Assembly (NCBI RefSeq): GCF_016613535.2
Contig: NZ_CP071518.1
Coordinates: 1,240,001-1,304,000, forward strand
Direction: 5' to 3'
Length of the DNA: 64,000 nucleotides
DNA from: Lysobacter solisilvae
Lineage (GTDB): Bacteria; Pseudomonadota; Gammaproteobacteria; Xanthomonadales; Xanthomonadaceae
Part shown: positions 1 through 64,000 of the stretch, in pieces
How positions within the stretch are numbered: position 1 is the stretch's first letter
Layout: each line of letters begins with the position of its first letter
Made by a program: the position numbers and the translations under genes
The notes under the pieces: generated by a model
Database searches by the model: none
Seen by the model: the letters and a program-made list of their open reading frames with translations, nothing else
Told to the model about the DNA's origin: nothing

Positions 1-1
1 G

Positions 2-241
2 CGGCCGAAGGTCCAGGTTTCCCGGCCGATGTACGCCGCCTCGCCGCGGCGCGGCGCCATGCAGTCGGTGATCGAGGTGCCGGCGTTCAAGCTGGGCGCG
101 CAGGTCAGCCACCCGAAATTCGGCACCGGCACCGTGGTCGACTACGAAGGCGCGGGCGCCCACGCGCGCGTGCAGGTCAACTTCGACGATGCCGGCGCCA
201 AGTGGCTGGTCCTGGCCTACGCCAACCTCCAGCCGGCCTAG
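2..241 (+). CDS. uvrD: DNA helicase II UvrD, C-terminal end (partial)
   Basis: This is the last 79 codons of a gene that begins before the window. The C-terminal tail (GAQVSHPKFGTGTVVDYEG, then an F/V-rich strand segment ending in LVLAYANLQPA) is the small Tudor-like domain at the end of UvrD/PcrA-type superfamily 1A helicases. That domain contacts RNA polymerase and partner proteins; the helicase unwinds DNA in nucleotide-excision and mismatch repair. The motor domains are outside the window, so Rep or another UvrD-like helicase cannot be strictly excluded, but the H-P-K-F-G-x-G-x-V signature favours UvrD. Confidence 0.8.
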   Translation, partial: RPKVQVSRPMYAASPRRGAMQSVIEVPAFKLGAQVSHPKFGTGTVVDYEGAGAHARVQVNFDDAGAKWLVLAYANLQPA

Positions 242-341
242 AACACCCCCGCCGGGCCGGCGCGCGGCGTCCCGCGAGCCTTCCGCGGGCGCCGGTCGTC
301 GCCGTCTGGCAAAAAAGTCTGCATTTCCCGCCGAAAATCAC

Positions 342-370
342 TTGGCGCAGCGAATCTTATGGCCTACATT
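342..370 (+). promoter_or_regulatory. Candidate sigma-70 promoter of the HU-like gene
   Basis: TTGGCG (342-347) and TACATT (365-370) are separated by exactly 17 bases and lie about 65 bases before the HU-like start codon. The surrounding bases are less GC-rich than the genome. Identified by eye only. Confidence 0.4.
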
Positions 371-436
371 CCGCTTGCCGAGGGGATTTTCCAGGCACAC
401 CTCATCAAACACACTCCATCCGGGGGATACGTAAAA

Positions 437-805
437 ATGGCGAAGAAGAAAGCTGCTCCGAAGAAGGCCGCTGCCATGCCGGCTGCTCCCAAGCCGATCA
501 AGGAAGTCCTGGGCAAGTCCGGGCTGGTCGCCCACCTGTCCGAATCCACTGGCGTGGCTGCCAAGGACGTCCGCGCGGTGCTGTCGTCGCTGGAAAGCGC
601 CGTGCACGCTTCGGTCAACAAGAAGGGCGCCGGTGCATTCACCCTGCCGGGCCTGCTGAAGATCAACGTGGTCAACGTTGCGGCCAAGCCGAAGCGCAAG
701 GGCATCAACCCGTTCACCAAGGAAGAGCAGTGGTTCGCCGCCAAGCCGGCCTCGGTGAAGATCAAGGTTCGCGCCCTCAAGAAGCTGAAGGACGCCGCGG
801 CCTGA
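437..805 (+). CDS. HU/IHF-family histone-like DNA-binding protein with lysine-rich N-terminal tail
   Basis: The product has 122 aa. It is a nucleoid protein predicted to bind DNA non-specifically as a dimer. The first 20 or so residues are a K/A/P tail (AKKKAAPKKAAAMPAAPKP) as in H1/AlgP-like fusions. The HU fold follows, with helices (EVLGKSGLVAHLSESTGVA..VRAVLSSLESAV) and the strand region GAGAFTLPGLLKINV. The beta arm carries KRKGINPFTKEEQWFAAKPASVKIKV. The usual HU length is about 90 aa, so the tail is the extra part. The start ATG at 437 follows a GGGGGA ribosome site; the upstream in-frame extension has no such support. It has its own candidate promoter and a strong terminator, so it is probably monocistronic. 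Confidence 0.85.
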   Translation: MAKKKAAPKKAAAMPAAPKPIKEVLGKSGLVAHLSESTGVAAKDVRAVLSSLESAVHASVNKKGAGAFTLPGLLKINVVNVAAKPKRKGINPFTKEEQWFAAKPASVKIKVRALKKLKDAAA

Positions 806-852
806 TCCTCCGGCACGGCGCGCTGACTGCGCCGTGCACCGCGATCGACACG

Positions 853-886
853 ACAGCCTGCAGTGCGAACTGCAGGCTGTCTTGTT
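853..886 (+). terminator. Rho-independent terminator after the HU-like gene
   Basis: A perfect 12-bp stem (853-864 with 869-880) closes a 4-base loop GCGA and is followed by CTTGTTTT. It lies about 50 bases after the stop codon of the HU-like gene. Confidence 0.85.
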
Positions 887-1031
887 TTGGGTGGACCTCG
901 ATCCGGCGCGTCGCGACCCGTGGCAGGAGCGGCCGCGCGGATGGTGCGCGACCCGCCGCAATCACGGCGCGCAGGGTGCGCCGGCGGGCGTCAGCCAGAT
1001 CCGGACCGACCGGGGCGCTGTCGGACCTGCG

Positions 1032-1331
1032 TCAGTTGCCCCACTCGAACAGCTTCCACATCACCGGCGACACGGTGCCTTCGCCTTCGCTGCTGTCCAG
1101 GCGTCCATCGCCATTGCGATCGACCAGGTAGTACGTGGGGCCGCGCCGCGGGGTGACCTTGACCACGTGCAGCTGGCCCTGGACCCGGTACTCCTCGATG
1201 CGGTCGCCATCCACCTCGCGGGTGGTCACGTCCGCGCCCTCCAGGCCGGCGGTGGGATCGTTCGCTGCAGGTGTACTCGCGCAGCCGGCCAGTGCGGCCG
1301 CGAGCACGAGGATGAGGGCAGGGCGGCGCAT
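1032..1331 (-). CDS. DUF2782-type small lipoprotein next to polA
   Basis: The product has 99 aa. The N-terminus MRRPALILVLAAALAGC is a lipoprotein signal peptide with lipobox LAGC (Cys17), so it is probably anchored in an envelope membrane. The mature part has EYRVQGQLHVVKVTPRRGPTYYLVDRNGDGRLD, matching the short DUF2782 family that sits beside polA in Xanthomonas relatives. The DRNGDGRLD stretch looks like a single EF-hand-like loop. The start at 1331 is chosen because CTCCAGGAG lies just upstream; the longer reading frame has no ribosome site. It is divergent from polA. The function is not known. Confidence 0.8.
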   Translation of the reverse strand: MRRPALILVLAAALAGCASTPAANDPTAGLEGADVTTREVDGDRIEEYRVQGQLHVVKVTPRRGPTYYLVDRNGDGRLDSSEGEGTVSPVMWKLFEWGN

Positions 1332-1638
1332 GGACGTTCTCCTGGAGTAGGTGGGGCAGGGCCCGGGGGCCGGGCGGAACGTGCGGATCGCAGACCCATC
1401 CGCGATGCCGCCAGCATACGCCCGCGGCCATGAAGCGGCCGTCGGAATGCCGGCCGGCCATCGGCGCGCAAAGCCGCGGGGTCGACGTCCTGGCGACGCT
1501 TGTCTTCGGTGGTGGCCAAGGCGCCACGCCGGCACGGTCCATCGCGCATGCCTGTTCCGCCGTCACGCCTGCACCCGGATCGCCGCATGCCGCGCCACGG
1601 TCCGCGGCGCGGCAGGGGATCGCCGCTAGAATCGCCGG
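1332..1638. other. Divergent intergenic region, DUF2782 lipoprotein / polA
   Basis: This is 307 bases between two divergent starts, and it must hold both promoters. I see no convincing -35/-10 pair, no strong hairpin and no conserved small gene. The base composition is as GC-rich as the coding DNA. Confidence 0.5.
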
Positions 1639-4417
1639 ATGAAGCGACTCGTCCTGATCGATGGTTCCAGCTACCTCTACCGCGCCTTCCACGCGCTGCC
1701 GCCACTCAACAATGAGCAGGGCGAGCCTACCGGGGCCCTGTTCGGCGTGGTCAACATGCTCCGCGCCACGCTCAACGAGCGGCCCGAGTTCATCGCCTTC
1801 GTCGTCGACGCGCCCGGCCCGACCTTCCGCGAGGCGCTGGACCCGCAGTACAAGGCCAATCGGCCGCCGATGCCGGACGACCTGCGCTCCCAGGTGCAGC
1901 CGATGTGCGAGATCGTGCAGGCGCTGGGCCTGACCATCATCCGCATCGAGGGCGTGGAGGCCGATGACGTCATCGGCACGCTGGCACTGCAGGCCGCCGC
2001 CGACGGCATCGACGTGACGATCTCCACCGGCGACAAGGATTTCGCCCAGCTGGTGCGGCGCAATGAAGCCGGCGCCGGCGTGGCGCTGGTAAACACGATG
2101 AGCGGCAGCCGGCTGGATTCGGACGAGGCGGTGATGGCCAAGTTCGGCGTGCGGGCCGACCAGATCGTCGACTTCCTGGCCCTGATGGGGGATAGCGTCG
2201 ACAACATCCCCGGGGTCGAGAAATGCGGCCCGAAGACCGCGGCCAAATGGCTGGCCGAATACGACACGCTGGACGGCGTGATCGCCCACGCCGATGCGAT
2301 TGGCGGCAAGATCGGCGAGAACCTGCGGCGCGTGCTCGACCGCCTGCCGCTCAACCGCACGCTGACGCAGATCCGCACCGACGTCCCGCTGCCGTTCGCC
2401 CCGTCCGAGCTGGTGCTGCGCAACCGCGACGCCGATGCGCTGCGTGGCCTGTACGCGCGTTACGGCTTCCGCCAGGCGCTGCGCGAACTGGAAAACGCCG
2501 GCGCGACGGTCGAGGACACGGCGCCGCCCGGCGTGCGCAACACCGCGGCCGGCTATGCGCGCTCCAGCGCGCCGGCCGCCGAAGTGCTCGACCCCCGCGC
2601 TGGCCGCGCCCGGCAGCTACGAGTGCCTGACCAGCGCCGAAGCGCTGGACACCTGGGTGGCCGCGCTGCAGGCGGCGCCGGCGTTCGCCTTCGACACCGA
2701 AACCGATTCGCTGGACCCGATGCGCGCCACCCTGGTGGGCATCAGCTTCGCGATCGAACCCGGCCGCGGCGCCTACCTGCCGCTGGGCCACACCTATCCG
2801 GGCGCGCCCGCCCAGCTCGATCGCGCGCGCACGCTCGCCCGCCTGGCGCCCCTGTTCGCCGATCCGGCCAAGGCCAAGATCGGCCATCACGGCAAGTACG
2901 ACCTGCACGTGCTGCGACGCCACGGCATCGAAGTCGCCGGCTACGCCGACGACACGATGCTGGAAAGCTTCGTGTTCAACGCGACCGCGACCCGCCACGA
3001 CATGGATTCGCTGGCCAAGCGCTACCTGGGCTACGACACGATCAAGTACGAGCAGGTGGCCGGCAAGGGCGCCAAGGCGATTTCCTTCGCCCAGGTCGGC
3101 CTCGACGAAGCCACCTGCTACGCGGCCGAGGATGCCGACGTCACCCTGCGCCTGCACCGCGCGCTGTCCGCCCGCCTGGCCACCGAGCCGGCGCTGGAGG
3201 CGGTCTATCGGGACATCGAAATGCCACTGGTGGGCGTGCTCGAGCGCATCGAGGCCAACGGCGTGCTGATCGACGCGGCGGAGCTGCGGCGGCAATCGGC
3301 GGACCTGGGCAAGCGCATGCTCGCGGCCCAGCAGAAGGCCACCGAACTGGCCGGCCGGACCTTCAGCCTGGACTCGCCCAAGCAGCTGGCCGCATTGCTG
3401 TTCGACGAACTCGGCCTGCCGGCGCTGGTGAAGACGCCCGGCGGCCAGCCGTCGACCAACGAGGAAGCGCTGGAGGCCATCGCCGACCAGCACGAACTGC
3501 CGCGCGTGATCCTGGAATACCGCGGCCTGGCCAAGCTGCGCAGCACCTACACCGACAAGCTGCCGGAGATGATCAATCCCGATACCGGCCGCGTGCACAC
3601 CAGCTACCACCAGGCGGGCGCGGCGACCGGCCGGCTGGCTTCCAACGATCCCAACCTGCAGAACATCCCGATCCGCACCGATGACGGCCGGCGCATCCGC
3701 CAGGCGTTCATCGCGCCAGAGGGCCGCAAGATCGTGTCCTGCGACTACTCGCAGATCGAACTACGGATCATGGCGCACCTGTCGGAGGACGAAGGCCTGG
3801 TGCGCGCCTTCGAATCCGGCGCCGACATCCACCGCGCGACCGCCGCGGAAGTGTTCGGCCGTCCACTGGATGATGTCACCGGCAACGAGCGGCGTGCGGC
3901 CAAGGCGATCAACTTCGGCCTGATGTACGGCATGAGCGCCTTCGGCCTCGCGCGCCAGCTGGGCATCGCCCGCGGCGAGGCGCAGGACTACATCGCGCTG
4001 TACTTCTCGCGCTATCCGGGCGTGCGCGAGTTCATGGAACGCACGCGGCAGCAGGCCCGCGAACGCGGGTTTGTCGAGACCGTGTTCGGCCGGCGCCTGT
4101 ACCTGGACAACATCAATGCCCGGAACCAGGGCCTGCGCGCCGGCGCCGAGCGTGCTGCCATCAACGCGCCGATGCAGGGCACCGCCGCCGACATCATCAA
4201 GCGGGCCATGGTGGACATCGACGCCTGGCTGGCCGACCACGGCGACGCGGCCCGGATGGTCCTGCAGGTCCACGACGAACTGGTCTTCGAGGTGGATGCC
4301 GGTTTCCTGAACACGCTTCTGGAGCAGGTCCCCCGCCGCATGGTCGAGGCGGCCCGCCTGCGCGTCCCGCTGGTCGTGGACAGCGGAGTGGGCGACAACT
4401 GGGACCAGGCGCACTGA
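1639..4417 (+). CDS. polA: DNA polymerase I (apparent +1 frameshift near 2592)
   Basis: Restoring one frame gives about 925 aa, the normal length for Pol I. The 5'-nuclease domain fills residues 1-290 (VLIDGSSYLYRAFHA; DDVIGTLA; STGDKDFAQLV; LMGDSVDNIPGV). The 3'-5' exonuclease domain follows (FDTETDSLD; GKYDLHVL; YAAEDADVTL), so proofreading residues are present. The polymerase domain has motif A DYSQIELRIMAHL, motif B RRAAKAINFGLMYG and motif C QVHDELVFEV. The role is gap filling and Okazaki-fragment processing. The frame breaks in a run of five C (2592-2596); removing one C joins AAEVLDP to ALAAPGSYECL between the 5'-nuclease and exonuclease domains. All catalytic motifs on both sides are intact, so I read the break as a sequence error rather than loss. 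Confidence 0.93.
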
Positions 4418-4563
4418 CTCGACAGTGGATGACAGCCCATCCGCCACGAAATCCCTGTTCAACTCCGATCGCACCAATTGCGGTAAAAAACCGCGCTATT
4501 TGCAGAGAATTGTGGGAATGAACACCCCCTGAATCCAACAAATTATTAACTGTTTTCTTCACG

Positions 4564-4716
4564 AACCATCCATGCGCGGGATGGTCATATTGTTCGCGAC
4601 AGGTGCAACGCCTGTCGTGATCCTCCCTCCCCTGGAGCGATCCCGGAAGCGACGACCCCTCCCCAGGTCCCGCTTCTCCAGCCCCGCCGGCCCCCCCTGC
4701 CTGCGGGGCTTTTTAT
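4564..4716 (+). ncRNA. Candidate small regulatory RNA downstream of polA (Spot 42/ErsA position)
   Basis: The stretch has no credible protein but a clear RNA layout. Hairpin 1 is ACCATCC/GGATGGT (4565-4571 with 4579-4585). Hairpin 2 pairs 4597-4605 with 4609-4617 around CAA. An unpaired C-rich segment follows, with TCCTCCCTCCCC at 4621-4632 and CCCCTCCCC at 4656-4664, both complementary to ribosome-binding sites. A terminator hairpin then pairs 4681-4687 with 4703-4709 and runs into TTTTTATT. The place right after polA is where enterobacteria keep Spot 42 and pseudomonads keep ErsA, and anti-Shine-Dalgarno C-rich loops are typical of Hfq/Rsm-type small RNAs. The 5' end is a guess: the AT-rich block 4480-4560 should hold the promoter, but I find no clean -35/-10. 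Confidence 0.6.
4681..4716 (+). terminator. Rho-independent terminator of the small-RNA candidate
   Basis: The stem GCCCCGC (4681-4687) pairs with GCGGGGC (4703-4709) across a 15-base loop and is followed by TTTTTATT. It lies 264 bases after the polA stop and points away from polA. Confidence 0.75.
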
Positions 4717-4903
4717 TGCCCGCGTTTTCCAGTGACGCTGTGTCGTCCGCGATTTTCCGGCGACGGGATGCTCCTCGTGGTGGCGTTCTCCGCCATGATG
4801 TTCCCGGCCGCGGCCGCGGCCGTGGGCGGCCACGAAGCGGTCGGGCATGCAGGCGCTGCCGACGCGCGCGCAGGTACAGGACATCCAGGCTCCGGGGGGT
4901 TGC

Positions 4904-5401
4904 ATGAGCGATCTGTTTGACATGGCGATGCCGTGGTGGGAGTTCGTCCTGCGGGCCGTCATCGTGTACACGGTGCTGCTGCTGCTGATCCGCGTGTCCG
5001 GCAAGCGGACGATGGGCCAGTTCACGCCCTTCGACATGGTCCTGATCGTGCTACTGGGCAACGCCGTGCAGAACTCGCTGCTGGGCCGCGATACCTCGCT
5101 GGCGGGCGGCCTGCTGCTGGCGGCCACGCTGATCAGCATCAACTGGCTGGTGGGCTACATCACCTCGCGCAGCCGGCGCGCCGAACGCGTCCTGGAAGGC
5201 GCGCCGGTGGTGCTGGCGCGCGACGGCAAGCTGTTTCGCGGCGTGCTGCGCCGGGAACTGGTGAGCGAGGACGACTTCAACGAAGCGCTTCGCCAGAACG
5301 GTGAACTCGACCTTGCCGACGTGCGCATGGCCCTGCTGGAAACCAACGGCGCCATCAGCATCGTTCGGCGCGAGGGAAACGGCCGGAATTGCGGCGAATA
5401 G
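4904..5401 (+). CDS. DUF421 / YetF-family inner-membrane protein
   Basis: The product has 165 aa. The N-terminal half has about three membrane spans (WEFVLRAVIVYTVLLLLIRV; FDMVLIVLLGNAVQNSLL; SLAGGLLLAATLISINWLVGY). RVSGKRTMGQFTPFDMV is the signature of the DUF421 family. A cytoplasmic YetF-like beta domain follows: ERVLEGAPVVLARDGKLFRGVLRRELVSEDDFNEALRQNG. ATG 4904 is chosen because GGGGGG lies just before it and the TM1 context starts there. The family's biochemical function is unknown. It stands alone between the small-RNA candidate and hemF, which is convergent. Confidence 0.85.
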   Translation: MSDLFDMAMPWWEFVLRAVIVYTVLLLLIRVSGKRTMGQFTPFDMVLIVLLGNAVQNSLLGRDTSLAGGLLLAATLISINWLVGYITSRSRRAERVLEGAPVVLARDGKLFRGVLRRELVSEDDFNEALRQNGELDLADVRMALLETNGAISIVRREGNGRNCGE

Positions 5402-5437
5402 GACGCCGCACACGCGCCGGTGCAGGCCACCCGACCG

Positions 5438-6370
5438 TCAGGTCGTCGTGTCGATCTCGTCCACGAGCCAGTCCCGCGGCTTCAGGTAGTCCGCCAGGCG
5501 CGCTTCCGCACTGCCGGCGGCGGGCTCGAAGCCGTATTCCCAGCGCACCAGCGGCGGCAGGCTCATCAGGATCGATTCGGTGCGGCCCCCACTCTGCAGG
5601 CCGAACAGCGTGCCGCGGTCGAAGACCAGGTTGAATTCCACGTAGCGTCCGCGGCGGTACAGCTGGAACTGGCGCTCGCGCTCGCCCCACGGCATGTCGC
5701 GGCGCCGTTCGACGATCGGCATGTAGGCATCGAGGAAACCGTCGCCGACCGCGCGCAGGTAGGCGAAGTCGCGGTCGAAGTCCTCGTGCAGGTCGTCGAA
5801 GAACAGGCCGCCGACGCCGCGGGTCTCGTTACGGTGCTTGAGGAAGAAGTACTCGTCGCACCATTGCTTGTGTGCCGCATACCGGCCCTGTCCGCCGAAC
5901 GGCTCGCACAGCGCGCGCGCCGTGCGGTGCCAGTGGCGGACGTCCTCGTCGACCGGATAGAACGGGGTGAGGTCGAAGCCGCCACCGAACCACCAGGCCA
6001 CCGTCTCGCCATCGCGCATGGCGCGGAAGTGGCGGACATTGGCGTGGGTCGTGGGCAGGTGCGGATTGCGGGGATGGAACACCAGCGAGACGCCGGCCGC
6101 ACGCCAGGTGGCCCCCGCCAGTTCCGGGCGCGCCGCGCTGGCCGAGGGCGGCAGGCGCGTGCCCGACACGTCGGAGAATCCGATCCCCGCCTGCTCGAAC
6201 ACAGCGCCGTCGCGCAGCACGCGGGTGCGACCGCCGCCGCCCTCTTCGCGCCGCCAGGCATCCTCCACGAAGCGGGCGCCGCCATCAGCGGCCTCGATCC
6301 GGGCGCAGATCCGATCCTGCAACCCGGTCAGCCAGGTGCGGATTTCGTCGAATTCGGGCAATGCGGTCAT
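5438..6370 (-). CDS. hemF: Oxygen-dependent coproporphyrinogen III oxidase
   Basis: The product has 310 aa, full length for aerobic HemF. It converts coproporphyrinogen III to protoporphyrinogen IX with O2 in heme synthesis and is cytoplasmic. Seen in the sequence: [35 protein letters not shown] near the N-terminus, [64 protein letters not shown], and [35 protein letters not shown]. These are the conserved blocks of the family, including the metal/substrate-site His and Asp residues. It is transcribed toward DUF421. Confidence 0.96.
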
Positions 6371-6400
6371 CCGCGCATTGTAGCGACGCGTCGCCCGGTT

Positions 6401-7132
6401 TCAGCCCGCTGGCTTGCCGTCCAGCACCAGCCGGGCAAGCGCGGCCTCGCCCTGCGAGAGCAGCTGCGCGGGCGTCTGCTGGAACCCCGTCAGCACCATC
6501 GCCTCGCCAATGCACCATTCGCGCTCGTGCGTGGACAGCGCGCGCTGCCCGTCCACGACCGCCTGCAGGGTGGTGCGCGTGGGTGCATGGCCGCTCTCGG
6601 GCGTGGCCAGCTGCTTGCGCAGGCCGCCTCCGGTGGAGACCGCCTGCAACAGGATCTGCATGCGCTCCTGCGCCAGCGCGGCCTCGGAGCCGCCGACGGT
6701 GTCGGCCAGCGGCACCGCATTGGCGAGCGCGGCGCGCAGCGCCGACAGTTCGGCCACCGCCTTGCTTTCCTGCGTGTCGCGCAGACGCAGTTCGTCCTCG
6801 AGCGCCTGGATCTCGTCGCTCGCGTCGCCGATCACTTCCGTATCCAGGCGCTTGAGCACGCGCGTGGACAGTTCCTGGAACAGCGCCGGGTGGGAATGTC
6901 GCAGTTCGCGCGTCACGCTCTGCCAGGCATACGCCACGCGCTGCGCGGCGGGCGCGTCCTGCGCGCCGGCGCGCCGGACGAGCTGCTGGCGGTCACGCGA
7001 TTCGCCCAGCGCGATGATGGTGTCGTCGAGCAGTTCGCGCAGCGCCGACTGTTCGAAGTTCTTGTCGGCCTTGCGCAGCGCCGTGCGGCAGTCAAGCAGA
7101 AGGTTGCGGAGGTTGACCGGGGTGATTTCCAT
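6401..7132 (-). CDS. Hypothetical alpha-helical protein
   Basis: The product has 243 aa; I do not recognise the family. It has no signal peptide or membrane span and is probably cytoplasmic. It is nearly all helix, with a likely coiled-coil in the middle (DEIQALEDELRLRDTQESKAVAELSALRAAL). The start is well supported by GGAGG about 8 bases upstream of ATG. It lies between hemF, 30 bases downstream on the same strand, and an S9 peptidase upstream. Co-transcription with hemF is possible from the spacing, but no functional link is visible. Confidence 0.7.
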   Translation of the reverse strand: MEITPVNLRNLLLDCRTALRKADKNFEQSALRELLDDTIIALGESRDRQQLVRRAGAQDAPAAQRVAYAWQSVTRELRHSHPALFQELSTRVLKRLDTEVIGDASDEIQALEDELRLRDTQESKAVAELSALRAALANAVPLADTVGGSEAALAQERMQILLQAVSTGGGLRKQLATPESGHAPTRTTLQAVVDGQRALSTHEREWCIGEAMVLTGFQQTPAQLLSQGEAALARLVLDGKPAG

Positions 7133-7203
7133 CGCGGGGACCTCCCGGAGCCTGAGCCAATGCCGGCTGTCATCCTCTCAGAACGCAGGACGGTCCGCAC
7201 AGT

Positions 7204-7242
7204 CGCCACCGCTCCCCGGACAGGGGTGGGGGAGCGGTGGCG
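7204..7242. repeat. Perfect 14-bp inverted repeat after the S9 peptidase
   Basis: 7204-7217 is perfectly complementary to 7229-7242, with an 11-base spacer. It begins 7 bases beyond the peptidase stop codon on the minus strand. There is no T tract on either side, so it is a stable transcript end or a REP-like palindrome rather than a standard intrinsic terminator. Confidence 0.6.
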
Positions 7243-7248
7243 GCGGTT

Positions 7249-9633
7249 CTACTTCAGCACCCGTCCGAACAGCTCGTGGATGCGGCGGTACTCGTCGTAC
7301 CAGGCATCGGAGTGGCTGAACGCGTGCCGCTCAAGCGGGTAGCCGGCAAGCTCCCACTTGTCCTTGTGCAATTCGATCAGGCGCTGCGCGAGCATCACCG
7401 AATCCTTGTAGAACACGTTGTCGTCGATCATCCCGTGGGCGATCAGCAGATGGTCCTGCAGCCCCTGGGCGTACTCGATGGGCGAGGAACGCAGGTAGGC
7501 CTGCGGGTCGAGCTCGGGCGTGTTGAGGATGTTGGAGGTGTACTCGTGGTTGTACTGTGACCAGTCACTCACCGGCCGCAGGGCGGCGCCGGCCTTGAAC
7601 GTGCCCGGCTCGCGGAACAGGGCCATGAAGGTCAGGAAGCCGCCGTAGGAGCCGCCGTAGATGCCGGCGCGGTCGCGGTCGCCCTGGCGCTGCGCGACCA
7701 GCCAGTCCAGGCCGTCCAGGTAGTCCTCGAGCTCGGGATGGCCCATGCGCTGGTAGATCGCCGTGCGCCAGTCGCGGCCATACCCTTCCGAGGCGCGGTA
7801 ATCCAGGTCGAGGACGATGTAACCCTCGTCGACGAGCAGGTTGTGGAACATCTGCTCGCGGAAATAGTTCGGATAGCGGTGGCTGACGTTCTGCAGGTAG
7901 CCCGCGCCGTGCACGAACATCACCACCGGATAGCGGCGGCCCGGCTCCAGCGTCCTGGGTCCGTAGAACTTGCCCCAGATGGTGCCCGCGCCGTGCTTGC
8001 TGGGCACCTGCACGTACTCGGGCTGGATCCACGGATACGCGCGGAACTTCGCCGAGCGCGTGTCGGTGAGCTGGCGCGGCTGGCTGCCGTCGATGCCCAC
8101 CACGGACACCTGCGGCGGCAGGTAGCTGCGCGAGTGGCGCGCCAGGACGCGGCGGCCATCGGGCGAGAGCGCGAAGTCCTCGACGCCGTCCAGCGCGGTC
8201 ACCTCACGCACTGCGCCACCGGCCCGGTCGACCGCGCACACCTCGTAGTCACCCGGGGCGCTGTGGTTGCACACGAAGAAGAAGCCCTGGCCGTCGGCGG
8301 ACAACTGCGGCGCGGAAACTTCCCACTGACCCGAAGTCAGCGCGCGCGGCTTGCCGGCCGCGTCGAGCACGTACAGGTGCGAGTAGCCGCTCTGCTCGGA
8401 GAGGAACCACAGCGTGTTGTCCGGCGTCCAGCCGAAATCGTTGAAGCCCCAGTTGATCCAGGCTTGATCGGTCAGGCGGTGGCGTGGCTCCAGGCGGGCG
8501 CCGTCGATATCCACCGTCGCTATCCAGCGGTCCTTGTTGTCCACCGCGCGCACCAGCACCGCGGCCTGGCGGCCGTCGTCGCTCCAGTGGATGGCCGGAC
8601 CGGTGCCGTCGCCGTCGGTCTCGATGCGCACCGCGCGCGCGCCCTTGAGCGGCTCCTGCTTGGCCGCCTTGCGCATCGCCGCGAGCGGGTCGGTGGTGAT
8701 GCCGGGCAGCACGTCGAACTTCAGCTCCTTCACGCCGCCCGTGCGGGTATCGACCAGCCACAGCCGGTGCGGCAACGGGTTGCCACGGCCCACGCGGGTG
8801 CGGACTTCCTCGAACTCCTCGTAGCCCGATTCGGTGACATAGCGCGGCATCTTGCCGGCCTGGCCCGCATCGGCGTCCTTGGGCTGGGTGACCACCAGCA
8901 GCAGGCGGCCATCGGGCGCCAGCGCGCTGTCGACGATGGCGACGTCGGCGCCCAGGTAGGCGGTGGCGGGCGCGCGGGTCGGGTCGGCCTGGCGCCAGGC
9001 CTTTTCCTGCGCACGGGCGGCTTCGTTGCGACTGCGGTCGTCCTGCAGCGTACGGATCAGGCGCAACTGGCGCTCGCGCAGGTCATCGGGCTTGGGCGCC
9101 GCGTCGGGATCCTTTTCGGCCTTCACGATCGCGGCCTGGCTCACCCCGGCGCCGGCGCGCCACTGGAACCAGTCGTTGCCGGCGCGGAAGACGAGATTGC
9201 CGTCACGGCTGAACTGCGGCAGCGCCTCTGCCGCCTCGGTCCGCGTGACCTGCGTCAGCCCGCCGCTGCGCAGTTCGCGCACGAACACGTCGCCGTTGCG
9301 CACGAAGGCCATGCGCGTGCGCGCGGCATCGAAGACCGGGGCGGCGGCGTCGAGTCCGGCCAGCGCGGCGCCATCGACCTTCGTCCCGCTCGTCTCCTCC
9401 ACGCCCTGTTGCCAGGTGTCGCGGATCGCCGTGCCGCTGCGCTTGAGCAGGTACTGCACGTGCTGTCCATCCCATGACCACCAGGCCTGTTCGACGGTCG
9501 GTCCGATCCAGTCCGGATCGGCCATCGCCTGCTCGAGCGTGATGGACACCGGTGCGGCCGGGGCGGCGGGCTGGGGTGTCTGCGCGAAGGCGGGGACGGC
9601 CAGGAGCAAGGCGGACAGCGGCAGCAGACGCAT
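7249..9633 (-). CDS. S9-family prolyl oligopeptidase / dipeptidyl peptidase IV-like exported peptidase
   Basis: The product has 794 aa. The signal peptide MRLLPLSALLLAVPAFAQ points to a periplasmic or secreted enzyme. Residues 30-530 form the DPP IV-like beta-propeller with repeated S/D-x-D-G-R motifs. The C-terminal alpha/beta-hydrolase domain has the nucleophile elbow GGSYGGF, the acid in HGMIDDNVF and the base in ERHAFSHSDAW. A Glu-rich propeller patch (SGYEEFEEVRTR) resembles the DPP IV N-terminus-binding region. Predicted role: removal of di- or oligopeptides next to proline in extracellular peptide feeding. The start at 9633 is placed at the signal peptide; the longer upstream frame is rejected. 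Confidence 0.92.
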   Translation of the reverse strand: MRLLPLSALLLAVPAFAQTPQPAAPAAPVSITLEQAMADPDWIGPTVEQAWWSWDGQHVQYLLKRSGTAIRDTWQQGVEETSGTKVDGAALAGLDAAAPVFDAARTRMAFVRNGDVFVRELRSGGLTQVTRTEAAEALPQFSRDGNLVFRAGNDWFQWRAGAGVSQAAIVKAEKDPDAAPKPDDLRERQLRLIRTLQDDRSRNEAARAQEKAWRQADPTRAPATAYLGADVAIVDSALAPDGRLLLVVTQPKDADAGQAGKMPRYVTESGYEEFEEVRTRVGRGNPLPHRLWLVDTRTGGVKELKFDVLPGITTDPLAAMRKAAKQEPLKGARAVRIETDGDGTGPAIHWSDDGRQAAVLVRAVDNKDRWIATVDIDGARLEPRHRLTDQAWINWGFNDFGWTPDNTLWFLSEQSGYSHLYVLDAAGKPRALTSGQWEVSAPQLSADGQGFFFVCNHSAPGDYEVCAVDRAGGAVREVTALDGVEDFALSPDGRRVLARHSRSYLPPQVSVVGIDGSQPRQLTDTRSAKFRAYPWIQPEYVQVPSKHGAGTIWGKFYGPRTLEPGRRYPVVMFVHGAGYLQNVSHRYPNYFREQMFHNLLVDEGYIVLDLDYRASEGYGRDWRTAIYQRMGHPELEDYLDGLDWLVAQRQGDRDRAGIYGGSYGGFLTFMALFREPGTFKAGAALRPVSDWSQYNHEYTSNILNTPELDPQAYLRSSPIEYAQGLQDHLLIAHGMIDDNVFYKDSVMLAQRLIELHKDKWELAGYPLERHAFSHSDAWYDEYRRIHELFGRVLK

Positions 9634-10066
9634 CGACGGACTTCCGGAAAAATGACCGCCGCAGCGTATCAGTCCGGCCGCGGTCGGACCGGGCCGGAAG
9701 TCATGGCCTGGCCCAGTGGAGAGTCGGCACAGGCGTGGGACGACTGCGAGGGTTTCGCCGAACGGATCCGGCAGGCCTGCGTGCCACGCGCGGGCATGCA
9801 CCGCCGCACGTCTGGCGGCCTTGTGACTGGGCCGACTTTGCCGGATCAGCTGTGCCCGATCGACCTGGCCGGACCCGCTTTGCCAGATCGGCCTTGTGAG
9901 ATCGTCCTTGTGAGATCGGCCGTGTGAGATCAGCCCTGTGAGATCGGCGTTGCCAGATCGGCGTTGTCAGATCAGGGCACGCGCGCATCGCGGATTACAA
10001 TAATTCGCCTTGCAGCGCACAATGTCCGGCGCGGCGCCCCACCTGCGCGCCGCGGAGGCGTGATGC
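9634..10066. other. 433-base intergenic region before cydA with tandem repeats
   Basis: No gene is supported here. Its middle is a 14-bp tandem array (separate entry). The last 90 bases before cydA are more AT-rich (GGATTACAATAATTCGCC at about 9991-10008), which is the likely cydAB promoter zone, but no certain -35/-10 can be fixed. A GGAGG at 10054-10058 serves cydA. Confidence 0.5.
9828..9981. repeat. 14-bp degenerate tandem repeat, about 11 copies
   Basis: Units start every 14 bases from 9828 to 9968, of the form SAGATCGGCCTTGT. The best five lie at 9884-9953 (for example CAGATCGGCCTTGT, GAGATCGTCCTTGT, GAGATCGGCCGTGT). The period is not a multiple of three and there is no ribosome site, so the array is not coding in any sensible frame. 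It lies between the S9 peptidase and cydA, which are divergent. Confidence 0.8.
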
Positions 10067-11488
10067 GTGGACGCGTTGCTGCTGTCGCGGATCCAGTTCG
10101 GGTTCGTCATCTCCTGCCACATCGTCTTTCCGGCCTTCACCATCGGCCTGGCGAGCTGGCTCGCGTTCCTTGAGTGGCGCTGGCTGCGCACGCGCGACGC
10201 CCTCTGGCGCGACCTCTACTTCTTCTGGCTGAAGATATTCGCCGTGTCCTTCGGCATGGGCGTGGTGTCGGGCATCGTGATGAGTTTCCAGTTCGGCACG
10301 AACTGGTCGGTGCTCTCCGAGAAGGCGGGCAACATCCTGGGGCCGTTGCTCTCGTATGAGGTGCTCACGGCATTCTTCCTCGAAGCCACGTTCCTCGGCG
10401 TGATGCTCTTCGGCTACAAGCGGGTGCCGGAAAAGCTGCATTTCCTGGCCACCTGCATGGTGGCGCTGGGCACGCTGATCTCGACCTTCTGGATCATCTC
10501 GGCCAACAGCTGGATGCAGACGCCGCAGGGCTACACCCTCACGGCGCAGGGCGTGTTCGAACCGGCGGACTGGTGGGCGATCGTATTCAATCCGTCGTTC
10601 CCCTACCGGCTCGCGCACATGGTGCTGGCCGCCTTCATCACCACCTGCTTCGTGATTGGCGGTGTGAGCGCGGGCTATCTGCGGCGCGGCCAGCATGTGG
10701 CGGCGGCGCGACGGATGCTGGTGCTTGCGGTCGCCTTCGCGGGGATCGCGGTACCGCTGCAGGTGTTCGTCGGCGACCTGCACGGCCTCAACGCCCGCGA
10801 ACACCAGCCCACCAAGGTCGCCGCGATGGAAGCGCACTGGCGCGCGGGCGAGCCCGGCGAGGGCGTGCCGCTGGTGCTGTTTGCCGTGCCCAACCCGGCG
10901 GCGGAGCGCAATGACTACGAAGTGGCGATCCCGCGCGTGGGCAGCCTGATCCTCACCCACACGCTCGACGGCGAGATCCAGCCGCTGACCGCGGTGCCGC
11001 CCGATCAGCGCCCGCCGGTCGCCCCCGTGTTCTATGCCTTCCGCGTCATGGTGGGGCTTGGCATCGCGATGCTCCTGCTGACGCTGGCCTCGGCCTGGCT
11101 GTGGTGGCGACGCCGCCTGTTCGAATCGCGCTGGATCCTCGATGGCTGGCGCGCGATGACGCTGGCCGGTTTCGCCTGCATCCTGGCCGGCTGGTACGTG
11201 GTGGAGATCGGGCGCCAGCCCTACGTGATCTACGGCCTGCTGCGCACCGCCGACGCGGTGACGCCGACGCTGGCGGTGGGCAGCGTGCTGACCTCGCTGC
11301 TGGTGTTCGCGGCGGTTTACTTCACCGTGTTCGGCGCCGGCATTTGGTACCTGCTCAAGCTGATCCGCAAGGGGCCGCAGCCGCACGAGCCGATGCCGCA
11401 AAGCGATTCGGGCGAACGCACGCCGGCGCGACCGCTGTCGGTAGGCAATCGCACGCCCGACGACGCCACGCCGGAGGCCGCGCCATGA
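10067..11488 (+). CDS. cydA: Cytochrome bd-type (cyanide-insensitive-like) quinol oxidase subunit I
   Basis: The product has 473 aa, an integral membrane protein. It carries the hemes of the bd-type terminal oxidase that reduces O2 with quinol. The N-terminus SRIQFGFVISCHIVFPAFTIGLA includes His18, the equivalent of the heme ligand in CydA. FQFGTNWSVLSEKAGNILGPLLSYEVLTAFFLEATFLGVMLFG is the conserved TM3-4 block with acidic residues of the proton path. The quinol loop is short and GRQPYVIYGLLRT replaces GRQPW, both typical of the CIO/CioA branch. Start GTG 10067 has GGAGG 8 bases before it. The stop overlaps cydB by 4 bases (ATGA). Confidence 0.94.
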   Translation: MDALLLSRIQFGFVISCHIVFPAFTIGLASWLAFLEWRWLRTRDALWRDLYFFWLKIFAVSFGMGVVSGIVMSFQFGTNWSVLSEKAGNILGPLLSYEVLTAFFLEATFLGVMLFGYKRVPEKLHFLATCMVALGTLISTFWIISANSWMQTPQGYTLTAQGVFEPADWWAIVFNPSFPYRLAHMVLAAFITTCFVIGGVSAGYLRRGQHVAAARRMLVLAVAFAGIAVPLQVFVGDLHGLNAREHQPTKVAAMEAHWRAGEPGEGVPLVLFAVPNPAAERNDYEVAIPRVGSLILTHTLDGEIQPLTAVPPDQRPPVAPVFYAFRVMVGLGIAMLLLTLASAWLWWRRRLFESRWILDGWRAMTLAGFACILAGWYVVEIGRQPYVIYGLLRTADAVTPTLAVGSVLTSLLVFAAVYFTVFGAGIWYLLKLIRKGPQPHEPMPQSDSGERTPARPLSVGNRTPDDATPEAAP

Positions 11489-12498
11489 ACTGGGCACACG
11501 TTTTGCCGGTGATCTGGTTCGGCGTGATCGGGCTGGGGGTGCTGATGTACGTGCTGCTGGACGGCTTCGTGCTCGGCCTGGGCATCCTGGCGCCCTTCGC
11601 CGAGGACGAGCACCAGCTCGACCACATGATGAACACCGCCGCGCCGATCTGGGACGGCAACGAGACCTGGCTGGTGCTGGGTGGCGCCGGCCTGCTGGCG
11701 GCCTTCCCCAAGGCCTACGCGGTGGTGCTGTCGGCGCTGTACCTGCCGGTGCTGCTGATGCTGATCGCGCTGGTGTTCCGTGGCGTCGCGTTCGAGTTCC
11801 GCTTCAAGGCCACCCGCGCCAAGCCGGCGTGGGGCGCCGCCTTTGCGCTGGGCTCGATGTTCGCCGCCTTCGCGCAGGGCGTGATCCTGGGCGCGCTGGT
11901 GGAAGGCATGCCGCTGCAGGGCGGCAAGTACCTGGGCGGCGCGTTCGGCTGGTTCAGTCCGTTCTCGATGCTCACCGGCGTCGCGGTGGTCTTCGGCTAC
12001 GCGCTCCTGGGTTCCACCTGGCTGATCCTGAAGACCGAGGGCCGCATGCAGCTGATCGCGCGCACGCTGACCCGGCCCCTGGTGCTGGTCGTGGTCGCCT
12101 TCATGGGGCTGGTGAGCGCGTGGCTGCCGTTCCTGGACTCGCACATCATGGCGCGCTGGTTCGAGAGTGGAAATTTCTGGTGGCTCGCGCCCGTGCCGCT
12201 GCTGGCCCTGCTCAACGCGTTCGCGCTGTGGGGCGCGGCGATGCGCGAGGGCCGCGACGCCGCCCCGTTCCTGCTCACGCTGTGCTTCTTCGTGCTCGGG
12301 TTTGCGGGCCTGGTGCTGGGGATCTGGCCGAACATCGTGCCGCCGTCGATGAGCATCTGGGACGCGGCGTCGCCGCCGTCCTCGCAGGGCTTCGTGGCCG
12401 TGGGGCTGATCGTCCTGCTGCCGGCGATCCTGGGCTACACGTGGTGGTCCTACAGCGTGTTCAAGGGCAAGGTGGCGGCGGATTCGGGGTATCACTGA
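11485..12498 (+). CDS. cydB: Cytochrome bd-type quinol oxidase subunit II
   Basis: The product has 337 aa with about eight or nine membrane spans. It is the partner of CydA and structurally supports the oxidase. The family blocks WFGVIGLGVLMYVLLDGFVLGLGIL and APIWDGNETWLVLGGAGLLAAFPKAYA are present near the N-terminus. The start codon overlaps the cydA stop (ATGA), so the two are translationally coupled. No cydX-like microprotein or cydCD follows within the next 230 bases. Confidence 0.95.
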   Translation: MNWAHVLPVIWFGVIGLGVLMYVLLDGFVLGLGILAPFAEDEHQLDHMMNTAAPIWDGNETWLVLGGAGLLAAFPKAYAVVLSALYLPVLLMLIALVFRGVAFEFRFKATRAKPAWGAAFALGSMFAAFAQGVILGALVEGMPLQGGKYLGGAFGWFSPFSMLTGVAVVFGYALLGSTWLILKTEGRMQLIARTLTRPLVLVVVAFMGLVSAWLPFLDSHIMARWFESGNFWWLAPVPLLALLNAFALWGAAMREGRDAAPFLLTLCFFVLGFAGLVLGIWPNIVPPSMSIWDAASPPSSQGFVAVGLIVLLPAILGYTWWSYSVFKGKVAADSGYH

Positions 12499-12731
12499 GC
12501 CGAAGCGGCGCGCGGGGCCGGGCCGGCGTGCTGGAACCGGGGCCCCCGGTCGGGCCATCCGGTCAGGCTCGGGCGCCCCGGGAACACCGACTCACCGGGG
12601 CTGATTCACGCGGATCGATCGATGTGACGCGTGTCCGCGGATCGGGGCTGTTCACGTTTCGCGTTTCCACGAGCGGCTCTCCCGGCCTATCCTGTGGCCT
12701 GTCACGCGGCCAGGCCGTCCCCCGATCCCGC

Positions 12732-13001
12732 ATGCAAGCCTACGTCTACAAGAGCCTTCGCAAGGCCGACACCTACGTGTATCTCAGCGCGCGCGATGAT
12801 TTCGCGCGCCTGCCCGAGCCGCTGCGCGCGCAGCTGGGCAACCTGCAGTTCGTCCTGGAAGTCACCCTCACGCCCGACCGTGCGCTGGCCCGCGAGGATG
12901 CCGGCGTGGTGCGGGCGAACCTCGCCTCGCGCGGGTTCCACCTGCAGTTCCCGCCGACCGTCCTGGATCCGATGACCGAGGACTGGGGCACCGATGCCTG
13001 A
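12732..13001 (+). CDS. YcgL-domain protein
   Basis: The product has 89 aa, the usual length for the YcgL family. The sequence MQAYVYKSLRKADTYVYLSARDDFARLPEPL begins the compact alpha/beta fold, and the end has GFHLQFPP..DPMTEDW. It is cytoplasmic with unknown biochemical role. It overlaps the ankyrin gene start by 8 bases, so the two are almost certainly one transcript. Confidence 0.88.
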   Translation: MQAYVYKSLRKADTYVYLSARDDFARLPEPLRAQLGNLQFVLEVTLTPDRALAREDAGVVRANLASRGFHLQFPPTVLDPMTEDWGTDA

Positions 13002-16000
13002 GGCCGTCGCCCCTCCGGCTCCGCGCGCGCGCTTGCCGATACTGGCCACGCTCGGAGCCGGTGCCCTGTTGACGCTCCTTGCCGCCCTGGGTGGCGCGGT
13101 GGCCGCGATCGCACTCGCGCTGGCCCAGCCTGCATTTGCCCTCGCCGTATCGCAGTGGCGGAGCCAGCCCATGGCACCGCGCGCCCTGCTGCGCGAGGCC
13201 GCATGGCTCGCCGCCCTGTGGGGCGCAGCGTTCGCCGTGAGCTTCGTGATCGTGGCCTGGCCGCTGCAGGCCCTGCTTCGCGGCGGCTCGCTGGCGGCCG
13301 CGCTGGGCTTGAGCTTCGCCGCCGGCCTGCTGCTGATCGCCGCGTGGCGCGTGTGGCCCGTGTGGTTCGGGCAGGAACGCGACGGCGGTCTGCTGCCGGA
13401 GCACTGGCGTGCGCTGCCCGATTTCGTTCCCGGCGCCTGGCGCGGACTGGCGGTCGCCGGGCTGGTCGCAGTGCCGGTCGCGGGCGCGGTCGTGCTGGCG
13501 TGGCCGGAGGTGCTGACCAGCGGCACCGCGCGCTGGACGCTCGCCGGGCTGCTGCTGGTCGCCTCGCCGGTGATCCATGGGGTGCTGCAGCGCGTCGCGC
13601 CGCCCGAACGCATTCCCGAGAACGAGCCTGTCCCCGCAGCCGAGGATTTCGACGGCGCCGAGGATGTCCTGCTGTCCGGCCTGCACCTGGAATCGGAGCT
13701 GTACGCCGCCGCGCGCGGCGGACGCGTCGAACAGGCCCTGCAGCTGATCGATGCCGGCGCCGACGTGCATGCCGGTCCGTCGCCCGACGAGCGCGACCAG
13801 CGCAGCCTGCCGGTGCTCGCCGCGGTACTGCCTGACCTGCGCCTGCTGCGGGCGCTGATCGCGCGCGGCGCCGACCTCAACCTCGCCCACGCCGGCATGA
13901 CGCCGCTGCTGGCCGCCACGCGCGACAGCTGGCACGGCCGCCCCGACGCGGTGATGACACTGCTGGCCAATGGCGCCGACCCGCGCGCGGTCGACCATGA
14001 CGGCAACACCGCGCTGCACCACGCCGCGCGCAGTTCCGACCCGGGCGTGGCGGCGCTGCTGCGCGATGCGGCCGCCGAGATCGACGTGCTCAATGTCGAC
14101 GGCCTGTCCCCGCTGGGCGTGGCCTGTGCCGCCGGCAACTGGCGCCTGGCCAAGTTCCTGCTCGAGCGCGGGGCCAAGCCCGAGCCCGCCGGCGGCCAGC
14201 CGACGCTGCTCGCCGCGGCCGGCACCGAGGAGGACGACGCCGCGGGCGTCGGCCTGCTGCTCAAGCACAAGGCCAAGGTCGACGCGCGCGATGCGCAGGG
14301 CCGCACTGCACTGATGGAGGCCGCCCACGCCGGCCACGCCGAGATCGTCGAGGCGCTGCTCGCCGCCGGCGCCGACGCCGCCGCGGTCGACCGGCTCGGC
14401 CGCACGCCGCTGCTGGAGGCCGCGCGCGGTGGTCGGCTGGCCGTGCTCGAACGGCTGCTCGCGCACCTGCCGCGCGGCGGTGCCCAGGAAGCTGCGGCCG
14501 TCGACGCCCACGGCCGCGGTGCGCTCGCACTTGCCGCGATGTCGGAGAACGCCACCACCGGCTTGATCGAGCGCCTGCTGTCCCTCGGCCTGGACGCCGA
14601 CGCGCGCGATTTCGAGGACAAGCGCGCGATCGACCGCGCGGCCGAATCCGGGCGCTGGGCGCTGGTGGCGGCACTCGACCGCGCCTACCCGCTGCCCTCG
14701 GCGGTGAGCGACGCCGGCGACACGTCCGACGCACCGCTGCCCGACCGTGCGCCGGCCGCCTTGCTGCGCGAAGGCCTGCACGAGCGCCGCGGCACCGAAC
14801 TGGGCGGCCCTGGCACACCTGCTGTCGCCGGCCGAACTGGGCGCGCTGCTGCATGACGAGCCGCCCGCGCCGTCGCCCGAGCAGGTCGATCGCCTGCTGG
14901 CCTGGGGCGCGGATCCGGGCGTCCGTGACGTCCACGGCGACACTCCGCTGTTCGCGCTGCTGACGCGTGGCCCGTCCGCGCTGCCCGCGCTGCAGGCGCT
15001 GCTGCGCCGGGGCGTCTCGCCCGCCGGCGCCGGCGGGCTGGCGCGGTTCCTGTCCGCGTGTTCGGCCAGCGAACAGGCCGCGCGCGGGCTCGAATACTTC
15101 GCCCTCGACCTGCTCGAACGCGGCGCCGATCCCTTCGCCCCGTCGGCGTCGGGTGATCCCCCGCTGGCCCTGTCCGTGCGACTGGGCTGGTCGCGGCTGG
15201 TCGACCGGCTGCTGGCCATCGGCGTCAACCTGGATGCGCGCGACAGCCATGGCATGAGCCCGCTGCACCTCTGGCGGCGGCGCTGGGCCGCGAGGCGATG
15301 CTGAAGAAGCTGGTCGCCCATGGCGCGTCGCCCGATCTGCTGGCCGCCGACGGCCAGACCCCGCTGGGCGTGGCGCTGGCCTCGGGCCGGCGCGATCTGG
15401 CCGACTGGCTGGACTGGCGCGGCTGGCCACTGCCGCGTCGTCCACTGCACGCGCAGGACGTCCCCGCCGCCGCCATCGTCGGCGACGCCGATGCGGTCCG
15501 CCGCCTGCTCGACCTCGGCCTGCCGGTGGACGCGCTCGACAGCCAGGGTTGCAGCGCGCTGCTGCGCGCGGCCGGCGGCGGTCATCGCGCGGTGGTCGAC
15601 CTGCTGCTGGCGCGTGGGGCCGACGCCCAACGCGCCGCTCATTCGGGCGCAACGCCGCTGTCGGCGGCGGTGAGCATGCGCCACGTGGAGATCGTCGATC
15701 GCCTGATCGCCGCCGGCGCCTCCCTCGAACAACGCCTGCCGGGCGACCTGACCGTCCTCATGGTCGCCTGCGCGCTCGGCCTGCCCGACATGGCCGCGCG
15801 CCTGCTCGCCGCCGGTGCCGACGTGCATGCGAGCGACGCGCAGGGCCGCATGGCGCTGCATTGCGCATCGATGTTCGGTTTCACCGCCCGCGAGCGCGCC
15901 CGCCTGGTCGCGCTGCTCGACACGCTGCTGCTGGCCGGCGCCGAAGCCGACCTGCCGGCGGGCGGCGCCACGCCGCTGCTGCTGGTGCTGGGCGCGCGCG

Positions 16001-16323
16001 CCGAACCGGGATCGGCGGCGGACGAAGACGTGCTGATGGCCGGCCTGGACCAGCTGCTCGATCATGACGCGCGCCTGGACGCGCAGGACCCGCGCGGCTT
16101 CGGTCCGTTGCACCTGGCGGCGCTGCACGGCCTGCTGCGCGTGACCCAGAAGCTGCTGCGCGCCGGCGCCGACCCGATGCAGCGCGACACGCTCAACCGC
16201 ACGCCGCGCGAGATCGCGGTGATGCGCGGCTTCGTCGACATCGCCGCCGAACTGGCGCCGGTACCGTCCGCGCAGGGCGGCGGTAGCGACGTCTCGATGG
16301 CGCGCTACCTGCGCGACAACTGA
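12994..16323 (+). CDS. Large membrane-anchored ankyrin-repeat protein (two apparent compensating frameshifts)
   Basis: Frame restoration gives about 1,109 aa. The first 200 residues hold four or five membrane spans (LPILATLGAGALLTLLAALGG; LAALWGAAFAVSFVIVAWPL; AAALGLSFAAGLLLIAAW; GLAVAGLVAVPVAGAVVLAW). The rest, from about residue 230, is a long series of ankyrin repeats (for example DHDGNTALHHAARSSD, DAQGRTALMEAAHAGHAEIVEALLAAGAD, DPRGFGPLHLAALHG), roughly 20. The protein is therefore an inner-membrane anchor with a large, probably cytoplasmic, protein-binding solenoid; partners are unknown. The frame slips +1 near 14802-14810 and -1 near 15270. Both slips are inside well-formed repeats (..AHLLSPAELGALLHD; ..GMSPLHL.AAALGREAMLKKLV), which argues for sequence errors. 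It overlaps YcgL by 8 bases. Confidence 0.85.
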
Positions 16324-16400
16324 CCGCCCCGATCGCACCGAGCGCGTCGGAAGAATTTGGCGCGGCCCGGGCGCGGTCCCCTGCGTGGCACAATCCGCGC

Positions 16401-16706
16401 ATGACGCACGACGATGAATCGCCCCGCCCCGACCGCTCCCGCGCGTTCCGCGCCCAGTGCGTGATGGCCGCCGGGTTCGCGGTGGTCGCGCTGGTGGCCT
16501 GGTGGAGCAGCGGCACGGCGCCCGACGTCGAGGACACGATCGCCGGGCAGATCCGTGCGCTGACCATGCCCGCCCTGCTGGCGGCGGTGTGTGCCACGGT
16601 CAACGCGCTGGCCCTGCATCGCGGACGCACGCTGTCGCTGATGCTGCGGGCTTCGCCGATGCTGGTCTTCCTGGCCGCCCTGGTGTCGCTGAGGCTGCTC
16701 GGCTAG
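16401..16706 (+). CDS. Small hypothetical membrane protein
   Basis: The product has 101 aa and was not recognised. It has an acidic/basic cytoplasmic start (MTHDDESPRPDRSRAFR) and three predicted membrane spans (CVMAAGFAVVALVAWW; LTMPALLAAVCATVNALAL; MLVFLAALVSLRLL). It lies 77 bases after the ankyrin gene on the same strand and is convergent with the Kef-type gene. Confidence 0.65.
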   Translation: MTHDDESPRPDRSRAFRAQCVMAAGFAVVALVAWWSSGTAPDVEDTIAGQIRALTMPALLAAVCATVNALALHRGRTLSLMLRASPMLVFLAALVSLRLLG

Positions 16707-16743
16707 CGCGTGGTGCCGTCGTCCCGGCCGCGCGCCCCGGCGT

Positions 16744-18564
16744 TCATTCCTCTTCTTCCTCGTCGACCTCGGTGATCGTGCCCAGCACGCCCTCGCCGAC
16801 GTCGGCACTGAACAGGTTCTCCAGCTCCCGCCGCGCGTCCTGCACGGTCTGCAGCAGCGCGTCCTCGTCGTCCTGCACCAGGTACTGCGCACGCAGCAGG
16901 CGTTCGTCGTGTTCGCGGAAGCGGCGCACGTGGTCCGACGCGACCGCCGGTGCGACCCCGACGTCCACCAGCACGCGCTCACCCATGATCAGGCTGGAGT
17001 GGAGCAGCTCGCGTATCGCGTGCGCGCCGGTGTCCATCAGTTCCCAGGCGTGGCGGCGATCGCGGGCGCGCGCATAGACCACCGCCTTCGGATACAGCTG
17101 GCGGATCAGCTGCACGGTGCGCAGGTTTTTTTCCTGGTTGGCGATGGCCACCACGAACACCCGCACGTGTTCGGCGCCGGCCGAGCGCAGCAGGTCGGCC
17201 CGCGCCGGGTCGCCGTAATAGATCAGGTTGCCGAAGCGACGCGAGAAATCGACCTGCTCGATGTCGTCCTCGATGGCGATGAAGGGCGTGCGGTGGGCGG
17301 CGAGCAGGCGGCCGACGACCTGCCCGAAACGGCCGAAGCCGGCGATCAGCACCTGCGGATGCCCCTCGGGGATCGTGTCGAACGCGCGCGCCGGCCGGCG
17401 CGCCGGATGCGCGGCGAGCACGCGCGACACGGTGAACACCAGCAGCGGCGTCAGCGCCATCGACACGCCGACCGCGGCGACCAGCCGGTCCCGCACGGCC
17501 AGGTCGATGAGTCCGGCCCGACTGGCTTCGGCGAAGATCACGAAGGCGAATTCGCTGCCCAGGGCCATGATCGCCGCCAGCTGCCACGCCTCGCGCCGGT
17601 CCAGGCCGCCCGGACGCAGCCCCACCACCCACAGCAGCACGAACTTGACCCCCATGAAGCCGGCCACGAGCGCGGCGATGAGCATGGGTTCGGCCAGCAC
17701 CCGGACCAGGTCGATGCTCATGCCCACGGCCATGAAGAACAGGCCCAGCAGCAGGCCCTTGAATGGATCCACCTGCGACTCGAGCTCATGGCGGAATTCC
17801 GAATCCGCCAGCAGCACGCCGGCCAGGAACGCGCCCAGGCCCGCCGACAGTCCCACCGCCTGCATCAGCCACGCCGCGCCCAGCACCGTCAGCAGGGCCG
17901 CGCCGGTGAACACCTCGGGCATGCGCGTGCGCGCCACCACGCCGAACATCCAGCGCAGCACGAAGCGGCCGCCGATCACCACGATCGCGATGGCGCCGAT
18001 CGCCTTGGCGATGGCCAGCCAGGCCGGGCCGGTGCCTTCGGCCTGGGCCTGGCCCATCAACGGGATCGCCGCCAGCAGCGGGATCGCGGCCAGGTCCTGG
18101 AACAGCAGGATGGCGAAGGCCAGGCGGCCGTGTTCGCTGGTGAGCGTCTTGCGTTCGGACAGCAACTGCAGGCTCACCGCGGTCGAGGACAGCGCCAGGC
18201 CCAGCCCGACGATCAGCGCGGCGCGCCAGTCCAGCCCGCCCCACAGGCCGGCGCCGACGGCCAGCACCGCACCGCAGGCGACGAACTGCGCGCCACCGGC
18301 CCCGAACACCGGCTTGCGCATCACCCGCAGGCGCGAAGGCGACAACTCCAGGCCGATCACGAACAGCATCATCACCACGCCGATCTCGGCCGCGGTCAGT
18401 ACCGGCGCCGCATCTCTGACCACGCGCGCGCCGTACGGACCCAGGGCCACGCCGGCCGCGAGATAGCCCAGCACCGCGCCCAGGCCGAAGCGACGGAACA
18501 CCGGCACGGCGATCACCGCCGCGAGCAGGAATACCAGTGCCAGTTCCAGACCGCCGCCGTGCAT
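16744..18564 (-). CDS. Kef-type K+/H+ antiporter with RCK (TrkA-N) domain
   Basis: The product has 606 aa. Residues 1-390 form the CPA2 cation/proton exchanger domain with about 12 spans (LGYLAAGVALGPYG; MMLFVIGLELSPSRL; ALSSTAVSLQLLSERKTLTSEHGRLAFAILLFQDLAAIPLL; GAFLAGVLLADSEFRHELE). Residues 410-530 are an RCK/TrkA-N domain (HPQVLIAGFGRFGQVVGRLLA..FIAIEDDIEQVDFSRRFGNLIYYGDPARADLL). The C-terminus is an acidic tail ending EVDEEEEE. The predicted role is glutathione- or nucleotide-gated K+ efflux in the inner membrane, protecting against electrophiles. No KefF/KefG partner gene is visible. The start at 18564 (MHGGGLELAL) begins right at TM1. Confidence 0.92.
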   Translation of the reverse strand: MHGGGLELALVFLLAAVIAVPVFRRFGLGAVLGYLAAGVALGPYGARVVRDAAPVLTAAEIGVVMMLFVIGLELSPSRLRVMRKPVFGAGGAQFVACGAVLAVGAGLWGGLDWRAALIVGLGLALSSTAVSLQLLSERKTLTSEHGRLAFAILLFQDLAAIPLLAAIPLMGQAQAEGTGPAWLAIAKAIGAIAIVVIGGRFVLRWMFGVVARTRMPEVFTGAALLTVLGAAWLMQAVGLSAGLGAFLAGVLLADSEFRHELESQVDPFKGLLLGLFFMAVGMSIDLVRVLAEPMLIAALVAGFMGVKFVLLWVVGLRPGGLDRREAWQLAAIMALGSEFAFVIFAEASRAGLIDLAVRDRLVAAVGVSMALTPLLVFTVSRVLAAHPARRPARAFDTIPEGHPQVLIAGFGRFGQVVGRLLAAHRTPFIAIEDDIEQVDFSRRFGNLIYYGDPARADLLRSAGAEHVRVFVVAIANQEKNLRTVQLIRQLYPKAVVYARARDRRHAWELMDTGAHAIRELLHSSLIMGERVLVDVGVAPAVASDHVRRFREHDERLLRAQYLVQDDEDALLQTVQDARRELENLFSADVGEGVLGTITEVDEEEEE

Positions 18565-18641
18565 GCGCACCTCCGTCCGGTGATTATGCCGCGCCCGGAA
18601 CGTTAGACTGCGCCGTCGACAGATGGCCCGGAGGGCAAAGC

Positions 18642-19478
18642 ATGGCGCTGTACCAATGGATGATCGCGGGAATCCTCGCACTGGGCCTCTCCACCGGCGC
18701 CCATGCCGCGGCGCGGCCGCGCGCCGAGGGCAGCATGCTGGTCCAGGGCACGATCGAGGTGGACACCCAGGGCGCGGTCACGCGCTTCTCGCTGGACCAC
18801 CGCGACGCGCTCCCGGCGGACGTCGTGAAGATGCTCGACGGCACCATCCCGCTCTGGCGCTTCGAGCCGGTGCGGGTGGATGGGCAGCCGGTGGCCGCGC
18901 GCAGCGACATGAACGTGCGCGTGGTGTTGAAGCCCCTCGAGAAGGGCAAGTACTCGCTGGGCGTCAACGGCGCGACCTTCGGCGACCGATCGGCGCCGAA
19001 GGAAACCCGGCCGGTCTCGAAGAAGCTCACGCCGCCGGATTACCCCATCGGCGCCGGGATGCAGCGCGGCGAAGGCACCGTCTACGTCGTGGTCAAGGTC
19101 GGTCGCGACGGCAACGTCGAGGACGCCATCGACGAACAGGTGAACCTGACCGGCTACAACAAGTCCTACCGCGAGAGCGTCCGCGCCGAACTGGCCAAGG
19201 CGGCCCGCATGGGCGCCCGGCGCTGGCATTTCGATCCGCCCACCGCCGGCGAAAAGGTGGACGCGCCGTACTGGACGGTGCGCGTGCCGGTGGTCTTCAG
19301 CCTGGGCCTGCCTGGCCCGCCCAAGCCGGGGCAATGGGAAGTCTATGAGCCCGGCCCGCGCAAGCAGGTGCCGTGGGACGACAGCAATAAGGACATCGCC
19401 TTCAGCCCCGACGCCCTCCCGCCGGGCGCCGCGCACACGATCGGCGACGGCCTGCGGATGCTGGGCGCCGCGCCCTGA
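18642..19478 (+). CDS. Exported protein with two TonB-C-like domains
   Basis: The product has 278 aa. The signal peptide is MALYQWMIAGILALGLSTGAHA. The second half carries a TonB C-terminal-like domain (LTPPDYPIGAGMQRGEGTVYVVVKVGRDGNVEDAIDEQVNL). The first half looks like a degenerate copy of the same fold (MLVQGTIEVDTQGAVTRFSLD..LWRFEPVRVDGQPV). There is no N-terminal TonB anchor or proline-rich periplasm-spanning stretch, so it is probably a free periplasmic protein rather than an energy transducer. It is followed by a clear paralogue. GGAGG lies before ATG 18642. Confidence 0.75.
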   Translation: MALYQWMIAGILALGLSTGAHAAARPRAEGSMLVQGTIEVDTQGAVTRFSLDHRDALPADVVKMLDGTIPLWRFEPVRVDGQPVAARSDMNVRVVLKPLEKGKYSLGVNGATFGDRSAPKETRPVSKKLTPPDYPIGAGMQRGEGTVYVVVKVGRDGNVEDAIDEQVNLTGYNKSYRESVRAELAKAARMGARRWHFDPPTAGEKVDAPYWTVRVPVVFSLGLPGPPKPGQWEVYEPGPRKQVPWDDSNKDIAFSPDALPPGAAHTIGDGLRMLGAAP

Positions 19479-19639
19479 GGCCAGGGGGCGCGTGCTTGAA
19501 GCACGTGCCTTCCCGCTTCGTGCTTTTCCTGCTTCGGGTGCGTGAGCTTCCGATGCGTGCCCCATACGTCCACGCGCTCGAAGTTCTCGCCCCGCGCCGG
19601 TATCCTCGCGCGCTTCGGAATGCGGGCGAACGGAACACG

Positions 19640-20501
19640 ATGAAGCTGCGGACGGTGCTGCTGGCGGGGCTGGCGTGGGCAATGGGCGGCGCGATGGCGA
19701 TGGCGGCCGAGCCCGCGCCCATCCGCGATGGCCTGGAAGCCTCGTTGCTGGTGACCGGATTCGTCGAGGTCGACGCCTCCGGCCACGTCACCCGGTTCGG
19801 CGTGGACCGGCGCGAGATGGTGCCCCAGGCGGCACGCGCGCTGGTCGAGACGGCCGTGCCCACCTGGCGTTTCGAACCGGTGCGCGTCGACGGCCGGGCC
19901 GCCGCCGCGCGGCGCGAGATGAGCCTGCGCGTGGTGGCGCGCCCGGATGCGACCGGTCAATCCTTCACCCGCGCGATCACCAGCGCCGCGTTCGGCGAGC
20001 GCATGGACGATCGGGCGCAGCGCCGCTCCGCGGGGCGGATGAAGCCGCCGGACTTCCCGCAGCTGGCGATGCAGATGCGCGCCTCGGGCGCCGTCCACCT
20101 GCTGGTGAAAGCCGGCCCCGACGGCCGGGTGCAGGACGTGTTCGTCGAGCAGGTCAACCTGATCCACATCGACGATGGCCGCGTCCTTGGACGTGCTGCG
20201 CACGCAGTTGTCGGAGGCCGCGCGCAGCGCCGCCCTGCAGTGGCGCTTCAAGCCTTCCGCGCGCCGGGAGCCGGCGCAGTCGCCGTTCTGGCTGCTGCGC
20301 GTGCCGGTGCTCTTCAACTATTCCGGCCTGCCCTATCCGCCCTATGGACAGTGGCAGGGTTACCTGCGCGGCCCGTGGCAGTTGTCGCCCTGGTTCGCGC
20401 AGCTCGATCCGGACGATGTCGTCGCCCCGCCCGATGCCTTGCCCTCCCACATCCGGTATCGCGCGGGCAGCGGCCTGAAGCTGTTGACCCCGCTCCAGTA
20501 G
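19640..20501 (+). CDS. Paralogue of the preceding TonB-C-like exported protein (apparent +1 frameshift)
   Basis: It has about 286 aa when the frame is restored. The signal peptide MKLRTVLLAGLAWAMGGAMAMAAEP is followed by the same order of domains as the upstream gene: LLVTGFVEVDASGHVTRFGVDRREM, WRFEPVRVDGRAAAARREMSLRVV, then KPPDFPQLAMQMRASGAVHLLVKAGPDGRVQDVFVEQVNL. The frame breaks at CCTTGG (20185-20190); deleting one T joins IDDGRV to LDVLRTQLSEAARSAALQWRFKP, which matches the paralogue's region after its own QVNLTGY. The two genes look like a tandem duplication 160 bases apart. The function is unknown. Confidence 0.75.
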
Positions 20502-20605
20502 CCCTCGTCACCCGGGCGCTGTCGCGCCTGCGACCTCGCCGCCGCGTCCGGAGGCCGCCGCCGATTGCGTGTAAGGTTAGGACGAAGCCAAGGGAGAGAC
20601 CGGGG

Positions 20606-21454
20606 ATGACCCGATTCGCACGCAGGCTGCTGCCGTGGTGCGCGTTGTACGGCGGCATTTTCGGGCTGTCGGTCGTGATGGCCGCCAACCCCGCCAGCGG
20701 GTATTTCCGCATCGGCGAGTCCCGCCTGGACGTGCGCCACGCGATCGCGGTGATGGTCGAGCCCAACGACAACCCCGACGATCGCCAGACCTTGATCTAC
20801 CTCAGCGCGCAGCCGCTGGACGCCGCGCGCGCCGCGGCCGCCTTCGATGCCGACGACGGCGTGCGCGAACAGGAGCCCGACGGCGGCTACGTCCGCATCT
20901 GCCTGGACGCGTCGGGTGAGGATTGCGGGCTGTTCTATTCCCCAGAAGGCTTCAACAGCGGCGGCTACGGCGAACTCGCACTGGAGGCCGGCGACGCGCG
21001 CCGCGTGGCCGGCCGTTACCACCTCGACCAGCCCGAGGAGTTCTTCGGCAAGGACTACCAGTTCGACCTGCGCTTCGATGCACCCGTCACGCCGGCGCCG
21101 GGCACGGCCCTGCCGGCCGGGGGCGCCGCGCCGGGCCAGGCCTACAACGCCTATCTGGCCGCGCTGGCCAAGGGCGACCTGCCCGCGCTGCGCGCCATGG
21201 CCGGTGACGAAGGCCGCTGGCGCTATCCGGAGGACGATGCCACCGCCGCCAAGGAGGCCCTGAAGTCCGCGCGCGACGGACAACCCGTGGTGGCGGAGAT
21301 CTCGCGCGGACGCCAGCACGGCGACGAGGCGGTGTTGTGGGTCACCGGCGTCGACCGTGACGAGATCCCCCGCGCCGGCCGCGTGCTGATGCGCAAGGGC
21401 CCGCAGGGCTGGGTGTACGAGGAATCCGACCTCGACAGCGTCGAGGAGCAATAG
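20606..21454 (+). CDS. Hypothetical exported protein
   Basis: The product has 282 aa and was not recognised. A signal peptide or single anchor (MTRFARRLLPWCALYGGIFGLSVVMAANP) is followed by a beta-rich part (SRLDVRHAIAVMVEPNDNPDDRQTLIYLSAQPLDAARAAAAFD) that looks like repeated C-terminal regions of other Xanthomonadaceae hypotheticals, and a second part YNAYLAALAKGDLPALRAMAGDE..WRYPEDDA. Start ATG 20606 is preceded by GGGAGA..CGGGG. It follows the two TonB-C-like genes on the same strand. Confidence 0.7.
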   Translation: MTRFARRLLPWCALYGGIFGLSVVMAANPASGYFRIGESRLDVRHAIAVMVEPNDNPDDRQTLIYLSAQPLDAARAAAAFDADDGVREQEPDGGYVRICLDASGEDCGLFYSPEGFNSGGYGELALEAGDARRVAGRYHLDQPEEFFGKDYQFDLRFDAPVTPAPGTALPAGGAAPGQAYNAYLAALAKGDLPALRAMAGDEGRWRYPEDDATAAKEALKSARDGQPVVAEISRGRQHGDEAVLWVTGVDRDEIPRAGRVLMRKGPQGWVYEESDLDSVEEQ

Positions 21455-21641
21455 CCCGGCAGGGCCCGCCGCCCGTCGGCCGGCGGCCCCGGTTCCGCCC
21501 CCGCGCAATCGAATTCAACGTCCCGGGCCCGCCGCGCCGTTGGCGGATCGCCCCCGACAGCCCAGAATCACGGTCCGCCCGTGGAGGGATCGGGCCGATC
21601 CGCGGCTGCGAGTTCCGCCGGCTGCAGGATCCTCCCGCCCC

Positions 21642-23252
21642 ATGCAATCCAACGGTCTGTCGTTCCACCACCCGATCGCCTTCTGGTTCGGCTGCCTGCT
21701 GATCATCGCCGGCGTGTTCTCGCATGCGCCGATGTTCCTGATGGGCCAGCACACCCACTGGCAGATGGTCGGCATGCCGATGGACGGCCTGATGATGGCC
21801 GGCATGGCGGCCATTCCGGTCGGCCTGGCCTTCGCCACCTACGGCCTGATGCCGCGGCTGGAACAGATGCGCCTGGCGCGCCAGGGCGATGCCGGCCACC
21901 TGCACTTCCACGTCGCCGATGGCGTCGCCCTCAACATCGAGCACTGGAAGCTGGTCGCCGTGCTGGTCATCGCGCTGGCCGTCGATGTGATGAAGCCGGC
22001 CACGCTGGGCTTCGTCATGCCCGGCATGAGCGCCGAATACGCCATCACCAAGCCCACCGCGAGCCTGCTGGCGCTGGTGGCGCTGACCGGCACGACGGTC
22101 GGCTCGGTGGTGTGGGGCCGCGTCGCGGACCTGTTCGGCCGGCGCGCGGCGATCCTGCTGGGTGCGCTGATGTTCATCGGCACCGCGATCTGCGGCGCGA
22201 TGCCCGCGTTCGAGTGGAACCTGGTGATGTGCTTCCTGATGGGCGCCTCGGCCGGCGGCCTGCTGCCGATCACCTTCACCCTGATGGCCGAGACCGTGCC
22301 CGCCGCGCACCGCGGCTGGCTGCTGGTCGCGCTGGGTGGCATCGGCACGTCGGCGGGTTACCTGCTCGCAGCGGGCGCGGCCGCCGTGCTGGAACCGATG
22401 TTCAGCTGGCGAGTGCTGTGGCTGCTGGGCCTGCCCACCGGCGCGCTGATCGTCGTGCTCTACCGCTACATCCCCGAATCGCCCCGCTTCCTGTCCAACG
22501 CCGGCCTGGAAGAACAGGCGCGCGCGGTGCTGCGCAAGTTCACCGGCGGCGCCAGCGACGCGGTGGAGCCCGACGACGCCCGGCATCCCGGCGCACCGCA
22601 CATCGACGACCAGCACCCCGTGATCGGCGTGCGCCAGCTGCTGCGCGGGCGCCATGCCAGCATCACCTGGGGCCTGCTGATGTGCGGCGTGGCCTGGGGC
22701 CTGGCGAATTTCGGTTTCCTGCTGTGGCTGCCGGTCAACCTCACCGAGCTGGGCGTGGATCCCAAGGCCGCCAGCGGCCTGCTGGCGAAGTCGGCCATCT
22801 ACGCGCTGCCCGGCATCGCCGTGGTGATCTGGCTGTACCACCGCTGGAGCAGCTTCAAGTCGCTGGTGCTGTTCATCGGGCTGACCACGCTGTCGCTGCT
22901 GGCCTTCTTCGCCATGGGCATGATGTCGGTGCGTTCGGAGGCGCTCACGGTGGTGGCCACCGCGTCGCTGCTGATCAGCATCAGCGGCGTCATCGCGATG
23001 CTGATTCCGTACGCGGCCGAGATCTACCCCGTGCATCTGCGCGGCACCGGCTCGGGCGTCATCGCCGCCAGTTCGAAATTCGGCGGCATCCTCGGTGCGG
23101 GCCTGGGCGTGCTGGGCTTCTTCAGCCATTTCGCGTGGTCGGCGCTGCTGATTGCCGTGCCGATGGCCGTGGCCGCCGTGATGCTGCTGCGCAGCGGCAT
23201 CGAGACCCGCGGCCACCGGCTGGAAGACATCCAGGACGCGCTCACGGGCTGA
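21642..23252 (+). CDS. MFS transporter (sugar-porter-like) with two extra N-terminal spans
   Basis: The product has 536 aa. From about residue 105 a standard 12-span MFS core begins, with GSVVWGRVADLFGRRAAILLG (loop 2-3 motif), AETVPAAHRGWLLVALGGIGTSAGYLLAAG and RYIPESPRFLSNAG. The last motif (PESPRFL) is the sugar-porter family signature. Before the core are two further hydrophobic segments (IAFWFGCLLIIAGVFSHAPMFLMG; MDGLMMAGMAAIPVGLAFATYGLMP) and a His-rich stretch (GHLHFHVADG). The C-terminal half has IPYAAEIYPVHLRGTGSG. The substrate is not provable; its place 90 bases before zwf suggests a hexose or gluconate. Start ATG 21642 is at the first span. Confidence 0.8.
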   Translation: MQSNGLSFHHPIAFWFGCLLIIAGVFSHAPMFLMGQHTHWQMVGMPMDGLMMAGMAAIPVGLAFATYGLMPRLEQMRLARQGDAGHLHFHVADGVALNIEHWKLVAVLVIALAVDVMKPATLGFVMPGMSAEYAITKPTASLLALVALTGTTVGSVVWGRVADLFGRRAAILLGALMFIGTAICGAMPAFEWNLVMCFLMGASAGGLLPITFTLMAETVPAAHRGWLLVALGGIGTSAGYLLAAGAAAVLEPMFSWRVLWLLGLPTGALIVVLYRYIPESPRFLSNAGLEEQARAVLRKFTGGASDAVEPDDARHPGAPHIDDQHPVIGVRQLLRGRHASITWGLLMCGVAWGLANFGFLLWLPVNLTELGVDPKAASGLLAKSAIYALPGIAVVIWLYHRWSSFKSLVLFIGLTTLSLLAFFAMGMMSVRSEALTVVATASLLISISGVIAMLIPYAAEIYPVHLRGTGSGVIAASSKFGGILGAGLGVLGFFSHFAWSALLIAVPMAVAAVMLLRSGIETRGHRLEDIQDALTG

Positions 23253-23290
23253 GCCGCGCCCGCGGCGCCGGGCCGCAGAGCCGTCCGGGC

Positions 23291-23304
23291 TGCAAACGTA
23301 TGCA
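23291..23304. promoter_or_regulatory. LacI-type operator upstream of the zwf operon
   Basis: TGCAAACGTATGCA is a near-perfect palindrome centred 45 bases before the zwf start. It shares the pattern TGNAWACGWWTNCA with three other sites in the window (34133, 44505, 47905), all next to alpha-glucan genes. Confidence 0.65.
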
Positions 23305-23341
23305 GCCATCGCGTCGACGCCGGCGCGGTTAGGCTGTGGGA

Positions 23342-24814
23342 ATGACCCCGACGAGCCTGACGCGCACTTCCGCCTCGCTGCTGGTGATCTTCGGCGCCAC
23401 CGGCGACCTGGCCCAGCGGATGCTGTTTCCTTCGCTGTATGGCCTGGCCCGCGACGGCCTGCTGGCCCCGGCGCTGCGCATCCTGGGCACCGCGCGCAGC
23501 GAACTGGATGCGGCCGATTTCCGCCATATCGTCGCCGGCGCCGTGCAACGCCACGTGCCGGCGGCCGAGTTCGACGCGACGGTGCTCGAAGCGCTGCTGG
23601 CACGCATCGACTACCGCAGCGCCGACACCGCCGATGCCGCGTCGATGCAGCAGCTGGGCGACACCATCACCGGGCTGCGCCACGGTGATGTGGTCTATCA
23701 CCTGAGCACCGCGCCGCGCTTCTACGCCCCCATCTGCGACGCCCTGGGCGCGCAGGGCCTCGCCGGCGAGGGCACGCGCGTGCTGCTGGAAAAACCCATC
23801 GGCCACGACCTGGCCAGCGCGATCGCGATCAACGATGGCGTGACGCGCGTGTTCGACGAGGCGCGCGTGTTCCGGGTCGACCACTACCTGGGCAAGGAAG
23901 GCGTGCAGAACCTGCTGGCGCTGCGCTTCGGCAACGCGCTGTTCGAGCCGCTGTGGAACGCGCGCCACATCCAGCAGGTGCAGATCACCCTGGCCGAGAC
24001 GGTGGGCGTGGAAGGGCGGGGCGACTACTACGACCATTCCGGCGCCATGCGCGACATGGTGCAGAACCACCTGCTGCAGCTGCTCTGCCTGACGGCGATG
24101 GAGCCGCCCTCGCAGTTCGAGCCCACCGCGGTGCGCAACGAGAAGCTGAAGGTGCTGCGTTCGCTGCGTCCGATCGGCGCGGCCCAGGTGGCCACCGAGA
24201 CCGTCGCCGGGCAGTACACCGCCGGCGCGGTGAACGGCCAGCCGGTGCCGGGGTACCTGGATGAGCTGGGCCATGCCAGCCGCACCGAGACCTTCGTGGC
24301 CCTGCGCGCGCACGTGGACAACTGGCGCTGGTCGGGCGTGCCGTTCTACCTGCGCACCGGCAAGCGGCTGCCCAGCCGCACCACCGAGATCCACCTGCAG
24401 TTCCGCGCGGTGCCGCATTCCATCTTCGGCGGCGTGCAGATGGCACCCAACTCGCTCACCATCCGCCTGCAGCCGCAGGAGCAGATCGAGCTGCGGCTGA
24501 TGAGCAAGACGCCGGGGCTGGACCGCGCGGGCCCGCGGCTGTCGCAGGTCGCGCTCGACCTCGACATGCACGAGGAGTTCGCCGCGCATCGGCGACGGCC
24601 CGCCTACGAACGTCTGTACCTGGATGCGATCGAGGGCAACGGCACGCTGTTCGTGCGCCGCGACGAGACCGAGGCCGCCTGGGAATGGGTCGACGGCGTG
24701 CTGGATGGATGGCGCCATGCCGACCTCGCGCCGCGCCCGTACGCGGCCGGCACCTGGGGTCCGTCGAGCGCGCTGGCGATGGCCGAGCGCCACGGCCACA
24801 GCTGGCGCGAATGA
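23342..24814 (+). CDS. zwf: Glucose-6-phosphate 1-dehydrogenase
   Basis: The product has 490 aa, normal length. It oxidises glucose 6-phosphate to 6-phosphogluconolactone with NAD(P)+, the entry step of the Entner-Doudoroff and pentose phosphate paths. Seen: Rossmann motif VIFGATGDLAQRMLFPSLY at residues 15-33, VLLEKPIGHDL, the active-site block FRVDHYLGKEGVQNLLALRFGN (catalytic His, substrate Lys), and PFYLRTGKRLPSRTTEIHLQF. It is the first gene of zwf-pgl-edd-glk-eda. The operator at 23291-23304 lies just upstream. Confidence 0.97.
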   Translation: MTPTSLTRTSASLLVIFGATGDLAQRMLFPSLYGLARDGLLAPALRILGTARSELDAADFRHIVAGAVQRHVPAAEFDATVLEALLARIDYRSADTADAASMQQLGDTITGLRHGDVVYHLSTAPRFYAPICDALGAQGLAGEGTRVLLEKPIGHDLASAIAINDGVTRVFDEARVFRVDHYLGKEGVQNLLALRFGNALFEPLWNARHIQQVQITLAETVGVEGRGDYYDHSGAMRDMVQNHLLQLLCLTAMEPPSQFEPTAVRNEKLKVLRSLRPIGAAQVATETVAGQYTAGAVNGQPVPGYLDELGHASRTETFVALRAHVDNWRWSGVPFYLRTGKRLPSRTTEIHLQFRAVPHSIFGGVQMAPNSLTIRLQPQEQIELRLMSKTPGLDRAGPRLSQVALDLDMHEEFAAHRRRPAYERLYLDAIEGNGTLFVRRDETEAAWEWVDGVLDGWRHADLAPRPYAAGTWGPSSALAMAERHGHSWRE

Positions 24815-24866
24815 ACACCCGCCCGCCGTCCGGCGGCGCGCGCCGCCCTGCGCAGGAGCCGACCTG

Positions 24867-25576
24867 ATGGCCTGGTCCGAACACGAGCACCACGACACGT
24901 CCGCGCTGGCGGTCGCCCTGGCCGTCGCGCTGGCCCAGGCCGTGCGCCATGCGCTGGAGGCCCGCGGCCATGCGTGGCTGGCCCTGGCCGGCGGCCGCAC
25001 GCCCCTGCCCGCGTACGTGCTGCTGGCGGCGGCCGACCTGGACTGGGCGAACGTGTCCATCCTGCCCACCGACGAGCGCTGCGTGCCCCACGCGCATCCG
25101 GACTGCAACGGACGCGCGCTGGAGGAGGCCTTCGCGGCGGCGTCGGGCGTGACCATCCAATCGCTCACCGTCGCCGACGGCGATGCCGCACGCTCGCTCG
25201 CCCATGCGCGCGCGCTGCTGGCGCCGCGCCACGCCACGCCGTTCGACGCGGTTGTGCTCGGCATGGGCGGTGACGCGCATACGGCCTCGCTGTTCCCCGG
25301 CGCCGACGGCCTGCTGCGGGCGCTCGACCCGCAGGGCCAGCAGGACGCCTGCCACCTCTGGTGCCACGGCCGCTGCCGCCGGAAGCGCCCTTCGACCGCA
25401 TCAGCCTCACCGCGTCGCGCCTGCTGCGGGCGCGCGAAAGCCTGCTGGCGGTGACCGGCGAGGGCAAGCGCGCGGTGCTGCATCGCGCACAGGCGGGCGC
25501 CGACCCCGCCGTCATGCCCGTCGCGGCGATACTGCACGCGCCGTTGGCCGCCCTGCAGATCCACTGGAGCCCCTGA
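24867..25576 (+). CDS. pgl: 6-phosphogluconolactonase (apparent -1 frameshift near 25357)
   Basis: It has about 236 aa after frame restoration, the normal DevB-type length. It hydrolyses 6-phosphogluconolactone. Seen: [66 protein letters not shown], then in the shifted frame [35 protein letters not shown]. The break is at CACCTCTGGTG (25354-25362), where one missing C would restore CCTGG and the frame. AGGAG precedes ATG 24867. The stop is 2 bases before the edd start codon. Confidence 0.9.
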
Positions 25577-25578
25577 AC

Positions 25579-27466
25579 GTGCCCCGCGCCCCGCATCCCA
25601 TCGTCCTGCATCCCGTCGTGGAGCGCGTCACCGCCCGCATCGCGCAGCGCAGCGTCGCCACGCGTGCCGAATACCTGGCGCGCATGGACGCGGCGCGCGA
25701 CCAGGGGCCCGCGCGCACGCGCCTGGCCTGCGGCAACCTCGCCCACGGCTTCGCCGCGGCGGGCCCGGACAAGCCGCAGCTGCGCGGTGGCGCCGGCGGC
25801 AACATCGGCATCATCACCGCCTACAACGACATGCTCTCGGCCCACCAGCCGATGGAGCAGTACCCGACCCTGATCCGCATGGCCGCGCGCAACGCCGGCG
25901 GCACCGCGCAGGTCGCCGGCGGCGTGCCGGCGATGTGCGACGGCGTGACCCAGGGCCGCACCGGGATGGAGTTGTCGCTGTTCTCGCGCGACACCATCGC
26001 CCTCGCCACCGCCGTGTCGCTGTCGCATGACATGTTCGATGCCGTGCTGTGCCTGGGCGTGTGCGACAAGATCGTGCCAGGCCTGCTGATCGGGGCGCTC
26101 AGCTTCGGCCACCTGCCGGTGATCTTCGTCCCGGCCGGCCCGATGACCAGCGGCCTGCCCAACAAGGAAAAGGCCGCGGTGCGCCAGCGCTACGCCGAAG
26201 GCCTCGCCACGCGCGAGGAACTGCTCGAAGCCGAGTCGGCGTCCTACCACGGTGCGGGCACCTGCACGTTTTACGGGACGGCGAATTCCAACCAGATGCT
26301 GATGGAGGTGATGGGCCTGCACATGCCCGGCACCGCCTTCGTCAACCCGGGCACCACGCTGCGCGACGCGCTCACCGTGGCCGCGACCGAGCAGGCCCTG
26401 CGCATCACCGCGCTGGGCGAGCACTACCGCCCGCTGGCGCGCACGCTGGACGAGAAGGCGATCGTCAACGGCATGGTCGGGCTGGCCGCGACCGGCGGCT
26501 CCACCAATCACGCGCTGCACCTGGTCGCCATCGCGCGCGCGGCGGGCCTGCTGATCGACTGGGACGACCTGGACGAACTGTCGCAGGTGACGCCGCTGCT
26601 GGCCCGCATCTATCCCAATGGCAGCGCCGACGTGAACCATTTCCACGCCGCCGGCGGTGTCGGCTTCGTCATCCGTGAACTGATCGGTGCCGGCCTGCTG
26701 CATCCGGACATTGCCTGCGTCCACGGCGGCGACCTCCTCGACCAGGCCCGCGAACCCTGGCTCGACGGCACCGCGCTGGCCTGGCGCGAGCCGCCCGCCG
26801 CGTCGCTGGACACGCAGATCGTGCGCCCTGTGGGTGAACCCTTCGATCGGGAAGGCGGCCTGCGCCGCCTGCACGGCAACCTCGGCCGCGCCGTGGTGAA
26901 AGTGTCGGCGGTGGCGCCCGAACTGCGCGCCATCACCGCCCCGGCGCGCGTGTTCGACGAACAGGACGCCCTGCTGGAGGCCTTCAAGGCCGGCCGGCTG
27001 ACCGACGACTTCGTCGCCGTCGTGCGCGGCCAGGGGCCGCGTGCGAACGGCATGCCCGAGCTGCACAAGCTCACCCCGCCGCTGTCGGTGCTGCAGGATC
27101 GCGGCCAGCGCGTCGCGCTGCTCACCGACGGCCGCATGTCGGGCGCGTCGGGCAAGGTGCTGGCCGCCATCCACGTCTCGCCCGAGGCCGCCGACGGCGG
27201 CGCCATCGCGCGCATCCGCGATGGCGACCTGATCCGCATCGACGCCGACGCCGGCACGATGGAGGCCATCGTCGACCCGGTGGTGTGGAACGCGCGCCTG
27301 CCCGAGCACGCGCCACTGCAGCCGCATCGCGCGGGCCTGGGCCGGGGAGCTGTTCGCGCTGATGCGCAACCAGGTCGGCACGGCGGAGCAGGGCGGCTGC
27401 AGCCTGTTCGCCGCCGAGCCTGATGGACCGCGGCCGCCTGCCGCGCAGCGGGGAGTGCCGACGTGA
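25579..27466 (+). CDS. edd: Phosphogluconate dehydratase (apparent +1 frameshift near 27344)
   Basis: It has about 628 aa with the frame restored. It dehydrates 6-phosphogluconate to KDPG, using a 4Fe-4S cluster. Cysteines likely to hold the cluster sit in [24 protein letters not shown] and [15 protein letters not shown]. Later blocks include [37 protein letters not shown] and [24 protein letters not shown]. The frame slips within 27336-27347; removing one G restores [23 protein letters not shown] and moves the stop from 27423 to 27466. That creates a 4-base overlap with glk (GTGA), the expected coupled arrangement. The start is GTG 25579. Confidence 0.93.
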
Positions 27467-28515
27467 GCGGCGCGCCGGCAGGCGCGCTTGCGCTGGTGGC
27501 CGACATCGGGGGCACCAACGCGCGTTTCGCACTGACCGACCCCGGCGCGGCCTCGGCCGAACTGCGCGAATGCCGCGCGCTGCGCAACGCCGACTTCGCC
27601 AGCCTGCAGCATGCGGCCGAGCATTACCTGGACAGCGTCGGCGTGCAGCCCGCGCGCGCCGCCATCGCGGTGGCCTGCCCGGTCAACACGGACGAGATCC
27701 GGCTGACCAACCGCGCCTGGTCCTTCAGCCGGCGCGAGCTGCAGCACGCACTGCGGCTGGACGAACTGTGCATGCTCAACGACTTCGGCGCCGTCGCCTG
27801 GGCCGTGCCCGCGCTGCAGGCTACCGACCGCGCGCACCTGTTCGGTCCCGTCGCCGCGACGCTGCAGGGGCCGGTCACGGTGATGGGCCCGGGCACCGGG
27901 CTGGGCGTGGCGATGCTGGTCGGTGACGCCGCCGAGGGCTGGCGCGTGGTGGAAACCGAAGGCGGCCACGTGACCTACGCGCCGATCGGCGAGGAAGAGG
28001 AAGCCATCGCGCGCTGGATGGCCGCGCATTTCGGCCGCGCGTCCAACGAGCGCGTGCTGTGCGGCAACGGCCTGGCCCACATCGACGCCGTGCTGCGCGG
28101 CGCGGTCAACATGGACACCGGCAAGCCGACCTCGCTGCGCGAACCGGCGCAGATCGTCGATGCCGCGCTGGCCGGCCATGACGTCGCCGCGCGGCGGACG
28201 CTGGCGCGCTTCTGCGCGGTGCTGGGCAGCGTGGCGGGCGATGCGGCGCTGATCCACGGCGCGCGCACTGTCGCCATCGCCGGCGGCATCGTGCCGCGCT
28301 TTATCCCGTTCCTGCGCAGCAGCGCGTTCCGCGAGCGCTTCCTGCTCAAGGGGCGCTTCGCCGCCTACCTCGAATCGGTGTCGATCTTCGCCGTCACCCA
28401 TCCGCAACCGGGGCTGCTGGGCGCCGCCATGGCCCTGCGCACACCCGCGCCCGGTGCCGGCGCCGCGGCGCCGCGCACGCCCTCACAGGACACGCCCCTA
28501 CAGAGCACGCCATGA
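27463..28515 (+). CDS. glk: Glucokinase (bacterial ROK-independent Glk family)
   Basis: The product has 350 aa. It phosphorylates glucose with ATP, feeding zwf. [14 protein letters not shown] is the phosphate-1 motif at residues 12-25, [11 protein letters not shown] carries the catalytic Asp, and [27 protein letters not shown] and [14 protein letters not shown] complete the sugar-kinase fold. The C-terminus has an extra A/P/T-rich tail of about 20 residues after LLGAAMALR. The start is GTG 27463 overlapping the restored edd stop; the stop overlaps eda by 4 bases (ATGA). Confidence 0.94.
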
Positions 28516-29168
28516 GCCTGGACTCCGAACAGATCGCGCGCCGCCTCGACGACGTGCTGACCCAGGCGCCGGTGGTGCCGGTGCTGGCGATCGACCGCAT
28601 CGACCAGGCCGGCCCGCTGGCGCGCGCGCTGGTGGACGCCGGCCTGCCGGTGCTGGAGGTGACACTGCGTACCCCGGTCGCGCTCGACGCGATCCGCCGC
28701 ATCCGCATCGAGGTGCCGGCCGCCGTGGTCGGCGCCGGTACCGTGCTGACGCCCGCGGACCTCGCGGCGGTCGACGCCGCCGGCGCCGCGTTCGCCATCG
28801 CCCCCGGCGCCACGCCCGCGCTGTACGCGGCGGCGCAGACCAGCGCGATTCCGTTCCTGCCCGGCATCGCCACCGCCAGCGAACTGATGACCGGGCTCGA
28901 GCAGGGCTACACGCGTTTCAAGTTCTTCCCGGCCGAATCGGCCGGCGGCGTCGGCGCCCTGCGTGGCTTCGCGGGGCCGTTTCCGCAGGTGAAGTTCTGT
29001 CCCACCGGCGGCATCGACGCGGCGCGCGCGCCGGCCTACCTCGCCCTGAAGAACGTGATCACCGTGGGCGGCTCGTGGATGGTGCCGACCGACGCCCTGG
29101 CGGCGGGCGACTGGGACCGCATCGGCGCCCTGGCGCGCGAAGCGGCGGCCCTGCGCCCGCCGCGCTGA
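28512..29168 (+). CDS. eda: KHG/KDPG aldolase
   Basis: The product has 218 aa. It cleaves KDPG to pyruvate and glyceraldehyde 3-phosphate, the last step of the Entner-Doudoroff path. The active-site Glu is in LPVLEVTLRTP (near residue 45) and the Schiff-base Lys in YTRFKFFPAESAGG. GAGTVLTPADL and FCPTGGIDAARAPAYLAL are the other conserved loops. It is the last gene of the operon and is followed by the repeat block. Confidence 0.96.
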   Translation: MSLDSEQIARRLDDVLTQAPVVPVLAIDRIDQAGPLARALVDAGLPVLEVTLRTPVALDAIRRIRIEVPAAVVGAGTVLTPADLAAVDAAGAAFAIAPGATPALYAAAQTSAIPFLPGIATASELMTGLEQGYTRFKFFPAESAGGVGALRGFAGPFPQVKFCPTGGIDAARAPAYLALKNVITVGGSWMVPTDALAAGDWDRIGALAREAAALRPPR

Positions 29169-29230
29169 CCCCGCCAGCCCGCGGCGGCGGTCTGGGCCCG
29201 GTCGCCTGAGCGAAGGCCGCCGGACCGCAA

Positions 29231-29482
29231 CGTTTGGCTTTCAAACCCCGGCGTTTGGCTTTCGCAGCCCAGCGTTTGGCTTTCAAAACCCAGCGTTTGG
29301 CTTTCAGAGCCCAGCGTTTGGCTTTCAAAGCCCAACGTTTGGCTTTCAGACCCCAGCATTTGGCTTTCAAAGCCCAAGGTTTGGCTTTCGGACCCCAGCG
29401 TTTGGCTTTCAAAGCCCAACGTTGGGCTTTCAGACCCCAACGCTGGGCTTTCAAAGCCCAACGGTCGGCTCTCAAACCCCAT
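29231..29482. repeat. 21-bp tandem repeat, 12 copies
   Basis: Twelve units start every 21 bases from 29231 (core CGTTTGGCTTTCAAAGCCCA). Spacing is exact across the whole array. The last three units drift (CGTTGGG, CGCTGGG, CGGTCGG). Three frames are open across it, giving the heptapeptides LAFKAQR (+), LGFESQT (-) and WALKAKR (-). None has a convincing ribosome site, so I call it non-coding repeat DNA. Confidence 0.9.
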
Positions 29483-29483
29483 A

Positions 29484-29623
29484 GGGCGGGTCTTGACCCG
29501 CCGCGGGGACCTTCGGGATGGGGGCGATGGCGGGTCGAGACCCGCCCTGTAGCAAGCGCCCAAAGGCAAGGAATCTTCGGGGGATGGGCGATGGCTGGTC
29601 GAGACCCGCCATATACCAAGAGC
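29484..29623. repeat. Palindromic REP-like elements (GGCGGGTCGAGACCCGCC)
   Basis: Three palindromes: GGCGGGTC/GACCCGCC at 29485-29502, a perfect one at 29529-29546, and a one-mismatch copy at 29592-29611. The last two sit in a 50-base direct repeat offset by 63 bases (from 29511 and from 29574, each starting CTTCGGG). The layout is typical of REP/BIME sequences between convergent genes. Confidence 0.75.
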
Positions 29624-29632
29624 CCTCAAGGC

Positions 29633-29717
29633 AGCGGCGCTGGATCCGCTGCCTCCGGGAAAACCGTGCGCGGCCCATGTCGCGCGGTCGTCCGAAGGCA
29701 GCGGATCCAGCGCCGCT
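29633..29717. repeat. 22-bp perfect inverted repeat after the SLC5 transporter
   Basis: 29633-29654 is perfectly complementary to 29696-29717. The 41-base middle also contains a GCGCG-rich inner stem. It ends 14 bases beyond the stop codon of the transporter on the minus strand. It could act as a transcript end, but it lacks a T run, so a REP-like role is equally likely. Confidence 0.7.
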
Positions 29718-29731
29718 CCCTGATTCACACG

Positions 29732-31153
29732 TCAGCCGGCCGGGCTGGCGGCCACGTTGCGCGAGCCCAGCAGCCGGCTGCCGATCACCGCGAAGGCGAT
29801 CGTCGCCACCAGCGTGATGGCCATCAGGTGCAGGTAATGCAGCGGCGTCCAGACGAAGGTGAACACCGCGTACAGCGCCACCCCGAACACCAGCGCCCAG
29901 CGCAACGCGCGCGCATTGGCGCCACGCACGAAGATGGCGACGATGAAGGCGGCCAGCACCGGCATCGAGTACAGGCCATTGAGCTGCTGCAGGGTGGCGA
30001 TGATGCTCTTGGCCTGCGCGTACAGCGGCACCAGCGCCAGCGACACCAGCAGGAACACCACCTGCACGATCTGGCCCAGCCGGCGCGCGTCGGCCTTCGG
30101 GTTGATCATCGGCAGGTGCAGGTCGACGGTGTACAGCGCGGCGGCCGAATTCAGGCCGGCGTTGTAACTGGAAAGCACCGCGCCGGCGATCGCCGCGGCA
30201 AACGCGCCCGACAGCCACGGCGGCAGCACGTCGGCGACCAGCCGGCCGTAGGCCACGTCGTCGACGTCGCCGTACAGCTTGAAGGCGATGATGCCCGGCA
30301 GCACGACGATGAAGGGCGTGAGGAACTTGAACAGCACCGCCGCGTAGATGCCCTTCTGCGCCTCGCGGATGTTGCGCGCCGCCAGCGCGCGCTGGGCGAT
30401 CACCATGTTGGTGCCCCAGTAGAAGATGTGCGCGAACACCATGCCGGTGAACAGCGTCGACAAGGGGATGTCCGAATCAGGCGCGCCCCACAGCGTCAGC
30501 CGCTCGGCGGGAATGCCCGAGAAGTCCCAGCCGATCGCCTGCAGCGCGAAGAAGGTGACCAGTCCGCCCATCACCAGCAGTACCACGCCCATGTAGGTGT
30601 CGGAGATGGCCACGCCGCGCAGTCCGCCCAGCGCGGCGTAGGCCAAGCCGACCAGTGCGAACAGCACCGAGATGGTCATGATCGACAGGTCCGGCTGGAA
30701 CATCGACTGCATGAAGCGCGCGCCGGTGTAGAGCACCATCGGCAGCAGGATGAACATGTAGCCCAGCAGGAACAGCAACGACACCGCGCGCCGCAGGGCC
30801 GGGTCGCCCAGGCGCTTCTCCAGCAGTTCGGCGGTCGTGGTGCACTTGTACTTGTAGTACATCGGCACCAGCACGTGCGCCAGCACCAGCAGGCCGGCGG
30901 CGGCGCCGAACTCCCACCAGACCTGCAGCATGTTCTGCGCGCCGTTCATGCCGACGATCTGCTCGGCACTGATGTTGGTCAGCAGCAGCGAGCCGGCGAT
31001 GAACGGCCACGACAACGTGCCGCCGGCGAGGAAGAACTCGTGCGCCGCGTCGGTCGTGTCGCGCCGGGCGTGCCGGACCTTCCACCAGGTGGCCACGGCC
31101 ACCGCGGCGGTGAGCGCCAGGAACACGAAGATCTGCACTGCATTGGAATCCAT
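29732..31153 (-). CDS. SLC5/SSS-family sodium:sugar symporter
   Basis: The product has 473 aa with 13 or so spans. Seen: FFLAGGTLSWPFIAGSLLLTNISAEQIVGMNGA (first spans with the sugar/Na+-site region), YYKYKCTTTAELLEKRLGDPALRR, YAALGGLRGVAISDTYMGVVLLVMGG, and GALLSSYNAGLNSAAALYTVDLHLP-like block AIAGAVLSSYNAGLNSAAALYTVDL. These fit SGLT/vSGLT-type glucose or galactose symporters. It lies directly after the TonB-dependent receptor, beyond that gene's terminator, so it would carry glucose released from maltodextrin into the cytoplasm. The exact sugar is inferred from context. Confidence 0.88.
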   Translation of the reverse strand: MDSNAVQIFVFLALTAAVAVATWWKVRHARRDTTDAAHEFFLAGGTLSWPFIAGSLLLTNISAEQIVGMNGAQNMLQVWWEFGAAAGLLVLAHVLVPMYYKYKCTTTAELLEKRLGDPALRRAVSLLFLLGYMFILLPMVLYTGARFMQSMFQPDLSIMTISVLFALVGLAYAALGGLRGVAISDTYMGVVLLVMGGLVTFFALQAIGWDFSGIPAERLTLWGAPDSDIPLSTLFTGMVFAHIFYWGTNMVIAQRALAARNIREAQKGIYAAVLFKFLTPFIVVLPGIIAFKLYGDVDDVAYGRLVADVLPPWLSGAFAAAIAGAVLSSYNAGLNSAAALYTVDLHLPMINPKADARRLGQIVQVVFLLVSLALVPLYAQAKSIIATLQQLNGLYSMPVLAAFIVAIFVRGANARALRWALVFGVALYAVFTFVWTPLHYLHLMAITLVATIAFAVIGSRLLGSRNVAASPAG

Positions 31154-31193
31154 GGGGTCTCCCTGGGCCGGTCAATACGCCGCGGCCACCGGC

Positions 31194-31230
31194 AAAAAAA
31201 AGCCCCTGCCCGCGAGGAGCAGGCAGGGGT
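31194..31230 (-). terminator. Rho-independent terminator after the TonB-dependent receptor
   Basis: On the minus strand the stem CCCCTGCC (31229-31222) pairs with GGCAGGGG (31210-31203), followed by a run of eight T. It begins 34 bases beyond the receptor stop codon and separates the receptor from the SLC5 gene. Confidence 0.88.
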
Positions 31231-31263
31231 GTTGCTTCACAGCTCGCGCATGCGCCTGCGCGG

Positions 31264-33990
31264 TCAGAACTTGTAGTTGACGCCGAGCAGGTAGGTGCGT
31301 CCGTATTCGGAGAACGTGTTCGGGCGACCGGAGCCATCCAGCGTCTGGTACGGCTCGTTCTCCAGGTTGTTGACCTGCAGCAGGAAGGACAGGTCCTTCA
31401 TCGGGCCGCTCTGCAAGGTGTAACCCAGCTGCACGTCCGTCACGGTCTCGGCGCCGAAGACCCGCTTCTCGCGGTCGCCGCCGAAGCCCTGCACCTCGCC
31501 CACGAAGTCGGAGCGATGGCGTGCGCTCACGCGCGCCGCGAAGCCCCAGCGTTCGAAGTAGACCGTGCCGTTGGTGACGTACTTGGACAGGCCCGGCAGC
31601 GGTTCGTTGGGCCGGGTCGGGCCGTAGGGCTGGATGCTGCTGTCGTTGTCGGCGTAGTTGGCCTGGATGCCGAAGCCCAGCAGCGGCTCCCAGAGCAGGT
31701 CGAGGGGAATCGACACCGCGATCTCGTGGCCGCGGACATAGCCGCCGGTGCCGTTGGCCGGCCGCGAGAAGCGGCCGATGGGCGACAGCGACGGATCGAT
31801 CAGGTTGGGCGGGAACGCGGTGTCGCGGATGTCGAAGAAGCCTTCCTGCGTGTAGATGTAGGTCTTCAGGTCCTTGAAGAAGTACGCGGCGCTGACATAG
31901 CCCTTGCTGCCGCCGAAGTACATCTCCCACGACAGGTCGTAGGCGTTGGCGAGCCACGGCTCCAGCTGGGTGTTGCCGCCGGTCATGGCGTAATGCGGGA
32001 CCTGGAACTCGTCCGGGTAGTTGGGGTTGGGCGGATTGGCGAAATCGATGGCGATGTCGTTGTTCACCCGCAGCTCGTCCATGCGCGGACGCGCCATCTG
32101 CCGGGCCGCGCCGAAGCGCAGGTACTGGTCCCAGGGCAGCTGGAAGGACAGGTTGAGGCTGGGCAGGTAGTGGGTGAAGCTGGCGCTGTCGGAGACCGGA
32201 CCGCCTGAGGCGCCCAGCGGCAGCGACTGGAAGCCATCCGAGCTCTGCTGCGCATTCACCACCTGCAGGCCGACGTTGCCGCGCACCGGGACCGGGCCCA
32301 GGTCGGTGTTGATGTTGCCCTGCACGTACAGCGTGGTGACTTCCTCGTGGACGTCCCAGTTCTTCTTGGAGATGTCCGGGTGGTTCTTGGGATTGAGGAT
32401 GTAGACGTCGTTGAGCAGGCCCAGCGCATCCAGGCCCAGGAAGGTGATGCCGGCGAAGTTGAGGTCCGAGGAAGTGATGTACTGCGGCGGTATCGCCATG
32501 CCCTGGTTTTCCGCCGACGTGCAGCCCACCGTCAGGCACAGGGTGTTCTCGAACGACGAACGGGTCTTCTTGCGGTCGGTCAGGTTGACGCCGAACTCCA
32601 GGCTGCTGAACATGCCTTCGTCGAACGTGCGTTCCAGGTCGAAGCGCACCGAGGTCAGGTTGTCGGTGACGTCGAAGTCCTTCAGGTAACCGGCCTGCGC
32701 GCGATCACCGCCCCAGCCACCCGGATCCATCAGCAGGAAATTCGCCGGGTCGGTCAGGTCGAGGCTGAAGTCGAAATCGAAGTAGCCGTCCGGGTTGTGG
32801 GTGGCCACGACGTTGTCGTCTTCCACGCCCGGTGCCAGCCGGGCGTAGGTCTCCAGGATGCGCTCCTCGCGCTTGGTGCTGGAATTGCTGATGTCGGCAC
32901 GCAGGGTCCACTGGTCGTTGAGGCGCAGCTGGTGGTTCCAGCCAATCGCGAACAGGTCGTCGTAGGACGCATTGACGTCGTTGCGGATCACGCCGAAGTT
33001 GACGTTCTGGAATTGCACGCGGGTGGCCAGGTCGGCGTCGCCTTCGCGCGAGACGACGTTGCCGGTGCCGCCGGTGGAGAACTGGAAGCCGCGCTTGGTC
33101 TCCTCGCGGTCGAACTTGGAGTAGAACAGGTCCAGCGTCGTCGAATACATCTCGTTGGGACGGAACTCCAGCACCCCCATGAAGCCCTTGCGGGTGTTGT
33201 CGCCTTCCACGTCGAAGATGTTGCCGCCGTTGATCACGCCGGAGTCGTAGCCCCAGCCCTCGAAGACGTGCGACTGGGTCGGGTTGTTGAGCTGGGCGTA
33301 ACCCAGCGCCAGGCCGACGGTGTTGTCGGCGAACTGGTCGATGTAGGACGCACTGAAGCGGCTGCCGTGCAGCTTGTCGTCGTCGTGCTCGATCTCGTTC
33401 ATGTCGCCGCGCAGGTTCAGCGCGACCACCGGTTCCTTGAAGTCCAGCGGACGCACCGTATGCAGGTCGATCGTGCCCGACAGGCCCTGGCCGATCAGCG
33501 AGCCGTCGGGCGTCTTGTAGACGACCACCGAGTTGATCAGCTCCGACGGGTACTGGTCGAACTCCACGCCGCGGTTGTTGCCCGGGCTGACCTGTTCGCG
33601 GCCGTTGAGCAGGGCCGTGGAGAAGTCGCCGGCGAAACCGCGGATGTTGATTTCCTGCGGGCGGTTGCCGAAGCGCTGGGCGGTCAGGCCCGGCAGGCGC
33701 GCGATGGAGTCGGCGATGGAGGTGTCGGGCAGTTTGCCGATGTCCTCGGCCGAGATCGCTTCCACGATCGAGGTCGAGCTCTGCTTGGTGTCGATCGATT
33801 TCTCGATCGAGGCGCGGATGCCGGTGACGGTCACCGTGTCCAGCGTCTTGGCATCCTCGTCGGAGCGTTGATCCGGCTGCGCCTGTTGCGGCGGCGGCGG
33901 AGTGTCCTGCGCGTGTGCCGCGGTGGCCAGCATCAGTGTGGCCGAGGCCAGCGCCATGCTCAGCAGATTACGTTTCAACTGCACCATCAT
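31264..33990 (-). CDS. TonB-dependent receptor (carbohydrate type)
   Basis: The product has 908 aa. The signal peptide is MMVQLKRNLLSMALASATLMLATAAHA. A TonB box-like stretch LDTVTVTGIRAS at about residues 50-61 is followed by SIEKSIDTKQSSTSIVEAISAEDIGKLPD, the plug start used by oligosaccharide receptors of Xanthomonas and Caulobacter. The plug core includes LPGLTAQRFGNRPQEINIRGFAGDFSTALLNGREQ. The barrel ends in a C-terminal aromatic residue (LLGVNYKF), as needed for outer-membrane assembly. Predicted role: active uptake of maltodextrins across the outer membrane. The operator at 34133 lies about 140 bases upstream and is shared with the divergent GH13. Confidence 0.93.
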   Translation of the reverse strand: MMVQLKRNLLSMALASATLMLATAAHAQDTPPPPQQAQPDQRSDEDAKTLDTVTVTGIRASIEKSIDTKQSSTSIVEAISAEDIGKLPDTSIADSIARLPGLTAQRFGNRPQEINIRGFAGDFSTALLNGREQVSPGNNRGVEFDQYPSELINSVVVYKTPDGSLIGQGLSGTIDLHTVRPLDFKEPVVALNLRGDMNEIEHDDDKLHGSRFSASYIDQFADNTVGLALGYAQLNNPTQSHVFEGWGYDSGVINGGNIFDVEGDNTRKGFMGVLEFRPNEMYSTTLDLFYSKFDREETKRGFQFSTGGTGNVVSREGDADLATRVQFQNVNFGVIRNDVNASYDDLFAIGWNHQLRLNDQWTLRADISNSSTKREERILETYARLAPGVEDDNVVATHNPDGYFDFDFSLDLTDPANFLLMDPGGWGGDRAQAGYLKDFDVTDNLTSVRFDLERTFDEGMFSSLEFGVNLTDRKKTRSSFENTLCLTVGCTSAENQGMAIPPQYITSSDLNFAGITFLGLDALGLLNDVYILNPKNHPDISKKNWDVHEEVTTLYVQGNINTDLGPVPVRGNVGLQVVNAQQSSDGFQSLPLGASGGPVSDSASFTHYLPSLNLSFQLPWDQYLRFGAARQMARPRMDELRVNNDIAIDFANPPNPNYPDEFQVPHYAMTGGNTQLEPWLANAYDLSWEMYFGGSKGYVSAAYFFKDLKTYIYTQEGFFDIRDTAFPPNLIDPSLSPIGRFSRPANGTGGYVRGHEIAVSIPLDLLWEPLLGFGIQANYADNDSSIQPYGPTRPNEPLPGLSKYVTNGTVYFERWGFAARVSARHRSDFVGEVQGFGGDREKRVFGAETVTDVQLGYTLQSGPMKDLSFLLQVNNLENEPYQTLDGSGRPNTFSEYGRTYLLGVNYKF

Positions 33991-34132
33991 CCCCTCCGGT
34001 CATGAACATCGAATCGCGCGCCGGGCCCCCTGTCGGCCCGTCGCGCGTGAACGGATCGACCGTTGCCGGGATCCGCTGCGCCCCTGTATCGCCCGGCGAT
34101 GGTAGTCCCGGCGCACCCCGCACAAATTTCCC

Positions 34133-34146
34133 TGCATACGTATTCA
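34133..34146. promoter_or_regulatory. LacI-type operator between the TonB receptor and the secreted GH13
   Basis: TGCATACGTATTCA is palindromic at all but one pair, with the core ATACGTAT. It lies in the divergent spacer 33991-34250 and is one of four sites with the pattern TGNAWACGWWTNCA. Confidence 0.75.
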
Positions 34147-34250
34147 TGACAAGGTCATGGCAAGCGCGGGCGGTCGCGACCGCCACGGCGTGGAATAGTC
34201 CGGCGGCCGGCAGGTCGCGACCGGCCGCTGCACGCACGGGAGGAATGCCG

Positions 34251-36918
34251 ATGGACACGCACGCACTGGGCAACGCACTGGGCAGGCGCGCGTCGGGCAG
34301 GGGCGGCGCGATCCGCGCGCGCGCATGGGCCTGCGCGTTGGGCCTGTTCGCGGGCGCCGCGAGCGGCGCTCCCGCGCCGATGGACGGCCGCCTGCACACG
34401 TGCCCTCACCCGACTGGCGCGACCAGGTCGTGTATTTCGTGATGCTCGACCGCTTCGACGACGGCGACCGCGGCAACAACGACCAGGGCGGCGGCGAGTA
34501 CGACCCGGCCGATCCCGCGCGCTACAGCGGCGGCGACCTGGCCGGCGTGACGCGGCGCCTGGATTACATCGCCGGCCTGGGCGCCACCGCGGTCTGGGTG
34601 ACGCCGCCGGTTGCGCACCAGTGGTGGAGCCGGGTGTCGCGCTACGGCGGCTACCACGGCTACTGGGCGCAGGATTTCAGCCGGGTCGACCCGCACTTCG
34701 GCACCCTGTGGCCGACTACCAGCGGCTCTCGCGCGGCCTGCATGCCCGCGGCATGTACCTGATCCAGGACGTGGTCGTGAACCACGTCGCCGACTACTTC
34801 GGTTACGCAGGCCAATGGAATGCGCAGGACCCGGCGGCGAACTTCGTGCTGCATCCGGCCGGGGGCGGGCCGCAGGCGCCGACGCTGCCGCCGTTCTCGC
34901 TCAACGACGCGCGCGACCCCGCGCAGCGCGCGGCGGCGATCTACCACTGGACCCCGCCGATCCGCGACTTCGCCGACCGTCGCCAGGAACTGGACTGGCA
35001 ACTGGCGGGGCTCGACGACCTGAACACGGAAAATCCGCGCGTCCAGGCCGCGCTGCGCGCCGCGTACGGCAAGTGGATCGGGGCGGTCGGGGTGGATGCC
35101 TTCCGCGTCGACACCGCCTTCCACGTGCCACCCGCGTTCTTCGACGGCTTCATGCATGCGCCCGATGCGACGCAGCCCGGCATGGCGGTGGCGGCCGCCG
35201 CCGCGGGGCGCAGTGATTTCCTGGTCTTCGGCGAGGGCTTCGGCATCGACCGGGCGTTCGAGGAAGGCAATGCCCGCAAGCTGGAAACCTACGTGCGTGG
35301 CGAAGATGGCCGCGCGCTGCTGTCGTCGATGATCAACTTCCCGCTGTACGGCACGCTGGGCGATGTGTTCGCGCGTGGGCGGCCGACCGCGGAACTGGCC
35401 CATCGCATCGGCAGCGTGATGCGTGTGCACGCGCGCCCGCACCTGATGCCCAGTTTCGTCGACAACCACGACGTCGACCGTTTCCTGGCCGGCGGCAGCC
35501 AGGCCGCACTGCGTCAGGCGCTGCTCGCGCTGATGACCCTGCCGGGCATTCCGACCATCTACTACGGCACCGAACAGGGCTTCACCGCGCAGCGCGGCGC
35601 GATGTTCGCCGCCGGCGTCGACGCCGGCGGGCGCGACCACTTCGACCCCGCGAGCCCGCTGTACCGCTACCTGCAGCGCGCCATCGCCCTGCGCCGCGGC
35701 GAGCGCCTCTACTCACGCGGCGTGCCTACCGTGCTGGCGCACAACGCGGCGGCGCCTGGCGCGATCGCCTGGCGCATCGACCACGAAGGGCAGTCGGCGC
35801 TGGTCGCCTTCAACAGCGCCGACACGCCGGCCCTGCTGGACAACCTCGGCGTCGGCCTGCCGCCCGGCACGGTGCTGCGAGGCGCGTTCGCAATCGACGG
35901 CGAAGCGCCCGCGATCGTGCTCGACGCCGCCGGCCGCGCCAGCGTGGTGCTGCCGCCACGCGCCGGTTTCGTCTGGCGCCCCGACGCCGGCGCGCGCGCG
36001 GATGCCGGGGAAGCTGCGGCGGCAACACTCGCACTTGAGCCCGGTCCGGCGCGCGCCGACGAGGACTTCGATCTGCGTGGCCGCGCGACAACGGAACTGG
36101 CCCCGAAGCTGGTCGTCGACGGTGACCTCGCGCGCGCCCTGCCGCTGACCGTCGGCGCCGACGGCCGCTTCGCCGCGCGCGTGGACACCCGCGACATGCT
36201 CGATCCGGCGACGGAACATTGCGCGGTCGCCTGGGACGAGGCGAGCGGCACGACCTCGGCGCGCCACTGCTTCACCGTGGCGCGAAACTGGCGGCGCGCC
36301 GTCGATCACACCGATCCCGCGGGCGACGACCGCGGGCCCGGCGGGCGCTACAAGTACCCGCTCGACGCCGGCTGGCGGGCCCACCATCCGGCCGACCTGC
36401 GCGGCGTGCGCGTCTGGACTTCGGGCGGCGCGTTGCGCGTGCAGATGACTATGGCGTCGCTGAGCCGCGCCTGGAATCCGCCCAACGGCTTTGACCATGT
36501 TGCCTTCACCGTGTTCATCCAGGTGCCCGGCCGCGACGGCGGCGCGACGGTCATGCCGCAGCAGTACGCGACGCTGCCCGGCGGCATGCGCTGGCATTAC
36601 CGCCTGCGTGCGAACGGCTGGTCGAACGCGTTGCACGACTTTACCGGGGCATCGGCCACGCTCGAGGGCCGCAGCGTGACGCCCGGTGCGCGGATCGACA
36701 GCGACCCGGCCGCGGGCACGGTGACCTTTACCCTGCCGGCGCGCGCGCTGGGCGATCCGGCGACGCTGGCCGGCGCGCGCGTGTACGTCAGCACCTGGGA
36801 TTACGACGGCGGATTCCGCGGACTGGAGCCGCAGGCCGGGCCGCACACGTTCGGCGGCGGCGACGCGGCCCGCGATCCGCGGGTGATGGACGACTCGGGC
36901 GTCCTCGTGCTGCCCTGA
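34251..36918 (+). CDS. Secreted GH13 alpha-amylase-family enzyme with C-terminal glucodextranase-like domain (two apparent -1 frameshifts)
   Basis: It has about 889 aa when both frames are restored. A long N-region leads to the signal peptide core ACALGLFAGAASGA. GH13 regions: DVVVNH (I), VDAFRVDTAFHVP with the nucleophile Asp (II), FLVFGEGFG with the acid Glu (III) and FVDNHDVDRF (IV). A beta-sandwich tail follows, then a C-terminal domain (RYKYPLDAGW..LRVQMTMASLSRAWNPPNGFDHVAFTVFIQV) resembling the glucodextranase/DOMON-like alpha-glucan-binding domain. Frames break near 34395-34415 and at CCCTGTGG (34704-34711); one added base at each joins HT to PSPDWRDQVVYF and HFGTL to ADYQRLSRGL. ATG 34251 is chosen for its GGGAGG 7 bases upstream. 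Confidence 0.88.
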
Positions 36919-36928
36919 GTCGTGCCCC

Positions 36929-38828
36929 TCAGGGCGTGCGCTCGCTCGCCGCGGGCGGCAGCAGGAAGCGCAGCGGCCGTTCGAGCCGGCCACGCCAGGC
37001 GCGCTCGTTGTGCTCGGCGCCGGGGTCTACGAAGCTCGCCCAGTTGTCGCCCTCCACGTAGCCTGCCGTGCGCATCAGCGCGTCCATCCTGCGCTGGAAG
37101 GGCGCGTACTGGGCATCGAGGGTGGCGGTGCCGTGGTCGAACCAGATCCGGTGCGTGCGCGGATCGGGCAGGTGGGCGCCGAACCAGTCGACCATCACCC
37201 CGTCGCCGACGGGCCAATGCGTGGACACCGCGCCGACGCCGCCGAAGACCTGCGGATGCTGCGCCATTGCGTAGAGCGAGATCAGACCGCCCAGGCTCGA
37301 GCCCATGACGAGCGTGTCCCCGGGCCCCGTCTGCGTGCGGTAGCGGGCGTCGATGAAGGGCTTGAGTTCGTCGACCAGGAAGGTGACGTAGGCGTCGGAC
37401 GCATTGCCGTCGATCGGCAGCCCTTCGCGTGCCGCGGCGGGCCGTGTCTGGAGCGGTGCGAGCGGCGTGTACTCCAGCCCGCGCAGCGGCGTGTTCCAGA
37501 TGCCGACCACGATCGCCTCGCGGACGTCGCCGCGTGCGATCAGGCGCGTCATCGCCTCGTCGACGCCCCAGTCGATGCCGGTGTAGGACAGCGCGGGATC
37601 GAACAGGTTCTGGCCGTCGTGCATGTAGAGCACGGGATAGCGGCGCTGCGGATGCGTCGCGTAGCCCGGCGGCAGCCAGACATCCACCGTGCGCGCCGCG
37701 ACGTGGCGCGAGGGCAGGTCCTGGTAGCTCTCCACCGTGCCCGTGGCGTTGATCGGCGGGGCCTGCACCGCATAGGCCCAGCGCAGGAAGCCCGGCAGCA
37801 TGCGCGCCCACGCGGCCTGGTTGTGCTCGCCCGCCTCCAGCACCGCCAGCGCGACGTCGGCGCGCGTGGGCTGCACGGCAGCGGCGGTGTTCACGCCGTA
37901 GCCCAGTTGCCGCAAGCCCTTGGCGCGCAGCTGGCCGTCCTCGTGCCAGCCTTCGACCAAGTCGCGTGCGTCGTCGAGCGCGTCGTTGACGCCGTCGCCG
38001 TCGCGGTCGTCGGCCTCCTCGCGCGTGCCGACCGCGATGTACTGCTTCAGGCCCCAGCGCGCCTCGCCCGTGGCCACCATCGTCTGCGCCAGCCGGGTGC
38101 GCTGCACCGCGGCGGCGTCGCTGCGGTCGGCGGAGAGCCAGAACGAGGGCGAGAACGCACCGACGCGCGAGAAGGTGTCGGGATACTGCCAGCCCAGGTT
38201 GAACGCGCTCAGCGCGCCGAGCGACCAGCCGAGCACGCCGCGCGCGTCGGGTGTGGTCCGGGTGCGGTAGCGGGCGTCGATCGCCGGCAGCAGCGTCTGC
38301 ACGACCCACTGCGAATAGGCATGCGCCTGCGCGCCGACCGGGCCGTACTTCGTCTGTGCGACCACGCTGCGGCCGGCGGCGCGGTCGGACAGGCCGTATG
38401 CACCCATGCGATCGGTCGGCATGTCGACGGCGACGACGATCACCGGGCGGATGTCGCCGGCGGCATACAGCGATGCCAGCGTCGCCTGCATGCCGACGGC
38501 TTCCATGTCCTGGCCGTCGTTGACCAGCAGCACGGGATAGCCGACCTGCGCGGCGGCGTCATAAGCCGGGGGCAGGTAGACGCGTACGCGCAGCGGATCG
38601 GTCGACAGACCCGGTGCCGCCAGGGCCAGGGTGTCGACCACGATGTCGGATGCGGCGCGGGCGGTGGATGCGCCGGCGGGCGTGGGGGAAGGTGCCGAAA
38701 CCGAGGCCTGCGCCGGTCCGTGCGTGCAGCCCGCCAAGGGCCAGCATGCCCGCGGACAGCGCGCCCACCACAAGCGCGCGCATGACCGCGCGGCGGGCGA
38801 ACAGGGTGGGTGCAGCGTGATCGCTCAT
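36929..38828 (-). CDS. Lipoprotein with two tandem esterase (alpha/beta-hydrolase) domains (apparent +1 frameshift)
   Basis: It has about 632 aa after restoring the frame at CCAAGG (38734-38739). That joins MSDHAAPTLFARRAVMRALVVGALSAGMLAL to AGCTHGPAQA and yields a proper lipobox (LAGC). Domain 1 (about 50-310) has PVLLVNDGQDMEAVGM, GVLGWSLGALSAFNL (GxSxG) and a His in EAGEHNQAAW. Domain 2 (about 340-630) has PVLYMHDGQNLFDPALSYTGIDWGVDEAM, LVMGSSLGGLISLYAM and DPGAEHNERAWRGRLERPL. Both resemble the esterase D/enterobactin-esterase family, and both keep the triad. Its substrate in a glucan locus is unclear; acylated sugars are one option. ATG overlaps the stop of the upstream DUF6445-like gene. 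Confidence 0.82.
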
Positions 38829-39532
38829 GCGAGATTCCGTCGACAGGTGAAGAAGCCATTGAGCGTCAACCGACCCTGGCGCGGGTCCGCGCTCAGCCGT
38901 TCTGGCGCCAGGATGTCGGCGGCGTGGAAGATGCCGCCGGAGTAGAAGATCAGCCGGTTGAAGCGCGCGGGCACCGAGAGGATTTTCTCGAACCACTCGT
39001 TGCCCGCCGTCATGTATCCCGGCGGCCACCGGTGCTGCGCGGCGAAGGCATCGGCATCCATCGAAGAAGAATCCTGGACCAGCCGCGCGATCCGCTCCGG
39101 CGGGTGGCGCGGACGATAGAAGCCGGTGCCGCCCAGGCTCGCGTCGCGGAACAGATACAGCACGCAGGCGACGATGCACTGGCCGGGCTGGGTGTTGAGC
39201 CGGTCGACGTGGCATATCCACTGCCGCGGCGCGAGCGCCGGCGGCGGCAGGGTCACCAGCGACAGCCGGCTGTAGCGCTCCAGGGTGCGCCGCGCGTCGA
39301 AGGCGCCGCGCAGGTGCTGGCCGAACCACGCATCCAGCTGCGCGGTGAACGCCTCGGGCAGGCGCAGTTCCACGCCTGGATAGGCGTTGTGGTCACCGCC
39401 CTCGAAGGCTGCGGCATGCGCCGCCGCGAACTCGACCCAACGCTCGGGCTCCAGCAGCGCGTCGTCGACCACGTGGCAGACCGGCCGGTGGTCGACCTGC
39501 AGGGTCTGGATGCGGGGCGCGGGATTGAACAT
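38825..39532 (-). CDS. DUF6445-like protein, probable 2-oxoglutarate/Fe(II)-type fold
   Basis: The product has 235 aa. MFNPAPRIQTLQVDHRPVCHVVDDALLEPERWVEFA is the usual start of this family, which travels with flavin-dependent halogenases and TonB receptors. A possible metal triad is H-V-D in WICHVDRLN and H in YSGGIFHAADIL; RLTLNGFFT would then be the cosubstrate end. It is cytoplasmic as there is no signal. It overlaps both neighbours by 1-4 bases (GH97 upstream, double esterase downstream), so the three are one operon. The reaction is not known. Confidence 0.72.
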   Translation of the reverse strand: MFNPAPRIQTLQVDHRPVCHVVDDALLEPERWVEFAAAHAAAFEGGDHNAYPGVELRLPEAFTAQLDAWFGQHLRGAFDARRTLERYSRLSLVTLPPPALAPRQWICHVDRLNTQPGQCIVACVLYLFRDASLGGTGFYRPRHPPERIARLVQDSSSMDADAFAAQHRWPPGYMTAGNEWFEKILSVPARFNRLIFYSGGIFHAADILAPERLSADPRQGRLTLNGFFTCRRNLA

Positions 39533-41568
39533 CAGCGCTTCGCCGGGCCCGCCATGGGCACGAAGCGGATCGCCTGCCCGCCGCCGGGCGCCAGGCGCAG
39601 GGCGAGGATGTTCTCGCGCGTCACCTCGCGCGACTGGCGGACGAACGCGAACGGCTGGGTCTTCCAGTCCGCCGCATCGCCGTCGCGGTAGATCTGCGCC
39701 AGGTAGCGGCGGCCCGGGTCGAGGAAGTCCAGCTTCACGTCCAGCGTGCGGGCCTGCTCGTCGCTCACCGCGCCCAGGTACCAGTCCTCGCTGTTGCGGT
39801 CCTTGCGCGCGATGGTCACGAAATCACCGACCTCGCCGTTGAGCACGCGGGTGTCCTGCCAGTCGGCGGGCACGTCCTTGATGAACTGGAAGGCCTCCAG
39901 GTGCTGCTCGTAGTGCTCGGGCAGGTCGGCGGCCATCTGGATCGGGCTGTACAGCACCACGTACTGCGCCAGCTGCTTGGCCAGCGTGCTCTGGATCGGC
40001 TGGCCGCCGCGGCCCTTCAGGCTCAGCACGCCCGGCGTGTAGTCCATCGGTCCGGCCAGCAGGCGGGTGAACACCAGGTTGGCCTCGTGCTCGGGCGGGT
40101 TGGGCGGGTTGCCCCAGGCGTTGAATTCCTGGCCGCGCGCACCCTCGCGGGCGATCCAGTTGGGATACGTGCGGCGCAGGCCGGTGTCCTTGATCGGCTC
40201 ATGCGCGTTGATGGCGATGTGGTGCCTGGCCGCGGCCTCGACCACGCGCAGGTGGTGGTTGCTGTTCCACTGCCCCTCGTGCCATTCGCGCACCACCGGG
40301 CCGCCGGCCGTGTCCTGCCGTTCGATCTGGCCCGCGTCGCAGACGTAGCCGGTCTTCACCGCGTCGACGCCCAGGCGCTCGAACAGGGTGAAGGCCGCGT
40401 CCATCTGCCGCTCGTAGTGGCTGGCGGCGCAGCCGGTCTCGTGGTGGCCGATCAGGTGCACGCCCTTGGACGCTCCGTACGCGGCGAGGGCTTCCAGGTC
40501 GTAGTCCGCGGTGGGCTTGCTGAAATCGAAGTCCCAGCCGTTGGCGAACCAGTCGCCGTCCCAGCCCACGTTCCAGCCTTCGACCAGCACGCCGCGGAAG
40601 CCGTGCTGCGCGGCGAAGTCGATGTAGCGCTTCGTCTCGGCCGTGGTCGCGCCATGTTTCGGCCCCGTCGCCCAGGACTGCGTGTCCAGGTGCAGCGACC
40701 ACCAGATGCCGACGTACTTGTGCGGCTTGAACCAGCTCACGTCGCCGAGCTTGTTGGGCTCGTTGAGATTGAGGATCAGGCTCGACTCGACCAGCCCGCC
40801 GGCGCGATCGGCGATCTGGATCGTCCGCCACGGCGTGTTGAACGGCGTGTGCCGCACGACCTTGGCGGGGCTGCCTGGCGTGAGCGAGGCGCGCAGGTGG
40901 TTGTCCTCGCCCTTGGCCAGGTTCATGCCGGCGTAGTCGACCAGCGCCGCCTCGTGCAGCGACACGTGCACGCCGTCAGCCGTACGCAGCGTGATCGGCG
41001 TCTGTGCCACGCCGACCTCGGCCAGCGGCGTGCGCGCGTACAGGTATTCCTCGCGGTTCCACTCGTAGGCGGGGATCCACCAGGCGGTGGCCGGGCGTGC
41101 GATGGCGAACTCGGTCAGCTCCTCCTGGATCTGCACCTCGTCCATCGCCGCCTGCTTCGGGAATTCGTAGCGCAAGCCCAGGCCGTCGTCGAACACCCGC
41201 AGCACCACGTCGAAGCGCCGCCGGTCATGGTCGCGCTCGACGAAGCTGGCGCGCAGTTCGTTGTAGTGCTCGCGCACGAACCGGCGCTCGCCCCAGGGCA
41301 GCTCCCAGGTGCCGTCGTGGCTGCGGGACACCTGCTTCTCCAGTTGCAGGCCGCGCAGCAGCTGGCGGCCGTTGCGCAGGATGAAGCCCAGGCGCGAGTC
41401 CCCGATCAGCGGCTGGCCGCGATGGGACACGCGATAGGCCAGGCGGCCTTCAGCATTGACGTCCAGCTCCACCGCGATCGCGCCGTCGGGCGAGGCGACG
41501 CTGGCGACGGTGTCGGCGTGGGCGGGGAGGGTGACGACAAGTAACGCAAGCGGCAGGAACGAACGCAT
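39532..41568 (-). CDS. GH97 alpha-glucosidase (SusB-like)
   Basis: The product has 678 aa. The signal peptide MRSFLPLALLVVTLPAHA places it in the periplasm. The GH97 N-terminal beta-sandwich (SPDGAIAVELDVNAEGRLAYRVSHRGQPLI) is followed by the TIM barrel with GVLVEGWNVGWDGDWFANGWDFDF, LIGHHETGC, INAHEPIKDTGLRRTYPNW and ARGQEFNAWGNPP. The Glu residues in HHETG, AHEP and GQEFN match the positions used by inverting GH97 enzymes such as SusB, so alpha-glucosidase activity is likelier than the retaining alpha-galactosidase type. The start at 41568 excludes the upstream repeat element, which is also open in this frame. Confidence 0.93.
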   Translation of the reverse strand: MRSFLPLALLVVTLPAHADTVASVASPDGAIAVELDVNAEGRLAYRVSHRGQPLIGDSRLGFILRNGRQLLRGLQLEKQVSRSHDGTWELPWGERRFVREHYNELRASFVERDHDRRRFDVVLRVFDDGLGLRYEFPKQAAMDEVQIQEELTEFAIARPATAWWIPAYEWNREEYLYARTPLAEVGVAQTPITLRTADGVHVSLHEAALVDYAGMNLAKGEDNHLRASLTPGSPAKVVRHTPFNTPWRTIQIADRAGGLVESSLILNLNEPNKLGDVSWFKPHKYVGIWWSLHLDTQSWATGPKHGATTAETKRYIDFAAQHGFRGVLVEGWNVGWDGDWFANGWDFDFSKPTADYDLEALAAYGASKGVHLIGHHETGCAASHYERQMDAAFTLFERLGVDAVKTGYVCDAGQIERQDTAGGPVVREWHEGQWNSNHHLRVVEAAARHHIAINAHEPIKDTGLRRTYPNWIAREGARGQEFNAWGNPPNPPEHEANLVFTRLLAGPMDYTPGVLSLKGRGGQPIQSTLAKQLAQYVVLYSPIQMAADLPEHYEQHLEAFQFIKDVPADWQDTRVLNGEVGDFVTIARKDRNSEDWYLGAVSDEQARTLDVKLDFLDPGRRYLAQIYRDGDAADWKTQPFAFVRQSREVTRENILALRLAPGGGQAIRFVPMAGPAKR

Positions 41569-41598
41569 GGATTGGCCCCAGGATTGAACTGTCAGATC

Positions 41599-41693
41599 GT
41601 CATCCCCGCGAACGCGGGGATCCAGTGACTTGCGCTCCAATCGCTGGAATGCGCGAAAGCCAGTCGCTGGATTACCGCCTTCGCGGGAATGAC
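41599..41693. repeat. MITE/REP-like element with 27-bp imperfect terminal inverted repeats
   Basis: 41599-41625 (GTCATCCCCGCGAACGCGGG then GATCCAG) is the imperfect inverse of 41667-41693. It is the widespread GTCATYCCCGCGAAxGCGGG dyad of proteobacterial genomes. The 41-base middle also pairs partly. It lies in the 165-base gap between GH97 and pulA, both on the minus strand, and could separate their transcripts. Confidence 0.8.
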
Positions 41694-41733
41694 GGGCAAG
41701 GAAATTTCGGCTGCGAGCAGGCCGCAACCCGCG

Positions 41734-44457
41734 TCACTCCACCACATACACCACCACCGCCCGCGCCGGCACCACGAACTTGCCGTTCGTTGCGTCGTAC
41801 TTGGTCTCACGCACCCGCGTGTCCGCGCCCCCGCGCAGGACCGGATGCAGCACATACCGCTTGTCCTTCTCCTCCGGAAGCACCAGCGACTGCGCCTGCG
41901 GCGAAACGTTGAGCAGGTACAGCACCTCGCGGAAATTCGCACCCGGATAGCCCGCGCCGTCCAGGTGGCCCGCGATCACGACCGGGTTCTGTGCAGGTCC
42001 GGTGTTGCCGAACCGCAGCAGCGCCTCCACCTCGGCGGCCGAGCGCAGGCGGAACAGCGAGGAACTGCGCCGGATCCGCAACAGGTCGCGGAAGCCATCG
42101 CGCATGAAGGCGATGTCGGCGGGCGTCGGCCGGATCGCCGCCGCGTCGGCTAGGGCCGGGCGCAGCAGGTCCCAGTCCTTGCCGTTGTCCGCCGCGGGCG
42201 GCAGGCCGGTGCCGAAGAAATTGTCGCGGCCCTCCCAGTCGATGCGGTTGAACCAGTCCCCGGAATCGAAGCTGTTGCGGTCCAGCGACTTGGAGCGCAG
42301 CAGGTCCATGCCGGCGTGGAAATACGCGATGCCCTGGCTGAAGGCCACCAGCGCCGCGCCGAGCAGCTGCACGCGGGCGCGGTCTTCGCGCGGGGTGTCG
42401 CGCGGCAGCTTGAGCACGCCGATGTCGAACAGGGTCGGGTTGTCGTGGTTCTCGACGTAGTTCACCACCTCGCCCGGCTGCGTGGCGTACCCGGCCGGCT
42501 GTCCCTTGTAGTCCAGTTGCGACAGCGGGCGCACGTCGCCCGTCGCCGTCTGCAACGGGTAGTCGCGCAGGGTGCCGGCCAGGCCCGCGCGCACCAGGTC
42601 GGCGCCGGCCAGCAGCGCGGACCGGGTCGCGTCGGCGTGGCCATTGGGGGCGTAATGCAGGCCAGTGAGCCAGCCCTGCGCCTGCAGCGCCGCGCCGCTG
42701 TCGCAGCAGCCGCCACCGCGGGCTGCATCGCGCATGCGATCACTGAACGTGCCGATCCCGCTGCCGCCCAGTGAACGCTGCGAGGCCTGCACGAAGCGCC
42801 GGCCGTCGGCGACCTCGCCGAAGTTCCAGCCCTCGCCAATGAGGTCGACATGGCGCCCGGCCGCGGCGTCGGCGCGGCGCTGCACCTGTTCCATCGCCGC
42901 GCGCGGCTGGTGGCCCATCAGGTCGAAGCGGAATGAGTCGATGCGATGGTGTGCGGCCCACAGCGCGACCGAGTCGGCCATCAGGCGCGCCATCATCGCG
43001 TGCTCGGTGGCCGTGTTGTCGCAGCAGGTCGAGCGCTCCACGACGCCCTTCGCATCCAGCCGGTGGTAATAGCCGGGCACGATGCGGTCGAGCACCGAAC
43101 GCGCCTGCTGCCCGGCCACCGTGGTGTGGTTGTAGACCACGTCCATGCCCACGCGCAGCCCGGACGCGTGCAGCGCGGCGACCATCGCGCGGAATTCGCG
43201 GATGCGCACCGCGCCGTCGGCGGCATCGCTGGCGTAGCTGCCTTCCGGCGCGCTGTAGTGATAGGGGTCGTAGCCCCAGTTGAAGCAGTCGTGCGCGGCC
43301 TGCGCCATGACCAGGGCCTGTTGCGACGCGCTGTCGGGCGCGGCGGCGGGCACGCGCGGCGTCGCGCAGCCGGCCTCGGGAATGGTGGCGATGTCGAACA
43401 CCGGCAGCAGGTGCACGTCCGTCAGGCCCGCCCGGGCCAACTTGCGCAGGTGGCGCATGCCCGCCGATCCGGCATGGGTGAAGGCGCGGTAGCGCCCGCG
43501 GTCGGCGGCCGGCACGGTGGGGTCGTCGCGCGAGAAGTCGCGCACGTGCAGTTCGTAGATCGACATGTCCGTGGCGGCGGCCAGCGGTCGCGGACGCGGC
43601 GCATCCGACCAGCCCGGCGGCGCCAGTGCGGGGTCGGCGAGGTCCGCCAGGTAGCTGCGCCGCGAGTCGGTGGTGAGGCTGACCGAATACGGGTCGGTCA
43701 CCCGGTTGCGCACCACGCCCACGCCGGGGACGTAGACGTCGACCAGATAGGTGTAGTAACGCCCCCGCTGGTCACCGCGCAAGGTTGCCGACCAGGTGCC
43801 GGACGCGTCGTCGCGCCGCAGGGTGTACACCTCGCGCGACGCGCCCGCGCCGGTGTCGTGCAGGCAAGCGGCGACCTGGCGGGCGGTGGGCGCCCACACG
43901 CCCAGCTGGGTCGATGCGGCGGTTACCTCGGCCCCGAGCGGGGCTTCCAGCGCGGCCCGGTGGAGATCGTCCAGCGCGCCCGGCCATTGCACGTGGGTGG
44001 CATCGAGCACGCGGCCCTGCGCGTCCTCGCGTGCCAGCAGCAACTGGCCACGCAGCCATCGTGCCAGCGGCGCGCCGTCGGGCAGCGACAGTACCGGGCC
44101 CGGCGCGAGGAAGGCCAAGCGCGCCGCGGCTGCGGCCGGTGCCTTCGCCAGGCTCAGCGTGATCGAGTCATCGGCCCCGCTCACGGCCTGGCCGGGCCGG
44201 GCCTGCAACTGCGCGTCGGCCGAGTGGTGCAGGCGGTAGCGACCTTGGGCCGGCGCGTCGGGCCACTGCAGGTGGCGGCCGTCCAGTGCGTAGGCGCGCG
44301 CATCAGCCGCCGCATGTGGAGCCGCATGCAGGGTCTTCGCCCACCCGGGCGCGTCGCAGGCGGCGCGCAGGGCGGCCGCGTCGGCCGCGTCCGCGCGTGC
44401 GGAGGACGGGTGCGCGAGCGCCGGGAGCGGGACGGTCGCGGCCAGCACGGCCGCCAT
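41734..44457 (-). CDS. Pullulanase-type alpha-1,6-glucosidase
   Basis: It has about 907 aa from ATG 44457 (signal peptide [22 protein letters not shown]); an alternative ATG at 44505 would add 16 residues but overlaps the operator. The order is a pullulanase N-terminal domain, a CBM48-like part ([17 protein letters not shown]), then the GH13 barrel with [38 protein letters not shown] (nucleophile), [12 protein letters not shown] (acid) and [14 protein letters not shown]. The YNHT and GEGWNFGE forms are those of PulA-type debranching enzymes. Predicted role: removing alpha-1,6 branches of imported or extracellular maltodextrin, periplasmic. Confidence 0.92.
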
Positions 44458-44504
44458 CACGACGGCGGTCACAACGTCGATCACGTTCGCCGCCGATCCC
44501 GGCA

Positions 44505-44518
44505 TGAATACGTTTGCA
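44505..44518. promoter_or_regulatory. LacI-type operator between pulA and the halogenase
   Basis: TGAATACGTTTGCA lies between the divergent pullulanase and halogenase genes, 103 bases before the halogenase start. It matches TGNAWACGWWTNCA, as do the sites at 23291, 34133 and 47905. Confidence 0.75.
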
Positions 44519-44620
44519 TGACGCCGTTCCACGCCGGTCGACGGTTGCGGGCGCGAAGCACAATGGGCCGGCGCCTGCGGGCGGGCATACTCCGGTTCGA
44601 CGGCGGGCAGAGGATCAGTC

Positions 44621-46153
44621 ATGAGTGAAGGCAGTCAGGGGCGCGTGCGGGACATCGTGATCGTGGGCGGTGGCACCGCCGGCTGGATGGCAGCCGCGGC
44701 GTTGTCGAAGCTGCTCACGCGCGAGTACTCGATCCGCGTGGTCGAATCGGAGGAGATCGGCACCGTCGGCGTCGGCGAGGCCACGATCCCGATGATCAAG
44801 CTGTTCAACAACGCGCTGGAGATCGACGAGAACGACTTCATCCGCCAGACCAAGGGCTCGTTCAAGCTGGGCATCGAGTTCGTCGACTGGGGCCGGCTGG
44901 GCGAGACCTACATCCACGCGTTCGGCAAGATCGGCCAGGACCTGGGCATGGTGCCCTTCTACCAGTACTGGCTGAAGATGCGCCAGGCCGGCAAGGCCGC
45001 GCCGCTGGACGAGTACTGCATCACCGCGTGGGCCAGCCGGCACAACAAGTTCATGCGGGCGATGCCCGAGCGGCCCAATTCGCCGCTGGCCGACATCGCC
45101 TACGCCTATCACTTCGACGCCAGCCTTTACGCGCGCTACCTGCGCGGCTATTGCGAGGCGCGTGGCGTGGTGCGCACCGAGGGCAAGGTGGTCGACGTGC
45201 AGTTGCGCGGCGAGGACGGCTTCGTCGAGTCCGTGCAGCTGGAAAGCGGCGAGCGTATCGGCGGCCAGCTGTTCATCGACTGCTCCGGCTTCCGCGGACT
45301 GCTGATCGAACAGGCGCTCAAGACCGGCTACATCGACTGGAACGAGTGGCTGCCCTGCGACCGCGCCGTGGCCGTGCCCTGCGCGAGCGACCGCGCGCTC
45401 ACGCCGTTCACCCGCTGCACCGCGCGTGAATCGGGCTGGCAGTGGCGCATCCCGCTGCAGCATCGCGTCGGCAACGGCTATGTGTTCGCCAGCCGCTTCA
45501 TCAGCGAGGACGAGGCCACCGCCAAGCTGCTGGCCAACCTGGAAGGGGAAGCGCTGGCGCCGCCGCGCGTGCTGCGCTTCGTCGCCGGCAAGCGGCGCAA
45601 GTTCTGGAACCGCAACGTGGTCGCGATGGGCCTGGCGGGCGGCTTCATGGAGCCGCTGGAATCGACCAGCATCCACCTGATCCAGTCGGCGATCGCGCGG
45701 CTGACCGCGTTCTTCCCGCACGCCGGCTTCGACCAGGCCGACATCGACGAGTTCAACGCGCACTCCGATTTCGAGTACGACCGCATCCGCGACTTCCTGG
45801 TGCTGCATTACAAGGCCACGGCGCGCGACGACTCCGCGTTCTGGAACCACTGCCGCACGATGCCGATCCCGGACAGCCTGCAGCGCAAGATCGACCTGTT
45901 CCGCACCAGCGGCCGGGTGTTCCGCGAGAACAACGAGATGTTCACCGAGATGAGCTGGGTGCAGGTGATGCTCGGCCAGGGCATCGCGCCGCGGGGCTAC
46001 CACGCGCTGGTCGACATCTATCCCGAGGCGCGGATCACCGAGTACCTGGACAGCGTGCGCCACGTCATCGGCAACTGCGTGGAGGCCATGCCCTCGCACG
46101 ACGCGTTCATCGCGCGGTATTGCGCGATCGACAAGGAGACGATGGCGGCCTGA
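44621..46153 (+). CDS. Flavin-dependent (tryptophan/indole-type) halogenase
   Basis: The product has 510 aa. Seen: FAD-binding [11 protein letters not shown] (residues 13-23), the halogenase motif WQWRIP at 273-278, and Lys82 in [14 protein letters not shown], which aligns in context with the catalytic lysine that carries hypohalous acid. VGEATIP and [24 protein letters not shown] are the other family blocks. It is cytoplasmic and needs a separate flavin reductase, which is not in the window. It shares a divergent spacer and operator with pulA. Halogenases in Xanthomonas and Brevundimonas sugar loci prefer small indoles, but the natural substrate here is unknown. Confidence 0.93.
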
Positions 46154-46172
46154 GGCCGCCGACCGCCCGGCC

Positions 46173-47822
46173 TCAGCCCAGCGTGGCGTACAGCACGCCA
46201 TGCGCGGGCAGGTGCACGAGGACGCCCGGGCCATCGGCCCCGTCCGCCTTGCCGTCGACGATGCGGCCATTGCGCACGCCGGGCGCGTCCACCGACTGGG
46301 CAGGCTGCGCCAGCGGCAGCCAGCATTCCACCGGCGCGCCGGACAGATTGAACACGGCCAGCAGGGCGGCGTGCCCATGGGGCTCGCGAACGAAGGCCAG
46401 GACGGGCTCGGGCGCGTCGACGAAGGCAATCGCGCCGGTGCAAAGCGCCGGCTGCGCGCGTCGCCAGTGCAGGAACGCGCGGGTGGCGTTGAGCACAGAA
46501 TGCGGATCGTCTTCCTGCGCGGCCACATTGCGGGCGACGTGTTCGGGCGGGACCGGCAGCCACGGCTGGCCCGTACCGTCGGTGAATCCCCCGTGCGCGG
46601 CGCCGGTCCACGGCATCGGCGTGCGGCAGCCGTCGCGGCCCTTGAAGTTCGGCCAGAACGCGATGCCGTACGGGTCGCGCAACGATTCGAACGGGACGTC
46701 GGCTTCCGGCAGGCCCAGTTCCTCGCCCTGGTACAGGCAGACCGAGCCGCGCAACGAGCACACCATCGCCACCAGCTGGGCGGCGAACTCCGGCGGCGGA
46801 TTCGCGCCACCCCAGCGCGTCACCGCGCGGCGCACGTCATGGTTGGAAATCGCCCAGCACGGCCAACCCTGGGTCATCTTCGCTTCGAGCGCCTCGACGG
46901 TGCCGCGGATGTAGCCGGCGCTGAAGTCGTCGGTGAGCAGCTCGAAGCTGTAGCCCATGTGCAGACGGGCGTCGTTGCAGTATTCGGCGGTGGTCGCCAG
47001 CGAGTCCTCGGAAGAGATCTCGCCCAGCGCGGCGGCGTCCGGATAGCGGTCGAGCAGGGCGCGCAGATCCTCCAGGAAGGCAAGGTTCTCCGGCTGCGTG
47101 TTGTTGTGCCAGTGGTACTGGAACGCGTACGGATTGTCCGCGCTGAAGCCGCGGCCGGTGCGCAGGTGCGCGGGCTTGGGCGGGTTGTCGCGCAGCTGCG
47201 CGTCGTGGAAGCAGAAGTTGATCGCGTCCAGCCGCAGCCCGTCCACGCCCTTGTCCAGCCAGAACCGCACGTTGTCCAGCGTTGCCGCCTGCACGTCGGG
47301 GTGGTGGAAGTTGAGGTCGGGCTGCGAGGTCAGGAAGTTGTGCAGGTAATACTGGCTTCGTCGTGGTTCCCACTTCCAGGCCACGCCGCCGAAGATCGAC
47401 AGCCAGTTGTTGGGCGGCGTGCCGTCCTCGCGCGCGTCGGCCCACACGTACCAGTCCGCGCGCGGATTGACCCGGCTCTCGCGGCTCTGCCTGAACCAGT
47501 CATGCTCGATCGAGGTGTGGCTGAGCACCTGGTCGATCATCACCTTGATGCCCAGGCCGTGCGCCCTGGCGAGCAGGCGGTCGAAGTCGTCCAGCGTGCC
47601 GAACAGCGGATCGACCGCGCGATAGTCGGCGATGTCGTAGCCGTAATCGGCCATCGGCGACTTGAAGAAGGGCGAGATCCAGATCGCGTCCACGCCCAGG
47701 CTGGCCACGTAGTCCAGCCGGTCGATGATGCCGGCCAGGTCGCCGACGCCATCCCCGTTGGTATCCAGGAAACTGCGCGGGTAGATCTGGTAGATCACCG
47801 CGCCTTGCCACCAGCGGTTCAT
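46173..47822 (-). CDS. GH13 alpha-glucosidase (XgtA/oligo-1,6-glucosidase type)
   Basis: The product has 549 aa and has no signal peptide, so it is cytoplasmic. WWQGAVIYQIYPRSFLDTNGDGVGDLAGI starts the barrel. Catalytic residues: Asp199 (GVDGLRLDAINF), Glu268 (ALGEISS) and Asp329 (ISNHDVRR). The calcium-free DTNGDGVGDL loop and the QVLSHTS region I are those of the Xanthomonas alpha-glucosidase XgtA group, which also transglucosylates. It would split imported maltose and maltodextrins to glucose for Glk. It is divergent from the MFS transporter, with the operator between them. Start ATG 47822. Confidence 0.93.
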   Translation of the reverse strand: MNRWWQGAVIYQIYPRSFLDTNGDGVGDLAGIIDRLDYVASLGVDAIWISPFFKSPMADYGYDIADYRAVDPLFGTLDDFDRLLARAHGLGIKVMIDQVLSHTSIEHDWFRQSRESRVNPRADWYVWADAREDGTPPNNWLSIFGGVAWKWEPRRSQYYLHNFLTSQPDLNFHHPDVQAATLDNVRFWLDKGVDGLRLDAINFCFHDAQLRDNPPKPAHLRTGRGFSADNPYAFQYHWHNNTQPENLAFLEDLRALLDRYPDAAALGEISSEDSLATTAEYCNDARLHMGYSFELLTDDFSAGYIRGTVEALEAKMTQGWPCWAISNHDVRRAVTRWGGANPPPEFAAQLVAMVCSLRGSVCLYQGEELGLPEADVPFESLRDPYGIAFWPNFKGRDGCRTPMPWTGAAHGGFTDGTGQPWLPVPPEHVARNVAAQEDDPHSVLNATRAFLHWRRAQPALCTGAIAFVDAPEPVLAFVREPHGHAALLAVFNLSGAPVECWLPLAQPAQSVDAPGVRNGRIVDGKADGADGPGVLVHLPAHGVLYATLG

Positions 47823-47904
47823 CGCGATCGCGTCCCCGGCCCGAAAGCGGGGACTATTCCACGCCGCGCCGTGCCGGGCGCGGGCGCGGAGTCATGCACG
47901 GGCC

Positions 47905-47918
47905 TGAATACGATTACA
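47905..47918. promoter_or_regulatory. LacI-type operator between the alpha-glucosidase and the MFS transporter
   Basis: TGAATACGATTACA fits TGNAWACGWWTNCA, with the right half weaker than in the other sites. It lies 83 bases before the alpha-glucosidase start and 62-76 bases before the transporter start. Confidence 0.65.
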
Positions 47919-47979
47919 TTTCATGGTGCAGTGCGGGCACTGACTACCATGCCGCACCGCACACCACCACGGACACCGC

Positions 47980-49500
47980 GTGAGCGAAATCCGCATGAGC
48001 CCGACCGCCCCGTCACACAAGCCGCCGCTGTCGTTCTGGCAGATCTGGAACATGTGCTTCGGTTTCCTGGGCATCCAGTTCGGGTTCGCCCTGCAGAACG
48101 CCAACGTCAGCCGGATCTTCCAGACGCTGGGCGCGCCGATGGACGACATCCCGATGCTGTGGATCGCCGCGCCGCTGACCGGGCTGCTGGTGCAGCCCAT
48201 CGTCGGCTACTTCTCCGACCGCACCTGGACTGGCCTGGGCCGGCGCCGGCCATATTTCCTCGCCGGTGCGGTGCTGACGACCCTGGCGTTGCTGTTCATG
48301 CCCAACTCGCCCACGCTTTGGATCGCCGCGGGCCTGCTGTGGATCCTGGACGCCTCGATCAACATCTCGATGGAGCCGTTCCGCGCATTCGTCGGTGACC
48401 AGCTGCCCGTGCGCCAGCGCGCCAGCGGCTATGCGATGCAGAGTTTCTTCATCGGCGTGGGCGCGGTAGTTGCCAGCCTGCTGCCGTGGCTGCTGGAGAA
48501 GGCGGGCGTGGCCAACACCGCCGGCCCGGGCGAAGTGCCCGACACGGTGCGCTATGCCTTCTACGCCGGCGGCGCGGTGCTGATGGCGGCCATCGGCTGG
48601 ACGGTGCTGCGCACCCGCGAGTATCCGCCCGAGACGCTGCGGGCGTGGGACGAGGCGCCCGCGCTGGTGCGGCGGGCGAAGGATCCGGCGCGCATGCGCG
48701 GCCTGGCGCTGGCATGGCTGGCGGTCGGCGTGCTGGGCATCGCGCTGGTCGCGGGCCAGGGCTGGGCGAAGGAGCTGTACGTGTTCACAGGGCTCATCGC
48801 CTCCTATGGCCTGCTGCTGTTGCTGCGCACCCTGTGGCGCGGCGAGAGTGCCTTCACTCACATCATGGACGACCTGCACGACATGCCGGGCACGATGCGG
48901 CAGCTCGCCGTCGTCCAGTTCTTCTCCTGGTTCGCGCTGTTCGCGATGTGGATCTACACCACCGGCGCGGTCACCAGCGTGCACTACGGCAGCAGCGACC
49001 CCACCGCGGCTGCGTACAACGAGGGCGCCAACTGGGTCGGCGTGCTGTTCGCGGCCTACAACGGCTTCGCCGCCCTGGCCGCGATCGTCATCCCCTGGAT
49101 GGTCAAGCGCTGGGGCCTGCGCGTGAGCCACCTGGTCAACGCCACCCTGGGCGGGCTGGGCCTGCTGTCGTTCGCCTTCATCCGTGATCCGCAGTGGCTG
49201 CTGCTGTCCATGGTCGGCGTGGGGTTCGCCTGGGCCTCGATCCTGTCGCTGCCGTATGCGCTGCTGTCCGACAGCGTGCCGGCGGCCAAGATGGGCGTGT
49301 ACATGGGCATTTTCAACTTCTTCATCGTGATCCCGCAGCTGGTCGCCGCCAGCCTGCTGGGCGTGCTGCTGAAGGTGTTCTTCGGCACGCAGCCGATCTA
49401 CGCACTGGTGATCGGCGGCGTCAGCATGATCGTCGCCGGGCTGTGCGTGCTGCGCGTGCGCGAACCCGCCCGCCAGCCCGCCGTCGCGGCGGCTTCGTGA
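47980..49500 (+). CDS. MFS maltose/maltodextrin transporter (SUT/MalA-like)
   Basis: The product has 506 aa from GTG 47980, or 501 aa from ATG 47995. It has twelve spans. FWQIWNMCFGFLGIQFGFALQNANVSRIFQTLG opens TM1, and VGYFSDRTWTGLGRRRPYFLAGA is the loop 2-3 motif typical of the plant sucrose transporter/bacterial maltose transporter group. ASINISMEPFRAFVGDQLPVRQRASGYAMQS and SLPYALLSDSVPAAKMGVYMGIFNFFIVIPQ follow. It moves disaccharide or maltodextrin over the inner membrane with protons. The lipoprotein amylase gene starts 4 bases after its stop, so the two are coupled. Confidence 0.92.
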   Translation: MSEIRMSPTAPSHKPPLSFWQIWNMCFGFLGIQFGFALQNANVSRIFQTLGAPMDDIPMLWIAAPLTGLLVQPIVGYFSDRTWTGLGRRRPYFLAGAVLTTLALLFMPNSPTLWIAAGLLWILDASINISMEPFRAFVGDQLPVRQRASGYAMQSFFIGVGAVVASLLPWLLEKAGVANTAGPGEVPDTVRYAFYAGGAVLMAAIGWTVLRTREYPPETLRAWDEAPALVRRAKDPARMRGLALAWLAVGVLGIALVAGQGWAKELYVFTGLIASYGLLLLLRTLWRGESAFTHIMDDLHDMPGTMRQLAVVQFFSWFALFAMWIYTTGAVTSVHYGSSDPTAAAYNEGANWVGVLFAAYNGFAALAAIVIPWMVKRWGLRVSHLVNATLGGLGLLSFAFIRDPQWLLLSMVGVGFAWASILSLPYALLSDSVPAAKMGVYMGIFNFFIVIPQLVAASLLGVLLKVFFGTQPIYALVIGGVSMIVAGLCVLRVREPARQPAVAAAS

Positions 49501-49504
49501 GGAC

Positions 49505-51205
49505 ATGACCTTGCACATCCGACTGGCCGCGCTGCTCGGAGGCGCCTGCGCGCTGAGCGCGTGCGCGCATACCGCCACTGCCCCGACGCCCGCACCTGCA
49601 CCCACCGCCGAGTACTACGGCACGCGCGAACCGTTCGCCCAGCATGCGGTGTACTTCGTGCTCACCGACCGTTTCGTCAACGGCGATCCGTCCAACGACC
49701 ATCGCCAGCAGGGCGGCGCCCATCCCACCTTCGACCAGCCCACGCCGGGCGCGCCGGCGGGGCGGACGGACAACGTCGGCTACCTGGGCGGCGATTTCAA
49801 AGGCCTGCTCGACCACGCCGACTACATCCGCGGCCTGGGTTTCGGCGCGGTGTGGGTGACCCCGATCGTCGACAACCCGGACGAGGCCTTCACCGGCGGC
49901 GACCCGGTGACGTGGGGCGCGATGTTCACCGATCGCGGCAAGACGGGTTTCCACGGCTACTGGGGCGTCAACTTCTACGAACTCGACGAACACCTGCCCA
50001 GCGCAGGCCTGGACTTCGCCGGCCTGACCGCCGGCCTGAAGCGGCACGGCCTGAAGACGGTGCTCGACATCGTCTGCAACCACGGCTCGCCCGCCTACAC
50101 GATGCCGAAGGACCAGCCCAAGTTCGGCGAGATCTACGACCGCGACGGCACGCTGCTGGCCGACCACCAGAACCTGCATCCGACGAAGCTCGACCCGCAA
50201 CACAACCCGCTGCACGCCATGTACAACACCAAGCCCGGCCTGGCCCAGTTGTCGGACATCAACGAGAACGACCCGCGCGTGCTGGAGTACTTCGTCGGCG
50301 CGTACTCGCAGTGGATCGACCAGGGCGCCGATGCCTTCCGCATCGACACGATCCCGTGGATGCCGCACGCGTACTGGCATGACTTCGTCACCCGCATCCG
50401 GGCAAAGCACCCGGGCTTCTACATGTTCGCCGAGGCCTTCGACTACGACGCCGGCAAGATCGCCGAACACACCTGGCCGCAGAACGCCGGCGTCAGCGTG
50501 CTGGATTTCCCGCTGAAGGAACGCCTGGCCGAAGTCTTCGGCCCCAAGGGCGGCGGCTACGAGCGCCTGGCCGAACGCCTGTACCTGGAGAACGGCCCGT
50601 ACCAGAACCCCTACGACCTGGCGACGTTCTACGACAACCACGACATGGCGCGGCTGGATGCGAAGGACACGGGCTTCATCGACGCGCACAACTTCCTGTT
50701 CACCGCGCGCGGCATTCCGGTGATCTATTACGGCTCGGAGACCGGCTTCGAACGCGGCACTGCCGAGCACGCCGGTAACCGCAACTATTTCGGCGCCGAC
50801 CGCATTGCGGCGGCTCCACGCAGCCCCATCTTCGCCCCGCTCCAGCGCATCGCCAACATGCGCGCGCGCCTGCCCGCCCTGCAGCGCGGCTTGCAGGCCA
50901 ATGTGGAGATGCAGGGCGACCGCGCGGTGTTCTACCGCGTACTGCAGGAAGGGCCGCAGCAGCAGATCGCGCTGGTGCTGCTCAACAAGGGCGATGCGCC
51001 GGCGGATTTCGTCGTCACGCAATGGCTGCAGCCGGGGCGCTGGCAGGCGTCGATGGCCGGTGGCGAACTCGAGGTGAACTCCACGGGACTGCGCACTTCG
51101 GTGCCCGCGCACGGCGCGGAGGTCTACGTGCTCGACGCCGCGGTCACCGACCCCGGACTGCGCGCGGAGCTCGACCGCATGATGACGACCGCGCGCAGGC
51201 CGTAG
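49505..51205 (+). CDS. GH13 alpha-amylase-family lipoprotein (SusG-like role)
   Basis: The product has 566 aa. The lipoprotein signal ends LSAC with Cys20. [13 protein letters not shown] and VCNHGSP (region I) are followed by the nucleophile Asp281 ([11 protein letters not shown]), the acid Glu310 (MFAEAFD) and Asp380 ([11 protein letters not shown]). The fold and the DRFxNGDPxND start resemble the cyclomaltodextrinase/cyclodextrin glucanotransferase-like amylases. A C-terminal beta-sandwich runs from about residue 470. Predicted role: initial cutting of alpha-glucan at the envelope surface or in the periplasm. It follows the transporter with a 4-base gap and converges with the LacI gene. Confidence 0.93.
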
Positions 51206-51214
51206 CGCGCGGCC

Positions 51215-52249
51215 TCACACCGCTCCGCTCGACCGTCGCACCACCAGTTCGGGCGGCAGCATCACGGCCTCGGTGGCTTCGCCGCGTACCTGGCGCAGCA
51301 GGGTCTCCACCAGCAGTTCGCCGGCGCGCACGGTGTCCTGCGCCACGGTGGTCAGTGGGGGGTTGGCGAAGCGGGCCATGGGGATGTCGTCGAAGCCGAC
51401 GACGGCCACGTCCCAGGGGACGTGGCGGCCATGTTCGGTGAGCGCGCGCATCGCGCCGACGGCGATGAGGTCGCTGGCGGCGAAGACGGCATCGAAGGGG
51501 CGGCCGCGCTCCAGCAGTGACACCGCCGCGGCGTAGCCGGCTTTCTCCTCGCTCTCCGCGTCCACCTGCAGGTCCGCCTGCATGCCGCCGCCGGCGCGTT
51601 GCAGGGCCGCGTCGCAACCGCGGTAGCGCTCGAAGAATTCGGGCGAGTGGGCCGAAGCGTTGCCGAGGAAAGCGACCTTCTTGCGGCCGCGTTCGATCAG
51701 GTGTTCGCCGACCAGTTGGCCGCCCTTGAAGTTGTCGCAGCCGATCGATACCCCCGGCTGGCCCTCCTGCACCGCGCCCCAGCGCACGAAGTGCGTGCCT
51801 TGCCCGACCAGCTGCTCGAGCTTGCTGTGGTAGGTGACGTAGTCGCCATAGCCGAGCAGGATCAGGCCGTCGGCCTTCATGCTGTCCTCGTAATCGGCGT
51901 GCCAGTCGTCCGACAGCTGCTGGAACGACACCAGCAGGTCGTGTCCGTGCTTGGCGCAGGCGCGCGTGATCGAACCCAGCATCGACAGGAAGAACGGGTT
52001 GATGTGCGACTCGTCCGGCGTCGGGTCTTCGAACAGCAGCAGGGCAAGCGTGCCCGAGCGCTGCGTACGCAGGCTGGAGGCGCGGTGGTCGACCTTGTAG
52101 TTCAGCTCGCGCACCGCGTCGAGCACGCGCTGGCGCGTCTCGGGATTGACCAGCGGACTGCCGCGCAGCACGCGCGAAACCGTGGCCTGGGAGACGCCCG
52201 CACGGTGGGCGATGTCGACCGAGGTAGCCCTGGATTTCTTGCTGCGCAT
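51215..52249 (-). CDS. LacI-family transcriptional regulator of the alpha-glucan locus
   Basis: The product has 344 aa. The HTH is [42 protein letters not shown] (residues 9-50), and the hinge helix region is DHRASSLR. The effector domain starts [13 protein letters not shown], with [25 protein letters not shown] and [25 protein letters not shown]. It is a likely AglR/MalR-type repressor binding the TGNAWACGWWTNCA palindromes. This is inferred from co-location; LacI-family operators are usually such CG-centred dyads. The start at 52249 (MRSKKSRAT) excludes a long upstream frame with no similarity. No operator is visible before its own gene. Confidence 0.92.
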
Positions 52250-52439
52250 GCGGACATCGGCGGCGGGGACGGCCGAGTGTATTCCGAAAGCGGGGACGGC
52301 AGGCAACGTGCGGAACGCGGGCTCCAGGCGTCCGGGCGCAGGCGTCGGGATCGGGCCGCGCGTAGCCCCAACCCTGCGGACGGAGGGACCGGTCACGCGG
52401 TCCCGGACCGGCGCATGGCCGCTTGGCGCGCCCGCAAAC

Positions 52440-52467
52440 GACGACGCCGGCCCAGGGCCGGCGTCGT
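52440..52467 (-). terminator. Hairpin after rho, probable terminator
   Basis: ACGACGCCGGCC (52440-52451) is complementary to GGCCGGCGTCGT (52456-52467), a 12-bp stem with a short loop. It begins 25 bases beyond the rho stop codon; on the minus strand the stem is followed by CGTTTGCG, a weak T run. Confidence 0.6.
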
Positions 52468-52491
52468 GGTGGTGCCGCGGGAGGCGATGCC

Positions 52492-54216
52492 TCAGCGCTT
52501 CATCGAACTGAAGAACTCGTCGTTCGACTTGGTGGTTTTCATCTTGTCCAGCAGGAACTCCATCGCGCCGATCTCGTCCATGCCGTGCAGCAGCTTGCGC
52601 AGGATCCAGATCTTCTGCAGCAGTTCCGGTTCGATCAGCAGGTCCTCGCGGCGGGTGCCCGAGCGGTTGATGTCGATGGCCGGGTACACGCGCTTTTCGG
52701 CGATGCGGCGGTTGAGGTGGACTTCCGAGTTGCCGGTGCCCTTGAACTCCTCGTAGATCACCTCGTCCATCTTGCTGCCGGTGTCGATCAGCGCGGTGGC
52801 GATGATGGTCAGGCTGCCGCCTTCCTCGACGTTGCGCGCAGCGCCGAAGAAGCGCTTCGGGCGGTGCAGGGCGTTGGCGTCGACGCCGCCGGACAGCACC
52901 TTGCCCGAAGAGGGCACGACATTGTTGTAGGCGCGCGCCAGGCGGGTGATGGAGTCGAGCAGGATGACCACGTCCTTCTTGTGCTCGACCAGGCGCTTGG
53001 CGCGCTCGATCACCATTTCGGCGACCTGCACGTGGCGGGCGGCGGGTTCATCGAAAGTCGAGGAGACCACTTCGCCGCGCACGGTGCGCTGCATTTCGGT
53101 CACTTCCTCGGGGCGTTCGTCGACCAGCAGGACGATCAGGTGCACGTCCGGGTGGTTGTGCGTGATGGCCGTGGCGACCTGCTGCATCATCATGGTCTTG
53201 CCGGCCTTGGGCGGCGAGACGATCAGCGCGCGCTGGCCTTTGCCCTGCGGCGCCATCAGGTCGAGGATGCGGCCGGTGATGTCCTCGGTCGAACCGTCGG
53301 CGCGCTCGAGCTTGAACTTGCGGCGCGGGAACAGCGGGGTGAGGTTCTCGAACAGGACCTTGTTCTTGGACGCTTCCAGCGGCTCGCCGTTGATCGTGTC
53401 GACCACGGCCAGGGCGAAGTAGCGTTCGCCGTCCTTCGGCCAGCGGATGCGGCCGGACAGGTGGTCGCCGGTGCGCAGGTTGAAGCGGCGGATCTGGCTG
53501 GGCGAGATGTAGGTGTCGTCCGGGCCGGCCAGGTAGCTGGCCTCGTGCGAGCGCAGGAAACCGAAGCCGTCGGGCAGGATCTCCAGCACGCCGTCGGCGG
53601 CAACGCCTTCACCGTGGCGGGTCAGCACCTTGAGCAGGGCGAAGATGACGTCCTGCTTGCGGGCGCGGGCGACGCCTTCCTGGATCTGCAGCTGGTCGGC
53701 CAGTTCCAGCAGCTTGTTGGCCGGCATGCGCTTGAGGTCGCCCAGCGAGTACTGCGGGAAGCCTTCAGGCACCTGCGGGTGCGGGCGCGGCACGAAATTC
53801 TCGCCATTGCCGCCTTCGTCGGGCATGCCGCCGTCGCGGAATCGTTCGCGCTGGCGGTCGCGCCGGTTGCGGAAGCGGTCGCGGCGGTTGCCACCGCGGC
53901 CGTCGAAGTCGCCGCCACCACGCTCGCCGTGGTCGCCGCCGCCTTGGCCGCCCTGGCCACCTTGACTGCCCTCGCCACCTTGACTGCCCTGGCCGCCCTG
54001 ACCGCCCTGGGGCTTGGCGGACCCGGCGTCGCCGGAGGTCTGCTGCTGCGGGGGTGGAGCGCTGTGCTCGGAGGGCGGCGGGGGAGCCGCGGGCGCGGGC
54101 GCCGCAGGGGCGGCCGGGGCGCTGGTAGCGGCGGCCGGGGCGTCGGCCTTCACGACGCGTGCTTTGCGCACGCGCTTCTCGGCGGTTTCGCCGGAATCGG
54201 GGGTGTTATCGGACAA
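52492..54216 (-). CDS. rho: Transcription termination factor Rho with long disordered N-terminal extension
   Basis: The product has 574 aa against about 420 in E. coli. It is an RNA-dependent ATPase/helicase hexamer that ends transcription. Residues 1-150 are an A/P-rich then Q/G-rich then R/D-rich low-complexity extension ([28 protein letters not shown]). Rho_N starts at [19 protein letters not shown], the RNA-binding CSD has [30 protein letters not shown], and the motor has [13 protein letters not shown] (Walker A), [16 protein letters not shown] and [16 protein letters not shown] (Walker B). The motor residues are all intact. It lies after trxA on the same strand. Confidence 0.96.
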
Positions 54217-54541
54217 GCAGGGAATCCTCGCTAAGCGGCGAGCGCTCGCGGACTGCGAGCGGGACGTCAGGGACGTGGGTCACGGGAGAAGAGGGGCGCG
54301 GCCCCGATAACTGAATCGGTCGGCCTGCGCGGTGGAAACTAGCACCGCCGGCGCGGGGCGGCAAGCGGGGCGGGCGGTTTGATTCATGCGGCGGCGCCGG
54401 ACGGCGGGTGCTGCGGGCCGGCGGCCGGTTCAGGTTCCGGGCCCGCCCGGGGATGCCCCGGGCGGCACCGCCGACGGACGCAAGGCCCGCCGGGGGGAGC
54501 GCGGCGCCGTCGGGGACCCCGAGGCGCCGGGTGCCGGCGCC
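54217..54541. other. 325-base trxA-rho spacer with GC-rich dyads
   Basis: No gene is supported. A 10-bp perfect stem (54443-54452 with 54456-54465) and a palindrome-based hairpin close to the trxA stop (GGCGCC at 54503-54508 and 54523-54528 around CGGGG/CCCCG) could end trxA transcripts; neither has a T run. The remaining 230 bases are the rho promoter and leader. No autoregulatory motif can be fixed by eye. Confidence 0.5.
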
Positions 54542-54874
<333 letters not shown>

Positions 54875-55122
54875 GCAGATCTCCTGGGGTCTGGCCCCGG
54901 CAAATCGGGCGGGGCGGGGGTACTGGGTTAAACTGGGGCGTTTCGCGCCGGCTTCAAGACCTGGCGCCTACGACCGACCGGTGCCGGCCGGCCGTGGACC
55001 GTACGCCTGAAGACGGCGTATCGGCTCTCACGCCCGCCACGCCCGGCCCAGGCAGTCTGCGATGCGGGCTGCCTCCCATGCAAGCGCGCCCGTCGCGCCA
55101 GAGCGAACACGATTCCCTAGTA

Positions 55123-56928
55123 ATGAGCGACAAGCCCCTCACCGATATCACGTTCGATTCGTTCGAACTGCACCCCTCCCTGCTCGCAGGCCTCGAAGCC
55201 GCCGGCTTCACCCGCTGCACGCCCATCCAGGCCCTCACCCTGCCGCTGGCCCTGAACGGGCGCGACGTCGCCGGCCAGGCCCAGACCGGCACCGGCAAGA
55301 CGCTGGCCTTCCTGGTGGCGGTCGTGAACCGCCTGCTGACCCGTCCGGCCCTGGCCGAGCGCAAGCCCGAGGACCCGCGCGCGCTCATCCTGGCGCCCAC
55401 CCGCGAGCTGGCCATCCAGATCCACAAGGACGCGGTGAAGTTCGGCTCCGAGCTGGGCCTGAAGTTCGCCCTGGTCTACGGCGGCGTCGACTACGACAAG
55501 CAGCGCGACCTGCTGCAGAAGGGCGCCGACGTCATCATCGCCACGCCCGGCCGCCTGATCGACTACGTCAAGCAGCACAAGGTGGTCTCGCTGCATGCCT
55601 GCGAGATCTGCGTGCTCGACGAAGCCGACCGCATGTTCGACCTGGGCTTCATCAAGGACATCCGCTTCCTGCTGCGCAAGATGCCCGAGCGCACCACGCG
55701 GCAGACGCTGCTGTTCTCGGCCACGCTCAGCCACCGGGTGCTGGAGCTGGCCTACGAGCACATGAACGAGCCGGAGAAGCTCGTCGTGGAGTCGGAGTTC
55801 ATCACCAACGCCAAGGTCAGGCAGATGATGTACTACCCCTCCGACGAGGAGAAGCTGCCGCTGCTGATCGGCCTGCTCTCGCGCAGCGAGGGCGCCCGCA
55901 CGATGGTGTTCGTCAACACCAAGGCCTTCGTCGAGCGCGTGGCGCGTGCGCTGGAACGCGCCGGCTACCGCGTCGGCGTGCTCTCCGGCGACGTGCCGCA
56001 GAAGAAGCGCGAGTCGCTGCTGAAGAAGTTCCAGGCCGGCCAGCTGGAGATCCTGGTGGCCACCGACGTGGCCGCGCGCGGCCTGCACATCGACGGCGTG
56101 TCGCACGTCTACAACTACGACCTGCCCTTCGACGCGGAAGACTACGTCCATCGCATCGGCCGCACCGCGCGGCTGGGCGCCGAAGGCGACGCGATCAGCT
56201 TCGCCTGCGAGCGCTACGCGATGTCGCTGCCCGACATCGAGGCCTACATCGAGCAGAAGATCCCGACCACGCCCGTCGACGCCGACCTGCTGGTCCCGCT
56301 GCCGCGCCCGGTCCGCGAGCTGCCCGCCGCTGGCGCGGACGACGAGGAAGAGGAAAGCATCGGCGCCATCTTCAAGGAAGCGCGCGAACAGCGCGCGGCC
56401 GACGAGGAGCGTCGTGGCGGTGGCCGCGGCCATGGCGGCAAGCCCGGTGGCGGCCGTCGCGAAGGCGGTCCGCGCGGCGCTCCGCGTGATGCCTCCCGCG
56501 GCCCGCGCCGGGAGCGTCCGGCCGGCGAGGCCGTGGCCGGCCATGCAGTCGCCGCGGGCGAGCAGGCCGCTGCAACCGCGGCCGCGCCGCGTCCGCCGCG
56601 CCCACCGCGTCCGGAAGGCGCCACCACGCCGGCCGTCGAAGGCGAGCACGCGCCGCGCAAGCGCCGTCGCCGTCGCGGCGGTCGCCGCATCGACGGTGGC
56701 GAGGCGGCCGTGACCACGGCCTCCGCCGCACCCGTCGCCCCGATGCAGGTCAAGGCGTCCCAGCCGGGCCGCGACAAGCCGGCGCACGACAAGGCCGCGG
56801 CTCAAAAGGGCGCGCATCAGAAGGGCACGCACGAGAAGGGCGCGTCCGAGCCGAAGGCCGGCCTGCTGTCGCGCCTGGGTCGTGGTCTGAAGAAGCTCGT
56901 CACCCGCGCGCCCAGCTCGCAGCACTGA
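55123..56928 (+). CDS. rhlB: DEAD-box RNA helicase RhlB with long basic C-terminal tail
   Basis: The product has 601 aa against about 420 in E. coli. Motifs in order: [13 protein letters not shown] (Q), [10 protein letters not shown] (I), PTRELAIQ (Ia), TPGRLIDY (Ib), [13 protein letters not shown] (II), LFSATL (III), TMVFVNTK (IV), [11 protein letters not shown] (V) and [12 protein letters not shown] (VI). From about residue 410 a basic low-complexity tail begins ([47 protein letters not shown]), useful for RNA or RNase E binding. It is divergent from trxA-rho as in E. coli. Start ATG 55123 has no strong ribosome site. Confidence 0.93.
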
Positions 56929-56938
56929 CGCGTGCCAC

Positions 56939-56962
56939 GCCCTTCCCCGTACGCGGGGGAGG
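56939..56962. repeat. Hairpin-forming repeat CCCTTCCCC..GGGGGAGGG
   Basis: The arms CCCTTCCCCG and CGGGGGAGGG flank TAC or GTACG just after rhlB. There is no T run. It looks like a short palindromic repeat or weak transcript end. Confidence 0.45.
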
Positions 56963-57129
56963 GATGGGCGGGCTGGCGGTTCGCCGACATGCCCGCTTTC
57001 CTGCGGGTCTCCGGTCCTGCGGGCTTCCCCGTCCTGCCGGCTTCCCGTCATGCAGTCCGGCGTCGCCGCTGGCCGCCGCGCACCCCGCAGGCGATACTCG
57101 CCGCGACTCCGTCTTCCAGCCCGCACTCG

Positions 57130-57817
57130 ATGCCCGTCCTGCGTTTCGACAACGTCAGCAAGCGCTACGACAGCGGCCACCACGCGCTGACCGACGTCAG
57201 CTTCCAGGTCGATCCCGGTGAAATGCTCTTCGTGACCGGCCATTCCGGCGCCGGCAAGAGCACGCTGCTGCGCCTGATCCACCTGAGCGAACGCCCCAGC
57301 CGCGGCGCGGTCATCTTCGGCGAGAAGAACCTGCTGAAAGTGCGCGGCAGCCGCGTGGCGCTGCACCGGCGCGAGGTCGGCGTCGTGTTCCAGGACCACC
57401 GCCTGCTGACCGACCGCACCGTGGCCGACAACGTCGCCCTGCCGCTGGTGCTGCGCGGCATGCGCCGCGGCGAAATCGGCAAGCGCGTGCGCAGCGTGCT
57501 GGAGAAGGTCGGGCTGGCTGCGCGCGCCAACGCGCTGCCGGCGCAACTGTCGGCGGGCGAGCAGCAGCGCGTCGGCATCGCGCGCGCCATCGTCGGCGAA
57601 CCGCGCCTGCTGGTGGCCGATGAACCCACGGGCAACCTGGACCCGACCCTGTCGGCCGAGATCCCTGGCCCTGTTCGCCGCCCTGCCCGAGCGCGGTACC
57701 AGCGTGCTGGTCGCCAGCCACGACCTGGCCCTGCTCAAGCGCATGAAGAAGCGGGTGCTGGTGCTCGACCAGGGCCGGCTGGTCGACGACATCGCCCCGC
57801 AGGACCTGGCCGAATGA
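57130..57817 (+). CDS. ftsE: Cell-division ABC ATPase FtsE (apparent +1 frameshift near 57663)
   Basis: It has about 228 aa with the frame restored, standard for FtsE. The ATPase drives FtsX to activate septal peptidoglycan hydrolases. Walker A is FVTGHSGAGKSTLLRLI, the Q-loop is GVVFQDHRLL, the signature LSAGEQQRVGIARAIV and Walker B LLVADEPTGNLDP. After the break at CCCTGG (57663-57668) the other frame continues LALFAALPERGTSVLVASHDLALLK with the switch His. Removing one C gives SAEI joined to LALFAALPERG and restores CCTGG. The stop overlaps the ftsX start (ATGA). Confidence 0.94.
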
Positions 57818-58746
57818 ACACCGAAGCCGCCCCGCGCCCGTCCCCGCTGCGCACCTGGCTGGACCACCATGGCTACAGCGTCGTGGCCAGCCTGGGCCGC
57901 TTGTTGCGCCGTCCCGGCGCGACCCTGATCACCGTGGGCGTGTTCGCTGTCGCCCTGGCGCTGCCGCTCGGCCTGTGGGCCAGCCTGGCCAACATCGCGC
58001 GACTGGCGGGCAGCGTGCAGCAGGCCCAGGAGATCAGCGTCTTCCTGCGGCCCGAGGTTCCGGTCGAGCGTGCACGCGTCGTCGCGGACTCGCTGCGCAC
58101 GCGCCGCGACGTGGCGGCGCTGCAGGTGCGCACGCCCGCGCAGGGGCTGGAGGACCTGCGCGCCAGCGGGCTGGAGGAGGCATTGGCGGCGCTGCCCGGC
58201 AATCCCCTGCCCAGCGTGCTGGTCGTGACCCCGCGCGGCGCGCCCGAGGCACTGGTGGCGGCGCTGGAGGCGCTGCCCGAGTCCGAGCACGTCGTGCATG
58301 ACGCCCAGTGGCGCGAACGGCTGCAGCGATGGCTGCAGCTGGGCATGCGGCTGGGCTGGGTGCTCGCGGGCCTGCTGGGCCTGGGCGGCCTGCTGGTGAT
58401 CGGCTCGGCGGTGCGCGCGGACATCCAGGCGCGGCGCGAGGAAATCGGCGTGCTGCAGTTGCTGGGCGCCAGCGACGGGTTCATCCGCCGGCCGTTCCTT
58501 TATCTGGGCGCCGCCTACGGGCTGCTGGGCGGCGCGCTGGCCCTGGGCCTGCTGACTGCGGCCGACCTGGCCCTGCGCGAACCGCTGGCCGCGCTGTCGG
58601 GCAGTTATGGCGGCCGCTTCGCGCTGCAGGGTTTCGGACCGCTGCACGCGGCCGCCATCGTGGCCGGTGCGGGCCTGCTGGGGTGGCTCGGCGCGGGGCT
58701 GGTGACCGGGCATTACCTCCGCCAGACCCGTCCGACGGAAACCTGA
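57814..58746 (+). CDS. ftsX: Cell-division ABC permease FtsX
   Basis: The product has 310 aa. The N-terminal cytoplasmic segment leads to TM1 (ATLITVGVFAVALALPLGLWASL), then a periplasmic domain (QEISVFLRPEVPVERARVVADSLR..) which contacts murein-hydrolase activators, then three spans (LGWVLAGLLGLGGLLVIGSAV; RRPFLYLGAAYGLLGGALALGLL; AAIVAGAGLLGWLGAGLV). RREEIGVLQLLGASDGFIRRPFLYLG is the conserved coupling region to FtsE. The ATG overlaps the ftsE stop. Confidence 0.95.
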   Translation: MNTEAAPRPSPLRTWLDHHGYSVVASLGRLLRRPGATLITVGVFAVALALPLGLWASLANIARLAGSVQQAQEISVFLRPEVPVERARVVADSLRTRRDVAALQVRTPAQGLEDLRASGLEEALAALPGNPLPSVLVVTPRGAPEALVAALEALPESEHVVHDAQWRERLQRWLQLGMRLGWVLAGLLGLGGLLVIGSAVRADIQARREEIGVLQLLGASDGFIRRPFLYLGAAYGLLGGALALGLLTAADLALREPLAALSGSYGGRFALQGFGPLHAAAIVAGAGLLGWLGAGLVTGHYLRQTRPTET

Positions 58747-58829
58747 TCAAACGCGGACGGGCGTTGCCTAATCGCGCGACGCAACGCGTACACTCCGGCT
58801 TCCGCCAACCCTGGCAGCGTCCAACGTCC

Positions 58830-59673
58830 ATGTCTTCGCAAGACCTGCGTCACCTGCAAGATGCTGCGCCGCGGGTCATGGTCGTGGATGGCAGCAAGCT
58901 CGTGCGCAAGATGATCGGCGACGTGCTGGTGCGCGAAGTCGCCGACGCCGAGCTGGTCACCTGCGCCAGCATCGACGAAGCGCGCGCCGCCCTGGCGCAG
59001 GGCGCGGTGAACCTGGTCACGACTTCGCTGCTGCTGCCCGACGGCGACGGCATCACGCTGGCGCGCACCGTGCGCGAAGCGTCCGGGCAGGCCTACGTGC
59101 CGATCATCGTCGTGTCCGGCGGCGCGCAGGACGCCCTGGAATCGCGTCGCTTCACCGAGGACGTCACCGATTATTTCGACAAGGGCCTGGGGTACGGCGC
59201 CCTGGCCGCGTTCATCCGCGGCTACGTGCAGCCCGAACCGATCCCCGGTGCGCGCGTGCTCTACGTCGAGGACAGCAAGGTCGTCGCGCTGGCGACCAAG
59301 CGCATGCTCGAGCGCCACGGGCTGACGGTGCGGCATTTCGTCGGCGTCGAGGAAGCGCTGGAATACCTGGAGCAGCACCGCGGCCAGGACGATCCCGGCG
59401 CCGACCTGGTGCTGACCGACGTGTACCTGAAGGGCGAGCTCAGCGGCAGCGACCTGCTCGACCGCCTGCGCAACGGCTTCGGCTACGGCAAGCGCCGGCT
59501 GCCGATCCTTGGTGATGACCGGCGACGCCAATCCGCAGAACCAGAGCGACCTGTTGCGTGCCGGCGCCAACGACCTGGTGCTCAAGCCGATCGAAGAGCG
59601 GCTGCTGGTCACCAAGACGCTGTTCCAGCTGCGCGTGGCGCGCATGCCCGAACAGCGCACGATGGACTCCTGA
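58830..59673 (+). CDS. Double-receiver response regulator, first receiver degenerate (apparent +1 frameshift near 59509)
   Basis: It has about 280 aa with the frame restored; two REC domains and no output domain. REC1 (about 15-130) starts [15 protein letters not shown] and lacks the phosphoacceptor: [13 protein letters not shown] has Ser where Asp is expected and the acidic pair is a single Asp, although the DKG lysine and VSGG are kept. REC2 (about 140-280) is complete: [11 protein letters not shown], Asp in [18 protein letters not shown], and Lys in LVLKPIEE. The break is at CCTTGG (59507-59512); deleting one T joins LPIL to [18 protein letters not shown]. It is likely a phosphorelay node or a signalling adaptor with partners elsewhere. 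Confidence 0.85.
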
Positions 59674-59794
59674 TCGTCCACGGCCGGTCCTGCAACGCCC
59701 GGTCCGGCCACGGCCGATCCGTCCGGGCCTGATCCACACCGACCCCCCGCGATGCCCTGCCGGCCCACAGGTGCCGCCGGCTATCCTGTGGCGC

Positions 59795-60517
59795 ATGAAC
59801 GAAACGGTCGACCGCATCCGCCTGCACCCGTCCTGGAAACAGGAAGTGGGCGACTACCTGCAGCGCGAGGACATGCAGGCCCTCGCCGCATTCCTGCGCG
59901 AGGCCAGCGCGCGCGGCAGGCGGGTCTTTCCGCCCGGCCCGCAGATCTTCGCCGCGCTGGACGCCACGCCGTTCGACGCGGTCAAGGTGGTGATCCTCGG
60001 CCAGGACCCGTACCACGGCGCCGGCCAGGCGCACGGCTTGTGCTTCTCGGTCCAGCCCGGCGTGCCGGTGCCGCCTTCGCTGGACAACATCTACAAGGAA
60101 CTCCAGCGCGACCTCGGCCTGGCCCGTCCCGACCATGGTTGCCTGACCCGATGGGCCCGCCAGGGCGTGCTGCTGCTCAACGCCGTGCTGACCGTCGAGG
60201 AAGGCCGCGCCGGCGCGCACCAGGGCAAGGGGTGGGAGGGCTTCACCGATGCCGTGGTGGCCGCGCTCAACAGCCGGCGCGAGCACCTGGTCTTCATGCT
60301 GTGGGGCAGTTACGCCCAGGCCAAGGGCAAGGTGATCGACCCGCGGCGGCACCTGGTGCTGAAGGCCCCGCATCCCTCACCGCTGTCGGCCTACCGCGGC
60401 TTCATCGGCTGCGGGCACTTCTCGGCCGCCAACGCGTATCTGGTGCGCCACGGGCAGGCGCCGATCGACTGGTCGCTGGCGGGAAGCGAAGAGCTGGAAG
60501 GTGGACGGGCGACGTAA
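59795..60517 (+). CDS. ung: Uracil-DNA glycosylase, family 1
   Basis: The product has 240 aa. It removes uracil from DNA in base-excision repair. [22 protein letters not shown] contains the catalytic Asp and water-activating residues (about 65-86), [10 protein letters not shown] is the uracil-specificity Asn motif, and [11 protein letters not shown] is the minor-groove Leu-intercalation loop with the catalytic His. All three are intact. It stands alone between the receiver protein and the convergent DUF4097 gene. Confidence 0.97.
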
Positions 60518-60644
60518 GGGCCCGCGCGGCCCGACGTGAGCCGGGCCGCAAGCCCGGCGTCCGCGTGCCGCTTTGCCGTGTCACGGCACCGCTTCAACGG
60601 GTCCGCTTCACCGGTGCTGCTGCCCGGCGGTCACGGCCGGGAAC

Positions 60645-61580
60645 TCACTCGCCCTTGCCCAGCTGCAGCCGGGCGTCGCCCGAGAAGGTTTCCAGGCTGA
60701 TTTCACCGTCGCCGCCGCCATAGCTGTGCTCGAAGCTTGAGCCGGGGCCGTGCTTGGGGCGGCTGATCTCCACGCCCGGCGCGCTCAGGTCGCCACTGAA
60801 GCTTTCGCCGCGCACCTGCGCCGACAGGTTCGCCGGCAGGTTCAGGGTGAGGTTGCCGCTCACGCTTTCCAGTTCGATCCGGCCGCCCTTGGCCAGGCTG
60901 GAACCGATGCGCATGTCGCCGGAGACGGTGGTGCCGCTCAGGCGCTCCACGCTGCTCTGGTGACCGGACATCTCCACGTCGCCCGACACCGTCTCCACGT
61001 GCACTTCGCCGCTGAGCCGGCCGCGCAGGTCGATGTCGCCGCTCACGCTCTCGGTGCTGACCTGCGCACTGTTGAGGATGAGGTTGAGGTCGCCGCTGAC
61101 GCTGTCGATGTTCGCGTTGCGCGGCGCGCCGACCACCTTGATGTCGCCGCTGACGCTGTCGACGTTCATCTCGCCCGAGGCCATGCCTTCGATGTCGATG
61201 TCGGCCGACACGGCTTCGACTTCCAGGTCCGCCTGCAGCGGCACCATCAGGCGCAGCTCGGAGGGTTCGCTCTTGTCGCTGCCCGAGAAGAAGCCCAGGC
61301 CGCCGCTCTTGGGATAGCGCACGCGCACCGACAGGTGCTCGGCGTCGCCGGTGATCTCCAGCTTCTCCACGCCGGCGCCGAGGCTGCCTTCAATCTTGAC
61401 CTCGCGGCGGTCCCAGGCCCGCACCTCGATGCGGCCCTTGAGGTTTTCAACTTCCAGCCGGCCACGCGCATCCAGTGGCCGCGACTCATTGATGGGGGTG
61501 GCCGACCAGGCCGGGGAAGCCAGTCCCAGGCATGCCAGCACGGCGCCGACGAGGAGGAGGGGGGTAGGGGTGCGGTACAT
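60645..61580 (-). CDS. DUF4097-type exported beta-helix protein
   Basis: The product has 311 aa. The signal peptide is MYRTPTPLLLVGAVLACLGLASPAWSA. The mature part is a right-handed beta-helix-like array of the repeat DSVSGDI/ESVSGDL, about 10 copies (for example MNVDSVSGDIKVV, ANIDSVSGDLNLI, VHVETVSGDVEMSG). Its start has GGAGAACTCCC upstream. It is the last gene in an operon with an anti-sigma-like protein and an ECF sigma factor, so it is probably part of an envelope sensing or response module. The function of DUF4097 is unknown. Confidence 0.85.
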   Translation of the reverse strand: MYRTPTPLLLVGAVLACLGLASPAWSATPINESRPLDARGRLEVENLKGRIEVRAWDRREVKIEGSLGAGVEKLEITGDAEHLSVRVRYPKSGGLGFFSGSDKSEPSELRLMVPLQADLEVEAVSADIDIEGMASGEMNVDSVSGDIKVVGAPRNANIDSVSGDLNLILNSAQVSTESVSGDIDLRGRLSGEVHVETVSGDVEMSGHQSSVERLSGTTVSGDMRIGSSLAKGGRIELESVSGNLTLNLPANLSAQVRGESFSGDLSAPGVEISRPKHGPGSSFEHSYGGGDGEISLETFSGDARLQLGKGE

Positions 61581-61637
61581 GGGAGTTCTCCGGGAAATAC
61601 GTGCGTGCGGCGTTGCGGCGTGCATGAAAGGAAGGGG

Positions 61638-62222
61638 TCAGGTGTAGGCCAGGCGCTGGGTCAGCGCGATCCGGTGGGCGTAGGTGCGGCGCAGCTGCTC
61701 CAGCAGCAGCGTGGAATCGGGGTCGCGCGCCAGGGCCTGACGGATCAGGGCGGCGTCGCGGTCCAGGGCGTCGAAGGTCGGGCGCAGGCTGGCCGGCACG
61801 CGGGCGGTCGGGATGATCCCGGCAACCGGATCGCGCCGGTCGCGCTGACCCAGTTCCTGCAGCGCGGCCTGGTACTGCTGCGTCAGGCTCGCCGCCTCGC
61901 GCTGGACCAGGGTGGCCTGCGCGGTGGTCGGCGAAGACGGGGGGCTGCGGAAGCCGTCGCCGCTCAGCCAGCCGACCGCGCCCACCACCAGCAGCACGCT
62001 GGCGGCCATCGCCACCGGCTGCAGCCAGCGCGCCCGTCGCGGGGCGGCGGCCTGTCGGGGATGCGTCGCCAGGCGCGCGGCGATGCCGGGCCACAGGTCG
62101 TGGGCGGGCGCCGCATCGCGCCGCAGCGCGCGCAACTGCCAGCGCAGGGTGTCGTCCAGCGGCGTGGCATCCATCGCGCCGTCCGGACCCGGACCATTGT
62201 CGTTGCGGTGATCGTGCGTCAT
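61638..62222 (-). CDS. Single-span anti-sigma-factor-like protein
   Basis: The product has 194 aa. It has a cytoplasmic N-terminal part (DDTLRWQLRALRRDAAPAHDLWPGIAARL), one membrane span (VAMAASVLLVVGAVGWLSG) and a periplasmic helical part with REAASLTQQYQAALQELGQRD. The start overlaps the sigma-factor stop by 4 bases, a translational coupling typical for ECF/anti-sigma pairs. There is no zinc-binding HxxxCxxC motif, so it is not a ZAS-type anti-sigma. The anti-sigma role is inferred from position and shape. Confidence 0.75.
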   Translation of the reverse strand: MTHDHRNDNGPGPDGAMDATPLDDTLRWQLRALRRDAAPAHDLWPGIAARLATHPRQAAAPRRARWLQPVAMAASVLLVVGAVGWLSGDGFRSPPSSPTTAQATLVQREAASLTQQYQAALQELGQRDRRDPVAGIIPTARVPASLRPTFDALDRDAALIRQALARDPDSTLLLEQLRRTYAHRIALTQRLAYT

Positions 62223-62806
62223 GCGTGTCCCTCCAGCCGGGCGCGCAGCAGGCCGCGCGCGCGATGCAATTGTGCTTTTGAACTACCGACCGCCATGCCC
62301 AGTTCGGCGGCGATCTCGTCGTGTTGCCAGCCCTCCACGTCGTACAGGACCAGCACCGCGCGGGCACGCGGCGGCAGGCTCGCCACGGCGCGCTCCAGGT
62401 CCATCGACAGCGCCGTCGCGTGGCCCGCCGAATCGGTGGTGCCCAGCAGCTCGAAGGCGTCTTCGTCGCCCTCGTCGTGCGGCCGGCTGCGGCGGCTGCG
62501 CAGGTCCATCAGGGCGGTGTTGACCGCCAGGCGGTGCAGCCAGGTGTTGAAGGAGGATTCGAAGCGGAAGGCGGGCAGGGCCTGCCAGGCGCGGACGAAG
62601 GCGTCCTCGGTGAGGTCCTCGGCGCGGGCGCCATGGCCGCCCACCAGCCGGGCGATGACGCCATGGACCCGCCCCGCGTGGCGGCGATACAGCGCCTCGA
62701 AGGCGGCCACCTCGCCGCGCGCCGCCGCGCCGATCAGGGCGCGGTCGTCGTCGGCCGGGGTATCCGGGGCCTCGTCGGCGGGGTTGAGGGTCACGGCGGT
62801 CAGCAT
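62219..62806 (-). CDS. ECF-type RNA polymerase sigma factor
   Basis: It has 195 aa from ATG 62806; GTG 62812 would add two. Region 2 has FEALYRRHAGRVHGVIARLVGGHGARAEDLTEDAFVRAWQALPAFRFESSFNTWLHRLAVNTALMDLRSR; region 4 has LPPRARAVLVLYDVEGWQHDEIAAELGMAVGSSKAQLHRARGLLRARL. The linker contains DEGDEDAFEL. It directs transcription of an envelope or stress regulon, probably including its own operon. It is followed by its probable anti-sigma and the DUF4097 gene. Confidence 0.93.
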   Translation of the reverse strand: MLTAVTLNPADEAPDTPADDDRALIGAAARGEVAAFEALYRRHAGRVHGVIARLVGGHGARAEDLTEDAFVRAWQALPAFRFESSFNTWLHRLAVNTALMDLRSRRSRPHDEGDEDAFELLGTTDSAGHATALSMDLERAVASLPPRARAVLVLYDVEGWQHDEIAAELGMAVGSSKAQLHRARGLLRARLEGHA

Positions 62807-63121
62807 AGTCACTGGGATGCGGCGCCGGCCGCTCGCGTTTAAGCCGGCTGGACCATGACCTTCGACCGGGACCCATTGCGCCCGGCCGGGACCGGCCCCA
62901 GTTCAGGATTTCGCGGCGTCACGGCCGCTTCGCCCGCCCCGTCACGATCGTTCCGCTATCGTTTCATCTAACCGTCCTGTCCATTAGAACCAATTGATTC
63001 CAAAGGACTTTCCGGCCGTGCATCCCGCCGCGCCGGGCTGGAGCACCGTTCCAGAGCCGCAACAGTGCGGAACTTGAACGGGCTTTAGCAGTCCCACAAC
63101 CCGACTGCTAAGATGACCTCC
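62807..63121. other. Divergent spacer, ECF sigma operon / rpoH
   Basis: This is 315 bases with two divergent promoters. The half nearest rpoH is less GC-rich (TTTCATCTAACC at about 62961, CAATTGATTCC at about 62991) and ends in a CIRCE-like inverted repeat. No small gene is seen. Confidence 0.5.
63085..63111. promoter_or_regulatory. CIRCE-like inverted repeat at the rpoH start
   Basis: TTAGCAGTC (63085-63093), nine spacer bases, then GACTGCTAA (63103-63111), a perfect 9-bp dyad. The HrcA operator CIRCE is TTAGCACTC-N9-GAGTGCTAA; this differs by one symmetric change in each arm, with spacing identical. It ends 1 base before the first possible rpoH ATG (63113) and 10 before the preferred ATG (63122). 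Confidence 0.7.
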
Positions 63122-63997
<876 letters not shown>

Positions 63998-64000
63998 GCC

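Follow-up and report, generated by a model that had tools for sequence, protein, structure and literature searches.

An sX13 gene behind polA in Lysobacter solisilvae and its probable kinship with ErsA and anti-hemB

The structured, C-rich stretch that follows polA in the window (the whole 64,000-nucleotide piece of Lysobacter solisilvae DNA that was analysed) raises the question of which RNA, if any, is encoded there. An earlier note on this DNA had proposed for positions 4564-4716 a structured small-RNA candidate that occupies the place of Spot 42 and ErsA and that would, if real, be lineage-specific. The first part of that reading is borne out by a strong fold, by the place behind polA and by a match to the Rfam model RF02232 (sX13); the second part has to be given up, since the RNA is sX13. 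The match covers 4607-4715 on the forward strand and the model in full (1-115 of 115), and scores 66.6 bits against a gathering cut-off of 50 (E 3.3e-10 in the window). sX13 is the sole Rfam RNA found at gathering in the whole 64 kb, and no other RF02232 match at E≤0.001 occurs in the 3.93-Mb genome. A permissive Rfam scan of positions 4300-5000 added a weak minus-strand match and a weak match to ar14 (21.6 bits, far under its cut-off of 58.8). The Rfam model of ErsA (RF01719) matched nothing in the window at its gathering cut-off and nothing in 4300-5000 at E≤10; that of anti-hemB (RF02837) matched nowhere in the window. By these model matches, the locus is, at the level of the window, a new copy of an already known RNA.

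The features of the locus are as follows.

359-805: bacterial DNA-binding protein, upstream of polA (Pfam PF00216).
2435-4417, forward: C-terminal part of polA, with the 3'-5' exonuclease and polymerase domains (Pfam DNA_pol_A, E 1.8e-157).
4563-4568, forward: putative -35 element of the sigmaE/ECF type, GAACCA (family block, class enrichment and published consensus).
4565-4585, forward: inverted repeat ACCATCC/GGATGGT inside the promoter (terminator-like scan and fold).
4585-4589, forward: putative -10 element of the sigmaE type, TCATA, 16 nt past the -35 element (same basis as the latter).
4596-4618, forward: SL0, 5' hairpin of 10 bp with a CAA loop (predicted fold and family covariation).
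4607-4715, forward: sX13 as delimited by RF02232 (Rfam covariance match).
4619-4642, forward: SL1, with the first C-rich loop, CUCCCCU (predicted fold).
4645-4677, forward: SL2, with the second C-rich loop, CCUCCCCA (predicted fold).
4680-4715, forward: SL3, intrinsic terminator with the third C-rich loop and a T-run (fold; stem 4680-4710).
4847-5401, forward: YetF/DUF421 membrane protein, the downstream neighbour, start codon uncertain (Pfam PF04239, PF20730).

Among the 80 polA relatives kept, the closest named one belongs to Lysobacter sp. MMG2 (88% identity over 305 residues). The polA gene itself (1639-4417) is not continuous in the sequence, its 5'-nuclease part (from 1639) and its exonuclease/polymerase part (2435-4417) lying in different frames. 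By eye the frames meet near 2600, and the open frame has 683 aa, where most relatives reach some 900 aa or more; the break is either an assembly error or a true split.

sX13 was described in 2013 in Xanthomonas (X. campestris pv. vesicatoria and relatives; PMC3771888) as an Hfq-independent 115-nt RNA located 175 bp behind polA, with three stems and apical loops of 4C, 4C and 5C. Its authors likened the polA position to those of Spot 42 and alpha-r7, and theirs was the only paper found in a literature search for small RNAs described as downstream of polA. The window copy lies on the same strand as polA, about 190 nt past the polA stop (4417), and three stable stems with 4C/4C/5C apical loops, by which sX13 membership is judged, are found in it. 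In common with the Xanthomonas RNA it has the full-length model match, the post-polA place, stems 1-3, C-rich loops 1-3 and the terminator; it differs in the letters of the loops and stems, and in that SL0 is recognised here upstream of the published 5' end. Across 60 genomes (its own and 59 relatives), RF02232 matched 50 at E≤1 and 30 over the cut-off. Of the 31 over-cut-off places, 29 are preceded by polA in the same orientation, both exceptions belonging to a single genome (G004).

A stretch some 190 nt past the polA stop with a terminator at its end would also suit the mere 3' end of the polA mRNA, with no separate RNA. We find this hardly credible, given that in Xanthomonas the RNA is a distinct 115-nt species whose deletion has a phenotype (PMC3771888), that the promoter block is conserved, and that 32 genomes of the class carry the structure away from polA only (see below for both). 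As judged from its family, its post-polA place, its covarying stem-loops, its three C-rich loops and its terminator, the window feature is an sX13 gene.

The 153 nt of 4564-4716 fold with a predicted energy of -71.4 kcal/mol (z -5.96, with no equal among 200 shuffles), and the sX13 part alone (4606-4716) gives a z of -4.93. Four stem-loops and three C-rich loops are predicted in the transcript, with unpaired C-rich segments at 4627-4632, 4658-4664 and 4692-4697. Several particulars of the earlier note can be judged against this fold. The two C-rich tracts that it had pointed out, TCCTCCCTCCCC at 4621-4632 and CCCCTCCCC at 4656-4664, are exact in position, and its description of them as unpaired applies to 4627-4632 of the first (4621-4626 having an unpaired probability of at most 0.08) and only to 4658-4664 of the second. 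Its view of two anti-Shine-Dalgarno loops is right in that both are C-rich and suited to block G-rich ribosome sites, but a third, in the terminator loop (4692-4697), had been overlooked. The proper terminator that it had seen, stem 4680-4710 with a T-run, does close the unit; a simple terminator scan, with two found against 0.8 expected, is unconvincing by itself. Of its two clean hairpins, the first (4565-4585) does not survive: because it falls between the -35 and -10 elements of the likely promoter it is probably untranscribed, and the repeat is probably promoter DNA rather than an RNA hairpin.

The covariance search against Xanthomonadaceae that the earlier note had suggested supports the stems. 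In 32 aligned sX13 rows, two-sided changes are seen in 19 of 23 pairs and 89.5% of the cells are paired, with a covariation score of 0.511 against 0.197 in shuffled and at most 0.078 in slid controls. The rows stem from the 31 over-cut-off places, one row being an off-place second match in locus L016, and they were aligned and fitted to a model trained without these sX13s. In terms of the separate helices, two-sided changes occur in six of seven pairs of the SL1 equivalent, in all seven of the SL2 equivalent (83.3% of cells paired) and in six of nine of the SL3 equivalent, where the other three are invariant; in an alignment of relatives (A7, described below) the corresponding counts are seven of seven, seven of seven and nine of nine. 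One pair in SL3 (unpaired in 19 of 32 rows) and one in SL2 (unpaired in 12) fit poorly. A protein-coding reading was also considered and set aside: open frames cross the stretch (e.g., 4572-4907, forward), but the compensatory changes in the stems favour RNA.

The 5' end of RF02232, at 4607, falls inside the loop of a further hairpin. Around this end the family loci carry a palindrome that forms a hairpin of 9 bp, or 10 bp in the window. In 35 family sequences (24 distinct), seven of the nine pairs show two-sided changes and 96.3% of the cells are paired; the covariation score of 0.481 exceeds both the shuffled (0.328, none of 500 as high) and the slid controls (at most 0.193), these scores being inflated by the relatedness of the sequences. 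In a first count, on 34 sequences, six of the nine pairs had changed on both sides, and further pair types were no more numerous than in many controls (their number was reached in 114 of 500 shuffles). The set goes back to 37 prepared references, of which 34 were aligned and to which L031 was added; the alignment is without L036 and L039, whose loops are of other length, and L040 was never listed. By this covariation, a 5' hairpin, SL0 (4596-4618), precedes the Rfam sX13 model and is present in sX13s generally. Transcription would start at about 4595-4597, at the foot of SL0, and the RNA would begin with this hairpin. The published sX13 5' end lies 10-12 nt downstream of the predicted start, in the SL0 loop.

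Alternatively, the transcript might start at 4607 and the palindrome (4597-4617) might be a DNA operator that forms no RNA hairpin. The coincidence of the published 5' end with the centre of the palindrome would suit an operator, as would the strong conservation of the repeat; the arms, however, co-vary with complementarity kept in seven of nine pairs, where an operator would be expected to retain its letters, and most members in the class start with a hairpin of different sequence. An operator is in our judgement improbable, and SL0 is treated in what follows as part of the RNA.

The range of this structure was followed with covariance models that do not derive from sX13. RNAalifold, applied to a plain MAFFT alignment of 13 class sequences, yielded a wrong structure, the stems having been shifted by unequal loop lengths, and the resulting model (R1) was not used. 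Model R2 was built from a hand-written structure on four well-aligned class sequences (alignment A4: L129, L174, L179 and L184), none of them from the order of the window. Over 60 class loci it gave 32 matches at E≤0.001, the four training sequences included; in L155 the match is on the strand opposite polA. It found ErsA in L147 (26.8 bits, E 1.8e-4) and anti-hemB in L153 (66.2 bits) and L152 (38.8 bits), each at the Rfam place. It placed the RNA correctly in 16 of 17 sX13 loci from the family of the window (E≤1; 10 of them at E≤0.01), with scores of 12.6-36.2 bits and a best E of 3.5e-6; the sX13 of L016 was missed, the sole R2 match there lying elsewhere. In the window the best R2 match is at 4615-4716 and is weak (E 0.03); a terminator-like match at 31195-31263 scores almost as well (E 0.041).

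Realignment of 47 R2 matches from class and order loci, with no member of the family of the window, gave alignment A7. All 23 pairs of its three helices show two-sided changes, 96.0% of the cells are paired, and the covariation score of 0.781 compares with 0.235 for shuffled controls and no more than 0.139 for slid ones, a result biased towards the structure to which the alignment was fitted. Model R3, built from A7 and thus with no Xanthomonadaceae in its training, finds the sX13 copy of the window with 33.0 bits (E 2.9e-5; second match at 31195-31302, E 0.0085) and ranks it first in the whole genome (E 0.0018, the next being 0.0385). All 31 over-cut-off sX13s are matched in place. R3 is less independent of sX13 than R2, its training having included order relatives just under the Rfam cut-off (49.5 bits in the genome of L036).

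Two further matches of these models may be recorded. The region 31195-31302 of the window, on the reverse strand, is a terminator-like C-rich structure and the runner-up in the window for both R2 and R3. In L016, a second match of both models (18.5 and 26.1 bits) lies at 1067-1171 on the forward strand, opposite to the sX13 of that locus.

At E≤0.01, R3 matches 86 of 149 class genomes, 63 being without a match. In 49 of the 149, polA is followed by a match on its own strand at a distance of no more than 1.6 kb; in five others the match is within 2.5 kb of polA on the opposite strand, and in 32 it occurs elsewhere only. The 49 post-polA genomes comprise 29 that are represented in the R3 training and 20 that are untrained, three of the latter being Xanthomonadaceae. 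On 80 named polA loci, R3 gave 75 matches at E≤0.05 (all below 0.001), invariably behind polA and on its strand, in genera including Xanthomonas, Stenotrophomonas, Lysobacter, Luteimonas, Rhodanobacter, Dyella and Luteibacter. Of the five loci missed, three offer at most 268 nt of downstream sequence. Outside the class, R3 found weak matches only (best E 2.9e-4), and no alphaproteobacterial kinship is proposed from them. RF02232 itself passes its cut-off in three of eight scanned order loci outside the Xanthomonadaceae, namely two Rudaea records and a Rhodanobacteraceae MAG (L298, L300 and L305). Because of these three outside records, the range given by the authors of sX13, exclusively Xanthomonadaceae, is no longer valid. 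At gathering, the Rfam matches in the 60 class loci are ErsA in L147, anti-hemB in L152 and L153, and a c-di-GMP riboswitch in L150. In other words, in 60 post-polA loci from as many families Rfam names a small RNA in three, while R2 detects one in 32.

The region upstream of the hairpins was analysed further. In 32 aligned family loci the upstream ends read CTTCACGAACyATCmATG, then rGTGGTCATATA, and then the palindrome at the Rfam 5' end. By this alignment the upstream block is conserved, in contrast to the flanks described as highly variable by the authors of sX13 (PMC3771888). We infer that the sX13 of the window is driven from 4563-4589 by a promoter of the sigmaE (RpoE) type. GAACCA-N16-TCATA is similar to the X. 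campestris sigmaE consensus, GAACTT..TCTCA, and to the putative smeIJK promoter, GAACCT..TCTTA (PMC4229105).

A strict pattern, GAAC[TC][TAC]-N15..17-TC[TA]NA, was drawn up from family and order loci before the class loci were viewed. The class test set consisted of the first 450 nt of 60 polA-downstream loci, from 60 families outside the order, taken from 145 class genomes with a polA match (best polA scores and a few others). The pattern occurs after polA in 16 of these 60 families on the forward strand, versus one on the reverse; dinucleotide shuffles of the same loci averaged 0.65 and never exceeded 4. Of the stretches behind the 16 pattern matches, 13 fold as four outer hairpins, the last of them a terminator, and L154, L166 and L168 have three. 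Individual C-rich loops are lacking, the CCCC of SL2 in L140, L152 and L170, that of SL1 in L147 (ErsA) and that of the terminator in L177, and L132 has a long insert ahead of SL1. For 40 further R3 hits, the strict pattern lies upstream in 21 on the forward strand and in none on the reverse (14 of 25 hits that are not behind polA on its strand, and seven of 15 that are behind polA and untrained). The pattern starts 45-62 nt before the model match in all 21, and 50 nt before the R3 match in the window; among the other 19 loci, several near-matches were seen by eye.

In the named loci, the strict pattern was found in 27 of 79 forward and in none of 79 reversed, with none of four Xanthomonas loci and one of 13 Stenotrophomonas loci among the positives. 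Three of the four Xanthomonas loci have GATCCA as the -35 and TTATA as the -10 element, and the putative promoter of the window is closer to the sigmaE consensus than in any of the four. Since the strict pattern is mostly absent there, sigmaE control of sX13 may have been weakened or lost in Xanthomonas and Stenotrophomonas. The rpoE gene of the genome itself was found (342 bits); used as a yardstick, the region upstream of this gene was not seen to contain the strict sigmaE pattern. Xanthomonas sX13 has been called constitutively expressed, and its level rises under NaCl, in minimal medium and at a temperature of 37 C (PMC3771888); the stress pattern fits RpoE control and is no proof of it. 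No literature connecting sX13 with rpoE was found beyond a mention in a reference list.

Because R2 matches all three at their Rfam places and R3 finds such an RNA behind polA in 49 of 149 class genomes, sX13, ErsA and anti-hemB look like one RNA, and they are probably forms of a single sigmaE-driven post-polA family. ErsA (RF01719, Pseudomon-1, of Pseudomonas) resembles the RNA of the window in its place behind polA and in being found by R2, which was trained on neither; that the earlier note saw no sequence likeness to ErsA holds for the Rfam ErsA model, but the structure model finds both RNAs. Its locus (L147) has a sigmaE-like promoter and a 5' hairpin; C-rich loops occur in one hairpin and in the terminator, the second hairpin not being C-rich. 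Transcription of ErsA depends on sigma22, and its gene is flanked by polA and engB (PMC8575079), whereas YetF/DUF421 is found downstream of the RNA of the window. For anti-hemB (RF02837, Burkholderia RNA 7), listed as ncS04 of B. cenocepacia (PMC5688073), the Rfam match coincides with the model match behind polA in L152, L153 and L209. The L152 form has a sigmaE-like promoter and an SL2 without the CCCC loop, and a copy not adjoining polA is matched in L187. The available portions of PMC5688073 and PMC3521395 list anti-hemB and do not mention polA. Burkholderia ncS35, for which Spot 42 is cited, was considered as a relative and rejected, no link to polA having been found in the text available.

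Spot 42 (RF00021), which is under CRP control, shares the post-polA position with the RNA of the window, and its model matches none of 149 class genomes, that of the window included (the E. coli control being positive). Spot 42 needs Hfq, and the alphaproteobacterial alpha-r7 (ar7) has three stem-loops with apical C-rich motifs (PMC3771888).

The likeness might instead be one of convergence upon C-rich loops and a terminator, with sX13 exactly as published: an RNA of the Xanthomonadaceae only, transcribed from a housekeeping promoter with its start at 4607. This agrees with the published range and constitutive expression, with Xanthomonas promoters that lack the strict sigmaE pattern, with the three separate families kept in Rfam, and with the difference between ErsA, which requires Hfq and has a U-rich unstructured domain (PMC8575079), and Xanthomonas sX13, which acts independently of Hfq (PMC3771888). 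Yet position, strand, order of the stem-loops and the promoter pattern with its distance are common to many families, SL0 covaries across the published 5' end, and RF02232 is over its cut-off in three Rhodanobacteraceae records, and we regard convergence as unlikely. The preferred reading is common descent, in which sX13, ErsA and anti-hemB would derive from a single post-polA RNA gene. This would likely be an ancient gammaproteobacterial gene, ancestrally behind polA and driven by sigmaE (RpoE), that serves as a general non-coding repressor arm of the response to envelope stress by blocking ribosome sites rich in G. We think it likely, too, that its typical form has the 5' hairpin, the C-rich loops CCUCCCU and UUCCCCAA, and a C-rich terminator loop, and that in many families it has moved elsewhere or been duplicated.

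The grouping of sX13 with ErsA and anti-hemB, which we hold to be likely, is absent from print as far as searched; no paper naming two of sX13, ErsA, anti-hemB and Pseudomon-1 was found in a search that took in few subscription journals. The comparison matters more than the window, which by itself adds to a known RNA one further copy. Xanthomonas has contributed a virulence regulator, Pseudomonas an envelope-stress RNA and Burkholderia an antisense candidate, each studied apart; if the grouping is true, the three would form one family that shares its promoter type and its position. sX13 should then respond to RpoE, the 5' end published for it should result from processing, and the rules for C-rich loops and GGGG targets worked out in one genus could be tried in dozens of families without an Rfam-named RNA.

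In terms of targets, repression by Xanthomonas sX13 needs the C-rich loops and a G-rich (GGGG) motif near the start codon, as in hfq and pilH; loops 2 and 3 are important in planta, and compensatory exchange in reporters did not restore regulation (PMC3771888). The hfq start region of the genome studied here reads GATTGGGGAACACGATG, with GGGG at -10 to -7, and the duplex energy between the SL2 region and this start region was no better than chance (8.7% of 300 shuffles as low). In the proposed mechanism, envelope stress would act through RpoE on the RNA of the window, whose C-rich loops would block G-rich ribosome sites as in Xanthomonas; the RNA would in this way give the envelope-stress response a non-coding arm that represses. 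Taken as a whole, the explanation that joins the sX13 identity with a putative RpoE-dependent start, action through the loops and common descent with ErsA and anti-hemB appears to us very likely.

Some loci depart from the usual arrangement of one copy on the strand of polA. Genome G004 contains two sX13-like copies (L010 and L031), both over the Rfam cut-off, and genome G006 two others (L032 and L033), both just under it, in each case with no polA in the flanks analysed. Tandem or neighbouring sX13-like pairs were observed in L040 (genome G024) and in G239, G280, G211, G282 and G260, those of L040 and G260 being behind polA. In L091, L094 and L155 the model matches lie opposite to the polA strand and point back at polA, and that of L155 has its own sigmaE-like promoter on this opposite strand.
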